Origin: Rhodobacter sp.
Lineage (GTDB): Bacteria; Pseudomonadota; Alphaproteobacteria; Rhodobacterales; Rhodobacteraceae
NCBI GenBank assembly: GCA_020250175.1
Contig: JADCEN010000027.1
Coordinates: 1 to 43,325, forward strand
Length of the DNA stretch: 43,325 nucleotides
Direction of reading: 5' to 3'
In this document: positions 1-43,325 of the stretch, piece after piece
How positions within the stretch are numbered: position 1 is the first letter of the stretch
Layout of the letters: each line of letters begins with the position of its first letter
The notes under the pieces: model-generated
Told to the model about the DNA's origin: nothing
The model's input: the letters and a program-made list of their open reading frames with translations, nothing else
The model's database searches: none
Translations under genes and position numbers: made by a program

Positions 1-213
1 GAAAGGCTCGATGAGATAGCGCCGAAACGCATCGTAGTTGTACGAACCGGGGAAGTAACCCAATGGGCTGGACGTCCCGCGATTGTAGCGGACAGCGGCC
101 TGATTGTGAAAACCGTCCACACTTGCCCGGACGGCCTGCCGTCCAAGCCCTTCAATCACCGGCTTCAGGCGGTCGGCAAACGTGGTCTTTCCTGCCCCGA
201 CCCGCCAGAGCGC
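1..213 (-). pseudogene. Truncated uridine-kinase-like P-loop protein (N-terminal part, runs off the window)
   Basis: Reading the minus strand from about 213 down to 1 gives an open frame with a P-loop (VGAGKTTFADRL) followed by a segment containing RASVDGFHN, RYNRG and SYNYDAFRRYLIEPF. This spacing matches the uridine kinase/phosphoribulokinase-like family, where the P-loop binds ATP and the VDGFH segment lies near the active site. The residues that should precede the P-loop are missing: homology stops at about 210, and IS630-type transposase sequence on the opposite strand begins at about 226. The gene therefore seems to have lost its start through an insertion or deletion. Its 3' end lies outside the window, so whether the rest is intact cannot be seen. 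The family assignment rests on remembered motif similarity and the exact breakpoint is approximate. Confidence 0.55.
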
Positions 214-225
214 GCCTTGGTGCCC

Positions 226-790
226 TGCGATGACGGGAAATCCCGGGTCCGGGCGCCGGACCGCACCCGGCCGGGGGTGCCGCTGAAGAAGGGCCGCGCC
301 GCAACCATGACCCAGGATTACAGGCGTCACGGCACGACCATGCTGTTCGCGGCGTTCGGCGTGACGTCGGGCATGGTCATCGCCGCCAGCATGCCCCGCC
401 TCCGCGCCAAAGAGGTCCTGAACTTCCTGCGGCAGATCGACACGACCTTGCCCGCGCGGCGCGATGTGCATCTGGTGCCCGACACCTGCACCACCCAGAA
501 AACGCCCGGCGTGAAGGCCTGGCCGGACAAGCACCCGCGCTGCAAGCGGCATTGCAGGCCGACCGGTGCCTCGTGGCGCACCCTGGTCGAGCGGTTCTTC
601 GCCCATATCACAGCGCGGCGCATCCGAGGAGGCCGCTCTTCCAGCGTCGATGCGCTGGCCACCGCGATCCATGATTGTCTGGCACAGCACAGCGGGAAGC
701 CAAAGCCCTGCAACTGGACAAAAACCGCCGGGGACATCCCCGCCCGGGAACGCCGCGCACCGGCCAAGCTGGATGAAATCAGAGCGAACA
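226..790 (+). pseudogene. IS630-family transposase remnant (C-terminal two thirds)
   Basis: The frame from about 226 to 790 carries typical IS630 DDE transposase landmarks: PGVPLKKGRAATMTQDYRRH, then DTCTTQKTPGVKAW (second catalytic Asp), then ASWRTLVERFFAHIT (catalytic Glu), then WTKTAGDI near the end. The N-terminal helix-turn-helix domain is absent and the open frame upstream of 226 reads into unrelated sequence, so this is not a working gene. Several normally conserved residues differ, for example Thr after the second Asp instead of Asn, which fits decay. The frame stays open to 1011, but nothing after about 790 looks like transposase. It lies head to head with a truncated kinase gene and probably marks the event that broke it. 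Confidence 0.7.
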
Positions 791-1082
791 GGCAGGATGT
801 GTCAGATGCAGAGAATTGGACCGACCCGCGCATCGGCCTTTACATCAAGGCAAAGTCTTACGGCCTCTCCGTTCGCAAAATCCACTTCCCCAGTGCCCCC
901 CGGCGTTTCTGCCACGCGATGCGTGGCTGGGCAACCGGTCAACCAGAGCATGGAGGCTCACCATATCGGAAGCTTCACGGCCAATCGCCACTTGGTGCGT
1001 TTGCCATATAAGCCCGCAAGTATCCCGGGGGCGACGCGGCACATGCCGTGACGGGGGGCTGGCCCCTGTTCTTTCTGTCGGC

Positions 1083-2072
1083 CTACAGCCCCAGCCGCGC
1101 CAGGCCTGCCTCCAGCGGCCCCCAGTCCGCAATCCGCAGCCGCACTGGCAGGGTCAGCACCTTCATGCGGAAGGACGCGGGCAGGCGCACGGCATCCTTT
1201 TCCGTCGTCACCAGCTGTGCCCCTGCTGCTGCCGCCTCGATCTCCAGCCGCAGCATCAGCGCCTCCGACAGGGGCTGGTGATCGTCCAGCGCCTCGCCCC
1301 GCACCAGGTCCGCCCCTTCGTCGCGCAGCGTGGCAAAGAACTTCTCCGGCTGGCCGATCCCGGCAAAGGCCAGCACCCGTTGCCCCTGCCAGTCCATCCC
1401 CATGCGCAGCGGCTCCAAATGCCCGGTCAGGTGCGGCACCGCCACCGCTGACCCCCATCTTGCGGCAAACCCCGCCTGTGCCGCCTCTGGCCCCACCGAC
1501 AAAAGCAGGTCGGCCCGCGCCAGCCCTTCGGCCACCGGTTCGCGCAGCGGCCCGGCGGGCAGGCAGCGGCCGTTGCCAAAGCCCTGGGCGGCATCCACCA
1601 CCACCAGCGACAGGTCCTTGCGGACCGACGGGTTCTGAAACCCGTCGTCCAGCACAATCACCTCTGCCCCGCCAGCCTCGGCTATCCGCACCCCGGCGGC
1701 GCGGTTGCGGGCCACCACCACCGGGGCAAAGGCGGCCAGCAGCAGCGGCTCGTCACCCACCTGGGCGGCGCCGTGCCGCGCGGCATCCACCCGCAGCGGC
1801 CCGGCCTCGGTTCCGCCATGGCCGCGCGACACCACCCAGACCGCCCGCCCGCGCGCCGCCAGCCGTTCGACCAGTGCGATGGCGGCGGGTGTCTTGCCGG
1901 TTCCGCCGACATTGATGTTGCCGATGCAGATCACCGGCACGCCCGCGCGGTAGCCCGGCATTCGCAGCCGCCGCGCCGTTGCTGCCGCATAGGCCGCGCC
2001 CAGCGGGGCCAGCAGCCGCGCCGCCAGCGCCGGCCGATCTGGCGGCGTGAACCAGAAGGACGGGGCTTTCAC
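1083..2072 (-). CDS. lpxK: Tetraacyldisaccharide 4'-kinase
   Basis: LpxK phosphorylates the 4' position of the tetraacyldisaccharide-1-phosphate lipid A precursor with ATP at the inner membrane, the sixth step of the Raetz pathway. The 329-residue product begins [14 protein letters not shown], has a Walker A-like [12 protein letters not shown] at about residues 51-62 and the family motif VLDDGFQ near residue 150, and has normal family length. The start is GTG at 2072, which overlaps the TGA of waaA (GTGA), so the two genes are translationally coupled. A much longer upstream frame exists but would cover the end of waaA and is rejected. The gene is last in a DUF4170-waaA-lpxK operon devoted to lipid A and Kdo assembly. 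No strong terminator was seen between its stop and the IS630 remnant. Confidence 0.93.
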
Positions 2073-3265
2073 CGGCTCGCCTCCAGCAGCTCGCGCACCA
2101 GCAGAACCACCCGGTCGGTCACCTCGGCCCCTGCCGATGTCACGGCCCAGGCTGCCTGTGCCAGCCGCGCCGCGCGGTCGGGCGACAGAAGGTCGGCCAG
2201 CCCCTCGGCCAGATCGGCAGGGCTGCCGACCGGGCGCGTGGCCCGCGCCTCGGTCAGCCGCGCCATCGCCGCCTGCCATGCGCCGGTCTGCGGACCATGC
2301 AGGATCGCCGATCCCAGGGCGGCGGCCTCGAACGGGTCGTGTTGGCTGCCCGCCCCATAGAGGCTGCCCCCCAGATAGGTGATCGGTGCCAGCCGGTACC
2401 ACAGCCCCATTTCGGACGGGACATCGGCCAGAAACACTTCGGTCTCTTCGTCCGGCTCCTCGTCGGCGGACCGGCGCGCCACGGTCCAGCCTTCGGCAGC
2501 CTCGATCTGACGGACCAGGGCATCGGCCCGCTCGGGCCTGTCCGGCACGATGATCAGCAAAAGACGGTGCGACAGCCGCAATGCCGCGCGGTGCGCGCCG
2601 ATCACGGCAGCGTCCTCGGCTTCGGGCAGTCCGGTCGCCAGCCAGACCGGGCGTGTCCGGAACTGCCGCACCAGCGCCGCCCGTTCGGCCTCGGTGCAGG
2701 GCAATACGCCCGAGCCGTCCTCCAGCCGCCCCTCGATCCGCACAAGGTCCGGATCGGCACCCTTGCGGCGGAACAGGCGGGCGGCGGTTTCATCGACCGC
2801 GAAGACCCGGTGTATCTGCCCCAGGCCGCGCCGGATCACGCCGGGCCAGACTGTGCCCGGCCCACCCGGCAGACCGGGCTTGCGCGCATCGACCATGATC
2901 ACCGGAATGCTGCGGCGCGCGGCTGCGTCCAGCAGCAGCGGGCGCAGCTCGCCGTCCGACAGCACGCCGATTCCGGGCCGCCAGTACTCCAGAAACGCCC
3001 GAACGGCGGTCCCTGTTTCCGCCGGGGGCAGGATCCGCGTCAGGCCGGGCTGATCGGGCACCTCCCGGGTTGAGGACAAAAGGACGGGGGTCCCGTCCTC
3101 TTCATACAGGCGGCGGGCCAGTTCCAGCAGGCCCCGCACCGCGCCGGGTCCCGGCGCATGCATCCAGACCAGTCGCCCGGCAGGGCGCGGCGGCCAGTCG
3201 GCCGGCGGCCCATCCCCCCCGCCGGCAAAGACCGCATAAAGCGAAAGGCCAAGGCTGCGGTTCAT
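2069..3265 (-). CDS. waaA: 3-deoxy-D-manno-octulosonic acid (Kdo) transferase
   Basis: WaaA/KdtA transfers Kdo from CMP-Kdo to lipid IVA at the cytoplasmic face of the inner membrane (glycosyltransferase family 30). The 398-residue product starts [13 protein letters not shown]. It shows the GT30 landmarks [12 protein letters not shown] (N-terminal domain), [23 protein letters not shown] and, in the C-terminal domain, [22 protein letters not shown], the nucleotide-sugar-binding stretch. The ATG at 3265 follows a GGGG ribosome-binding stretch and lies 13 bases after the DUF4170 stop. An in-frame start 60 codons upstream (3445) would lie inside DUF4170 and encodes non-family sequence, so it was not used. 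The gene overlaps lpxK by four bases. Confidence 0.92.
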
Positions 3266-3278
3266 CCCCGGCGGCGGA

Positions 3279-3527
3279 TCACGCCCCGAACGCGTCGGCG
3301 GTGGCCGACCCCGCGCTTTCCTCGTCGCGCAGGCGGTGCAGATGCGCAATGAAATAGCGCATATGGGCATTGTCCACCGTTCGCTGCGCTTCGGCCTTCC
3401 AGGCCAAAAAGGCGCTGGCATAATCGGGGAAAATCCCGACGACATGGATCGCGGACAGATCCCGGAACACTGTCCTTGCGGGATCGGTCAACTCGCCGCC
3501 AAAGACGAGGTGAAGCTTCTGGGCCAT
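3279..3527 (-). CDS. DUF4170 family small protein
   Basis: This 82-residue protein begins MAQKLHLVFGGELTDP and contains HVVGIFPDYASAFLAWKAEAQ and TVDNAHMRYFIAHLHRL, the pattern of the DUF4170 family. That family is found almost only in alphaproteobacteria, usually directly upstream of waaA. Its function is not established; constant synteny suggests a role linked to lipid A/Kdo synthesis, but that is inference. No signal peptide or membrane segment is visible, so it is probably cytoplasmic. The ATG is preceded by GGAG at a normal distance. It is the first gene of the minus-strand lipid A operon. Confidence 0.88.
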   Translation of the reverse strand: MAQKLHLVFGGELTDPARTVFRDLSAIHVVGIFPDYASAFLAWKAEAQRTVDNAHMRYFIAHLHRLRDEESAGSATADAFGA

Positions 3528-3608
3528 GCCGCATGCTCCGCTGCAGGAAAAGGGATGCGCGTTGTGCGCACCCTAAAGGATGCGCGCCAAGCGTCAAGCG
3601 CGGCCCGG

Positions 3609-4592
3609 TCAGCGCAGCGTCAGAATGGTCGAGCCCGTCGTTTCCCGTGCTTCCAGCGCCCGGTGCGCATCCGCCACCCGCTCCAGCGGAAACCGCTGGT
3701 CGATCCGGATTCTGACCGCCCCCGAGGCGACCTTGCCGAACAGATCGCGCGCCATCTGCTGGCAGACCACCGGATCGGCCGTATGGGTGAACAGCGTCGG
3801 ACGCGTCAGCTTCAGCGATCCCTTGGCGGCCAGAAGGTTGATGTCAAAGGGCGGCACCTTGCCCGAGGCGGTGCCGAACAGGATCATCATTCCCAGCGGG
3901 CGCAGACAGTCGAGCGACCCGTTGAATGTGGTGGCCCCGACGGAATCCATCACCACGTCCACGCCCTTGCCGCCGGTCAGGTCGCGCACCTGCGCCACGA
4001 AATCGCCGCTGCGGTAGTTGATGCAGGCGCTGGCCCCATGCTCCAGCGCCAGCCTGCATTTTTCGTCGCTGCCCGCTGTGCCGATCAGGCGGATGCCCTC
4101 GCTGCGCGCCCACTGGCAGGCAATCAGGCCAACCCCCCCTGCGGCGGCATGAAACAGCACCGTATCGCCCTGGGCAATCGGCACGGTGCGGCGGAACAGG
4201 TAGACCACCGTCATCCCCTTCAGCATCATCGCCGCCCCGTCGTCAAAGGAAATGCCGTCGGGCAGGGGGCAGACCTGCGCCGCAGGCATTGTGCGGGCTG
4301 CGGCATAGGCCCCCGGCGGGTTGGCGGCATAGGCCACCCTGTCGCCGGGCCGCAGATGCATCACACCCGCGCCCACCGCCGTCACCATTCCGGCGGCTTC
4401 CATGCCCATCGCGACAGGAAGCTGCATCGGATACAGGCCCGACCGCTGGTAGACATCGATGAAGTTCAGCCCGGCTGCATGCTGCTCGATGGTTACTTCG
4501 CCGGCCGCCGGGGAAGGAACCTCGCGCTCGGCAAGTTCAAAGACCTCCGGCCCGCCATGGGCGCGGATGATGACGGTGCGGGCGGTTGGCAT
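3609..4592 (-). CDS. Quinone oxidoreductase family protein (MDR superfamily)
   Basis: The 327-residue product is a zinc-independent medium-chain dehydrogenase/reductase of the quinone oxidoreductase type, expected to use NADPH to reduce quinones or other enones in the cytosol. It opens MPTARTVIIRAHGGPEVFEL, has GLNFIDVYQRSGLYP at about residue 50, the nucleotide-binding glycine motif AAGGVGLIACQWA at about 145-157, and GGKGVDVVMDSVG, all typical of the family; length is close to E. coli QorA. The start at 4592 is preceded by AAAGGA about nine bases away, which favours it over the ATG 33 bases upstream. It is divergent from the RNA helicase gene, and the physiological substrate cannot be told from sequence. 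Confidence 0.88.
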   Translation of the reverse strand: MPTARTVIIRAHGGPEVFELAEREVPSPAAGEVTIEQHAAGLNFIDVYQRSGLYPMQLPVAMGMEAAGMVTAVGAGVMHLRPGDRVAYAANPPGAYAAARTMPAAQVCPLPDGISFDDGAAMMLKGMTVVYLFRRTVPIAQGDTVLFHAAAGGVGLIACQWARSEGIRLIGTAGSDEKCRLALEHGASACINYRSGDFVAQVRDLTGGKGVDVVMDSVGATTFNGSLDCLRPLGMMILFGTASGKVPPFDINLLAAKGSLKLTRPTLFTHTADPVVCQQMARDLFGKVASGAVRIRIDQRFPLERVADAHRALEARETTGSTILTLR

Positions 4593-4769
4593 GGCGCATA
4601 TCCTTTTCAAGAACGGTCGCCGCAATCATCGCAGGGATGCGGGCGGCTTCAAGCGCTGATCGGTCGGGCCCCTGTGCCCTGCGGGGCTATACAGATGTGA
4701 TTATTCCGCTTATGCGCTGAGGCAGGCCTCCGAACATCCGGGGCGGTCCGGGCGAGGAGGCCCGGCTGC

Positions 4770-4818
4770 AAAGGGGAAAGGACGCCGTCCTTCGGGCACT
4801 TTGGCTGTGCCCCCCTTT
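4770..4818 (+). promoter_or_regulatory. Foldable 5' leader of the DEAD-box helicase mRNA (putative three-way junction)
   Basis: Sixteen bases before the helicase ATG lies a nested inverted-repeat structure. An outer stem AAAGGG (4770-4775) pairs with CCCTTT (4813-4818). Inside it are two hairpins: AAGGA (4778-4782) with TCCTT (4788-4792), and GGGCAC (4794-4799) with GTGCCC (4807-4812). In RNA this would be a three-way junction directly upstream of the weak AAGG ribosome-binding site at 4820-4823. Leaders of cold-shock RNA helicases and RNA chaperones are often structured and regulated, so a thermosensing or autoregulatory role is possible; that is inference. Confidence 0.45.
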
Positions 4819-4833
4819 CAAGGCTGAACGACA

Positions 4834-7278
4834 ATGAACGACGATGCGATTGCCGCGCCTCTGGCTGTGGCGCTTTCCGCCCGGGGGTATGAAACCCTGA
4901 CCCCCGTCCAACAGGCGATTCTGGCCCCCGAGGTTGCAGGCCGCGATGCGCTGGTCAGCGCCCAGACCGGATCGGGCAAGACGGTGGCCTTTGGCATGGC
5001 CATTGCCCCCGACCTGCTGGGCGGGGCCGACCGGCTGCTCTTTGCCGATGTGCCGATGGCGCTGATCATCGCGCCCACGCGGGAACTGGCGCTGCAGGTC
5101 GCGCGCGAGCTCGACTGGCTTTATGCCGAAACCGGGGCCCAGATTGCCACCTGTGTCGGCGGCATGGATTACCGCACTGAAAAGCGCGCGCTGGACCGGG
5201 GCGCGCATATCGTGGTCGGCACGCCGGGCCGGTTGCGCGACCATATCGACCGGGGATCACTCGATCTGTCGGGCCTGCGTGCCGCCGTGCTGGACGAAGC
5301 GGATGAGATGCTGGACCTGGGCTTTCGGGAGGACCTGGAATTCATCCTGGCCGCCGCCCCGGCGGAGCGGCGCACCATGATGTTTTCGGCCACCGTGCCG
5401 CCTGCCATCGCGGCGCTGGCCAAGGATTTCCAGCGCGACGCGCTGCGCATCCAGACGCAAGGCGAGGCGCGCCAGCATGTCGACATCGAATACCGCGCTC
5501 TGAACGTCAGCACCCGCGACCGCGAACATGCGATCTTCAACGTCCTGCGCTTTTACGAGGCGCGCACGGCGATCGTGTTCTGCAAGACCCGGGTCAACGT
5601 GAACCACCTGTTCGCCCGCATGGGCAACCGGGGGTTTCAGGTGGTGGCGCTGTCGGGCGAACTTTCGCAGCAGGAACGCACCCATGCCCTGCAATCCCTG
5701 CGCGACGGGCGGGCGCGGGTTTGTATCGCCACCGATGTGGCGGCGCGCGGCATTGATCTGCCGGGGCTTGATCTGGTGATCCATGCCGATCTTCCGGCCA
5801 ATTCCGAAACGCTGCTGCACCGGTCGGGCCGCACGGGCCGCGCCGGTGCAAAAGGCGTGTCGGTGCTGATCGTGACACCTGCGGAATTCAAGAAGGCGCA
5901 GCGATTGTTGCAAGGGGCCAGGGTCGTGGCCGCATGGGCCAAGGCCCCCTCGGCCGATGAGGTGCGCGCCAGGGATGAGGTGCGCCTGCTGGATCACGCC
6001 GCCCTGGTGCAGCCGGTGACCGAGGATGAAAAGGCCGTGGTCGCGGCCATTCTGGACCGCGTCGGCCCCGATCAGGCCGCCGCCGCCTTTGCCCGGTTGT
6101 GGCGCGAAGGCCGTTCTGCGCCTGAAGAGTTGATGGACCTGTCCGGCCCCGCCCCCGCCGCGCCGAAACCGCGCGGGGAATTCGGTGCCTCGGTCTGGTA
6201 TGCCATCAATGTGGGCCGCGCCGGCCGGGCCGAGGCGCGCTGGCTGCTGCCGAAGATCTGCGATGCGGGCGGCATCACCAAAGACGGCATCGGTGCCATC
6301 CGCGTGCAGGAGGATGAAACCTTCGTCCAGATCGCCGTGGCCCTTGCCCCCCGCTTCGGCGAGGGGATGGAACTGGAACCCGGCGTCACCCTGCGCCGCA
6401 TCGCGGGCGAGCCGAACCTGGATGCGCCGGTGAAGCCCCGCGCCAAACCGCGCGAGGCGAAGCCCCATGAACCCGAGGCCGACCGCAAAGTCTATACCCC
6501 CAAGCCCCTGCGCATCGATGAGGGCGAGGCAGAGTTTGCCGCAGCACCTTCTGCCGCCCCTGCCCCAGTGCGCAGTGCTGCGCCTGCCCCGCGCCCGCTG
6601 CGCGAGGACAGCGCCCCGGTCCCGCGCAAGCCCTATGACCCGGATCGCAAACCTTTTGATCCCGACCGCAAGCCCTTTGTGAAACGTGATACGGTCGCAA
6701 AGCCCTATGCCAAGCGCGACGATGCGCCCAAGTCCTATGCCAAACCCCACGCCACACGGGATGACGCGCCCAAGCCTTACGCCAAGCGCACCGATGCGGC
6801 GAAGCCCTATGCCAAGGCAGCAGATGCCCCGCGCAAACCCTACGTGAAGCGCGACGATGCCGCAGCAAAGCCCTATGCGAAACGCGACGGTGATGCGCCG
6901 AAATCCTACACCAAGCGCGACGATGCGCCCAAATCCTACCCCAAGCGCGACGATGCTGCGGCGAAACCCTATACCAAACCGGCAGACGGCGACCGCAAGC
7001 CTTACGTGAAGCGTGACGGCACGGCGAAACCCACCGCCCGCCGCGCAGAAGGCGAGGCCCCCAAACCCCGCTGGCAGCCCCCGAAATCCGGCGGGGCCGA
7101 TGCCCGCCCGCCCCGCCCCAAGGCCGCAGCGGCAGCAGGCGGCAAACCGGCATTCGGCAAGGCCGCAGGCAGCAAATCCCACACCAAACCCGCCTTCGGC
7201 AAGAAACCCGCCCCGCGCCCGGCTGATCCGTCTGACACCAGCAAGCGATTTGTGCCGCCGAAAAAGCCGCAGGGGTAG
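4834..7278 (+). CDS. DEAD-box ATP-dependent RNA helicase with DbpA-like RNA-binding domain and basic repeat tail
   Basis: The 814-residue protein is a DeaD/CsdA-type RNA helicase that would unwind structured RNA in ribosome assembly or mRNA decay. The helicase core shows the Q motif (GYETLTPVQQAIL, ~19-31), motif I (AQTGSGKT, ~44-51), PTRELA, TPGRL, motif II DEAD (~155-158), SAT (~185), ATDVAARGIDLPG (~299) and HRSGRTGRAG (~329). Residues ~450-525 resemble the DbpA C-terminal RNA-binding domain (VWYAINVGRAGRAEARWLLP, GGITKDGIGAIRV). From ~540 onward comes a low-complexity Lys/Pro/Ala/Asp tail with many imperfect repeats of the KPYAKRDDAPK type, probably disordered and RNA-binding. The tail is much longer than in E. 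coli DeaD. A leader of 16-60 bases upstream can fold. Confidence 0.92.
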   Translation: MNDDAIAAPLAVALSARGYETLTPVQQAILAPEVAGRDALVSAQTGSGKTVAFGMAIAPDLLGGADRLLFADVPMALIIAPTRELALQVARELDWLYAETGAQIATCVGGMDYRTEKRALDRGAHIVVGTPGRLRDHIDRGSLDLSGLRAAVLDEADEMLDLGFREDLEFILAAAPAERRTMMFSATVPPAIAALAKDFQRDALRIQTQGEARQHVDIEYRALNVSTRDREHAIFNVLRFYEARTAIVFCKTRVNVNHLFARMGNRGFQVVALSGELSQQERTHALQSLRDGRARVCIATDVAARGIDLPGLDLVIHADLPANSETLLHRSGRTGRAGAKGVSVLIVTPAEFKKAQRLLQGARVVAAWAKAPSADEVRARDEVRLLDHAALVQPVTEDEKAVVAAILDRVGPDQAAAAFARLWREGRSAPEELMDLSGPAPAAPKPRGEFGASVWYAINVGRAGRAEARWLLPKICDAGGITKDGIGAIRVQEDETFVQIAVALAPRFGEGMELEPGVTLRRIAGEPNLDAPVKPRAKPREAKPHEPEADRKVYTPKPLRIDEGEAEFAAAPSAAPAPVRSAAPAPRPLREDSAPVPRKPYDPDRKPFDPDRKPFVKRDTVAKPYAKRDDAPKSYAKPHATRDDAPKPYAKRTDAAKPYAKAADAPRKPYVKRDDAAAKPYAKRDGDAPKSYTKRDDAPKSYPKRDDAAAKPYTKPADGDRKPYVKRDGTAKPTARRAEGEAPKPRWQPPKSGGADARPPRPKAAAAAGGKPAFGKAAGSKSHTKPAFGKKPAPRPADPSDTSKRFVPPKKPQG
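6606..7035 (+). repeat. Imperfect in-frame tandem repeats in the helicase tail
   Basis: Within the helicase gene, about 430 bases encode repeated units built on KPYAKRDDA, KPYVKRDDA and KSYAKP, with period mostly 8-12 codons. The DNA repeats (AAGCCCTATGCCAAGCGCGAC-like units) are similar enough for slippage, so tail length may vary between strains. The encoded segment is strongly basic and rich in proline, expected to be disordered. Confidence 0.7.
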
Positions 7279-7485
7279 TCTTCGGATCGCTCCACCAAAG
7301 GGGCCACTTCAGGCGCAAGCCCTTGGTCGTTGGTGTCAGCTATCGCGCGAGGCGACGCTGCTTGCATGAAAACCGGAAGACCGGGAATTTCGGCGGATTT
7401 CTTCGGCAGCCCGCCGTCACTGCTGAGCACGCCCAAGGACGCAATGCGGGGGCTTTTGTGGCAGTGCCGGTACGAAAGCTGACAG

Positions 7486-7830
7486 TCATGGAACGGCTTG
7501 CGTCGGCAGACGGGTTCGAATTGCCTCTGCAAGCTTTTGCCGCTGCAGCTGCGCCTGAGTCTTTTCAGAGCGGCAGGCAGCATCCGCCCATAGGCCAGAG
7601 CCGGTATTGCCCTGCATCAGCAGGTGATCCGCCGCCTGGCTGTCTTGCCCTGCGGCATCGGTGACATGGCAGCGCAGCGCCGGTTTGTGCCTCCGCCCCG
7701 CGTTCACATGGTTCTTGCCGCCGCAATGTGACGTGCCATGCGTCCTGGTCCAGCGCGCGCCACCATCCTTCTGCGATCGACCGGCAGGGTCGTCGGCCCG
7801 GCCCTCTGGCGCCTCTGATACCAACGGCCC
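7486..7830 (-). pseudogene. IS5-family transposase remnant, C-terminal part
   Basis: On the minus strand this frame reads RSQKDGGARWTR, KNHVNAGRRHKPALRCHVTDAA and QGNTGSGLWADAACRSE, unmistakable C-terminal landmarks of IS5-type transposases (normally YKNHVNADRKHKLIRR-type, then NTGSxVWADxAYRS). The YG before KNHVN is altered and the catalytic C-terminal region is followed by unrelated residues, so the piece is decayed. Its N-terminal half is not contiguous: an IS630 fragment intervenes and the matching IS5 N-terminus lies at 8178-8300. No intact inverted repeats were recognised. Confidence 0.7.
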
Positions 7831-7832
7831 TT

Positions 7833-8105
7833 TCAACTGACCTTTGCCCAGGCGCGCGGGGTGATTGAGGTGACGGTGTTGGGATCGTTGGCGAAGCGGT
7901 TCCATGCGGCACAGCAGGCATCGACGATGGCGTCGCAGCTGTCGAATATGCTGATCGGGAGCCGGTTGGCGCGCAGATATTGCCAGATGGTTTCGACCTG
8001 GTTCTGGTCAATGCTGCCGGGTGGCAAGGTTAGCAGAGAGAGAGTGTCGGGGACGACGAGGGCGTTCGCGCCATGTCGGCCTGCGCCGTCGGGAAGGGGG
8101 GGTCC
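7833..8105 (-). pseudogene. IS630-family transposase remnant, C-terminal part, lodged inside IS5 remnant
   Basis: The minus-strand frame contains VVPDTLSLLTLPPGS, NQVETIWQYLRANRLP, DSCDAIVDACCAAWN and ITPRAWAKVS. This corresponds to the C-terminal third of IS630-type transposases, in which the catalytic Glu is in the NPVExIWxYLR motif (here NQVETIW). It ends in a stop at 7833 as an intact family member would. The upstream DDE parts are missing. It is flanked on both sides by IS5 transposase pieces in the same orientation, so it appears to have landed in, or recombined with, the IS5 element. Confidence 0.72.
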
Positions 8106-8177
8106 ATGGGGTGAGGCGGGGGTTTCCCGACGAACGCTGCGACATTGCGCGGGATTTCCGCCAGATGGACATTCACG

Positions 8178-8300
8178 AAGGCGCGTCAGCGCGCCATTCA
8201 CGACCTGCCGGACCTTCCGCAACCGGTGGCGCGCCGGGATGCCCTTCTCAAGGTCCACACGGCTGAAACGCGAAACTGCCGCCCCGTGCGTACCCCGCAT
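8178..8300 (-). pseudogene. IS5-family transposase remnant, N-terminal part
   Basis: Reading from an ATG at 8300, MRGTHGAAVSRFSRVDLEKG followed by IPARHRLRKVRQVVNGAL matches the N-terminus of IS5-type transposases (normally ...IPAxHPLRxIRxxVN...). Homology stops at about 8178, then comes unrelated sequence and the IS630 fragment. The central IS5 region of roughly 100 residues, which holds the first catalytic Asp, is not found. Confidence 0.65.
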
Positions 8301-8380
8301 GATCCCCCCCTGCAAACCCTGCAGAAAGAGGGGATTATGTTCCTTGAACCGCGTCGCGAGGCAAGTTCTTCAGCAGCCTG

Positions 8381-9088
8381 TCAGAAGACCCTGTGAACCG
8401 CCAGAATTCCCGCAGCACCCAGCCAGAAAGGCCCGGCCACGCCTGCCACAATGGGAATGAAGCCGCCACCTGCCCCAAAGGCAAAACCAAAGAGCTCGGC
8501 CGAAGAGACAAGGTACATGGCCCCTATCACGCAGCCGATCCACCCCAGAAGGGCGGGCATGTTCCGCGTCGCAACGATGGTCAGCCCGACGATCACGAAC
8601 CAGCCCCCGCCCAGGATATTAACCGCAATATCCTCTGTGGCCGCGTTCAGGAAGGCAAACAGCATCTGGTATCCGGTGAAGGTGGCGACAGCCGTCGTCG
8701 GGTCGGCATCGGGGCCGGACACGGCCATAAGCATGGGCGTCAGTGTGATGATGGCAACCCACCAGAGCGGGCGAAGCGGCAAAGACGCCCAGACCAGACC
8801 CAAGGCAAACCCCTTGCGGCGCGACTGATCTGTCTGGCCACCAAACGCGGCTTCGGTGATGATCAGCATCATCGGTACGGCAAGAATATAGCCGACCATC
8901 GCCGAGACGAGGGACAAGTTGAACGCCGTGGAATTCGCGGTCACGAATTCGGCAAAGGTGCTCAGGGAAGCGCCATCAAGGCCGAGAAAATTGAGCACGG
9001 CGGACAGCATCGTAAGCCCGTAGGCAAGAGTCAGAAAGCCCGCAGTAACGACTGCATAGGCGACGATCCGGGACGAGGCGGTTGACAC
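8381..9088 (-). CDS. Multi-pass membrane protein of unknown function
   Basis: The 235-residue product starts with GTG at 9088 (VSTASSRIVAYAVV), chosen because AGGAAA lies six bases upstream and an N-terminal hydrophobic helix follows at once; the upstream frame to 9289 overlaps the TetR gene and encodes non-hydrophobic sequence. At least six hydrophobic stretches are visible, for example AYAVVTAGFLTLAYGLTML, SLVSAMVGYILAVPMMLII and GFIPIVAGVAGPFWLGAAG, with a loop FGGQTDQSRRK between the second and third helices. I do not recognise the family; DUF4386-like proteins are a possibility but unproven. It is 56 bases downstream of a TetR regulator on the same strand and is probably co-transcribed and controlled by it. 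Confidence 0.75.
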   Translation of the reverse strand: MSTASSRIVAYAVVTAGFLTLAYGLTMLSAVLNFLGLDGASLSTFAEFVTANSTAFNLSLVSAMVGYILAVPMMLIITEAAFGGQTDQSRRKGFALGLVWASLPLRPLWWVAIITLTPMLMAVSGPDADPTTAVATFTGYQMLFAFLNAATEDIAVNILGGGWFVIVGLTIVATRNMPALLGWIGCVIGAMYLVSSAELFGFAFGAGGGFIPIVAGVAGPFWLGAAGILAVHRVF

Positions 9089-9144
9089 GGAGTGTTTCCT
9101 TTCTGTTTGGCTGGAGAGTGGTTTCTTCGTTTTGGTCCAGTAAG

Positions 9145-9663
9145 TTATGGAACATCGCAGATCAGGGCGCTGTCCGGCATCCCGGCCGTGCGCACGACTG
9201 TCATCAGCAATCCGAAGCCAAGAAAATGCTGGATGGGATCGCCACCGGTGCCTGCGATTTTCTTCAGGGCACCGATCAGCTCCATCCACCTGCGTTCCAC
9301 AAGATCGCGGATCTCGGGATGGTCGCAGGCCGCAAACCCCTGCAGCAACATCTGCATTTCTGCGCGTGACAGGCTGTCGTAGGCATTTCCGACTTCTGTA
9401 AGGGTTTCGACGGACGCAGGTTTTCCCACCGCCTCGGCCTGGAAGGTTCCGATGACCGTATTGAAAACCTGATCAAGGGCGGCAAGGAAAAGCTGTGATT
9501 TGGTTTCCCATATCTTGAACAGATAGGGCTGCGAGATGCCGACAGCTTTCGCAATCGCACCGGTGGACGCCGCGTCCAGACCATGGGCTGCAAACTCACG
9601 GATTGCCGCAGTCACCAGGTCGTCCTTTCGTTCTTCAAGGGTCTTTCTTGATCCGGTACTCAT
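9145..9663 (-). CDS. TetR/AcrR family transcriptional regulator
   Basis: The 172-residue protein has an N-terminal TetR DNA-binding domain: KDDLVTAAIREFAAHGLDAA, then the helix-turn-helix STGAIAKAVGISQPYLFKIW at about residues 33-52, and FETK-like WETKSQLFLAAL. The rest is a helical ligand-binding/dimerisation domain of normal but short length. A palindrome spans the bases just upstream of its start codon (9664-9685), a classic arrangement for autorepression. The gene downstream encodes a membrane protein in the same direction and is the likely target. The ligand cannot be inferred. Confidence 0.9.
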   Translation of the reverse strand: MSTGSRKTLEERKDDLVTAAIREFAAHGLDAASTGAIAKAVGISQPYLFKIWETKSQLFLAALDQVFNTVIGTFQAEAVGKPASVETLTEVGNAYDSLSRAEMQMLLQGFAACDHPEIRDLVERRWMELIGALKKIAGTGGDPIQHFLGFGLLMTVVRTAGMPDSALICDVP

Positions 9664-9685
9664 GTAGTGAGTTATCAGTCACTAC
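9664..9685. promoter_or_regulatory. Palindromic TetR-type operator
   Basis: The sequence GTAGTGA (9664-9670), an 8-base spacer GTTATCAG, and TCACTAC (9679-9685) form a perfect 7-bp inverted repeat directly against the TetR start codon. Size and position fit an operator for the adjacent regulator. Binding is inferred. Confidence 0.6.
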
Positions 9686-10122
9686 ATTGCATGTGTCAAG
9701 ATCAGACAGCACACTGCCCATGGCATCCGCTTGCCCCGCCGCTCTGCCCGAATCCCGCGGCCAGCCAGTTCCGGCACCGCCTTGCGCAGGAGCTTGAGGT
9801 TCGCAGGGTCCGCCATCAGCGCGGTGAAGCGCAAGTGCGTCGGCTGCGATGCGAGCCCAGGCCACGCAAGCGGCACCCGTCCCGCCGCCAAACTGACGGA
9901 CAGCCGTGACCGGCTGTGCGTTTCCTCCATCCGTGCGTCCGATGCCGCTGCCGGATTCTGTCCGGAAGCCTCAATCCACAGTACTTTCAGCCAAACGCAA
10001 CCTTTCCCGCCCGCTTGCGCGAATAAGCCGGATCAAGGGGATCGCGGCTTCGCCCTGAAAGGGTGCTGGCCAATGGCGAAAGGCGGGTTCCAAACCGGCG
10101 GTTGATCTGCCAATCCTGCCGC
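9686..10122. other. Stretch without a recognisable gene
   Basis: Between the TetR operator and the DUF2306-like gene, open frames exist on both strands (for example a minus-strand frame 9930-9682), but none has a recognisable domain, a convincing ribosome-binding site or continuity with neighbours. The minus-strand frame contains MADPANLKLLRKAVPELAG, which looks protein-like and could be a gene relic; I could not identify it. Confidence 0.4.
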
Positions 10123-10629
10123 ATGACCCTTGTCCCGCTTCTTGACGCACCCGCCCTGATCCAGCTGCATGTCGCGGCGGCCTTGCTTTCGGTCGTGCTG
10201 GGGCCGGTGGCGGTTCTTCGGCACAGCCGCGACATCCTGCATCGCGTGGTCGGTCGCGTCTGGGTTGTGAGCATGGCAATCACGGCCGGATCGTCGTTCT
10301 GGATCAGCGAAAATCCGATGATCGGGCCGTTCTCGGTCATCCACATCCTGTCGGTCATCACCCTGTTCGGTCTGGTCGTCGCGGTTCACGCCATCCGTTC
10401 GGGTGACGTGGCAAGGCACGGCGCGACAATGCGCGCGCTTTATGCCCAGGCGCTGTTGCTGGCCGGGGCCTTCACCTTCCTTCCGGGGCGGCGGATGAGC
10501 GAGGCTGTCTTTCCCGGCACACCATGGCCGGGTCTGGCGGCCATGCTGGCCGTGGCCGCCGCTGCGGTCTGGCTGCTTTGGCGCGATGGCCGCACAAACC
10601 CCCTTCCCTTCGCCAGGCGGCTTCGCTAG
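10123..10629 (+). CDS. DUF2306-like membrane protein
   Basis: The 168-residue product begins MTLVPLLDAPALIQLHVAAA and has about four membrane helices (for example HVAAALLSVVLGPVAVL, VIHILSVITLFGLVVAV, AQALLLAGAFTFLPG, LAAMLAVAAAAVWLLW). The arrangement of His residues at helix ends (LQ-H near the N-terminus, RDILHRVVGRVWV, IHILS, HAIRSGDVARHGATM) is what is seen in DUF2306 proteins, an uncharacterised integral membrane family; His residues may bind haem or metal, but that is speculation. The ATG at 10123 lacks a strong ribosome-binding site; an in-frame ATG at 10063 encodes polar sequence and is less likely. It ends 25 bases before tRNA-Leu. Confidence 0.75.
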   Translation: MTLVPLLDAPALIQLHVAAALLSVVLGPVAVLRHSRDILHRVVGRVWVVSMAITAGSSFWISENPMIGPFSVIHILSVITLFGLVVAVHAIRSGDVARHGATMRALYAQALLLAGAFTFLPGRRMSEAVFPGTPWPGLAAMLAVAAAAVWLLWRDGRTNPLPFARRLR

Positions 10630-10654
10630 AACCCCGCCACCAAACCAGTTGCAT

Positions 10655-10741
10655 GCGGATGTGGCGGAATTGGTAGACGCGCAGCGTTGAGGTCGCTGTG
10701 GGGTAACTCCCGTGAAGGTTCGAGTCCTTTCATCCGCACCA
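10655..10741 (+). tRNA. tRNA-Leu (anticodon GAG)
   Basis: Acceptor stem GCGGATG pairs with CATCCGC, with discriminator A and encoded CCA at 10739-10741. D-arm GGCGGAATTGGTAGACGC, anticodon stem CAGCG/CGCTG with loop TTGAGGT (anticodon GAG), a long variable arm (GGGGTAACTCCC region) and T-arm with GGTTCGAGTCC give a class II leucine tRNA of 87 bases. Confidence 0.97.
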
Positions 10742-10975
10742 GTTGACGATGCCGGGCGCTGTTGATGCGGGCCGCCCCTGACTGCGGAGGGTCGGGCCGC
10801 GTTCGGCCTTTGGACCTTGGGGCGCGTTGCGGCTTTGGGGGCGCTTCGGCAGACGCCAGTTTGCCGCGTCGGTGCCTGTTTTTTCGGCAATGCCGGTGCA
10901 GGGCGCAAAAGTCGGACAAGCCCGTTGCATTCTTCCCGCGTTCCGTTTTAGTCGGCATAACGAAGAGCAGGACGA

Positions 10976-12106
10976 TTGCCTGCCGATGCTGATGGGGAAA
11001 GTTCCTTGGCCGTCACCGCCCGCGCAGAGTCGTTTGTCGAATTCGACCGCGTCCAGAAAAGCTATGACGGCGCAACGCTGGTCGTAAAGGACCTGAACCT
11101 GAGCATTGCCAAGGGCGAATTCCTGACCATGCTTGGCCCCTCGGGTTCTGGCAAGACGACCTGCCTGATGATGCTGGCCGGGTTCGAGACGGCCACCAGC
11201 GGCGAGATCCGGCTGGATGGCCGGCCGATCAACCAGGTGCCGCCGCACAAGCGCGGCATCGGCATGGTGTTTCAGAATTACGCGCTGTTTCCGCACATGA
11301 CGGTGGCCGAGAACCTGTCCTTTCCGCTGGAAGTGCGCGGCATGGCCAGGCCCGAGCGCGAGGCCAAGATCGCCCGCGCGCTGGACATGGTGCAGATGGG
11401 CGGCTTCGGCAGCCGCCGTCCCGCGCAGCTTTCGGGCGGCCAGCAGCAGCGCATCGCCCTGGCACGCGCGCTGGTCTTTGATCCGGGGCTTGTGCTGATG
11501 GACGAACCCCTGGGCGCGCTGGACAAGCAATTGCGCGAGCATATGCAGTTCGAGATCAAGCACCTGCATGAATCGCTGGGCATCACCGTGGTCTATGTCA
11601 CCCATGACCAGGGCGAGGCGCTGACGATGAGCGACCGCATCGCGGTCTTCAACGACGGGCGCATCCAGCAGCTTGCCCCGCCTGCGGACCTGTATGAACG
11701 CCCCGGCAACAGCTTTGTCGCGGGCTTCATCGGCGAGAACAACAGGCTGCCCGGCACCGTCGAAGACCGTTCGGGCGACAAGGCGCTGGTCCGCCTTGCC
11801 ACGGGCGAGCTGATCGACGCCACCCCGGTCAGCATCACCGAAAAGGGCAGCCGCACGGTGGTCTCGATCCGCCCCGAACGGGTGGAATTCAAGCCCGAGA
11901 TGATGCCCCCCGGTGCGCGCACGCTGGACGCCGAGGTGGTCGAGGTGATCTACATGGGTGACATCCTGCGCACCGTCCTTAAGGTTGCGGGAACCGATGA
12001 CTTCGTGATGAAGATGCGGAACACGCTGGGGCAGACCAGGCTTGCCCCCGGCCAGAAGATCAAGGTGGGCTGGCATCCCCAGGATGCCCGCGCGCTGGAC
12101 CCTTGA
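10976..12106 (+). CDS. ABC transporter ATP-binding protein, spermidine/putrescine (PotA) type
   Basis: This is the ATPase that powers import through the two permeases encoded downstream. Walker A GPSGSGKT is at about residues 54-61, the Q-loop follows in FQNYALFPHMTVAENL, then signature LSGGQQQR, Walker B VLMDEP and the switch His in YVTHDQGEA. The C-terminal ~120 residues form a TOBE-type domain (VSIRPERVEF, EVVEVIYMGD), as in PotA and related CUT-like importers. Total 376 residues is normal. The ATG at 10976 lacks a strong ribosome-binding site; a TTG at 11006 preceded by GGGGAAAG is an alternative start. First gene of a four-gene importer operon. Polyamine specificity is inferred from the whole operon. 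Confidence 0.9.
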   Translation: MPADADGESSLAVTARAESFVEFDRVQKSYDGATLVVKDLNLSIAKGEFLTMLGPSGSGKTTCLMMLAGFETATSGEIRLDGRPINQVPPHKRGIGMVFQNYALFPHMTVAENLSFPLEVRGMARPEREAKIARALDMVQMGGFGSRRPAQLSGGQQQRIALARALVFDPGLVLMDEPLGALDKQLREHMQFEIKHLHESLGITVVYVTHDQGEALTMSDRIAVFNDGRIQQLAPPADLYERPGNSFVAGFIGENNRLPGTVEDRSGDKALVRLATGELIDATPVSITEKGSRTVVSIRPERVEFKPEMMPPGARTLDAEVVEVIYMGDILRTVLKVAGTDDFVMKMRNTLGQTRLAPGQKIKVGWHPQDARALDP

Positions 12107-12169
12107 TGACGCCGGGCCGCCCGCCAGGGCCCCGGAACAACCCAGGCAATACCAACAGGGAGACTGCCA

Positions 12170-13243
12170 ATGAAGAAGACCCTCATCCTTTCCACCGCGC
12201 TTGTCGGGCTGGCCTTTTCGGCCCAGGCCGATGTGACCGTCATGTCCTGGGGGGGTGCCTATGGCGCGGCCCAGTCCGAAGGCCACCTCAAGCCCTTCAC
12301 CGCCGCGACGGGCATCGCCACCGTGATGGTGGACAGCGACAACCCGGCCACGCCGATCAAGGCGATGGTCGAGGCGAACAACGTCACCATCGATGTCGCA
12401 AGCCTTGAATATGCCGACGCGATCCGTCTTTGCGACGAAGGCGTGCTTGAACCCATCGACGCTTCGATCCTGCCGCCCGGTGCCGACGGCACCCCTGCGG
12501 CGGAAGACTTCCTTGCCGGTGCCGTCACCGAATGCGGCGTCTCGACCGATATCTGGGCTACGGTCTTTGCCTATGACACCACCAAGTTCCCCGATGGTGG
12601 CCCGGTCACCGCAGCCGATTTCTTTGACACCACCAAGTTTCCCGGCAAGCGCGGGCTGAAGAAGGGTGCCAAGGCGGTGCTTGAATTTGCGCTGATGGCC
12701 GATGGCGTGGCCCCGGCAGATGTCTATGCCACCCTTGGCACGCCCGAGGGCGTCGACCGCGCCTTTGCCAAGCTGGACAGCATCAAGGCCGACATCGTCT
12801 GGTGGGAGGCTGGCGCCCAGCCGCCGCAGCTTCTGGCCGATGGCGAGGTGGTGATGTCCATGGCCTATAACGGCCGCATCTTCGCCGCCCAGGTCGCCGA
12901 AGGCAAACCCTTCCAGATCGTCTGGGATGGCCAGATCTACGAAAACGAAATGTATGCTATCCCGAAAGGGGCCCCGAACATGGAAGAGGCCAAGCAGTTC
13001 ATCGCCTATGCCACATCGACCGAAGGTCTGCGGCAGCAGGCCCAGTGGATCAGCTATGGCCCGGCCCGCAAGTCGGCGCTGATCGACCCGCTGGTCTTCA
13101 ACGATGGCAAGACCGAAATGGCGGCGCATCTGCCGACAGCGCCGGAAAACATGAAGAACGCGCTGGAATCGAGCTGGGAGTTCTGGGTTGACCGGGACGC
13201 CGAGCTGAACGAGCGCTTCAACGCCTGGCTGGCCGCTGGCTGA
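12170..13243 (+). CDS. Extracellular solute-binding protein, polyamine (PotD/PotF) type
   Basis: The 357-residue periplasmic receptor captures substrate for the ABC importer. It has a Sec signal peptide MKKTLILSTALVGLAFSAQA with likely cleavage before DVTVMSWGG, the usual start of PotD-like mature proteins. Recognisable landmarks are ATVFAYDTTKFP in the hinge, DIVWWEAGAQPPQLLADGEV and MAYNGRIFAA. AGGGAGA eight bases before ATG is a strong ribosome-binding site. The gene sits between the ATPase and the first permease and is followed by an intrinsic terminator-like hairpin, which would let it be made in excess over the membrane subunits. Substrate could be putrescine, spermidine or a related cation. 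Confidence 0.9.
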   Translation: MKKTLILSTALVGLAFSAQADVTVMSWGGAYGAAQSEGHLKPFTAATGIATVMVDSDNPATPIKAMVEANNVTIDVASLEYADAIRLCDEGVLEPIDASILPPGADGTPAAEDFLAGAVTECGVSTDIWATVFAYDTTKFPDGGPVTAADFFDTTKFPGKRGLKKGAKAVLEFALMADGVAPADVYATLGTPEGVDRAFAKLDSIKADIVWWEAGAQPPQLLADGEVVMSMAYNGRIFAAQVAEGKPFQIVWDGQIYENEMYAIPKGAPNMEEAKQFIAYATSTEGLRQQAQWISYGPARKSALIDPLVFNDGKTEMAAHLPTAPENMKNALESSWEFWVDRDAELNERFNAWLAAG

Positions 13244-13254
13244 CGCCAACGAAC

Positions 13255-13287
13255 GGCGCGGGGGGCAGCCTGTTCCCCGCGCCTTTT
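13255..13287 (+). terminator. Intergenic intrinsic terminator/attenuator within the ABC operon
   Basis: A perfect 9-bp GC-rich stem, GGCGCGGGG (13255-13263) with CCCCGCGCC (13275-13283), an 11-base loop and a TTTT run (13284-13287) lie 12 bases after the binding-protein stop and 18 bases before the permease ATG. Partial termination here is a common way to express the binding protein more strongly than the permeases. Confidence 0.75.
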
Positions 13288-13304
13288 CCGGACTGGACCC
13301 GACA

Positions 13305-14549
13305 ATGGCCGACAGCGCCCTTCTGACCACGGCCGATGGCCGACCGCTTGCCCAGGCCCTGGCCGAGGCCCAGGGCCGTGCCCGCCGCCGCGCTTTCTGG
13401 CTGGTGGTGCCGCTGCTTCTGTTCGTCCTTGTCAGCTTCATCCTGCCCATCGGGCAGATGCTGCACCGCTCGGTCCACCACGATGGTTTTTCCGCCAATG
13501 CGCCCGCCGTCTCGGCCTGGTTTGCCGCCAACCCGCCCGGCACCCAGCCCGACGAGGCCGCCTTTGCCGCCCTGGCGCAGGACCTGCGCGCGATGCAGGC
13601 GAACCGCACCGCAGGCGAGGCCGGAACACGGGTGAACTATGTCCTGCCCGAAAGCCGGTCGCTTTTCACCAAGACCGCGCGCTCGGCCAAAGACATGACG
13701 CCACCCTTCAAGGCGGCCCTTCTTGCCGCTGATCCCAAATGGGACGACCCCCGGGTCTGGGCCGCGATGCGGTCTTCGTCATCGGCCTATACGGCCGATT
13801 TCTACATGGTCGCGCTTGACTTCGAACGCGGCCCCGACGGCAGCCTGGAACGGGTGCCGGAAAACCGGCAGATCTATGTCTATCTTTTCGTCAAGACCTT
13901 CGTCCTGTCCGGGCTGATCACGCTGATCTGCCTTTTGATCGGTTTCCCGGTTGCGCATCTGCTTGCGACCCTGCCGATGGCCAGGGCCAACCTGCTGATG
14001 ATCCTGGTCCTTCTGCCGTTCTGGACTTCGCTTCTTGTCCGCACGACAAGCTGGATGGCCCTTCTGCAGGGCGAAGGGGTGATCAACGACCTGCTGGTCT
14101 GGATCGGTGTCATCGCCGGGGATGGTCGGCTCAGGATGATCAACAACCAGACCGGCACGATCATCGTGATGACCCATATCCTTCTGCCCTTCATGATCCT
14201 GCCGCTTTATTCGGTGATGCGGGTGATCCCGCCCAGCTATGCCCGCGCCGCCCGCAGCCTTGGTGCGACATCCTGGACAACCTTTCGCCGGGTCTACCTG
14301 CCGCAGACACTGCCCGGCATCGGGGCGGGTTCGCTTCTGGTCTTCATTCTGGCGGTGGGCTATTACATCACGCCCGCGCTGGTCGGGGGGGCGGACGGGC
14401 AACTGATCTCGAACCTCATCGACTTTCACATGGACAAGTCGAACTGGTCGCTGGCCGCCGCCCTTTCGGCGATGCTTCTGGTCGGGGTGCTGATCCTTTA
14501 CTGGCTGTATGAACGGCTGGTCGGCATCGACCGGCTGAAACTCGGGTGA
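13305..14549 (+). CDS. ABC transporter permease, PotB type
   Basis: One of the two membrane subunits of the importer. The 414-residue protein has an N-terminal helix (FWLVVPLLLFVLVSFILPIG), then a long soluble insert of about 130 residues that is longer than in E. coli PotB but usual in alphaproteobacterial homologues, then five further helices. The ABC-permease EAA loop is visible as ARAARSLGATSWTTFRRVYLPQTLPG, which contacts the ATPase. Starts at ATG 13305 just after an intergenic hairpin; the stop is four bases before the second permease, indicating coupling. Confidence 0.9.
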   Translation: MADSALLTTADGRPLAQALAEAQGRARRRAFWLVVPLLLFVLVSFILPIGQMLHRSVHHDGFSANAPAVSAWFAANPPGTQPDEAAFAALAQDLRAMQANRTAGEAGTRVNYVLPESRSLFTKTARSAKDMTPPFKAALLAADPKWDDPRVWAAMRSSSSAYTADFYMVALDFERGPDGSLERVPENRQIYVYLFVKTFVLSGLITLICLLIGFPVAHLLATLPMARANLLMILVLLPFWTSLLVRTTSWMALLQGEGVINDLLVWIGVIAGDGRLRMINNQTGTIIVMTHILLPFMILPLYSVMRVIPPSYARAARSLGATSWTTFRRVYLPQTLPGIGAGSLLVFILAVGYYITPALVGGADGQLISNLIDFHMDKSNWSLAAALSAMLLVGVLILYWLYERLVGIDRLKLG

Positions 14550-14553
14550 CCTG

Positions 14554-15492
14554 ATGGCGCTGCCCCCCTATGCCGATCCTTTGGAACGCGCCTGGCACCG
14601 CATCTATCAGGTCATCTGCGCGCTGGTCTTCGTCTTTCTGATCGCGCCGATCCTGGTGGTCATCCCGCTGTCGTTCAACGTCGAGCCCTATTTCAGCTTT
14701 ACCGAAAAGATGCTCAGCTTCGATCCTGCGGGCTATTCCCTGCGCTGGTATGACACGCTGCTGACCTTCGGGATGCAGGCACCCGAAGCACCGCGTGACG
14801 GCGCATGGTTTGCCGACATGTGGGCGAATTCCACCTGGGTCAACGCCGCCAAGAATTCGGTGATCGTGGGCTTCTGGGCGACGATCCTTGCCACCATCCT
14901 TGGCACGCTGGCGGCCCTTGGCCTGTCGCGCCCCGAAATGCCCTGGCGGCGCACGATCATGGCGATCCTGATCAGCCCGATGATCGTGCCGATCATCATC
15001 ATCGCCACGGGGATGTTCTTTTTCTACTCCAACCCCTGCGGGATCATCGGCATCGAATGCGGGCGGCTGACCTCGACCTATCTCGGCGTGATCCTGGCCC
15101 ATACAATCCTGGGGATTCCCTTTGTCATCATCACCGTGACGGCCACACTCTCGGGGTTTGACCAATCGCTGATCCGGGCGGCGCAGTCGCTTGGTGCGAA
15201 CCCGCGCACGACCTTTTTCAAGGTGGTGATGCCGCTGATCCTGCCGGGTGTGGTCTCTGGCGCGTTGTTTGCCTTTGTCACCTCGTTCGACGAGGTGGTG
15301 GCGGTGCTGTTCATCGCCGGACCCGAACAGCAGACCATTCCGCGCCAGATGTGGAACGGCATCCGCGAACAGATCAGCCCTGCGATCCTTGCCGTGGCGA
15401 CGATCCTTGTCGTGATCTCGATCCTGCTGCTGGCCACGGTGGAACTGCTGCGGCGGCGGTCGGAACGGTTGCGCGGGGTATCGCCGCACTGA
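14554..15492 (+). CDS. ABC transporter permease, PotC type
   Basis: The second membrane subunit, 312 residues, has about six helices (for example QVICALVFVFLIAPILVVIP, VGFWATILATILGTLAALGL, IMAILISPMIVPIIIIATG). The EAA loop reads IRAAQSLGANPRTTFFKVVMP. A short insert with NPCGIIGIECG lies in a periplasmic loop and contains two cysteines that could pair. It ends the importer operon, converging on the AEC transporter gene on the opposite strand; only 61 bases separate their ends. Confidence 0.9.
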   Translation: MALPPYADPLERAWHRIYQVICALVFVFLIAPILVVIPLSFNVEPYFSFTEKMLSFDPAGYSLRWYDTLLTFGMQAPEAPRDGAWFADMWANSTWVNAAKNSVIVGFWATILATILGTLAALGLSRPEMPWRRTIMAILISPMIVPIIIIATGMFFFYSNPCGIIGIECGRLTSTYLGVILAHTILGIPFVIITVTATLSGFDQSLIRAAQSLGANPRTTFFKVVMPLILPGVVSGALFAFVTSFDEVVAVLFIAGPEQQTIPRQMWNGIREQISPAILAVATILVVISILLLATVELLRRRSERLRGVSPH

Positions 15493-15553
15493 CCGGCGGG
15501 ACGCGCAGGCGGTGCCGCGCCGGGGAGTGGGCTTTTCGCGGAAAGATCGCCCG

Positions 15554-16492
15554 TTACGGCAGGATGTGCAGCCAGCCCCAGACGGTCAGGATCGACGCGG
15601 CCGTGGCCAGCAGCACGGCCGAGGCCGCCACCCGCGTTGCCACGCCATAAAGGTTGGCAAAGAGATAGGCGTTGATCCCGGGTGCCATCGCCGCCGTCAT
15701 GACGGCAGAGCGCAGCTGGTCGGTATCCAGGCGCAGCACGAAGCGGCCCAAGGTCCAGGTGACCGCCGGATGGAAGATCAGCGAGATCGCGCAGACCATC
15801 GCGATGGTCTTCATGTCACCTTCGGGGCGGTAGCGCACCATCACCCCGCCCAGCCCGAAAAGGGCGGCCGGAATTGCGGCAGCGGCCATGATGTTGACCG
15901 CACTGAACAGGAAACCGGGCAGGGGCAGATGCCCGAGGTTAACGGCGAATCCCAAGAGGATGCCGATGACAAGCCCGTTGGAAAAAATCGCCCGCAGCAC
16001 CTGCCGGGCCAGTGCCGCCGGATGCAGGCCGGTACCATGGCTGCGGACCAGTTCCATCAGCGTGATGCCGAAGGCAAAGAACAGCGGTGCATGGATGGAC
16101 AGGATGGCGAAGTTTCCCTCCAGCGCATCCGGGCCATAGGCGCGTTCGGTAATCGGCAGGCCCAGCAGCAGGGAATTTGAAAACAGGCAGACAAAGCCGA
16201 TGGCCACCGAATCTGTGACGGGGCGGGCAAACAGCAGACGCGCCCCGGCAAAGCCAAGGGCGAAGGCGGCAAAGGCCCCAAGGTAGAAGGCAAGGAACAG
16301 GCGCGCGTCATAGACCGAAGCCAGATCAAGGGTGGCGATCGACCGGAACAGCAGGCAGGGCACGGCGACGGTTTGCGCAAAGCGCATCAGCCCGTCAACC
16401 GCACCCCTGTCCAGCAGGCCCGCCCGCGCGGCGGCATAGCCAAGACCAATCACCGCAAAGACCGGAAGGATAACGTCAAGAAGCGCGTTCAT
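15554..16492 (-). CDS. AEC (auxin efflux carrier) family transporter
   Basis: The 312-residue protein is an integral membrane permease with about ten helices, starting MNALLDVILPVFAVIGLGYA, and has the family pattern LPVFAVIGLGYAAARAGLL at the N-terminus and a central GLPITERAYG break. Bacterial AEC proteins export or import organic acids such as malate or malonate; the substrate here is unknown. Its ATG overlaps the TGA of the metallo-hydrolase gene (ATGA), so it is the last gene of the dacC-tmk-holB-tatD-MBL operon. Functional linkage with those genes is not obvious. Confidence 0.87.
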   Translation of the reverse strand: MNALLDVILPVFAVIGLGYAAARAGLLDRGAVDGLMRFAQTVAVPCLLFRSIATLDLASVYDARLFLAFYLGAFAAFALGFAGARLLFARPVTDSVAIGFVCLFSNSLLLGLPITERAYGPDALEGNFAILSIHAPLFFAFGITLMELVRSHGTGLHPAALARQVLRAIFSNGLVIGILLGFAVNLGHLPLPGFLFSAVNIMAAAAIPAALFGLGGVMVRYRPEGDMKTIAMVCAISLIFHPAVTWTLGRFVLRLDTDQLRSAVMTAAMAPGINAYLFANLYGVATRVAASAVLLATAASILTVWGWLHILP

Positions 16493-17286
16493 CCGGCGGC
16501 AAGGTCGATGATCATGCCATCATGCGCAGGGCGGACATGGGGCGGAAGCTCTGCCTGCAGCGTGCGGTAATCAAGGTCGATGTGCATATTGGTCAGCACC
16601 GCCTGCCGGGGTGCGGCGCGGGCGATCCATTCCAGCGACAGTGCCAGATGGGCATGGGTCGGATGCGGGGTGCGGCGCAGGGCATCAAGGATCCAGCAGT
16701 CCAGCCCCTGCAACTCCGCCCAGGTTTCGTGCGGAATGGCCACCACATCGGGAAGATAGGCCATGTCGCCCACGCGGAACCCCAGTGCCGTGGTCGAGCC
16801 GTGATCGACCTTGAAGGGCGCAAGCCGGATCACGCCGCCGGGGCCGGAAATCCCGAAAGGTCCGGTGATGGTATGCATGTCAAGGATCGACGGATAGGGC
16901 GAGCCTTCGGGCTGGATGAAGGCATAGCCGAAGCGCGCATAAAGCGCCTCCTGCGTAGGGTGATCGGCCCAGATCGGCAGGCGGCGGCGCATGTTGTAAA
17001 CGATCTGGCGCAGATCATCGATACCATGCACATGATCGGCGTGGGAATGGGTGTAGACCACCGCATCCAGTTCGCCCACGCCCGCGTCCAGCAGCTGGTC
17101 ACGCATGTCGGGCGATGTGTCGATCAGCACGCGGGTGGTGCCGCCGGGGCCGGTCTGTTCCAGCAGAAGCGAGCAGCGGCGGCGGCGGTTGCGCGGCTCT
17201 GCCGGGTCGCAGTCGCCCCAATGGCCGCCAAGGCGCGGTACGCCCCCCGATGATCCGCAGCCCAGGATGGTGGCGCGCAGGCCCAT
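16489..17286 (-). CDS. MBL-fold metallo-hydrolase (PhnP/lipoate-protein-ligase-associated type)
   Basis: The 265-residue protein has the metallo-beta-lactamase metal motif THSHADHVHG at about residues 79-88, a preceding LIDTSPD, and LTNMHIDLDY near the C-terminus. The N-terminal CGSSGGVPRLGGHWGDC segment is characteristic of the PhnP-like phosphodiesterase branch, so a cyclic or linear phosphodiester is a reasonable substrate guess, unproven. It follows tatD by 13 bases and overlaps the AEC gene. The same gene order is common in Rhodobacteraceae. Confidence 0.87.
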   Translation of the reverse strand: MGLRATILGCGSSGGVPRLGGHWGDCDPAEPRNRRRRCSLLLEQTGPGGTTRVLIDTSPDMRDQLLDAGVGELDAVVYTHSHADHVHGIDDLRQIVYNMRRRLPIWADHPTQEALYARFGYAFIQPEGSPYPSILDMHTITGPFGISGPGGVIRLAPFKVDHGSTTALGFRVGDMAYLPDVVAIPHETWAELQGLDCWILDALRRTPHPTHAHLALSLEWIARAAPRQAVLTNMHIDLDYRTLQAELPPHVRPAHDGMIIDLAAG

Positions 17287-17299
17287 CAGACCCGCCCCG

Positions 17300-18106
17300 T
17301 CACGCGGCGGCGGCGGCGGGTGCCGCCTTGGTGAACAGCCGGTCGAAATTGGCGGATGTCCGGGCCGCGAATTCTTCCAGTGTCAGGCCATACAGCGCGG
17401 CACCGGCGGCAGCGGTAAGGGCGGTATAGGCCGGTTCGTTGCGCCGCCCCCGGTGCGGCGGCGGGGCAAGATAGGGGCTGTCGGTTTCCAGCAGGATGCG
17501 GTCCAGCGGGGCTGAGCGGAAGATGGCGCGCAGATCGTCTGATTTCGGAAAGGCCGCGATGCCGGACATCGACAGGTAAAAGCCAAGGTCAAGGGCCGCA
17601 CGCGCCAGCCCCGCACCAGAGGAAAAGCAATGCATCACGCAGGCATAGGCACCGTTCCGGAACTCTTCTGCAAGGATGGCCGCCACGTCTTCATCTGCCG
17701 CACGGGCATGGATAATCAGCGGCAGCCCGGTGATCCGGGCGGCGGCGGCATGGATGCGCAGGCTGTGCTGCTGCACGGCTTTTGTTTCGGCGGTGTAATG
17801 ATAGTCCAGCCCGGATTCGCCGATGCCGACACATTTCGGGTGCCGCGCCAGGGCGACCAGATCCTCGACCCTTGCCAGGGGTTCTTCCGCAGCGCTCATC
17901 GGATGGGTGCCGACGGCGTAGAAGACGCCCTCATGCGCCTCGGCCAGGGCGCGCACATGCGGTTCAAGGCGCAGCCGGGTGCAGATGGTCACCATCCGCG
18001 TGACGCCGGCCGCACGGGCGCGCGACAGAAGAGCGGGCAGTTCGCCGTCGAAATCAGGAAAATCAAGGTGACAGTGGCTGTCGACAAGGGCTGGGGGGAC
18101 AGGCAT
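17300..18106 (-). CDS. TatD family metal-dependent hydrolase (DNase)
   Basis: The protein (268 residues) starts MPVPPALVDSHCHLDFPDF. TatD enzymes are two-metal 3'-5' exonucleases/AP-type DNases with a TIM-barrel. Metal ligands are seen in DSHCHL, GESGLDYHY, LIIHARAA, MHCFSSG and ETDSPYLAPPPHRGRRNEP. The ATG at 18106 is preceded by GAGGTGAG and lies seven bases after the holB stop; the ATG at 18127 would overlap holB and was not chosen. The pairing tmk-holB-tatD is widely conserved in bacteria. Confidence 0.92.
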   Translation of the reverse strand: MPVPPALVDSHCHLDFPDFDGELPALLSRARAAGVTRMVTICTRLRLEPHVRALAEAHEGVFYAVGTHPMSAAEEPLARVEDLVALARHPKCVGIGESGLDYHYTAETKAVQQHSLRIHAAAARITGLPLIIHARAADEDVAAILAEEFRNGAYACVMHCFSSGAGLARAALDLGFYLSMSGIAAFPKSDDLRAIFRSAPLDRILLETDSPYLAPPPHRGRRNEPAYTALTAAAGAALYGLTLEEFAARTSANFDRLFTKAAPAAAAA

Positions 18107-18113
18107 GGATGGC

Positions 18114-19259
18114 TCACCTCGGGGCAAGCATGCCCGCCGTCTCGTCGATCTTCAGCACCATATCCATGAGAAGTGAGGCAGGGTCAAGGTTGACCGCCCG
18201 GCCCCGGCGCGCCCTGGCCGAAAGGCTTTGCGCAAGATCGGCCCAGACAAGGGCCGCCCCGGCATCCGGTGCCAGGCGCGCGATCAGCGCCGCCTCGCCG
18301 GATGCCGCCTCGGGCGGGGGGTGTCCGGTGACGCCGGCCCGCGCAAGGCGCGCCAGAAACAGGTCCACCAGCCGCAGGATCAGCTCAAAGCTGGCCTCGG
18401 CCCCGCGTCCGGCACCGGCTTCGGCCAGCGCCAGCGCGCGGGGCCGGTCAAGCCGGGGCAGGGTGGCGAAAAGTGCAACGATCTGCGCATAAAGCTTTAT
18501 CCCGTCCTGGTTGGCAATCCGGATCGCCTCGCCCACCGAACCGCCGCTGAGTTCGGCCATGGCCCCGGCCTCGTCCGCTGTGCCGCCCGCGGCGACAAGG
18601 GCTTGCGCCATGTCGGGGGCGGACAGCGGACCAAGCCGCAGGTCGCGGCAGCGCGAGCGGATGGTCGGCAACAGGTGCCAGGGCTGATGGCTGACCAGCA
18701 GCAGCGTGACGCCCCGGGGCGGTTCTTCCAGCAGTTTCAGCAAGGCATTGGCGGCATTCGTGTTCAGATCGTCCGCCGTGTCGATGATTGCCGCGCGCCG
18801 TCCGCCGTCGGCGGCGGAGAGGCTGAAGAAATTCTTCATCCGGCGAACCTCTTCCACGGTGATCTCCTGCCGGTGGCGCGGCGGGGTGGCCTTGTCATCC
18901 CAGGGGCGGCGCAGCAGGAACAGGCGCGGCTCCGACAGGGCCAGCATCCTGCGCGCGACGGGATGGTCGGGCGGCACATCAAGGCTGACGGGCGGGGGCG
19001 GGGCAAACAGGCCGCCATCCTCTTCGGGCGTGGCGAGCAGAAAGCGCGCGATGCGCCAGGCCAGGGTGGCCTTGCCGACACCGCGCGGTCCGGTCAGCAG
19101 CCAGCCATGCGGCAGCCTGCCCTGACGGTACGCGTCGAGAAAGGTGGCCTCTGCCGCCGTCTGCCCGATCAGCCACAGCGTTTCGCGGGGGTGGGGGGCA
19201 CCTTCGACCCGGTCGGGTTCCGGGATGGGGTCTTCCGACAGGTCGGGGGCGCGGGCCAT
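18114..19259 (-). CDS. holB: DNA polymerase III subunit delta'
   Basis: The delta' subunit is the rigid stator of the clamp loader that places the beta sliding clamp on DNA. The 381-residue protein has a P-loop-like GPRGVGKATLAWRIARFLL (~residues 59-77), an insertion with PPPPVSLDVPP, then ADDLNTNAANALLKLLEEPP and IRSRCRDL, the hallmark clamp-loader region with the SRC motif. The zinc-module cysteines found in many delta' proteins are not apparent, which is usual in this alphaproteobacterial branch. The start ATG overlaps the tmk stop (TGATG). Confidence 0.92.
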   Translation of the reverse strand: MARAPDLSEDPIPEPDRVEGAPHPRETLWLIGQTAAEATFLDAYRQGRLPHGWLLTGPRGVGKATLAWRIARFLLATPEEDGGLFAPPPPVSLDVPPDHPVARRMLALSEPRLFLLRRPWDDKATPPRHRQEITVEEVRRMKNFFSLSAADGGRRAAIIDTADDLNTNAANALLKLLEEPPRGVTLLLVSHQPWHLLPTIRSRCRDLRLGPLSAPDMAQALVAAGGTADEAGAMAELSGGSVGEAIRIANQDGIKLYAQIVALFATLPRLDRPRALALAEAGAGRGAEASFELILRLVDLFLARLARAGVTGHPPPEAASGEAALIARLAPDAGAALVWADLAQSLSARARRGRAVNLDPASLLMDMVLKIDETAGMLAPR

Positions 19260-19888
19260 CAGCGCGGCAGCCGGGCTTGGGCCGCGCGCAGCACCTCTGC
19301 CGCAACCGCCTGCGGATCGCGCGCACCGTCGATCACCACAAAGCGGGCGGGGGTGGCCTGGGCCAGGGCCAGAAACCCGGCGCGCATGGCCGTCTGCATC
19401 GCCAGCCCCATCTCTTCAAAGCGCTGCTCGCTGCCCTGCCGGGCGACGGCACGCGACAGGGCTGTTGCCGGGTCGATGTCGATCAGCAGGGTCAGGTCAG
19501 GTTCGGTGCCGATCATCAGATCATTCAGGCGGTCCACAAGGGCCCGCAGATCGCCGCGCGTGATGCCCTGATAAACGCGGGTCGAATCCGCGAAACGGTC
19601 GGTGATCACGATCTCGTCGCGCGCCAGGGCGGGGCGGATGGTCTTTTCCAGATGATCGCGGCGGGCGGCGGTGAACAGCAGGATTTCGGTCTCGGCCGAC
19701 CAGCGGTCCGGATCGCCTTCCAGCACCAGACGGCGGATCTCTTCGGCACCGGGGCTTCCGCCCGGCTCGCGCGTCAGGGTCACGACATGACCGGCATCGC
19801 GCAGGGCCTGCGCCAGAAGCCGGGCCTGGGTCGATTTGCCCGACCCGTCAATGCCTTCGAAACTGATGAAGTGCCCCCGACCCGGCAT
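19259..19888 (-). CDS. tmk: Thymidylate kinase
   Basis: Tmk phosphorylates dTMP to dTDP with ATP, an essential step of dTTP synthesis in the cytosol. The 209-residue product has the P-loop FEGIDGSGKSTQARLL (~residues 9-24), TREPGGSPGAEEIR, the DR motif in ITDRFADSTRVYQG, and DIDPATALSR, all standard. The start codon lies immediately after the carboxypeptidase stop (TGAATG), so the two genes are coupled, and the stop overlaps holB. Confidence 0.95.
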   Translation of the reverse strand: MPGRGHFISFEGIDGSGKSTQARLLAQALRDAGHVVTLTREPGGSPGAEEIRRLVLEGDPDRWSAETEILLFTAARRDHLEKTIRPALARDEIVITDRFADSTRVYQGITRGDLRALVDRLNDLMIGTEPDLTLLIDIDPATALSRAVARQGSEQRFEEMGLAMQTAMRAGFLALAQATPARFVVIDGARDPQAVAAEVLRAAQARLPR

Positions 19889-21034
19889 TCAGCTTGCCGG
19901 TGCCTCTGCGCTGAAGCGGGCGTAAAGGACCCGCGCCGCAGTTGTCAGCCGCCCAAGAAATCCTGCCCGGTTGACAGCGGTTTCGGTGACAAGGGGAATG
20001 CGCGCATCGGGCAGATCGGGAACCCGGATGATCAGCTCCGCCACAGGCTGCCCCGCAGCCAGGGGTGCCGCCAGCGGCCCGGTATAGCTGACCTCGGCCG
20101 AAATGCCATCCTGATCCAGCGCCGGCACAAGCGCCGCCACATCGCGGGCCGGGACCAGCCCCACGGTCCGCGCCCGGCCCATCCAGACCGGGGCCTCGGC
20201 CACGCGCGTGCCTGCCTTTGCGACCGTCTTCAGAACGAACTGACGGAAGGCCCAGTTGACAATGCGCTCGGCCTCCTCGGCGCGGGCGGCATCGCTTTCC
20301 AGCCCGTTGATGACAAAAATGACCCTGCGGTTGCCCTGAACGGCCGACCCCACAAGGCCAAATCCGGCCTCTTTCGTGTGGCCGGTTTTCAGGCCGTCAG
20401 CGCCGATGTCGAGCTTCAGCAGCGGGTTGCGGTTGAACCGGTTCGCTTCGGAGCGGTCGGCGAAATTGAACTCGGTTTCCTTGAAGATCGCGTATTCCTC
20501 GGGAAACGCCTCGATCAGGCGCCGGGCGATCAGGCCCAGATCATGCATGCTCATGCGGTGGTTCGGATCGGGCCAGCCCGAGGCATTGGCGAAGGTCGAC
20601 CGGGTCATGCCAAGCGCCCTGGCGCGCTCCGTCATCTGCGCGGCAAAGGCCTCTTCGCTGCCGGACAGACCCTCGGCCACCACGATACAGGCGTCGTTGC
20701 CGGAATTGATGATGATGCCGTGGATCAGATCGCGCACCGTCGGGCGGTCCTGTTCGTTCAGGAACATCGTTGATCCGCCGATGCTGCGGGCTTTGGCGGA
20801 CACGGCAAAGGTCGTATCCATGGTCACGCGACCGTCCTGCAGCGCCTCGAACAGCATGTTCAGGGTCATCAGCTTGGACATCGAGGCAGGCGGCAGCGGC
20901 TGGTCCGCGTTCTTGGCCAATAGGACGGTCTGGGTCGCCTCGTCAAAGACCCAGGCGGCCGTGGCGCGCGTGTCAAAGGCCTGGGCAGGAAGGGCAAGCA
21001 GGGCGACGAAGATCAGGATCAGTCGGTACAACAT
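19889..21034 (-). CDS. D-alanyl-D-alanine carboxypeptidase (penicillin-binding protein 5/6 type)
   Basis: This periplasmic serine peptidase trims the terminal D-Ala from peptidoglycan pentapeptides. The 381-residue precursor has signal peptide MLYRLILIFVALLALPAQA, then the catalytic SxxK motif as SMSK (~residues 52-55), SGN (~111-113) and KTGHT (~217-221). The C-terminal domain (PVWMGRARTVGLVPARDVAAL) is the PBP5_C beta-domain, with a short amphipathic end that could anchor the protein. It follows the decayed SPOR-domain gene on the same strand and leads the tmk-holB-tatD series. Confidence 0.93.
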   Translation of the reverse strand: MLYRLILIFVALLALPAQAFDTRATAAWVFDEATQTVLLAKNADQPLPPASMSKLMTLNMLFEALQDGRVTMDTTFAVSAKARSIGGSTMFLNEQDRPTVRDLIHGIIINSGNDACIVVAEGLSGSEEAFAAQMTERARALGMTRSTFANASGWPDPNHRMSMHDLGLIARRLIEAFPEEYAIFKETEFNFADRSEANRFNRNPLLKLDIGADGLKTGHTKEAGFGLVGSAVQGNRRVIFVINGLESDAARAEEAERIVNWAFRQFVLKTVAKAGTRVAEAPVWMGRARTVGLVPARDVAALVPALDQDGISAEVSYTGPLAAPLAAGQPVAELIIRVPDLPDARIPLVTETAVNRAGFLGRLTTAARVLYARFSAEAPAS

Positions 21035-21061
21035 GGGGCAGTGGCATCCTTGTCCGGAAGG

Positions 21062-21940
21062 TCAGCGGGAATGGAAACATGCATCAGCAGGACCCGGCCC
21101 TTTGATTGTCTTCATCAGGGCGTCGCAGTCTGCCCCGTCGGCCGCAAGGCTGACAGCGATGCTCTGACAGGCCTTGCCCGTGCGATCCTTTTTGCGCGCG
21201 GTGGCGCTTGTACCGGCCCTGGTTGCGGCATCGGCCGCACGCCCGGTCTTGGCCTTGACGCCGAAGATCAAGACGCCCGGCTTGATACTGGTCGTGCCGC
21301 CCCTGGCAGGGACACGGGCGGCAGGCACGGCCTTGGCCCGGCCCGCCCTTATGGGCAGGCCCGCGTCCGTGACCGGTGCCCCGGCCCTGGCTTCGGCCAT
21401 GCCGGTTACAGCCGGGACGGCACCGGGATCACCCAGGCCGGTTTCGACGGCTTTGGTCCAGGCGGGTGCGGCGGCAACCCCGGGTATGACAGGCGTCTCG
21501 TCTTCCCGGCGCAGCGCGGCGATCATGACCGTTGCGGGCCGTCCGGCTGCAAGGCCCCCCACCCTGCCCCTGTCAGAGGAAACCTGAATCGACGGGCCGG
21601 GGTTTCCGCGCTTGCGCCCCAACAGGGTGGCGGTCACCGTCTTGCCGGTTACATCGTTGCGGATGATCCCCCGTCCGCGCTTGCTTGCATCAGGCAAGGC
21701 AACCCGGACGCGGACCAGCGACGGGCACCCGGCCCACAGTTGCGCCGCCTGCGTGAAGACCTTGGGCACCTGAACATCCGCCCCCGTGGTGCGACCGGTG
21801 CGGGCGGGTGCCGCCGCCGGGCCGGGCGCGGCATCCGCTGCGGCCCTGCAGGTGAACTGGGCCGTGCCGTCTTCGCAGCCCGCCCGTGCATGCGGGCCCG
21901 GAGTCCGGAAGGCGACGTGCCTATATCCTGCAGATGCCAT
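21062..21940 (-). pseudogene. Decayed SPOR/RlpA-like cell-envelope protein gene (frame still open)
   Basis: In related bacteria the gene before this type of carboxypeptidase encodes a lipoprotein with an RlpA-like middle and a C-terminal SPOR domain that binds denuded peptidoglycan. Here the middle is recognisable (QLWAGCPSLVRVRVALPD, RGIIRNDVTGKTVTATLLGR, NPGPSIQVSSD, MIAALRRED), and the extreme C-terminus DCDALMKTIKGPGPADACF follows the SPOR ending (usually ...RDALLxxVKGLGFADAY...). But the key aromatic and hydrophobic positions are replaced by Cys, Gln, Pro or Arg. The would-be lipoprotein signal before the lipobox-like RAGCEDG (start at 21940) has no hydrophobic core. I read this as a gene losing function while the frame stays open; a frame extending to 22225 has no better start. 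Confidence 0.5.
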
Positions 21941-22299
21941 GCAAAGCCTCGCCCTGTCTGCGCAGTCTGTGTCGCGCCATTTCCGCCCGCCGCCAGGGTG
22001 ATCCATAGTCTCCCCCGCACCTTTCGGACCATATCGCCGCAACGGGCCAAGGAAAAGACCGCGAACCCGTTTCGGCACATTTCCCCTGCGCGCCGCCCGG
22101 TCCGCACGGATCATGCCGCGACAACCCGGACAGGGCGCGGACGGGTTTGCGGCACGGCGGGAATAGTCTGCGACAGGCCGCGCGGACATCGCTGGACGGG
22201 CCAAGGGGAATCCTGCTATACGCATCTGTCAGCCGGTGCGGATCCGGGGCTGACGGGCGTCACGCCCCGCCCCGTCCGCCGCATCACCGGACGGGACAT

Positions 22300-22389
22300 G
22301 GAAGTGTGGCCGAGTGGTTTAAGGCTCCAGTCTTGAAAACTGGCGTACGGGGAACCGTACCGTGGGTTCGAATCCCACCGCTTCCGCCA
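22300..22389 (+). tRNA. tRNA-Ser (anticodon TGA)
   Basis: Acceptor stem GGAAGTG pairs with CGCTTCC, followed by G and encoded CCA (22387-22389). Anticodon stem CCAGT/ACTGG with loop CTTGAAA gives anticodon TGA; a long variable arm (TACGGGGAACCGTA) and T-loop GGTTCGAATCC complete a 90-base class II serine tRNA. It lies at the boundary between core genes and the accessory island and is a plausible integration landmark. Confidence 0.97.
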
Positions 22390-22459
22390 CTTGCCCTTGC
22401 GAAAGTAATCTCCCGATCCGGCTGCGGTTGGATTTTTCCGTTGTTTTCGGGGGTTATGC

Positions 22460-22481
22460 GGGTCGGGCTGTTAACCGACCC
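22460..22481. repeat. Inverted repeat next to tRNA-Ser, part of a direct repeat
   Basis: GGGTCGG (22460-22466) and CCGACCC (22475-22481) form a 7-bp hairpin with an 8-base loop, not followed by a T-run. Its right half, CTGTTAACCGACCC (22468-22481), recurs with small changes at 22532-22545 (CTGTTAACCGGACC). The 275-base stretch between tRNA-Ser and the Res stop holds no other recognisable feature; these repeats may be remnants of an element end. Confidence 0.4.
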
Positions 22482-22664
22482 ACGCCCCAAAGGGCGCACA
22501 CGCGTTCTCTCCGGGCCGACATTCTCCAGACCTGTTAACCGGACCACTTTCGGTTCAGAGCCGCAACCTCCTGAAAAGCCAACAAAACCTTGTCCGACCG
22601 CGATGATGGCGTTCGCTTTGGCATCTGCTTCGAAAGCGCGACTGGCATCGGAAGAGAGCGCGAC

Positions 22665-25253
22665 CTAGGCCAGGTAGTCAGCAGCTGCGTCGCTCTCGTA
22701 CAAGGCCTTGATTGTCGTAGCCGTTGCGACGGCGGCTCGGGTGCCAGGCTCCGTCAAGTCAAGGACGCGGAATTTGTCGCCAATCTTCGCAACAGCTTCG
22801 ATCCGGCGATACTGGCCACCGAATGTCTCTGCATAGCGGGACAGCCCCTTCAACTTTGGCATCGCATCGCCGAACTGGATGCCATGCGGGTCGACTATGT
22901 CGGCAACGACTGATCCATCGGCCAGTTGACCAAGAAATACAAAGTCAGGACGAACGATCTTCGTTTCCTCGCCCTCCGCGTAGATGATGCCGAGCGAGTC
23001 CTGACTGGCTCTGGAAGGGTTGCGATACCATCCCAACGTCCCCGCCCGCTTCAGTTCGGCATTAACGACTTCGCCCTCCCAAGTATTGAAGTCCTCTGGG
23101 AAAAGGCCGTCATCGCCGCACAAGAGATGCCGCTCGAAGCGAGGCAGCGGCGTTTCGTTGCCGTTGGCCTCCCGGATGACTGTTGGCTGCATCCACGACG
23201 TCGGGCGCGCTAGATCAACCTCCATCGGGTTGGCGCTCATTTCCCGGATCTGCCGGTAAACGTCCTGCCGTTCGTCTGACAGGCTCTTGATCTGGACTCG
23301 ATACTTGGAGAGCCACTGCGTCGCGAGCTTCTCTGCCTCGGCCTCCAGCGCCTCCTTTACTTGCGGCACCAGCCCAAGCGCCGCAACTGTGACGTGAGCT
23401 TCAATCAGCGCCCCTTCCAGGTCGTCTGGATCGCCGTCGGCCCTTGCAATGAAGTCGCTGTACGTCGTGGCCAGATCCGGGCTGATGGCACGCCCAGCCC
23501 TGCGGTAGGCATCTTCGATCACCGCATAGTCTGCGACTTCGAGGAAATCATCGAAGGTCATTTCCCCGGCCTTCATATCGGTCTTCAGGCTCTTGCCCTC
23601 GACCGTCATCACCGCATGTCGTGACGCAGTGATCTCGACCTTGTACCTGGCTCTCGTTCCCTCAAGGACTTTGTGCATTTCAGCATGCGCGAGCTTCCCG
23701 GCTTCTGCCAGCAGCCCGTCTGCTGCGAGTTCATGCGCCAGCGAGGTCAGGCGCTTTACCGGGCGGGCCTGGCGCTTTGGCAACGTCTGGGATGGCAACG
23801 ACACCAGCTTTTCCCACACGGCTTCCGCGATGGCCGGATTGGGTTTCATCTCGGCCGGATTGATCAGAACGCGACGGCCAGGAAGGTCGTCGCCGCCATC
23901 GCCACCCGACATCAGGGCCTTGGCCACTTCGCTGACCGACTGTTCGTCGAAGAACGGCAGCAGGCAGTCGACGGCGTTCAAGCGATCATTGCCCGGGATG
24001 CGGCGCGCGAGGGGCGTGCGCACCATGCGGCCGAGCAACTGCGTGATGTGGGTCTTGTCCTTGGCTGGCCTGAACGAGACCATGACTTCTGCGCGAGGAC
24101 AGTCCCAGCCCGTGCTGATGGCGTCTTTGGCGATCAGGATCCGCACCCAGGTCGACTCCTGCACGCGCTCGGGCGAGATGTAGGGAACAGTGTGCCGACC
24201 GAAGGTCTGTACGGTGTGCTCGCCAAACACATGCGCCACGGCGTCGTCGGGCAGGTCCGGCCATCGGTCATAGATCGTGTCGAGCGCCCGGCCGATGTCG
24301 TTCGGGTCGGGGGAATTCGGCACCTGCAGCACCATCAGCGGCAACACGGTGTCCGCGTCATTTTGCGCCTGCGCATAAGCCGCCCACGCCGCCGAGATGT
24401 CCTTCAGCTTGTCCGTGCCACGCCGGACGAGCACGGTGTCGAACTGACCCACCTCCTTCGGCACGTCGAGGATGATCGTATCCTTCAACAGGCCCGAGGC
24501 TTGCACCTTGGCGGAATCCACCACCACGTTGGGAAGCGTGGCGCGGCCCTGCATGTCCGTCATCGCGGCGTTGAAGCGATCAACCGTCGCCGAGATGCCC
24601 AAGACGACAGGAATGCCGGGAACCGAGCCGGTCCCGTTGATCAGCCGCTTGACGATGGTGGTCTTCTCGCCCGCCCCGGTGGCCGCGCGCATCCCGCGAT
24701 GCGCCTCGTCCAACACCAGATACAACGTCAGCGCCGGATCATCGATGGTGTTCTGGATCGTATCCCAGATCGTGAACGACCGCATGTCGGGCATGATCCG
24801 CATCTGGCCGTCTTTCTCGATGCCTTCATCATCGGCATCGTGACCACGGACCAGCAGGCTCGATTTGCCCAGCTTCTGGGTGTTCAGGAAATAGATCTTC
24901 CCCGCCTCCAGCGTTTCCCGCTGGAAGGTGCTTTGAACCACCACCAAGTCCGAGATCGAGATGCGGTCGGATGCCTCCAACAGGCGAAACCGGGACTGTT
25001 CGTTCAGGGACGGATCGTCGCTGAACCAGATCACCACCGCGCCGGGATCGGGTTCGATGTCGTAGTTGTCATCCCCATGGAACAGCGCCTCGAACACGGC
25101 CGCCGCCATCACGGTCTTGCCCGCGCCGGTAGTCGCGGTCAGCGAGAACGCGTGCTTGTCCTTGTCCTCGCGCCAACGGCGTGACGCCTTCTTGAGGTTG
25201 ACCAGCACGTCCTTGACGGCTTCTTCCTGGTAGTCTTTCAGCGTGAATTTCAT
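22665..25253 (-). CDS. Type III-like restriction system helicase (Res) subunit
   Basis: The 862-residue protein is an SF2 helicase/translocase expected to drive DNA cleavage or blockage with the adjacent methyltransferase. It shows LKDYQEEAVKDVL, Walker A TTGAGKT (41-47), DEAH box LDEAHRGM (182-185), SAT (221-223), TGWDCPRAEVMVSFRP and the motif VI-like QLLGRMVRTPLARR. The C-terminal region has RPDFVFLGQL then VVADIVDPHG, where a PD-(D/E)XK nuclease would be expected, but the ExK triad end is replaced by DPHG, so the nuclease is divergent or absent. Start ATG at 25253 is three bases after the Mod stop. The stop faces tRNA-Ser. Confidence 0.85.
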   Translation of the reverse strand: MKFTLKDYQEEAVKDVLVNLKKASRRWREDKDKHAFSLTATTGAGKTVMAAAVFEALFHGDDNYDIEPDPGAVVIWFSDDPSLNEQSRFRLLEASDRISISDLVVVQSTFQRETLEAGKIYFLNTQKLGKSSLLVRGHDADDEGIEKDGQMRIMPDMRSFTIWDTIQNTIDDPALTLYLVLDEAHRGMRAATGAGEKTTIVKRLINGTGSVPGIPVVLGISATVDRFNAAMTDMQGRATLPNVVVDSAKVQASGLLKDTIILDVPKEVGQFDTVLVRRGTDKLKDISAAWAAYAQAQNDADTVLPLMVLQVPNSPDPNDIGRALDTIYDRWPDLPDDAVAHVFGEHTVQTFGRHTVPYISPERVQESTWVRILIAKDAISTGWDCPRAEVMVSFRPAKDKTHITQLLGRMVRTPLARRIPGNDRLNAVDCLLPFFDEQSVSEVAKALMSGGDGGDDLPGRRVLINPAEMKPNPAIAEAVWEKLVSLPSQTLPKRQARPVKRLTSLAHELAADGLLAEAGKLAHAEMHKVLEGTRARYKVEITASRHAVMTVEGKSLKTDMKAGEMTFDDFLEVADYAVIEDAYRRAGRAISPDLATTYSDFIARADGDPDDLEGALIEAHVTVAALGLVPQVKEALEAEAEKLATQWLSKYRVQIKSLSDERQDVYRQIREMSANPMEVDLARPTSWMQPTVIREANGNETPLPRFERHLLCGDDGLFPEDFNTWEGEVVNAELKRAGTLGWYRNPSRASQDSLGIIYAEGEETKIVRPDFVFLGQLADGSVVADIVDPHGIQFGDAMPKLKGLSRYAETFGGQYRRIEAVAKIGDKFRVLDLTEPGTRAAVATATTIKALYESDAAADYLA

Positions 25254-25256
25254 GGC

Positions 25257-27395
25257 TCAGCGGCCCATCGCAAAACGGAAATTGGAAAGGTAGGACTCGT
25301 AGAGCCGTACCGGTTCGATGGTGTCGGGCAAGGCCCGCGTAACCGCTTGAAAGCGCCGGTCGTCGTCGGTGACGATATAGGCTACGCGCAGGCCTTCCAT
25401 GGCCACAGCGGCAGCACAGAACTCAGTCGCGCGGTCCAGGTCCACGAGCAGGCCGTAGGTGTCCGCTATCTCCCAACCCTGCGCGGGTAGATCGTCGATC
25501 CGGCGGCCCTCTAACCCGGCGCGCATCCACAGCAGTGGTGCGACCCGCTGGAAGGCGAGGTTGTGGCTGACGGCAACCGGGGCCTCATAGGTCAGGGTGA
25601 AGAACTCGGCGTTCTCCTCGAACCCCTCGGCCATCGGGAATTCGTCGGTGAACTTGTAGTCGCCTGCGATGGGCTGGCCGTCCGGCGTTTTGCCGGTGAT
25701 GGTCGCCGCGATCCGGGGCTTGGTGATGTAATCGCAGATGCCCCATTTCTCCCACTCAGGGTCGCCCGCGCGCAGGCCTGCCTTGCGCAGGGTGGTCTGT
25801 TCGTCAGCGGCCACCTCGTTGTTCGTCACCGAGATGCACTGCCGCCGCCCGCCATCCTGCCGGTTCAGGCGCATGACGGCATGGGCGGTGGTGCCGGAGC
25901 CGGAGAAGAAGTCGAGGATGGTGGCGTCTCTATTTCTGCCGACAACAAACCGAAGGCAATCTTCAACAGCATAGACCGACTTCGGATAGGGGAAACGTCG
26001 ATTGGGCACCAAAGCCTTCAATAGGCCCGCGCCATGTTCCGATGCGCTATGCGCAACAAGATTCCAGATGGTTGTGGGATTCCGCGTACCAAAAGCATCA
26101 GCGAACTCCAATTCAAGTGCGCCTTCCGCATCCTTTCCAACCACTGCGACCTCTCCGCTCTCGATCATTTGTCGGATGCCAGTTTGCAGATAGGAAATAG
26201 ATCGAAGCCCTGTCGACCTATCCCTTTTACCGAATTTCGCATGGCCGATTGCGAGATACTCGCGAAACGACGGCGGGCTGAGACGCCACATTAACTCTTG
26301 ACCAGACTGGTCGATTGGAAAAATTGCCAATGTCCCAGGTGGAGAAGGGATGTCCTCGGGACGAATATCCGGGGCCGGCGGTTCTCCGGTCGAATGGTAC
26401 CTACCAGTCTTCGCATCAATATAGATTGGAAAGAACATCGAAGGGATGCGCTGGCGTCGACTTCCTTCACCATTGCGCATCAACCCCGCCCAGCGGACCT
26501 TCCGCCCCTCTTCATCAACTTCACGAAGCATATCAGAACGCCAAGGAGTGACTGCCGCTGCTCCAAGGAAGACGAAATAGATGTACTCATCCACACGGCT
26601 AAAGCGACCCGATCGCGCCGAGCCCTTAGGATTAATCACGGAGCTGATCATCTGAACCGTGGCATCAGGAAAAATCTGCTCGAGAAGCAAACCCAGTCTG
26701 AGGTACTCCTTTTCGTCGATAGTAACGATCAACGTGGAAGCAGCTGGATTTAACAGCTCTCGCGATATCAATAGCCTGCGCTCAATGAATGCCAACCATT
26801 TGGAGTGGCGATACAAGTCCTCTGATTCGACATAGTCGTTGTTGTATTTCCAATCCTTCGCCCCGGTATTATAAGGCGGATCGATGTAAATCGCGTCGAT
26901 CTTGCCCCGGTGGGTATAGGTCAGCGCCTCCAGCGCATGAAAGTTCTCGCCGTTGATTACCGTGTGAAAGGGCTTGTCGCCGCCCTGCGTCACCTTTCCC
27001 GTGCTGACCAGCCCCGGATAAATGTAGTCCCGGAACTCGGCCACTACGACCAGATCAGCAACCGGCACCTCCGCGTTCTCAGGCTCGGCCGCGTCGATCA
27101 GCGACAGATGGGCGACCCGCGCCTCCCCCGCTCCTTCCAGCCGCAGCACCCGCCACAGCCGCTGATCCCCCTTGGCCGTGGACCCGCGCTGCGGCAACAC
27201 ATGCACCTTGTCGCCCCGCCGGATCGGGCGGCCGGGCAGTTCCACGCTTTCGGGCTTGTGCCGCTCAAAGTTCAGGCCGAAAGCCCGCCGTGATGCCAGC
27301 GCCTTGAACTCGCGGTCAAGCTCATCCCCCAAGGCCGGGTCCTTCGCCTTCGCCCGTGCGATCAGATCCGTCAGTCGCGACACGTCAAACCTCAT
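25257..27395 (-). CDS. Type III-like site-specific DNA methyltransferase (Mod)
   Basis: The 712-residue protein is a beta-class N6-adenine (or N4-cytosine) methyltransferase: catalytic motif IV IDPPYNTG (171-178) precedes the SAM-binding motif I DFFSGSGTTAHA (near 488-500). Between them lies the target recognition region of about 300 residues, encoded by DNA visibly lower in GC and with different codon choice from both flanks (roughly 25,930-26,880), as expected for a swapped recognition domain. N-terminal ~140 residues contain a VHVLPQRG-type beta-rich segment unlike classical EcoP15I Mod. It is coupled to Res downstream. Its ATG overlaps the stop of a small upstream ORF (ATGA). Confidence 0.9.
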   Translation of the reverse strand: MRFDVSRLTDLIARAKAKDPALGDELDREFKALASRRAFGLNFERHKPESVELPGRPIRRGDKVHVLPQRGSTAKGDQRLWRVLRLEGAGEARVAHLSLIDAAEPENAEVPVADLVVVAEFRDYIYPGLVSTGKVTQGGDKPFHTVINGENFHALEALTYTHRGKIDAIYIDPPYNTGAKDWKYNNDYVESEDLYRHSKWLAFIERRLLISRELLNPAASTLIVTIDEKEYLRLGLLLEQIFPDATVQMISSVINPKGSARSGRFSRVDEYIYFVFLGAAAVTPWRSDMLREVDEEGRKVRWAGLMRNGEGSRRQRIPSMFFPIYIDAKTGRYHSTGEPPAPDIRPEDIPSPPGTLAIFPIDQSGQELMWRLSPPSFREYLAIGHAKFGKRDRSTGLRSISYLQTGIRQMIESGEVAVVGKDAEGALELEFADAFGTRNPTTIWNLVAHSASEHGAGLLKALVPNRRFPYPKSVYAVEDCLRFVVGRNRDATILDFFSGSGTTAHAVMRLNRQDGGRRQCISVTNNEVAADEQTTLRKAGLRAGDPEWEKWGICDYITKPRIAATITGKTPDGQPIAGDYKFTDEFPMAEGFEENAEFFTLTYEAPVAVSHNLAFQRVAPLLWMRAGLEGRRIDDLPAQGWEIADTYGLLVDLDRATEFCAAAVAMEGLRVAYIVTDDDRRFQAVTRALPDTIEPVRLYESYLSNFRFAMGR

Positions 27396-27601
27396 TCTTC
27401 GAATTGCGCGCGGGCCAGGCCGACATGCAGCCGACCGTCCCCGCTTCCGCTATGGAGCAACCGGAGGTGAGCAGGCAACGCAAACCTGTCGTCCGGATAC
27501 CGGTCCGCAGAGGATGGATCGCTGGAGCGTTGGGTTTCATGCATGCCCTCAAAAGCCGGATGGCGACGGCCTTGCCGAACGCCCGGGATTTGAGCTGACA
27601 T
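27392..27601 (-). CDS. Small hypothetical ORF coupled to mod
   Basis: A 69-residue frame ends ...GDGRLHVGLARAQFEE with its stop overlapping the Mod start codon (ATGA), the spacing seen for genuine coupled genes in this island. I do not recognise the sequence and the N-terminal part (MSAQIPGVRQGRRH) looks unconserved; it may be the tail end of a degraded gene. The 128 bases between it and the next gene hold nothing I can identify. Confidence 0.3.
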   Translation of the reverse strand: MSAQIPGVRQGRRHPAFEGMHETQRSSDPSSADRYPDDRFALPAHLRLLHSGSGDGRLHVGLARAQFEE

Positions 27602-27729
27602 TACCGCCGTTTACCGTGTGAGACTAAGCTGCGGACCGCTTCGAGCGCAAGCCGAATGCGGCTGAGATCACCAAGGCAGACAATCGGGGGTGTGTGGACG
27701 GCCATGGCGCCGCCGCAGCCAATACCTGG

Positions 27730-28494
27730 TCAGAACAGGGCCAACTGCCCTGTATCGTTCACCCGCAGAACGCCCAGCAGCTGCCAGGTCTGCGGGCGTT
27801 TGGCCATGTTGCCGAGGCAGAACAACATGCCCTTTCGAGGATATTCTTCATTGAAGGTCGCATTCATCCAATCAAGCGTTGCGCGCTCCGACCCCTCGCG
27901 CCTCAGCCCATTGAAGAACATCGCGTGGGCTTCCCAATCCCCGTTGGCACAGTCGTGCTGCCCTGCGGCGTCTTCAAACTTGAAGCGGAAGTCATATGGG
28001 CTGGGCTCCAGCGCTTTCAGCCGCTCATCGAAGAAGGAATCCTGACGCGCTGCGTCGGCGTAGATGCGCCGCTCTTGCTCAAGTTCGTCTGGTTTCTTCG
28101 GCTTGTAGTAGAAGCGGGTGTTTCTGGGGCGGATGAGCGCAAGCGACCGCCCCGCGGCTTCGGCATCCTTGAAGGATGCTGACACCAAGCGATTGAGAAA
28201 GGGGGCGCGATCCTTCGGGGGCATTTCACCGTTCACGACAATGCTGTCTTCCCAAACGCGACAGCTTTCTGGCCGCCGATCGCTGGTTGGAAGGCGGTAT
28301 TTGAAATCGACCCAATCCCAACGCTTGAACGTGGCCTCGTCGGCAAGATGCCGAAATCTGACAGGAAAGAGACGTTTGAACTCGCCGTTGGGGGTCACCC
28401 CGGCGCAGCAAACCGTTTCCCCTTGTGTCGCGCTACGCTGCGGTAAGGCTTTCACCAAGATGGAAACGCGGCAACTTTGCGGCGTTACGGTCAT
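27730..28494 (-). CDS. Conserved DUF488-partner protein, function unknown
   Basis: The 254-residue protein has an N-terminal beta-rich region, VSILVKALPQRS, GETVCCAGVTPNGEFKRLFP and FKRWDWVDFKYRLP, followed by RPESCRVWEDSIVV, then a charged middle (ARPKKPDELEQERR-like) and C-terminal DWEAHAMFFN and QTWQLLGVLRV. From memory, similar proteins are found next to DUF488 genes and are thought to hold OB-like folds; no activity is known. The chosen ATG at 28494 lies inside the end of the DUF488 gene, giving a 62-base overlap, supported by the continuous beta-strand pattern at the N-terminus. A later in-frame GTG would cut into that pattern. Probably acts together with DUF488. Confidence 0.7.
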   Translation of the reverse strand: MTVTPQSCRVSILVKALPQRSATQGETVCCAGVTPNGEFKRLFPVRFRHLADEATFKRWDWVDFKYRLPTSDRRPESCRVWEDSIVVNGEMPPKDRAPFLNRLVSASFKDAEAAGRSLALIRPRNTRFYYKPKKPDELEQERRIYADAARQDSFFDERLKALEPSPYDFRFKFEDAAGQHDCANGDWEAHAMFFNGLRREGSERATLDWMNATFNEEYPRKGMLFCLGNMAKRPQTWQLLGVLRVNDTGQLALF

Positions 28495-28948
28495 ATCGAT
28501 CTGGATCATCGGCAAAAAGGTTGAAAATATCGAAGCCCGTCTTTTCGGAGACCTCATTTGCGACAATCGTCCGATGGCACGTCTCGGGATCGCGTTCGAA
28601 GCAGAGTAGGCATGTCGACGCTGCCTGCACGGTTTCCGTCAGTTCCGTCAGGGCGCTCTGCGCATCGTCCGTCAGGATGTGCGCGCCGTAAATCGAACGG
28701 AATCGGTCATACTCACCGGCGCGCGCTGCTTCCCTGCCAGGTTTTGGATCACCGAGCGAGACGAAATGAATGTAACGTATGCCTTCGTCGGCGAGGCGTT
28801 CGGCCAGCTTCTTCTTCGAAAACCCGGCCTTGCGAGAGACCGCGACCGCACGTACGTCAGCCAGCTGCCGTACACCGGCCGCCTTCAGGGTCCGGACGAA
28901 CCGATCAATATCGGTCCCTTCATATCCAACTGTGAATAGAACGCTCAT
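28433..28948 (-). CDS. DUF488 domain-containing protein
   Basis: The 171-residue protein begins MSVLFTVGYEGTDIDRFVRT and carries the DUF488 landmarks TVGYEG, LADVRAVAVSRKAGFSKKKL, YIHFVSLGDPKP and the cysteine-containing CLLCFERDPETCHRTIVA near residue 120-135. The function of DUF488 is not established; the conserved Cys/His pair hints at a nucleotide- or metal-related activity. AAAGAGG precedes the ATG at 28948. Here it overlaps an OB-like partner gene by 62 bases and lies between a serine recombinase cassette and a restriction-modification pair, a typical defence-island setting. Confidence 0.85.
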   Translation of the reverse strand: MSVLFTVGYEGTDIDRFVRTLKAAGVRQLADVRAVAVSRKAGFSKKKLAERLADEGIRYIHFVSLGDPKPGREAARAGEYDRFRSIYGAHILTDDAQSALTELTETVQAASTCLLCFERDPETCHRTIVANEVSEKTGFDIFNLFADDPDRYDRNAAKLPRFHLGESLTAA

Positions 28949-29003
28949 GCCTGCCTCTTTTTGAAACCCTAGCACGGGCAGTTGCCCCCGTGAATCCCCT
29001 GAT

Positions 29004-29414
29004 TCAGCGGGATTCATTGTCAATGATGGACATTGCCAGATGATGGCGCTGTTCCGACCAGTCGGACGGTAACGGCTCGCGCAGCGCCTCCAGCGTGAGG
29101 CCGCGCGGCTGTCGGCCATCCAGAATCGCCTCGACAAGATCCGGCGCAAGCTGTGCGAGCCGCATGGTCCGCGTCAGAAAAGGTGCGGCGATCCGTTCGT
29201 GCTGAGCCAGATCGGCAATGGTGGAGAACTCGCCCGTGTCCAGCATGCGTTTCCAGCGGAAGGCGCGCGCCAGCGCCTTGACCAGCGTGTCGTCGGTTTG
29301 GCGAGGGGTCGACCTGTCGGTCGGCAAGACCATCTCTTTCCGCCCGCCGCGCTTCACAAGGCGGAACGGGACATGCACGGTGATGGTATCTGGGATCGCC
29401 TTTGCGCGGGTCAT
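29004..29414 (-). CDS. Conserved recombinase-associated small protein
   Basis: The 136-residue product begins MTRAKAIPDTITVHVPFRLV. Its middle shows a helix-turn-helix-like stretch, STIADLAQHERIAAPFLTRT, followed by LAQLAPDLVEAILDGRQPRG, reminiscent of the ParB/KorB-type or resolvase-associated HTH region. From memory, such short proteins follow DUF2924-recombinase pairs in many alphaproteobacterial islands. It overlaps the recombinase stop by four bases (ATGA), so it is translated with it; a DNA-binding accessory role in recombination directionality is a reasonable but unproven guess. Confidence 0.75.
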   Translation of the reverse strand: MTRAKAIPDTITVHVPFRLVKRGGRKEMVLPTDRSTPRQTDDTLVKALARAFRWKRMLDTGEFSTIADLAQHERIAAPFLTRTMRLAQLAPDLVEAILDGRQPRGLTLEALREPLPSDWSEQRHHLAMSIIDNESR

Positions 29415-30715
29415 GCCGCCGCTCCCTCATTTGGAGTCATCTCTCGCGCCAACGCCGCCAGCCCGTCCGTGCGCAATCGCACATTCATGCCATCGGCGAT
29501 GATGTCGACCCGCTCGACCAGAAGCGCCACAATGAGCGCCTGCTCGGCGGGGAAGAGTTCGTCCCATAGCGGGTCAAGCCGGGAAAGGGCTGTGTAGGCC
29601 TCTGCCTCATTGATCCCCGCATCTTTCTCTCGGGCCGCCTTCCACGTGCCCGCGACGATTTCTGGCTGGCGAAACACCGCGCGCAACTGGTCGATAACGG
29701 CAGCTTCGATCTCACCTGCGGGCACGCGGCCCACAGGGCACGATCCGGCGCCATGCTTCAGGACCGTCTGGCTGACGTAGTAACGGTATAGCCGCCCGCC
29801 CTTGCGGGTGTGGGTCGGGGAAAATGCAGCGCCATCGGGACCGTAGAGCAACCCACGCAACAACGCGGGCGTGTCAGCGCGGGTCCGCGCTGCGCGCTTG
29901 CGCGGGCTTTCCGTCAGGATGGCATGCACCCTGTCCCATGCCTCGATGTCGATGATCGCCGCATGCTCGCCTGGATAGCTTGTCCCCTTGTGGACCGCTT
30001 CGCCAATGTAGACCCGGTTGTTGAGCATCCGGTAGATGAACTTCTTGTCGATGCGGTGGCCACGTGCGGTGGTGACGCCCCGCTCGGCCAGTTCGTGCGC
30101 CAACAGTGTGCCGGAACCGATCTCGATGAACCGGGCGAACACCGAGCGGACATGGTCGGCATCGGCGGTCTCGACCAGCTTCCGGTTCTTGACCTCGTAC
30201 CCTAGCGGCGGGCAGCCGCCCATCCACATCCCCTTCATCCGGCTGGCGCGGAACTTGTCGCGGATGCGTTCGGCCGTCACTTCGCGTTCGAACTGTGCGA
30301 AGGACAGTAAGATGTTCAGCGTCAGCCGCCCCATAGACGTGGTGGTGTTGAACGACTGTGTGACGGAAACGAAGGTCACGCCGTTCCGGTCGAACACCTC
30401 GACCAGCTTGGAAAAATCCATCAACGAGCGGGATAGGCGGTCGATCTTGTAGACGACCACCACGTCAACCAGCCCATCCTCGATGTCGGCAAGCAGCCGT
30501 TTCAGGCCGGGGCGTTCCAGCGTGCCACCGGAGATGCCGCCGTCGTCATACTGATCGCGGACCAGCACCCAGCCCTCGGACCGTTGACTGGCGATGTAGG
30601 ATTCGCAGGCCTCGCGCTGTGCGTGCAGCGAGTTGAATTCCTGCTCCAGCCCTTCTTCAGATGATTTGCGGGTGTAGACGGCGCAGCGTAGCTTGCGGAC
30701 GACAGGTTTGTTCAT
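29411..30715 (-). CDS. Large serine recombinase
   Basis: The 434-residue enzyme is a site-specific serine recombinase/integrase that would move the surrounding island. The resolvase domain has the catalytic Ser in VYTRKSSEEG (Ser18), the arginine-rich YKIDRLSRSLMDF, and FAQFEREVTAERIRDK. It is followed by the recombinase domain GGCPPLGYEVKNRKLVE and KKFIYRMLNNRVYIGE. A zinc-ribbon-like region (GLLYGPDGAAFSPTHTRKG...SCPVG) has lost most of the expected cysteines, which is common in this subgroup. A C-terminal helix follows. Start ATG at 30715 overlaps the DUF2924 stop. Frame upstream to 30823 belongs to the DUF2924 gene region. Confidence 0.93.
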   Translation of the reverse strand: MNKPVVRKLRCAVYTRKSSEEGLEQEFNSLHAQREACESYIASQRSEGWVLVRDQYDDGGISGGTLERPGLKRLLADIEDGLVDVVVVYKIDRLSRSLMDFSKLVEVFDRNGVTFVSVTQSFNTTTSMGRLTLNILLSFAQFEREVTAERIRDKFRASRMKGMWMGGCPPLGYEVKNRKLVETADADHVRSVFARFIEIGSGTLLAHELAERGVTTARGHRIDKKFIYRMLNNRVYIGEAVHKGTSYPGEHAAIIDIEAWDRVHAILTESPRKRAARTRADTPALLRGLLYGPDGAAFSPTHTRKGGRLYRYYVSQTVLKHGAGSCPVGRVPAGEIEAAVIDQLRAVFRQPEIVAGTWKAAREKDAGINEAEAYTALSRLDPLWDELFPAEQALIVALLVERVDIIADGMNVRLRTDGLAALAREMTPNEGAAA

Positions 30716-31167
30716 GCTGTCCTCCGGTGGTTTTTCAGCCCGAAGAAGACCCAACCGTTCCACCGCGTCCCGGTGATTGCGCGCGCAATGGCAGAAAGCG
30801 ACTGGTATGGCCGCCCCTGCCATTCAAAGCCACCTTGAGTCACAGTGACGATCTGTTCGATGCCCTGCCACTCGCGCAGCAGCCGAGTGCCGGTGATGGG
30901 GCGGTCGCGATCGGCGCGGATACGGCGCGTGGTGATGTTGCCGCCATCAAGCTGTTCGCCCAAGGCTTCCAGCCGCCGGATCGTATCGGACTTCAGCCCG
31001 CCATAGGCCAGTTCCTGGATACGGTAGGCCAGCCGGGATTCAAGGTAGCGGCGGTTGAAAGGCGGTGGTTCGGTTTCGAACAGGTCGCGCCACTGTGCCT
31101 TCAGGTCCGGCGTAGATGTGGTCTTCAGCGCGGCCAAGCGCGCGGGGATGGGGTCGGATTTCGTCAT
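30712..31167 (-). CDS. DUF2924 domain protein
   Basis: The 151-residue protein, starting MTKSDPIPARLAALKTTS, has the DUF2924 pattern LKAQWRDLFETEPPPFNRRY, LESRLAYRIQELAYGGL, GTRLLREWQG and GGFEWQGRPYQSLSAIARAI, ending TRWNGWVFFGL. DUF2924 proteins are almost always encoded next to large serine recombinases in alphaproteobacterial mobile elements and are presumed DNA-binding helpers; mechanism unknown. It overlaps both neighbours by four bases, giving a tightly coupled cassette. Confidence 0.9.
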   Translation of the reverse strand: MTKSDPIPARLAALKTTSTPDLKAQWRDLFETEPPPFNRRYLESRLAYRIQELAYGGLKSDTIRRLEALGEQLDGGNITTRRIRADRDRPITGTRLLREWQGIEQIVTVTQGGFEWQGRPYQSLSAIARAITGTRWNGWVFFGLKNHRRTA

Positions 31168-31367
31168 GCTTCTCTCCGGTGGCTTGGAGTTGCATGAAGG
31201 CATTGATCGGGCGGACAGTGTAGGCAACTTTCTCCAGTTCGGTCAGAGACTTCGCCCCGTTCCCGCATCCGCAGCCGGATCAGTCCGAGCGCCAGCAACC
31301 CGCACAGTTCGGTGCGACGGGCGGTGGGGCTCATCTGATCGGGTGGCAGGGAGTTCGGGCGTTTCAT
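31164..31367 (-). CDS. Small conserved protein of the DUF2924-recombinase cassette
   Basis: A 67-residue protein, MKRPNSLPPDQMSPTARRTE, continuing LCGLLALGLIRLRMRERGEV, ends CLHATPSHRREA. The core (MSPxxRRxELxxLLAxGLIRLR) recalls small proteins that I remember at the head of DUF2924-recombinase cassettes. The stop overlaps the DUF2924 start (ATGA). The start at 31367 is preferred; an ATG at 31376 is possible. Function unknown. Confidence 0.6.
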   Translation of the reverse strand: MKRPNSLPPDQMSPTARRTELCGLLALGLIRLRMRERGEVSDRTGESCLHCPPDQCLHATPSHRREA

Positions 31368-31376
31368 GAAGGGCAA

Positions 31377-31646
31377 TTCCGTGCTGGCTTGCCTTTCTCC
31401 TACTCATGGCGGTGACCAACTGTCCCACACGGTCAAGAATGCGCGAAGATCGCACCACGGACTCGACTCGAAGTTGTTAGATCGGGTAGAACATAATCAG
31501 AACTTCAGTCACTCCCTTCCGGCCAGACAGGAGCACTTCGAGCGCCAAATGGAGCGAAGTGCCATTGGGTGCCGGGTGAAACTGAAGACCTACAGGTGAC
31601 TTGATTGAGCCCATGATCTGAATAGTCGGTGTCAAGAGGAGAACGT
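31377..31646. promoter_or_regulatory. Divergent intergenic region between recombinase cassette and unknown pair
   Basis: These 270 bases separate the leftward recombinase cassette from the rightward two-gene unit and must hold promoters for both. AT content is higher than in the neighbouring genes. I saw no convincing -35/-10 pair or palindrome; AGGAGA at 31635-31640 is the ribosome-binding site of the rightward gene. Confidence 0.4.
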
Positions 31647-32885
31647 ATGGCCAAAAGGATCCGCAACTTCGTCGACCGCGCGTTTTCTCGGACGGTTGAT
31701 CTGCAAATGCTGCATCGTCTTCTCAGCCCCTATCTCGGACAGATCGGAGTGGATTGGGATGCGCTGTCCGACGACGACGGCAAACGGCGCGAGGCAATTT
31801 TCGATCTGTTTGCCAAAGCCGATTTGAAGTTTCCGGCACCGCTCCAATTCGCTCTCTACAACATTTCCACGCTGTCCACGGATTATGGCGCCCGGTTCAT
31901 CCAGGAGATCGCGACGGAAATGGGTGTCAACGTTCTGGCGGCCCACCGTATCGACGGCAGTCCTGACGATCTGCGTTTCAACCCGCGCTTCATGGCCTTG
32001 GCCACATGGCTGGATCATCGAGTCGTTTTCGACAGGGCGCTGAGCGCGGCGGCTTTCCTCGCATACTCGAGCAAACTCGAGCGCGACGCCGACCGCGAGA
32101 ATGTCGAACCCAGACATCATGAAAAAGGAGTGCGGGAGGCGTTCACCGAAGACGTGCGGCAGCATTTCGTCGGACGATACAACGGGCATTATTGCGACGT
32201 GCGGTGGTTCGAGGAGGAGGACCTGCTTCGGGTGCTGATCTTGCATGGCTCCAAGCCTGAGACGAAGAACGTTGACCAAGAGGGCGCGGAGGATACCCTG
32301 AAATTTCGGGAAATCGTCCAGTCGACCATCGAATACGATCTGCGACAGGGTGCGATCGCGGTCGGCTCGAAGTCGGCAACCGATGCCAAAAAGCTGGTGA
32401 AACTGTTTGGCGGTCACGTCCTTGGCGACTCGAACATCTTCGAGGCTTCAGCGAAGGAGCAACTTTACACGCTCGAGCCGCTCCAGCGGCAAGGCGGAGC
32501 GTTTAAGTTCCACTTCGATCCCGAAGGTGACATCACCCATGTTGCCCTGCGCGAGGTGCGCGTCGACGAGGCTCAAATCACAAGGACGGGGCGGCTGCGG
32601 CGTTCGCCATGGTTCCTGACGCTGGGCGACTCCGAGAACGCGCTGAAGCGCTTGAAGGTCGTCGCGCCGGAGATCGAGATCGACGACGTCCGGATTGTCC
32701 ATGCCAAGATCGATGTGACAATCGAGGTGGACGGCAGCGAGATCGTGGTCCCAGTGACGATCCGGCCGCCGCGCACTGTGAGCATGCGCGATCACTCACA
32801 TGAACGACTCATCCTCGAGATGCTTGAAAAGAATGACGTTCGCAAACGCCGCAGAACTGATCAAGCTGCTGTTGCGGCAGAGTGA
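31647..32885 (+). CDS. Unknown protein, first gene of an undescribed two-gene unit
   Basis: The 412-residue protein starts MAKRIRNFVDRAFSRTVDLQ with AGGAGA eight bases upstream. It is acidic, soluble in appearance, has no signal peptide or membrane segment, and no nucleotide-binding or nuclease motif I can name. Residues ~1-130 look helical (MLHRLLSPYLGQIGVDWDAL, FALYNISTLSTDYGARFIQE); ~150-330 look mixed alpha/beta with HYCDVRWFEEEDLLRVLILH and FKFHFDPEGDITHVALREV; the C-terminal 80 residues form a beta-rich segment (VHAKIDVTIEVDGSEIVVPV) ending in a basic tail KRRRTDQAAVAAE. It overlaps the next gene by 53 bases, implying joint synthesis. The place between a recombinase cassette and phage genes suggests an accessory, possibly defensive, role; that is inference. 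Confidence 0.75.
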   Translation: MAKRIRNFVDRAFSRTVDLQMLHRLLSPYLGQIGVDWDALSDDDGKRREAIFDLFAKADLKFPAPLQFALYNISTLSTDYGARFIQEIATEMGVNVLAAHRIDGSPDDLRFNPRFMALATWLDHRVVFDRALSAAAFLAYSSKLERDADRENVEPRHHEKGVREAFTEDVRQHFVGRYNGHYCDVRWFEEEDLLRVLILHGSKPETKNVDQEGAEDTLKFREIVQSTIEYDLRQGAIAVGSKSATDAKKLVKLFGGHVLGDSNIFEASAKEQLYTLEPLQRQGGAFKFHFDPEGDITHVALREVRVDEAQITRTGRLRRSPWFLTLGDSENALKRLKVVAPEIEIDDVRIVHAKIDVTIEVDGSEIVVPVTIRPPRTVSMRDHSHERLILEMLEKNDVRKRRRTDQAAVAAE

Positions 32886-33828
32886 TCGCCATCCGATCCG
32901 CGCCATCGGCGCCGCAGAACTGGAGCCCCACGATCCGCGCTTCCTCCGGTCGCTGCGGAACGTCGGAATTCTGGTGGCCCGAGAAGATCTGCCCGACGAT
33001 GGTGACTCGATCTTTGAGGTCATCGACGGTTCCCTGATCGTCGTCGATCCAGAGACAGGGGAGTGCGAACGTCACGACGATGCGCTGGACATCCAGACCT
33101 TCGACATCGACATCGCCGCCCTTTGCCGCGCGATCCGCGAGCAATCAGGGCTGAAGGGGTCCGGCCCGATGGCGATCTCCACCAGAGTTTGGAGGCTGGG
33201 TCGCTATGAACAGCACGGGCGCGCAGCCGAAATCTGCCTTGTGCGGCGACTGCAGGAGGAAACCGCGCAGGAGATTTTGGACCATGTGCGCGGCACCATC
33301 GACACCGAAAATCCCGTCGCTCTTGTCAGCCTCGGAAGCAACGACCTGCCGACTGTGGTCACGCGCCAACTCAGTGGCCTCCGCATGACCGTGTCTCGCG
33401 CCGAAGATCTGCTGCGCGACGACCCGGATCGTCCATTCGCACTTGATCTCGGCCGAGTTCGCGTACCCACCGAAAAGCAAGCCCTCGATGCGCGGCTTCA
33501 GATCGACCGCATTGGTCGCCGCGCAATTTTCGAGGGCGTCGAGATCGACATCGAGCCTCGTGACTTTGACGCCGTCGCCTTACTCGCGGACGAGGCCTTG
33601 GCCGCCGGCGGTTGGGTCTCGAAGGAAAGCCTGGCTGCGACGCTGCAAGCTAGCACCAAGCGGGATAGCAATCCGGAACAGGTTGATCGCTGCATCAACC
33701 GGCTGCGCGATGCCTTCCGAAAGAATACGCGGCTAAATGCGGTCCCCAGCAACGGGTTCATCGACCGCAAGTCCAAGGTCGGCGCACGCCTGGTCCTCGC
33801 ATCATCCGAGATCGCGTTCATCGGCTAG
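32833..33828 (+). CDS. Unknown protein with C-terminal winged-helix-like domain
   Basis: The 331-residue protein (ATG 32833; an ATG at 32800 is the alternative) has an N-terminal region with FANAAELIKLLLRQSDRHPI and PHDPRFLRSLRNVGILVARE, a middle part rich in beta-strands (NPVALVSLGSNDLPTVVT), and a C-terminal ~100 residues resembling the OmpR/PhoB winged-helix fold: an initial EGVEIDIEPRDFDAVALLAD, recognition-helix-like QVDRCINRLRDAFRKNTRL and a final hairpin NGFIDRKSKVGARLVL. No receiver domain or kinase partner is present, so it is not a two-component regulator. It may bind DNA or act as an adaptor for the upstream protein, with which it is co-translated. Family not recognised. Confidence 0.72.
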   Translation: MTFANAAELIKLLLRQSDRHPIRAIGAAELEPHDPRFLRSLRNVGILVAREDLPDDGDSIFEVIDGSLIVVDPETGECERHDDALDIQTFDIDIAALCRAIREQSGLKGSGPMAISTRVWRLGRYEQHGRAAEICLVRRLQEETAQEILDHVRGTIDTENPVALVSLGSNDLPTVVTRQLSGLRMTVSRAEDLLRDDPDRPFALDLGRVRVPTEKQALDARLQIDRIGRRAIFEGVEIDIEPRDFDAVALLADEALAAGGWVSKESLAATLQASTKRDSNPEQVDRCINRLRDAFRKNTRLNAVPSNGFIDRKSKVGARLVLASSEIAFIG

Positions 33829-33945
33829 ATCCGTTCGCCGGTACCGGGAGGTTTTCAGGAGGTTTCCGGGAGAAGCCCGAGAGATAAAGGATTTCAAAAG
33901 GTTGCATCTTCGACTGGTCAACGCAAACGACCAGGATCGAAACAG

Positions 33946-34539
33946 ATGCTCCCACCTATTTCCCCCGACGACCTTGCCACACTGATTGACGAAGCGGCCA
34001 TTGCCGCGCGCCGCCTGCATCGCAAGCTGGTGCTGCCCGCTGCCGATCTCGACGATCTCCGTCAGGACCTGCTGGTTGACCTGATCTGCCGGTTGCCCGG
34101 ATTTGATGCGCGCCGCGGCAGCATTGGCGCCTTCGCCAACATCGTCCTGCGCAACAAGTCGTCCCGGATCGCGATCCGCCATCACCGGCAGCGCCGTGCG
34201 CAATGCGGGACTGTGCTGTCGCTCGACGCACCCATCGCTGGCGGGACGGAGCCGCTGGGCTGCCTGTTGGCAGAAGCTGACGGGCTGGCTGCCTGGCATG
34301 GCCGGGACCTGAGCGCGACCGAGGATGCCGATCTCCGCTATGACCTTGCCCTTGCGCTGGGTGATCTGCCCGAAGATGCGCGCACCCTGTGCGCTGCGCT
34401 CGGCACCTGCGCAATCGCAGAAATCGTCGTCCGCACCGGCACCTCCCGCTCCGCCCTTTACCGCCACGTCGCCCAGTTGCGGCTCGATCTCGCGATGCGC
34501 GGGTTCGGGGCGCAGTGGGACGGTTCCCAGGCAGCGTGA
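33946..34539 (+). CDS. Sigma-70-like/ECF-type regulator, phage module
   Basis: The 197-residue product has a sigma region 2-like stretch, DDLRQDLLVDLICRLPGFDA and GSIGAFANIVLRNKSSR, and a region 4-like C-terminus, LPEDARTLCAALG, then GTSRSALYRHVAQLRLDLAM. This two-block layout matches ECF sigma factors or sigma-like phage regulators, although the HTH is short and degenerate. It is the first gene of the long plus-strand early module and could direct its transcription. It lies 117 bases after the unknown pair; this gap likely holds the module's promoter. Confidence 0.7.
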   Translation: MLPPISPDDLATLIDEAAIAARRLHRKLVLPAADLDDLRQDLLVDLICRLPGFDARRGSIGAFANIVLRNKSSRIAIRHHRQRRAQCGTVLSLDAPIAGGTEPLGCLLAEADGLAAWHGRDLSATEDADLRYDLALALGDLPEDARTLCAALGTCAIAEIVVRTGTSRSALYRHVAQLRLDLAMRGFGAQWDGSQAA

Positions 34540-34552
34540 GTAGAGGACCCTC

Positions 34553-34909
34553 ATGGAGATGTTCGTCATGCCCCCCACCGCCTTCATTTCGGCCAAGCCT
34601 CGGCCCCTCACCGATATCGAGTTCTGCGCCTGGATCGGCCAGGCAGTGCCCGGCGACCAGCTGGAGTACCATTGCGGATTTCTCGGCATCGATACCACTG
34701 CCGTGATTTCGACCCTGCCGGAGCCCGAACGCCGCAGGCTTGGGGCGCTGGCCAGTGCCGCCCATCGAGCCTTCGAGGCGGCGCTGGTCCATCTGGTGCA
34801 GGTGCGCGTCGGTCCGGATCGCTTTGCCTACCTCGCCATCGCGCGGACCAAGCCACGCCACGCGCCGATCCCGTTTTCTCAACTCATCGCGACAAAGGAG
34901 GCCGCCTGA
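34553..34909 (+). CDS. Hypothetical phage-module protein
   Basis: A 118-residue protein beginning MEMFVMPPTAFISAKPRPLT. A central DIEFCAWIGQAVPGDQLEYH and IARTKPRHAPIPFSQLIA near the end look like a real, structured small protein, but I do not recognise the family. GAGGA lies just before the ATG. Its stop overlaps the next ATG (TGATG), so it belongs to the early operon. Confidence 0.65.
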   Translation: MEMFVMPPTAFISAKPRPLTDIEFCAWIGQAVPGDQLEYHCGFLGIDTTAVISTLPEPERRRLGALASAAHRAFEAALVHLVQVRVGPDRFAYLAIARTKPRHAPIPFSQLIATKEAA

Positions 34910-35301
34910 TGCGCGCCGTACTCGCCTGGATCGGGGATCGGCTCCCGCCGTCCCTCTACTTCGCCTTGGCCGGAAAGTCTGCCGAACCCTCGACCGGAGA
35001 CAGCGCCATGGCCAAGTTGCCGTGCCTGATCGCACGCCTGCGTCGTGCCTTTCACAGCCTCGACGAACTGCCCGACACGATCCCTGCGCCTTGGCGCGAA
35101 GGCAACGAGATCGAACCGCTGCCGATCGAGGTGGCGACCATCGACGATATCGCCTTTGCCGTGGTGGCCGCCAATGCGGATGTCTCGGCCGCGATCCGGC
35201 GTTCATCGGCGCTTGAGCGGCTGCACCGCCTTGCCCGCGAAGCGGGAGCAGTCGGGACCGATCGCGCCGTTGATGCGGCGCTGAAGCGGGAGGGTCAGTG
35301 A
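34909..35301 (+). CDS. Hypothetical phage-module protein
   Basis: A 130-residue protein, MRAVLAWIGDRLPPSLYFAL, with a more conserved-looking second half: LIARLRRAFHSLDELPDTIP, EVATIDDIAFAVVAANADVS and SSALERLHRLAREAGAVGTD. It has no recognisable domain. An internal ATG (MAKLPCLIARL) could be the true start, since the first 33 residues look less structured. The start overlaps the previous stop and its stop overlaps the next ATG, so all are coupled. Confidence 0.62.
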   Translation: MRAVLAWIGDRLPPSLYFALAGKSAEPSTGDSAMAKLPCLIARLRRAFHSLDELPDTIPAPWREGNEIEPLPIEVATIDDIAFAVVAANADVSAAIRRSSALERLHRLAREAGAVGTDRAVDAALKREGQ

Positions 35302-35819
35302 TGGCCATTCCGTTCCCCAGCACAGATGCGGCGGCTGCCCCGCAACTCGCGAATACTCCCGGTCTCAATGACCTCGACCGCCTGTCCATCGGCGAGATCG
35401 CCGACATGCCGCCTGCGCTGCTTCTCGCGCTCCAGGAAGAAGCAGCGGCCGAGACCGCCCGGGTCAAGCGCCTAAGGGACCGTTTCGAGGCGGCACTGGC
35501 GCAGCGGTACAGCGCGGCGACCGAGGCCGAGCGGTCTGCGCAGGGCAAGACCTCCGGCACCGTCCGGATCGAGGATGCGGGCGTGGTCGTGATTGCCGAT
35601 CTGCCGAAGAAGGTCACGTGGGATCAGGACCGGCTGGCCGCGATGGCGACCCGGATCCGCGAGGCGGGCGACGATCCGACCCAGTATCTCGAGATCGCCT
35701 ACCGCGTGCCGGAACGCCGCTTCGGGGCCTGGCCCGACGCCATGCGTGAAAGCTTCGGCGCCGCCCGGTCCGAGACCACCGGCAAACCCGTGTTCCGGCT
35801 CGAGACCCGAGACCGGTGA
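35301..35819 (+). CDS. Hypothetical phage-module protein with coiled-coil segment
   Basis: A 172-residue product starting MAIPFPSTDAAAAPQLANTP. Residues ~45-80 (LLALQEEAAAETARVKRLRD) are predicted to form a coiled coil; the C-terminal half, GTVRIEDAGVVVIADLPKKV, TWDQDRLAAMATRIREAG and VPERRFGAWPDAMRESFGAA, is well structured and typical of early genes just before a Sak4-like ATPase in alphaproteobacterial phages. Function unknown; a role in DNA recombination would fit the position only. Confidence 0.62.
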   Translation: MAIPFPSTDAAAAPQLANTPGLNDLDRLSIGEIADMPPALLLALQEEAAAETARVKRLRDRFEAALAQRYSAATEAERSAQGKTSGTVRIEDAGVVVIADLPKKVTWDQDRLAAMATRIREAGDDPTQYLEIAYRVPERRFGAWPDAMRESFGAARSETTGKPVFRLETRDR

Positions 35820-35919
35820 CGCGCGGCGGCGGGACGCCCGAGCGGCAACGCCGGGCAGGTTCCCCTTCGGCACCCGGTCACCCCCGCCGCCGCGCCCTTT
35901 CAATCCTTCGGAGAACCCC

Positions 35920-36777
35920 ATGGCCTTCCGTATCATCACCGCCGACGAACGCCTCTCGGCCGCCGAGAACAAGACCTCGCTCGCCATCTTCGGCCCACCG
36001 GGCGTGGGCAAGACCACGCTTCTGAAATCCCTGCCCGCAGAAGAAACCGTCTGCCTCGACCTCGAGGCCGGGATGAAATCCGTGCAGGACTGGCGCGGGG
36101 CGTCGATCCCGGTGCGCAGCTTCACCGACTTCCGCGACCTTGCCGTGCTGATCGGTGGGCCGGACCCGGCGCAGCATCCACAGTCCTGGTACGGGACCGA
36201 GCGGCACGCGTGGCTGCAGGCCCAGCACCGCGACAGCGGCATCGAGGCCTTCCTCGCTGCGCGGCGCATCGTCTTCGTCGACTCGATCACCGATCTGACG
36301 CGGCAGGCGATGGCCTATGCCCGCCAGCAGCCCGAGGCATTCTCGGACCGGACCGGCAAGCCGGATGTCCGAGGCGCCTATGGGCTTCTGGGGCGTGAGG
36401 TCATTCAGGCGCTGAAGCACCTCCAGCATGCGCGCGGCAAGACCGTGATCTTCGTCGGCGTTCTGGAAAAGGTGACCGACGACTTCGGTACCGTCACCTG
36501 GCAACCGCAGATGGAAGGCAGCAAGGCCGGGCGGGAGTTGCCGGGCATCGTGGACCAGGTGGTGTCGATGCACCTGTTCAGTCGCGATGCCGAGGGTGGC
36601 TGGGTTCTGGACGAGACCGCCACCGACCGCCGCCTGGTCTGCAAGTCGGGCAACCCCTGGGGCCTTCCCGCCAAGGACCGTTCCGGCCGCCTCGACCTGA
36701 CCGAACCGCCCGACCTCGGAGCGCTCCTCGCCCGGATCGACGGCCGCGCCCCCCATCAACCCGTTTTCGCCACCTGA
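35920..36777 (+). CDS. Sak4-like RecA-fold ATPase (AAA_24 type), phage recombination
   Basis: The 285-residue ATPase opens MAFRIITADERLSAAENKTS and has Walker A GPPGVGKTT (25-33), a preceding LAIF strand, a Walker B-like RRIVFVDSITDLT at about residues 115-125, and KTVIFVGVLEKVTDDFGTVT as sensor region. Phage proteins of this kind (Sak4-like) promote single-strand annealing/strand exchange with a partner SSB, and the next gene encodes an SSB-like protein, which supports the call. GGAG lies eight bases upstream of ATG. A longer frame starting at 35593 overlaps the previous gene and is rejected. Confidence 0.82.
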   Translation: MAFRIITADERLSAAENKTSLAIFGPPGVGKTTLLKSLPAEETVCLDLEAGMKSVQDWRGASIPVRSFTDFRDLAVLIGGPDPAQHPQSWYGTERHAWLQAQHRDSGIEAFLAARRIVFVDSITDLTRQAMAYARQQPEAFSDRTGKPDVRGAYGLLGREVIQALKHLQHARGKTVIFVGVLEKVTDDFGTVTWQPQMEGSKAGRELPGIVDQVVSMHLFSRDAEGGWVLDETATDRRLVCKSGNPWGLPAKDRSGRLDLTEPPDLGALLARIDGRAPHQPVFAT

Positions 36778-36796
36778 TCCCTGAAAGGACATGACC

Positions 36797-37582
36797 ATGA
36801 GCTACGATCTGAACGACGCCCAGCCGCAGATGGCCCCCATCGGCGAACTGATCCCGGACGGCACCTTTGCAAAGGTGCGGTTGACCATTCGCCCCGGTGG
36901 GGTGAACGGCGCGACCCCGGCGGATGCGGGGCTGCTGAAGGCTTCACAGTCCAGCGATGCCCGAATGCTCGACTGCGAATTCACCGTGGTCGATGGCCCG
37001 CATGCCCGCCGCAAGTTCTGGCAGAGTTTCACCGTGGCGGGCGGCAAGCTGGACGAGAAAGGGCAGTCCATCGGCTGGAAGATCTCGAAATCCACCTTTC
37101 GTGCCATCGTCGACAGCGCCCTTGGCCTTGATCCCAAGGACGAAAGCCCCGAAGCCAAGGCCAAGCGGGTTCTGCCTGGTCTGCGGCATCTGGAAGGCAT
37201 CATTTTCGCCGCCCGCATCATGGTCGAGCCTGCCTCCAACCCGCAGTACCGCGACCAGAACCGCATCGCCAACGTCGTTCTGCCCGACGAGCCGCACCAT
37301 GCCGCCATCATGCGCGGCGAGACCGTGCCCCCGGAGCCCGTCAACGCCCCGCCGCGCAAGGCCGCGAGCGTCACGGCTCCCGGCTGGCAAGCCCCGGCAC
37401 CGGCATGGGGTGCGGCGCAACCGTCGCCCGCAGCGCCGAACTGGGGCGCGGCACCGCAGCCCACCGCCGCACCCGCTCCCGCCTGGGGGACGCAGACTGC
37501 CCCCACAGCCCCGCCCGCACCGCAGGCACCTGCGCCCGCTGCACCGGGGGCACCCACAATGCCCGCGTGGCTCAATGGCTGA
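36797..37582 (+). CDS. Single-stranded-DNA-binding-like phage protein
   Basis: The 261-residue protein (MSYDLNDAQPQMAPIG) has an N-terminal beta-rich, OB-like region with GELIPDGTFAKVRLTIRPGG, MLDCEFTVVDGPHARRKFWQ and FTVAGGKLDEKGQSIGWKIS, and a long C-terminal linker of Ala/Pro/Trp repeats (APAWGAAQPSPAAPNWGAAP) ending PTMPAWLNG. Such a flexible tail with a terminal conserved peptide is the layout of SSB proteins. AAAGGA lies seven bases before the ATG at 36797, which favours it over the ATG at 36791. Likely partner of the adjacent Sak4-like ATPase. Not a canonical SSB by sequence. Confidence 0.68.
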   Translation: MSYDLNDAQPQMAPIGELIPDGTFAKVRLTIRPGGVNGATPADAGLLKASQSSDARMLDCEFTVVDGPHARRKFWQSFTVAGGKLDEKGQSIGWKISKSTFRAIVDSALGLDPKDESPEAKAKRVLPGLRHLEGIIFAARIMVEPASNPQYRDQNRIANVVLPDEPHHAAIMRGETVPPEPVNAPPRKAASVTAPGWQAPAPAWGAAQPSPAAPNWGAAPQPTAAPAPAWGTQTAPTAPPAPQAPAPAAPGAPTMPAWLNG

Positions 37583-37895
37583 GGCACGACGGACGCGACG
37601 GACAGGTGGGTCGGCACGATCACCAACCGTCGAACCAGGTGAGGCTGGGCCGGGAAACCGGCCCATGACCCCGGATGAATGGCAGGCGCATGTGACGCGC
37701 GCCGCCGCACTGGAGATCGGAAAATGGCTCGAGGCCCGAGGAAAACTGCACCAACCCATCGCAAGCCTCACCCTCGGCGACCTGGAGGCCATGGCGGTCA
37801 ACGCGATCTCACGCTGGATCGTCCTGCAGTCGGAACGCCTTCAGCGGCAGGATTGGCCGCAAGAGGACCCGGTCGCGATGCTCTTGCTCGGGTAG
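37575..37895 (+). CDS. Hypothetical phage-module protein
   Basis: A 106-residue frame whose ATG overlaps the stop of the SSB-like gene. The first 30 residues (MAEARRTRRTGGSARS) look linker-like; the remainder, MTPDEWQAHVTRAAALEIGK, WLEARGKLHQPIASLTLGDL and AMAVNAISRWIVLQSERLQR, is helical and looks conserved, so translation may really begin at the ATG at 37665. No known domain. Confidence 0.6.
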   Translation: MAEARRTRRTGGSARSPTVEPGEAGPGNRPMTPDEWQAHVTRAAALEIGKWLEARGKLHQPIASLTLGDLEAMAVNAISRWIVLQSERLQRQDWPQEDPVAMLLLG

Positions 37896-37897
37896 CG

Positions 37898-38263
37898 ATC
37901 TGCGCGGTCTGCGCGCGTGAAGCCCGCGGCTTCGGCTACGTCCACCGGCTTCAGCACGACCGCTTTCCCTATCACCGCTTCTGCTCGCTCCGCTGCCAGG
38001 ACGTCGGCAGCGCAATTGCCCAAAGGAACAATGGCATGATCGACAAGACCGCCCGAGAGACCCGTGCGATCCGCGACGCGCGGATGCTTTTCGCCGAAGC
38101 CCTGACCGACCTTGGGCTGATGGAGCCCTTCTTCAACCGCACCGCCGCCGACATTGATCGTCTGATCGAGGCTGCGGTGACCGGCTACGTCGACAGCATG
38201 CTGGCGCAGGGGGCTATCAAGGAACGCACCGGCACCGCCCATGACGATCCGATTCCGTTCTGA
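37898..38263 (+). CDS. DUF6511-type zinc-binding phage protein, start codon unclear
   Basis: The conserved part runs from ICAVCAREARGFGYVHRL through FPYHRFCSLRCQDVGSAIAQ to DKTARETRAIRDARMLFAEA and VTGYVDSMLAQGA, which matches DUF6511 proteins of alphaproteobacterial phages, with two CxxC-type pairs likely binding zinc. No ATG, GTG or TTG stands at the expected place: the codon is ATC at 37898, two bases after the upstream stop. Upstream in-frame ATGs (37679, 37724) would translate antisense-like linker inside the previous gene; the first internal ATG (MIDKTARE, 38037) would lose the cysteines. The C-terminus FEALTDLGLMEPFFN-like region is intact. Confidence 0.65.
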   Translation: MCAVCAREARGFGYVHRLQHDRFPYHRFCSLRCQDVGSAIAQRNNGMIDKTARETRAIRDARMLFAEALTDLGLMEPFFNRTAADIDRLIEAAVTGYVDSMLAQGAIKERTGTAHDDPIPF

Positions 38264-38274
38264 AGGGGCGCGCG

Positions 38275-38490
38275 ATGATTGATCTGAACGACGATACGAC
38301 GACCTGCACCTGGAAGGGGCTCTTGGCCACCGCTACCGAAAATGCCGCCACCGATTTCGAGATCGAATTCTGTGACAGCCTGCGCCAGAAACTCGAAAGG
38401 TTCGGCGCGCGCGCCCAGCTGACGGACGCCCAGTTTCACAAGCTGACCTGCATCGCGCAGGCCGGTGGGTTCTGGGAGCGCGACCAATGA
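38275..38490 (+). CDS. Hypothetical phage-module protein
   Basis: A 71-residue protein starting MIDLNDDTTTCTWKGLLATA and ending KLTCIAQAGGFWERDQ; the middle TDFEIEFCDSLRQKLERFGA is a helix. It is unknown, but GGGG precedes the ATG, its stop overlaps the next ATG (ATGA), and its N-terminal MIDLN is shared with two other genes in the module, including the nuclease that follows. Confidence 0.65.
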   Translation: MIDLNDDTTTCTWKGLLATATENAATDFEIEFCDSLRQKLERFGARAQLTDAQFHKLTCIAQAGGFWERDQ

Positions 38491-39287
38491 TCGACCTCAA
38501 CCATGGCTCGGGCTGCCTTTACGGCGAGGGCACCCCGCCCGCCACCATCGCCTCAGCCGTTTCAGCAGCCATCGACGTCGCCCTTATGGCCCGCAACCGC
38601 AGCGAACGGCCCCGCGCCTATGTCAGTTCCTCAGGTCTTGGCCGCGATTGTCTGCGCCAGATCCAGTATGACTTTCTGGCGGTGCCAAAAGACGAGGGTC
38701 AGGAGTTTGCCCCGAAAACCCTGCGCATCTTCGAGGCAGGGCACCGGGGCGAGGACATTGTCGCCGGCTGGTTGCGCATTGCCGGGTTCGATCTGCGCAC
38801 AGCCCGCGCCGATGGGCGGCAGTTCGGGTTCGCCGCACTTGGCGGCCGGTTCAAAGGCCACATCGATGGTTGCCTGGTCTCCGGCCCGGTCGCCATGGAC
38901 TATCCCGCCCTCTGGGAAAACAAGGCGCTCGGCGCATCAAGCTGGAAGGATGTGGTCAAGCGCGGTGTCAGCATCGCCCGCCCGGTTTATGCCGCCCAAC
39001 TGGCGCTCTATCAGGCCTATCTTGATCTGCCAAAACCCGCGTTGTTCACAGCGCTGAACCGCGACACGATGGAACTGCACGCCGAACTGGTGCCGTTCGA
39101 TGCGCGGTTGGCGCAGGACATGTCGGACCGCGCCGTGGCGGTGGTGCGCGCGTCCGAAGCGGGCGAATTGCTGCCGCGCATGGCGGCTGACCCCACAGCG
39201 GTCCTGTGCCGGGGCGGCATGTCGGCGGGCAAATGGCACTCGTCCTGTGCGTGGGCGGTCAAGTGCTGGGGGACCAACCATGAGTGA
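38487..39287 (+). CDS. Cas4/RecB-like PD-(D/E)XK exonuclease
   Basis: The 266-residue protein fits phage RecB-family nucleases that process DNA ends for recombination. Active-site residues visible are His86 in AGHRGED, Asp127 in GHIDGC, and Glu144-Asn-Lys146 in LWENKALG, followed by a Gln/Tyr-type motif in YAAQLALYQAYL. In addition one Cys precedes the core (Cys55, LGRDCLRQ) and three lie at the C-terminus (Cys241, Cys254, Cys260), the 1+3 arrangement that holds an iron-sulfur cluster in Cas4 and AddB. The cluster is an inference. The gene overlaps its upstream neighbour by 4 bases and the helicase downstream by 8 bases. Confidence 0.82.
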   Translation: MIDLNHGSGCLYGEGTPPATIASAVSAAIDVALMARNRSERPRAYVSSSGLGRDCLRQIQYDFLAVPKDEGQEFAPKTLRIFEAGHRGEDIVAGWLRIAGFDLRTARADGRQFGFAALGGRFKGHIDGCLVSGPVAMDYPALWENKALGASSWKDVVKRGVSIARPVYAAQLALYQAYLDLPKPALFTALNRDTMELHAELVPFDARLAQDMSDRAVAVVRASEAGELLPRMAADPTAVLCRGGMSAGKWHSSCAWAVKCWGTNHE

Positions 39288-40599
39288 CTTCACCCCTTCG
39301 AACGCGCAGGCCGCGGCCATCGCCGAAGTCCGCGACTGGTTCGAAAACCGCACCGACCAGCAGCAGGTGTTCCGCCTCTTCGGCTATGCCGGATCGGGCA
39401 AGAGCACCGTTCTGAAGTTTGCCCTCGACGACCTCGGCCTGTCACCCCACCGCAGCGCCAAGGACGGCACCTGCGTGCCCGGCGTCGTCACTGCCACCTT
39501 CACCGGCAAGGCCGCGCTAGTCCTGAACCGCAAGGGCACGCCCGCGCGCACAATCCACAGCCTGATCTACTCAGTGATAGAGTCGACCGAAGAGGACGTC
39601 GCGGCCGCCGCGGTGATAGTGCAGGAGGCGGAAATCGCCGCCCGCCGACTGACGGGTTTCGACAGGACTGCGGCCGAGGCCGGGATCGAGGCAATGCGCC
39701 AGGCGCTGTCGGCCATGAAACACCCCCGCTTTGCCCTGAACCCGCAGAGCGACGCCGCCGATGCCAAATTGATCGTGCTGGATGAGGTGTCGATGGTGGG
39801 CGAGGAGATGGCGCGCGACCTGATGAGTTTCGGCAAACCGATCCTGGTGCTTGGCGATCCCGGCCAGTTGCCCCCCATCAAGGGCGAAGGTGCTTTCACC
39901 CGCGACTCGCCCGACGTGATGCTCACGGAAATCCACCGCCAGGCGGCCGAAAGCGCCATCATCCGGCTGGCTACCATGGCGCGGATGGGCGAGCCCATCG
40001 GATTCGGCACCTACGATGCCTTCGTGGCAAAGCTGCGCAAGGGTGACATCAGCCCGGATCAGGCGTTGCGGGGCGGGCAGTTGATCTGTGGTCTGAACGC
40101 GACACGGCTGCAGTTGAACAATGCCATGCGCGCAGCGGCGGGTTTCGGCGGAACATTCCTGCCCACTGGCGCGGCCGAGAAGATCATCTGTCTGAAAAAC
40201 CAGAACGACCTCGGGCTGATCAACGGCATGTTCCTGACGCTGGAAGGCATCGTCGACGAAGGCAGTCTCTATTTCTCGGCCATAGTCCATGATGAGGATG
40301 GTCGCCGGGTCGGACCCCTTGATCGCGACGGCAGACCCGGCCGCCTGCGCGTCTACAAGGGGCATTTCGAGGATCATGTCGCCAATGACCCCAAACGTCA
40401 CGACCGGGACTGGAAGGACAAGCGCCTTCTGACCGAAGCTACCTTTGGCTGGGCGATCACGGCCCACAAGGCACAGGGCTCGCAATGGGAGAACGTGATC
40501 GTCTGGGATGATGGGTTGGGCCGCACCGATCTCGACCGCCGCCGCTGGCTCTATACCGCGATCACCCGGGCCGAGCGTGGCCTGGTGCTGCTGGCCTGA
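39280..40599 (+). CDS. RecD-like/ATP-dependent SF1B DNA helicase
   Basis: The 439-residue enzyme has Walker A FGYAGSGKST (34-43), a GVVTATFTGKAALVLNRKG motif Ia, Walker B KLIVLDEVSMVGEEM (Asp168-Glu169), GDPGQLPPIKGEG motif III, and C-terminal WAITAHKAQGSQWENVIV and RWLYTAITRAERGLVLLA, all standard for the RecD/TraA/Pif1-like SF1B helicases in phage replication modules. The true start is the ATG at 39280, eight bases inside the nuclease gene end, not the in-frame position 39100. It likely unwinds DNA 5'-3' in partnership with the Cas4-like nuclease. Confidence 0.88.
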   Translation: MSDFTPSNAQAAAIAEVRDWFENRTDQQQVFRLFGYAGSGKSTVLKFALDDLGLSPHRSAKDGTCVPGVVTATFTGKAALVLNRKGTPARTIHSLIYSVIESTEEDVAAAAVIVQEAEIAARRLTGFDRTAAEAGIEAMRQALSAMKHPRFALNPQSDAADAKLIVLDEVSMVGEEMARDLMSFGKPILVLGDPGQLPPIKGEGAFTRDSPDVMLTEIHRQAAESAIIRLATMARMGEPIGFGTYDAFVAKLRKGDISPDQALRGGQLICGLNATRLQLNNAMRAAAGFGGTFLPTGAAEKIICLKNQNDLGLINGMFLTLEGIVDEGSLYFSAIVHDEDGRRVGPLDRDGRPGRLRVYKGHFEDHVANDPKRHDRDWKDKRLLTEATFGWAITAHKAQGSQWENVIVWDDGLGRTDLDRRRWLYTAITRAERGLVLLA

Positions 40600-40609
40600 A
40601 GGGGACGCG

Positions 40610-43165
40610 ATGATCGACCTGAACGATGTCGCCACCTCCAACCCGCGCCATGATCTGGCAGCGGTGCGTGACCGGCTTGCCATCACGGCCAACGACTGGC
40701 TGCCGCGACTGTTCCCGGAGGCGCAGCTTGCCCGTAACCGGCACGCGTTGCGTTGCGCCGATCTTTCGGGCCGGGCCCCGCGTAAGAACGGATCCTGCAC
40801 CATCCACCTTGACGGGCCCTATGCCGGCTGGGGCTTCGATTATGCTACCGGCGAGCGCGCGGGCCCGATCGACCTGATTGCACAGGCAACGGGCCTCTCT
40901 GACGCCGCACTTTTCGACGAGGCGGCGCGCATCGCGGGCATGGATCATCCGGCACCCCGATCCGCGCCGCGCCCAAAGCCCGATCATTCCGCCGAGATCG
41001 CCAGACTTGTCGCTGGTGCAATCCCGTTGGCGGGCACCGCTGGTGAAGACTACCTCCGGGCGCGCGGGCTAGCGGATCCTGCCTCGCCAGATCTGATATT
41101 CCATCCTGACCTTGCGGATTTCGAGACCAAGCGTGGTTGGCCGGGGCTGATCGCGCTGGCGCGGTTCGCGAACGGTGATCGGGCACCGGGCATCCATCGG
41201 ACATTTCTTCTCGATGACGGCAGCGCCAAGGCCCCTGCGGGCAAGAAGATGCTGGGTTCGGTCGCGGAGGCCGCAGTGCGTCTGTATGCCATACCGGACG
41301 ACGGCCACCTTGGTGTGGCCGAAGGCATCGAGACGGCAGTTGCGGCGCACGACCTGTTCGGCACGCCGGTCTGGGCGGCCCTTTCGGCCGATGGTCTGGC
41401 GCGTTTTCGCTGGCCCGACGGCACGACGCGCATCACGATCTACGCTGATGCGGGCGATTCCGGGCGTCAGGCCGCCGCGACCCTGTCAGACCGGCTGAAC
41501 AGGGCCGACATTCCGAACGAAATCGTCCTGCCGCTCCACGGCGATGATTTCAACGACGACCTGATGCGCGGAGCGTGCGCCGAGGACTATCGCGCCAGGC
41601 AGGGCGTCCATGCGATCAGTGAGATGGCAGGGGCAGAAGGCCTCACTGTTGGTGACAATCCAATTGAGGCTCTCGTCGCCACCGCCGATGCGTTGACTAA
41701 TCCGCCCGACATTACGGGCCTCGGCCAGTTGCTTGGCCGCATCGCGCTGGCGCGGCTGGACCCGCTGCCTGCGCGCCAGATCCTGGCGCGGATCAAGACT
41801 GCGACCGGCATTCCCATGGCGATTCTGGAAAAGCAGCTTCTTGAGCTTGGTCGCCGAGTGAACGCCAGTGGCGATCCAAACGCACGGATCGCAAAACCGG
41901 CCTGGTACAATCGCATGCGTCAGGACATGGCGGGAACACCCGAACGCAATGAAGCCAATGTCATCATTGCCCTGACCTCCGATATCGCCTTCGCCGGAAT
42001 TCTGGCCTTCGACGACTTCGCGCAGGCAATCGTCGTGCGGCAACCGCTGCCGTGGGACGGCGCGACCGGCCCATTTCCCCGCCCGTGGGAGGATGCGGAC
42101 GAAGTTCGCACCGCCGAATGGCTGCAGCTGCGCGGCGTAAACGTCGCCCCAATGGTGGTCGGACGCGCCATTGGAGCCGTCGCCCGCGATCACCGTATCC
42201 ATCCGGTGCGGGACTGGCTGGATCACCTGCGCTGGGACGGCACGCCACGAATCGAGACCTGGACCAGCGCCTATCTCGGGGCCGAACCCACTGCCTTCCA
42301 TCACACTGTTGGCGCGCTGTGGCTGATTTCTGCCGTCGCCCGCATCTTCCGGCCCGGCGTCAAGGCCGACCACATGCTAATCCTTGAAGGCCCGCAGGGT
42401 GCGCGCAAATCCACGGCCATCAAGGTGCTGGCGGGCGAGGAATGGTTCACCGACGAACTGCCCGAACTGGGGTCCAAGGACGCGGCGATCCACATGCAGG
42501 GCATCTGGATCGTGGAAATCGCAGAACTCGACGCCATCGGCCGCGCAGAAGTGTCCCGCATCAAGGCGTTCCTGACCCGCACCACCGACCGTTTCCGCCC
42601 GCCCTATGGCCGCTATACCGTCGAGGTTCCCCGTCAATGCGTCTTCGCGGGCACGGTTAACCCCGACACCTATCTGCGCGACGAAACCGGCAACCGCCGC
42701 TTCTGGCCGCTCCGCTGTGGTACCATCGACATCGCGGCTCTCGCCCGCGACCGGGACCAGCTCTGGGCCGAAGCTGTCCACCGCTTCCGCGAGGGCGCGA
42801 TCTGGTGGATCGACGATGCGGATCTGCTTGCAGAAGCCAGGACCGAACAAGAATCCCGGTATCAGGGCGACGCGTGGGATGCCCGCATCGACCGATGGCT
42901 CACCCACGACACGCGCAGCGTCAATCGCGGCCACGCGGGGTATGAGGATTGGCAGGAAGAAGAGATCGAGCGGGTCGATCCGATCCGCGACGTGTCCGTG
43001 GGCGAAATTCTCGAAGGAGCCCTTGGAATTGAACCTGCGAAATGGACGAAAATCGATCAGATGCGGGTCGGCGCCTGGCTGAAATCTCGGCATTGGGAGC
43101 GGTATCGTCGCCGGACGGGCGAGGCCCGCGAATGGCGGTATCGCAGGCCAGAAAATAGCTCCTGA
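40610..43165 (+). CDS. Toprim-VapE primase-helicase
   Basis: The 851-residue protein unites DNA primase and SF3-type helicase parts. The N-terminal ~110 residues contain CADLSGRAPRKNGSCTIHLD and YAGWGFDYATGERAGPIDLI, like the zinc-ribbon/priming start of phage primases. A Toprim domain follows, with GVAEGIETAVAA (Glu238) and TIYADAGDSG (Asp280, Asp283). The VapE/SF3 domain (~540-790) begins DWLDHLRWDGTPRIETW and has Walker A GPQGARKST (594-602), Walker B WIVEIAELDAI (~633-643), and VFAGTVNPDTYLRDETGNRR. It probably starts replication of the element. The start at 40610 (MIDLNDVATS) is preceded by GGGG; a 102-base longer frame is unlikely. Last gene before an IS30 insertion. Confidence 0.9.
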   Translation: MIDLNDVATSNPRHDLAAVRDRLAITANDWLPRLFPEAQLARNRHALRCADLSGRAPRKNGSCTIHLDGPYAGWGFDYATGERAGPIDLIAQATGLSDAALFDEAARIAGMDHPAPRSAPRPKPDHSAEIARLVAGAIPLAGTAGEDYLRARGLADPASPDLIFHPDLADFETKRGWPGLIALARFANGDRAPGIHRTFLLDDGSAKAPAGKKMLGSVAEAAVRLYAIPDDGHLGVAEGIETAVAAHDLFGTPVWAALSADGLARFRWPDGTTRITIYADAGDSGRQAAATLSDRLNRADIPNEIVLPLHGDDFNDDLMRGACAEDYRARQGVHAISEMAGAEGLTVGDNPIEALVATADALTNPPDITGLGQLLGRIALARLDPLPARQILARIKTATGIPMAILEKQLLELGRRVNASGDPNARIAKPAWYNRMRQDMAGTPERNEANVIIALTSDIAFAGILAFDDFAQAIVVRQPLPWDGATGPFPRPWEDADEVRTAEWLQLRGVNVAPMVVGRAIGAVARDHRIHPVRDWLDHLRWDGTPRIETWTSAYLGAEPTAFHHTVGALWLISAVARIFRPGVKADHMLILEGPQGARKSTAIKVLAGEEWFTDELPELGSKDAAIHMQGIWIVEIAELDAIGRAEVSRIKAFLTRTTDRFRPPYGRYTVEVPRQCVFAGTVNPDTYLRDETGNRRFWPLRCGTIDIAALARDRDQLWAEAVHRFREGAIWWIDDADLLAEARTEQESRYQGDAWDARIDRWLTHDTRSVNRGHAGYEDWQEEEIERVDPIRDVSVGEILEGALGIEPAKWTKIDQMRVGAWLKSRHWERYRRRTGEAREWRYRRPENSS

Positions 43166-43183
43166 TGAATGTTTAGCCAGGCC

Positions 43184-43325
43184 GGCTGCTTAGGCTCAAG
43201 TTTCAAGTGCAACACCCGGAGCCTGAAAGGTATAGGATGTTGCGATGGACCAAGGAAGCAAGCACCTCAGCAGTGAGGAACGTGGCGTGATCTTTTCCGA
43301 GCATAGCCGTGGGAGTAGCCAGCGA
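43184..43325 (+). mobile_element. IS30-family element, left end (truncated by window edge)
   Basis: From an ATG at 43245 the frame reads MDQGSKHLSSEERGVIFSEH then SRGSSQ, the N-terminus of an IS30-type transposase (usually ...LSxEERxxI...RGxSQR..). Upstream, CTCAAGTTTCAAGTGCAACA (43194-43213) resembles the terminal region of related IS30 elements; the exact end of the inverted repeat cannot be placed because the other end is outside the window. The element starts about 20 bases after the VapE stop. Confidence 0.65.

Follow-up and report, generated by a model that had tools for sequence, protein, structure and literature searches.

Genes A and B of a Rhodobacter contig appear to form an exchangeable regulatory cassette conserved in tailed prophages of Alphaproteobacteria

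The window, the whole 43,325-bp stretch of DNA analysed here, is one entire contig of a 3.9-Mb draft genome (86 contigs). It contains two rightward genes of interest, A (31647..32885, + strand; ATG at 31647, stop at 32885; 412 aa) and B (32833..33828, + strand; ATG at 32833, stop at 33828; 331 aa). Both reading frames are open and overlap by 53 bp. Longer alternative starts are present for A (GTG at 31629) and for B (ATG at 32800). Divergent from A lies a DUF2924 gene (30712..31227, − strand; PF11149, E 7e-51), and beyond it are a serine recombinase, which is a probable phage integrase (29411..30823, − strand; Resolvase, E 3e-38; Recombinase, E 3.8e-13), and a small ParB-like gene of the integration module (29004..29414, − strand; TIGR00180, E 0.0025, below cut-off). 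The gene in the same place as the latter in phage AcaML1 is annotated as 'site specific recombinase small subunit'. The DUF2924–recombinase module also occurs in Wolbachia phage WO and Acidithiobacillus phage AcaML1, and the stretches fetched from these phages (L188, L189, and L190) contain no A or B by profile.

Downstream of B, with no insert in between, is a sigma-70-like gene (sig; 33946..34539, + strand; sigma70-ECF, E 1e-6; Sigma70_r2, E 1.2e-4; both below cut-off), the first gene of the replication operon. To its right are genes of unknown phage families, a Sak4-like ATPase, a Cas4-like exonuclease, a helicase, and a VapE-type primase-helicase. An inverted repeat, CTGGTC-N9-GACCAG (33914..33934), can be read just upstream of the sig start codon. 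By eye, many relatives have an inverted repeat of different sequence before sig, and a CGGCA-like element lies ahead of it in many. To the left of the integration module (22665-29149, − strand) are a type III restriction-modification pair (PADLOC; methyltransferase, E 1.4e-298; restriction subunit, E 1.2e-9) and PDC-M19A/B-like genes, one of which has DUF488. In another locus, L052, genes for res, mod, and an M19B-like protein recur at this position, 84, 86, and 80% identical to those of the window. Two overlapping genes of 412 and 331 residues sharing 53 bases, set between a recombinase cassette and phage replication genes with defence-like cargo nearby, are what the original prediction described, and this description holds.

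Protein A belongs to no named family that we can recognize. It has no matches in Pfam, NCBIfam, or PADLOC (E up to 0.1) or in PHROGs (E up to 0.01). Among solved structures, neither sequence nor profile searching finds a relative, apart from one chance-level row. Four types of A have no match in the phage-record collection, and the A query P0001 has no close relative in the plasmid collection. The predicted structure of A comprises a helical N-terminus followed by a putative RdgC/CENP-N-like fold at approximately residues 139-406. In particular, comparison of the predicted model points to a resemblance to RdgC, CENP-N, and Iml3, the last two belonging to the CENP-N/CENP-L (Chl4/Iml3) group; the RexA structure 8twq is absent among the structural matches listed for A. 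The resemblance has no counterpart in sequence: A has no Pfam match to RdgC (E up to 0.1), its profile aligns with E. coli RdgC by hhalign at a probability of 0.1, and it has no detectable sequence similarity to RexA.

Protein B is predicted to consist of an N-terminal helical/wing region, a middle alpha/beta domain, and a C-terminal winged helix. The model places an OmpR/PhoB-type winged helix, the fold of Trans_reg_C, at approximately residues 214-324. In the window, Trans_reg_C is the sole Pfam family matched by B, below cut-off (E 0.0045), and it is clearer in the relatives of B, 5/9 members of which match it at E up to 1 (best, 1.4e-8). No receiver family, the N-terminal domain by which two-component response regulators are recognized, is found among the nine members (Pfam, E up to 1). 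The middle part matches Can2 and other nuclease entries only weakly and presents no catalytic motif by eye, and we set aside a nuclease reading of B. The hydrophobicity of B reaches a maximum of 1.07 over 19 aa; no hydrophobic segment is present. PhoB, a member of the OmpR/PhoB winged-helix family, targets tandem 11-bp direct repeats.

Among genomes, A is matched in 15 of 292 genomes of the order and in 7 of 385 genomes of the class, own genome counted in both cases. Eight relatives of B come from named genomes, and they make a host within the Rhodobacteraceae most likely. The closest is from a Rhodobacter MAG (97%), and the other seven carry the labels Paracoccus, Salibaculum, Rhodobacteraceae, Rhodovulum, Chelativorans, an alphaproteobacterial MAG, and a MAG labelled Halothiobacillus. 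The locus set (n = 146) comprises 130 loci from four scans of virus contigs (22, 41, 16, and 51), 15 genome stretches, and the window; because these loci are related, the number of loci is not a number of independent events. Of the 141 loci with room for B, 134 have it after A, indicating that the pair is more than chance. In all seven loci without B (L053, L056, L099, L100, L106, L133, and L164), A is truncated, frame-broken, or interrupted by an in-frame stop; a broken A also occurs in some B-positive loci (L044 and L046). For L165, the end of B is misplaced in the set.

The surroundings of the pair are conserved as well. The sig gene lies downstream on the same strand in 120/138 loci with room, and a divergent DUF2924 gene lies within 1.2 kb upstream of A in 101/121. 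The 18 loci without sig include 11 of the type iii clade and 5 with a damaged A; the 20 loci without the divergent DUF2924 gene are 18 of type iii and 2 with a damaged A. The type iii clade consists of 18 loci (L054, L057, and L107-L122), in which A–B stands beside a leftward Cas4-like gene, with an ATPase further rightward. By eye, a hairpin-like sequence follows B in some type iii loci. A GpA-type terminase (PF05876) is present in 33 of 34 longer records picked from the 130 loci, indicating that the carriers of A–B are tailed phages. Terminase family PF03237 matches just 4/34 records, weakly. The interval between B and sig serves as a cargo slot, filled by an insert longer than 800 bp in 38/118 loci (for example, L083:8290-9942, L092:5100-8864, L048:11367-12053, and L049:11406-12488). 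Ten cargo proteins were scanned; three match PADLOC (HNH; PDC-M55C/HEC-05; PDC-S68), and six match Pfam, with HNH and GmrSD_N among the families.

Upstream of A is a box of the form GAAC-N7-GAAC (31489..31503), 158 bp from the gene and the sole such box in the window. The Caulobacter LexA motif is given as GTTCN7GTTC in PMC12700426, and SOS box papers on R. sphaeroides and P. denitrificans are cited in PMC1839093. GAAC-N7-GAAC agrees with the Caulobacter motif, and we read it as the alphaproteobacterial LexA box. The host lexA gene has two such boxes (-44 and -55), and host recA has one (-64). About 1.5 boxes per window are expected from background, so the box of the window counts solely through its conservation. 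In the locus set, a box is present within 300 bp upstream of A in 110/123 loci, most commonly at -43, -26, and -44. It is found in 16/22 representatives of 60% B clusters, where shuffles expect 0.22/22. The spacing of seven is specific: other spacings from 2 to 15 reach at most 15/123 loci. Across 145 loci, 112 boxes fall within 300 bp upstream of A, and boxes elsewhere number approximately 1.5 per 43 kb.

Thirteen of the 123 loci have no exact box. Seven of these have a one-mismatch version (shuffles, 101/650), which is at the usual position in five and far off in L046 and L095. The box is at -43 in two of six class-level loci (L058 and L060) and absent in the other four, and among the 16 type iii loci whose upstream sequence is long enough, 12 have an exact box. 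All eight additional loci from named genomes carry it upstream of A, although every one of the eight is of the type found in the window, L177 comes from a genome that was in the set before, and some may be repeats of virus contigs. With GTTC-N7-GTTC in the promoter region, A–B appears, as far as the motif goes, to be a candidate member of the alphaproteobacterial LexA regulon. A sigma-70-like promoter is not apparent at either A or sig.

A second candidate element lies between B and sig. Four head-to-tail 11-bp units ending in GGGAG, AGGAG, GGGAG, and GAGAG (33840..33883, + strand), approximately 63-106 bp upstream of sig, form the predicted B operator. In the window, the stack score has a P value of 0.005, which is the floor of 200 mononucleotide shuffles, and lag 11 is the best among 25 lags. 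The operator pattern occurs once in the window (0.01 expected), and the whole genome contains this one exact copy and one site with three mismatches elsewhere. The 11-bp pattern was first spotted by eye in the window and in the same loci, so that the statistics quantify it and are not a blind test.

The repeats recur in other loci. Lag 11 reaches P < 0.05 in 18/23 representatives, and 9/23 reach P 0.05 with any lag allowed; for L044, L054, and L055 there is no sig position and the sequence downstream of B was used, and one cluster (L029, L030, and L043) entered with a wrong B ORF. That cluster is absent from the 22 box representatives and from the 21-representative control. A four-unit stack is significant (P ≤ 0.01) in 16/22 rows with sig, or in 15/21 without the artefact cluster L029, and 16 of 22 stacks begin between -98 and -108 of sig. 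In the 21 representatives, the mean lag-11 score upstream of sig is 15.9/24 vs 10.0 (sd 0.61; z 9.5). The corresponding z values upstream of six other gene starts are 2.1 for A, -0.7 for DUF2924, 0.7 for g118, 0.7 for aaa, -0.9 for d669, and -1.6 for g266. Nine type iii loci show no 11-bp repeats, either after B or ahead of A. Tandem 11-bp repeats of the kind that the OmpR/PhoB family binds are present upstream of sig, as the predicted target of B.

The repeat units differ with the type of B: GGGAG-like in the window's type, CCCACC in type ii, CACAC in the L051/L052 group, and CCACG in L141. At L170, B is only 23% identical to that of the window, and both its repeat (GGGAGGAT/GAGAGGAT) and its recognition-helix region are window-like by eye, a single case that is only suggestive. 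In addition, the operator adjoins B and could travel with it by linkage alone.

A and B vary together and nearly independently of their flanks. In the 79 loci with all five proteins, the distances of A and B correlate with a Spearman rho of 0.91. The flanks also co-vary (sig and the serine recombinase, rec, 0.84; sig and g118, 0.66; rec and g118, 0.49), whereas A or B vs sig, rec, or g118 gives 0.12-0.31. Of 3081 locus pairs, 151 have A below 35% yet sig above 75% identity, and 153 have A above 75% yet sig below 70%. For example, L052 has a sig 85% and a recombinase 80% identical to those of the window, but its A and B are 24% and 19% identical.

Taken together, tailed prophages of Alphaproteobacteria carry A–B as a conserved regulatory cassette that is open to exchange, and not as a free defence pair. 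The original prediction had proposed a defence, regulatory, or conflict module. The regulatory part is well supported; defence and conflict find no support, in that there is no PADLOC match and the pair is a fixed prophage part. It had also claimed that no named family covers A and that B ends in a winged helix without a receiver, and both statements stand, the latter through the OmpR-type match in relatives and the predicted fold. The fold comparison it called for assigns B to the OmpR/PhoB type and suggests, by predicted fold only, an RdgC/CENP-N-like class for A. Its expectation of an independent pair is upheld for the co-occurrence of A and B but not for their independence, as the pair is fixed beside the replication operon of one prophage family; with sig downstream in most loci, this comes close to what the prediction itself named as grounds for its rejection, homologues always found in core phage operons.

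We propose, with a probability of roughly 0.7, that A–B is an SOS-triggered lysis-lysogeny control cassette of these prophages and that B activates the sig/replication operon. In the lysogen, host LexA would occupy the box upstream of A and keep A–B off, as the conservation of the box suggests. In the SOS response, DNA damage leads to RecA-promoted cleavage of LexA. A and B would then be made together. The fold of B and the spacing of the repeats suggest that B would bind the four 11-bp repeats before sig through its winged helix and switch on the sigma-like/replication operon. We infer the direction in which B acts, as an activator and not as a repressor. Protein A would be a constant partner, whose RdgC/RexA-like predicted fold suggests that it could assist through non-specific DNA binding in the way that lambda RexA does; this contribution to the action of B is the weakest step. 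By swapping the whole A–B–operator cassette, lineages would set the switch specificity of each prophage. Mitomycin induction is reported for roseobacter and Paracoccus prophages (PMC9044938, PMC6536676, and PMC3925955), whether or not these are A–B carriers.

The inventory of phage repressors bears on this proposal. No Peptidase_S24 (CI/LexA-type) domain is found in the 34 A–B phage records. An HTH_3 protein, of the other usual repressor type, might be a separate repressor and is found in eight of them (seven over cut-off). The other 26 have neither S24 nor HTH_3, a count that covers these two families only and records that may be fragments. At L055, a LexA-like gene (9224-9877, − strand, G283; S24-looking by eye) lies directly upstream of A–B, the only such case seen. 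In the Paracoccus phages covered by PMC6536676, which are of the tyrosine-integrase kind, the CI-like proteins are XRE-type and only one has S24. A stronger version of our proposal, which we regard as rather doubtful, is that this large family has no CI-type repressor: host LexA would repress, and a swappable activator pair with its 11-bp operator, including a co-activator of RdgC/RexA fold, would constitute the whole switch. The HTH_3 proteins lower the odds of this version. If it is true, A–B types would define induction groups without immunity repressors.

The main rival to activation is that B, together with A, serves the prophage as its repressor, keeping the sigma-like/replication operon off through the 11-bp repeats, and that the LexA box tunes its level or serves the DUF2924 operon. 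The cassette indeed sits at the usual place of the immunity repressor of temperate phages, it is exchanged as a unit like immunity regions, and the S24-type repressor is missing from the 34 records. However, with a LexA box near A in many loci, SOS would raise the repressor just when induction is expected, and the predicted operator lies upstream of sig with no second copy at A's own promoter (window, up to three mismatches). We consider a repressor role unlikely.

The RdgC-like predicted fold of A, the LexA box, and the Sak4-like and Cas4-like recombination genes downstream would also fit an SOS-induced recombination or replication accessory, in which A would counteract RecA in the manner of RdgC and B would regulate neighbours only. 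But the predicted operator is before sig and not before A, and A co-varies with B and not with the downstream genes measured, which fits a specific A–B pair; we therefore hold an accessory role to be very improbable. Marginally less probable again is a role in anti-phage defence or superinfection exclusion, with A as a RexA-like sensor and B as its partner. In its favour, the predicted fold class of A includes lambda RexA (PMC11077077), and defence-like cargo adjoins A–B. Yet neither protein matches a PADLOC family (E up to 0.1), B has no hydrophobic segment and therefore is no RexB-like membrane protein, A–B is constant and not optional in these phages, and a type-specific operator before the replication operon would be unexpected. 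A–B does not supply the RexA homologue together with the membrane RexB by which RexAB exclusion is recognized.

Activation of the sig operon by an SOS-controlled A–B amounts to a specific, testable induction switch for prophages of Rhodobacteraceae and other Alphaproteobacteria, a large and little-studied group, and it puts a name to each of promoter box, operator, and regulator. If true, SOS-controlled induction systems would gain a new protein architecture, and natural regulator/operator pairs would be at hand for studying how winged-helix specificity changes. Lytic control by proteins of the RdgC/RexA fold may then also extend beyond lambda.

No system known to us places an OmpR-type regulator that has an 11-bp operator, along with an RdgC/RexA-like partner, directly under LexA. 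A literature search, which covered few subscription journals, returned no paper that appeared to describe the A–B pair; PMC10811719 and PMC11409702 concern other systems. Salmonella prophage antirepressors are under LexA control (PMC3121763). Like these and Tum of coliphage 186, A–B would place the gene that starts induction under host LexA and not under cleavage of a phage repressor. Tum and the Salmonella antirepressors inactivate a phage repressor, whereas the 34 A–B records have no S24 repressor and B is a predicted DNA binder upstream of the replication operon. SetCD is FlhCD-like and is released by loss of SetR, not directly by LexA; in contrast, A–B combines an OmpR-type winged helix with an RdgC-like predicted fold. 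The likeness is that SetCD of SXT/R391 is an SOS-triggered two-gene activator that starts element-wide expression (PMC4344509). In phage GIL01 (with gp7), host LexA directly represses phage transcription, as predicted here, but there it binds boxes in the phage lysogenic promoter P1 (PMC4551915), whereas here it is predicted to act on the activator pair. B differs from OmpR/PhoB response regulators in its N-terminal and middle parts and in that no receiver domain is found. Lambda RexA has an RdgC/CENP-N-type fold; it biases the phage towards the lytic state, and this effect does not depend on RexB (PMC11077077). Unlike RexA and RdgC, to which it has no sequence similarity, A has an extra N-terminal helical region in the predicted model, and its partner is a predicted winged-helix protein, not RexB.
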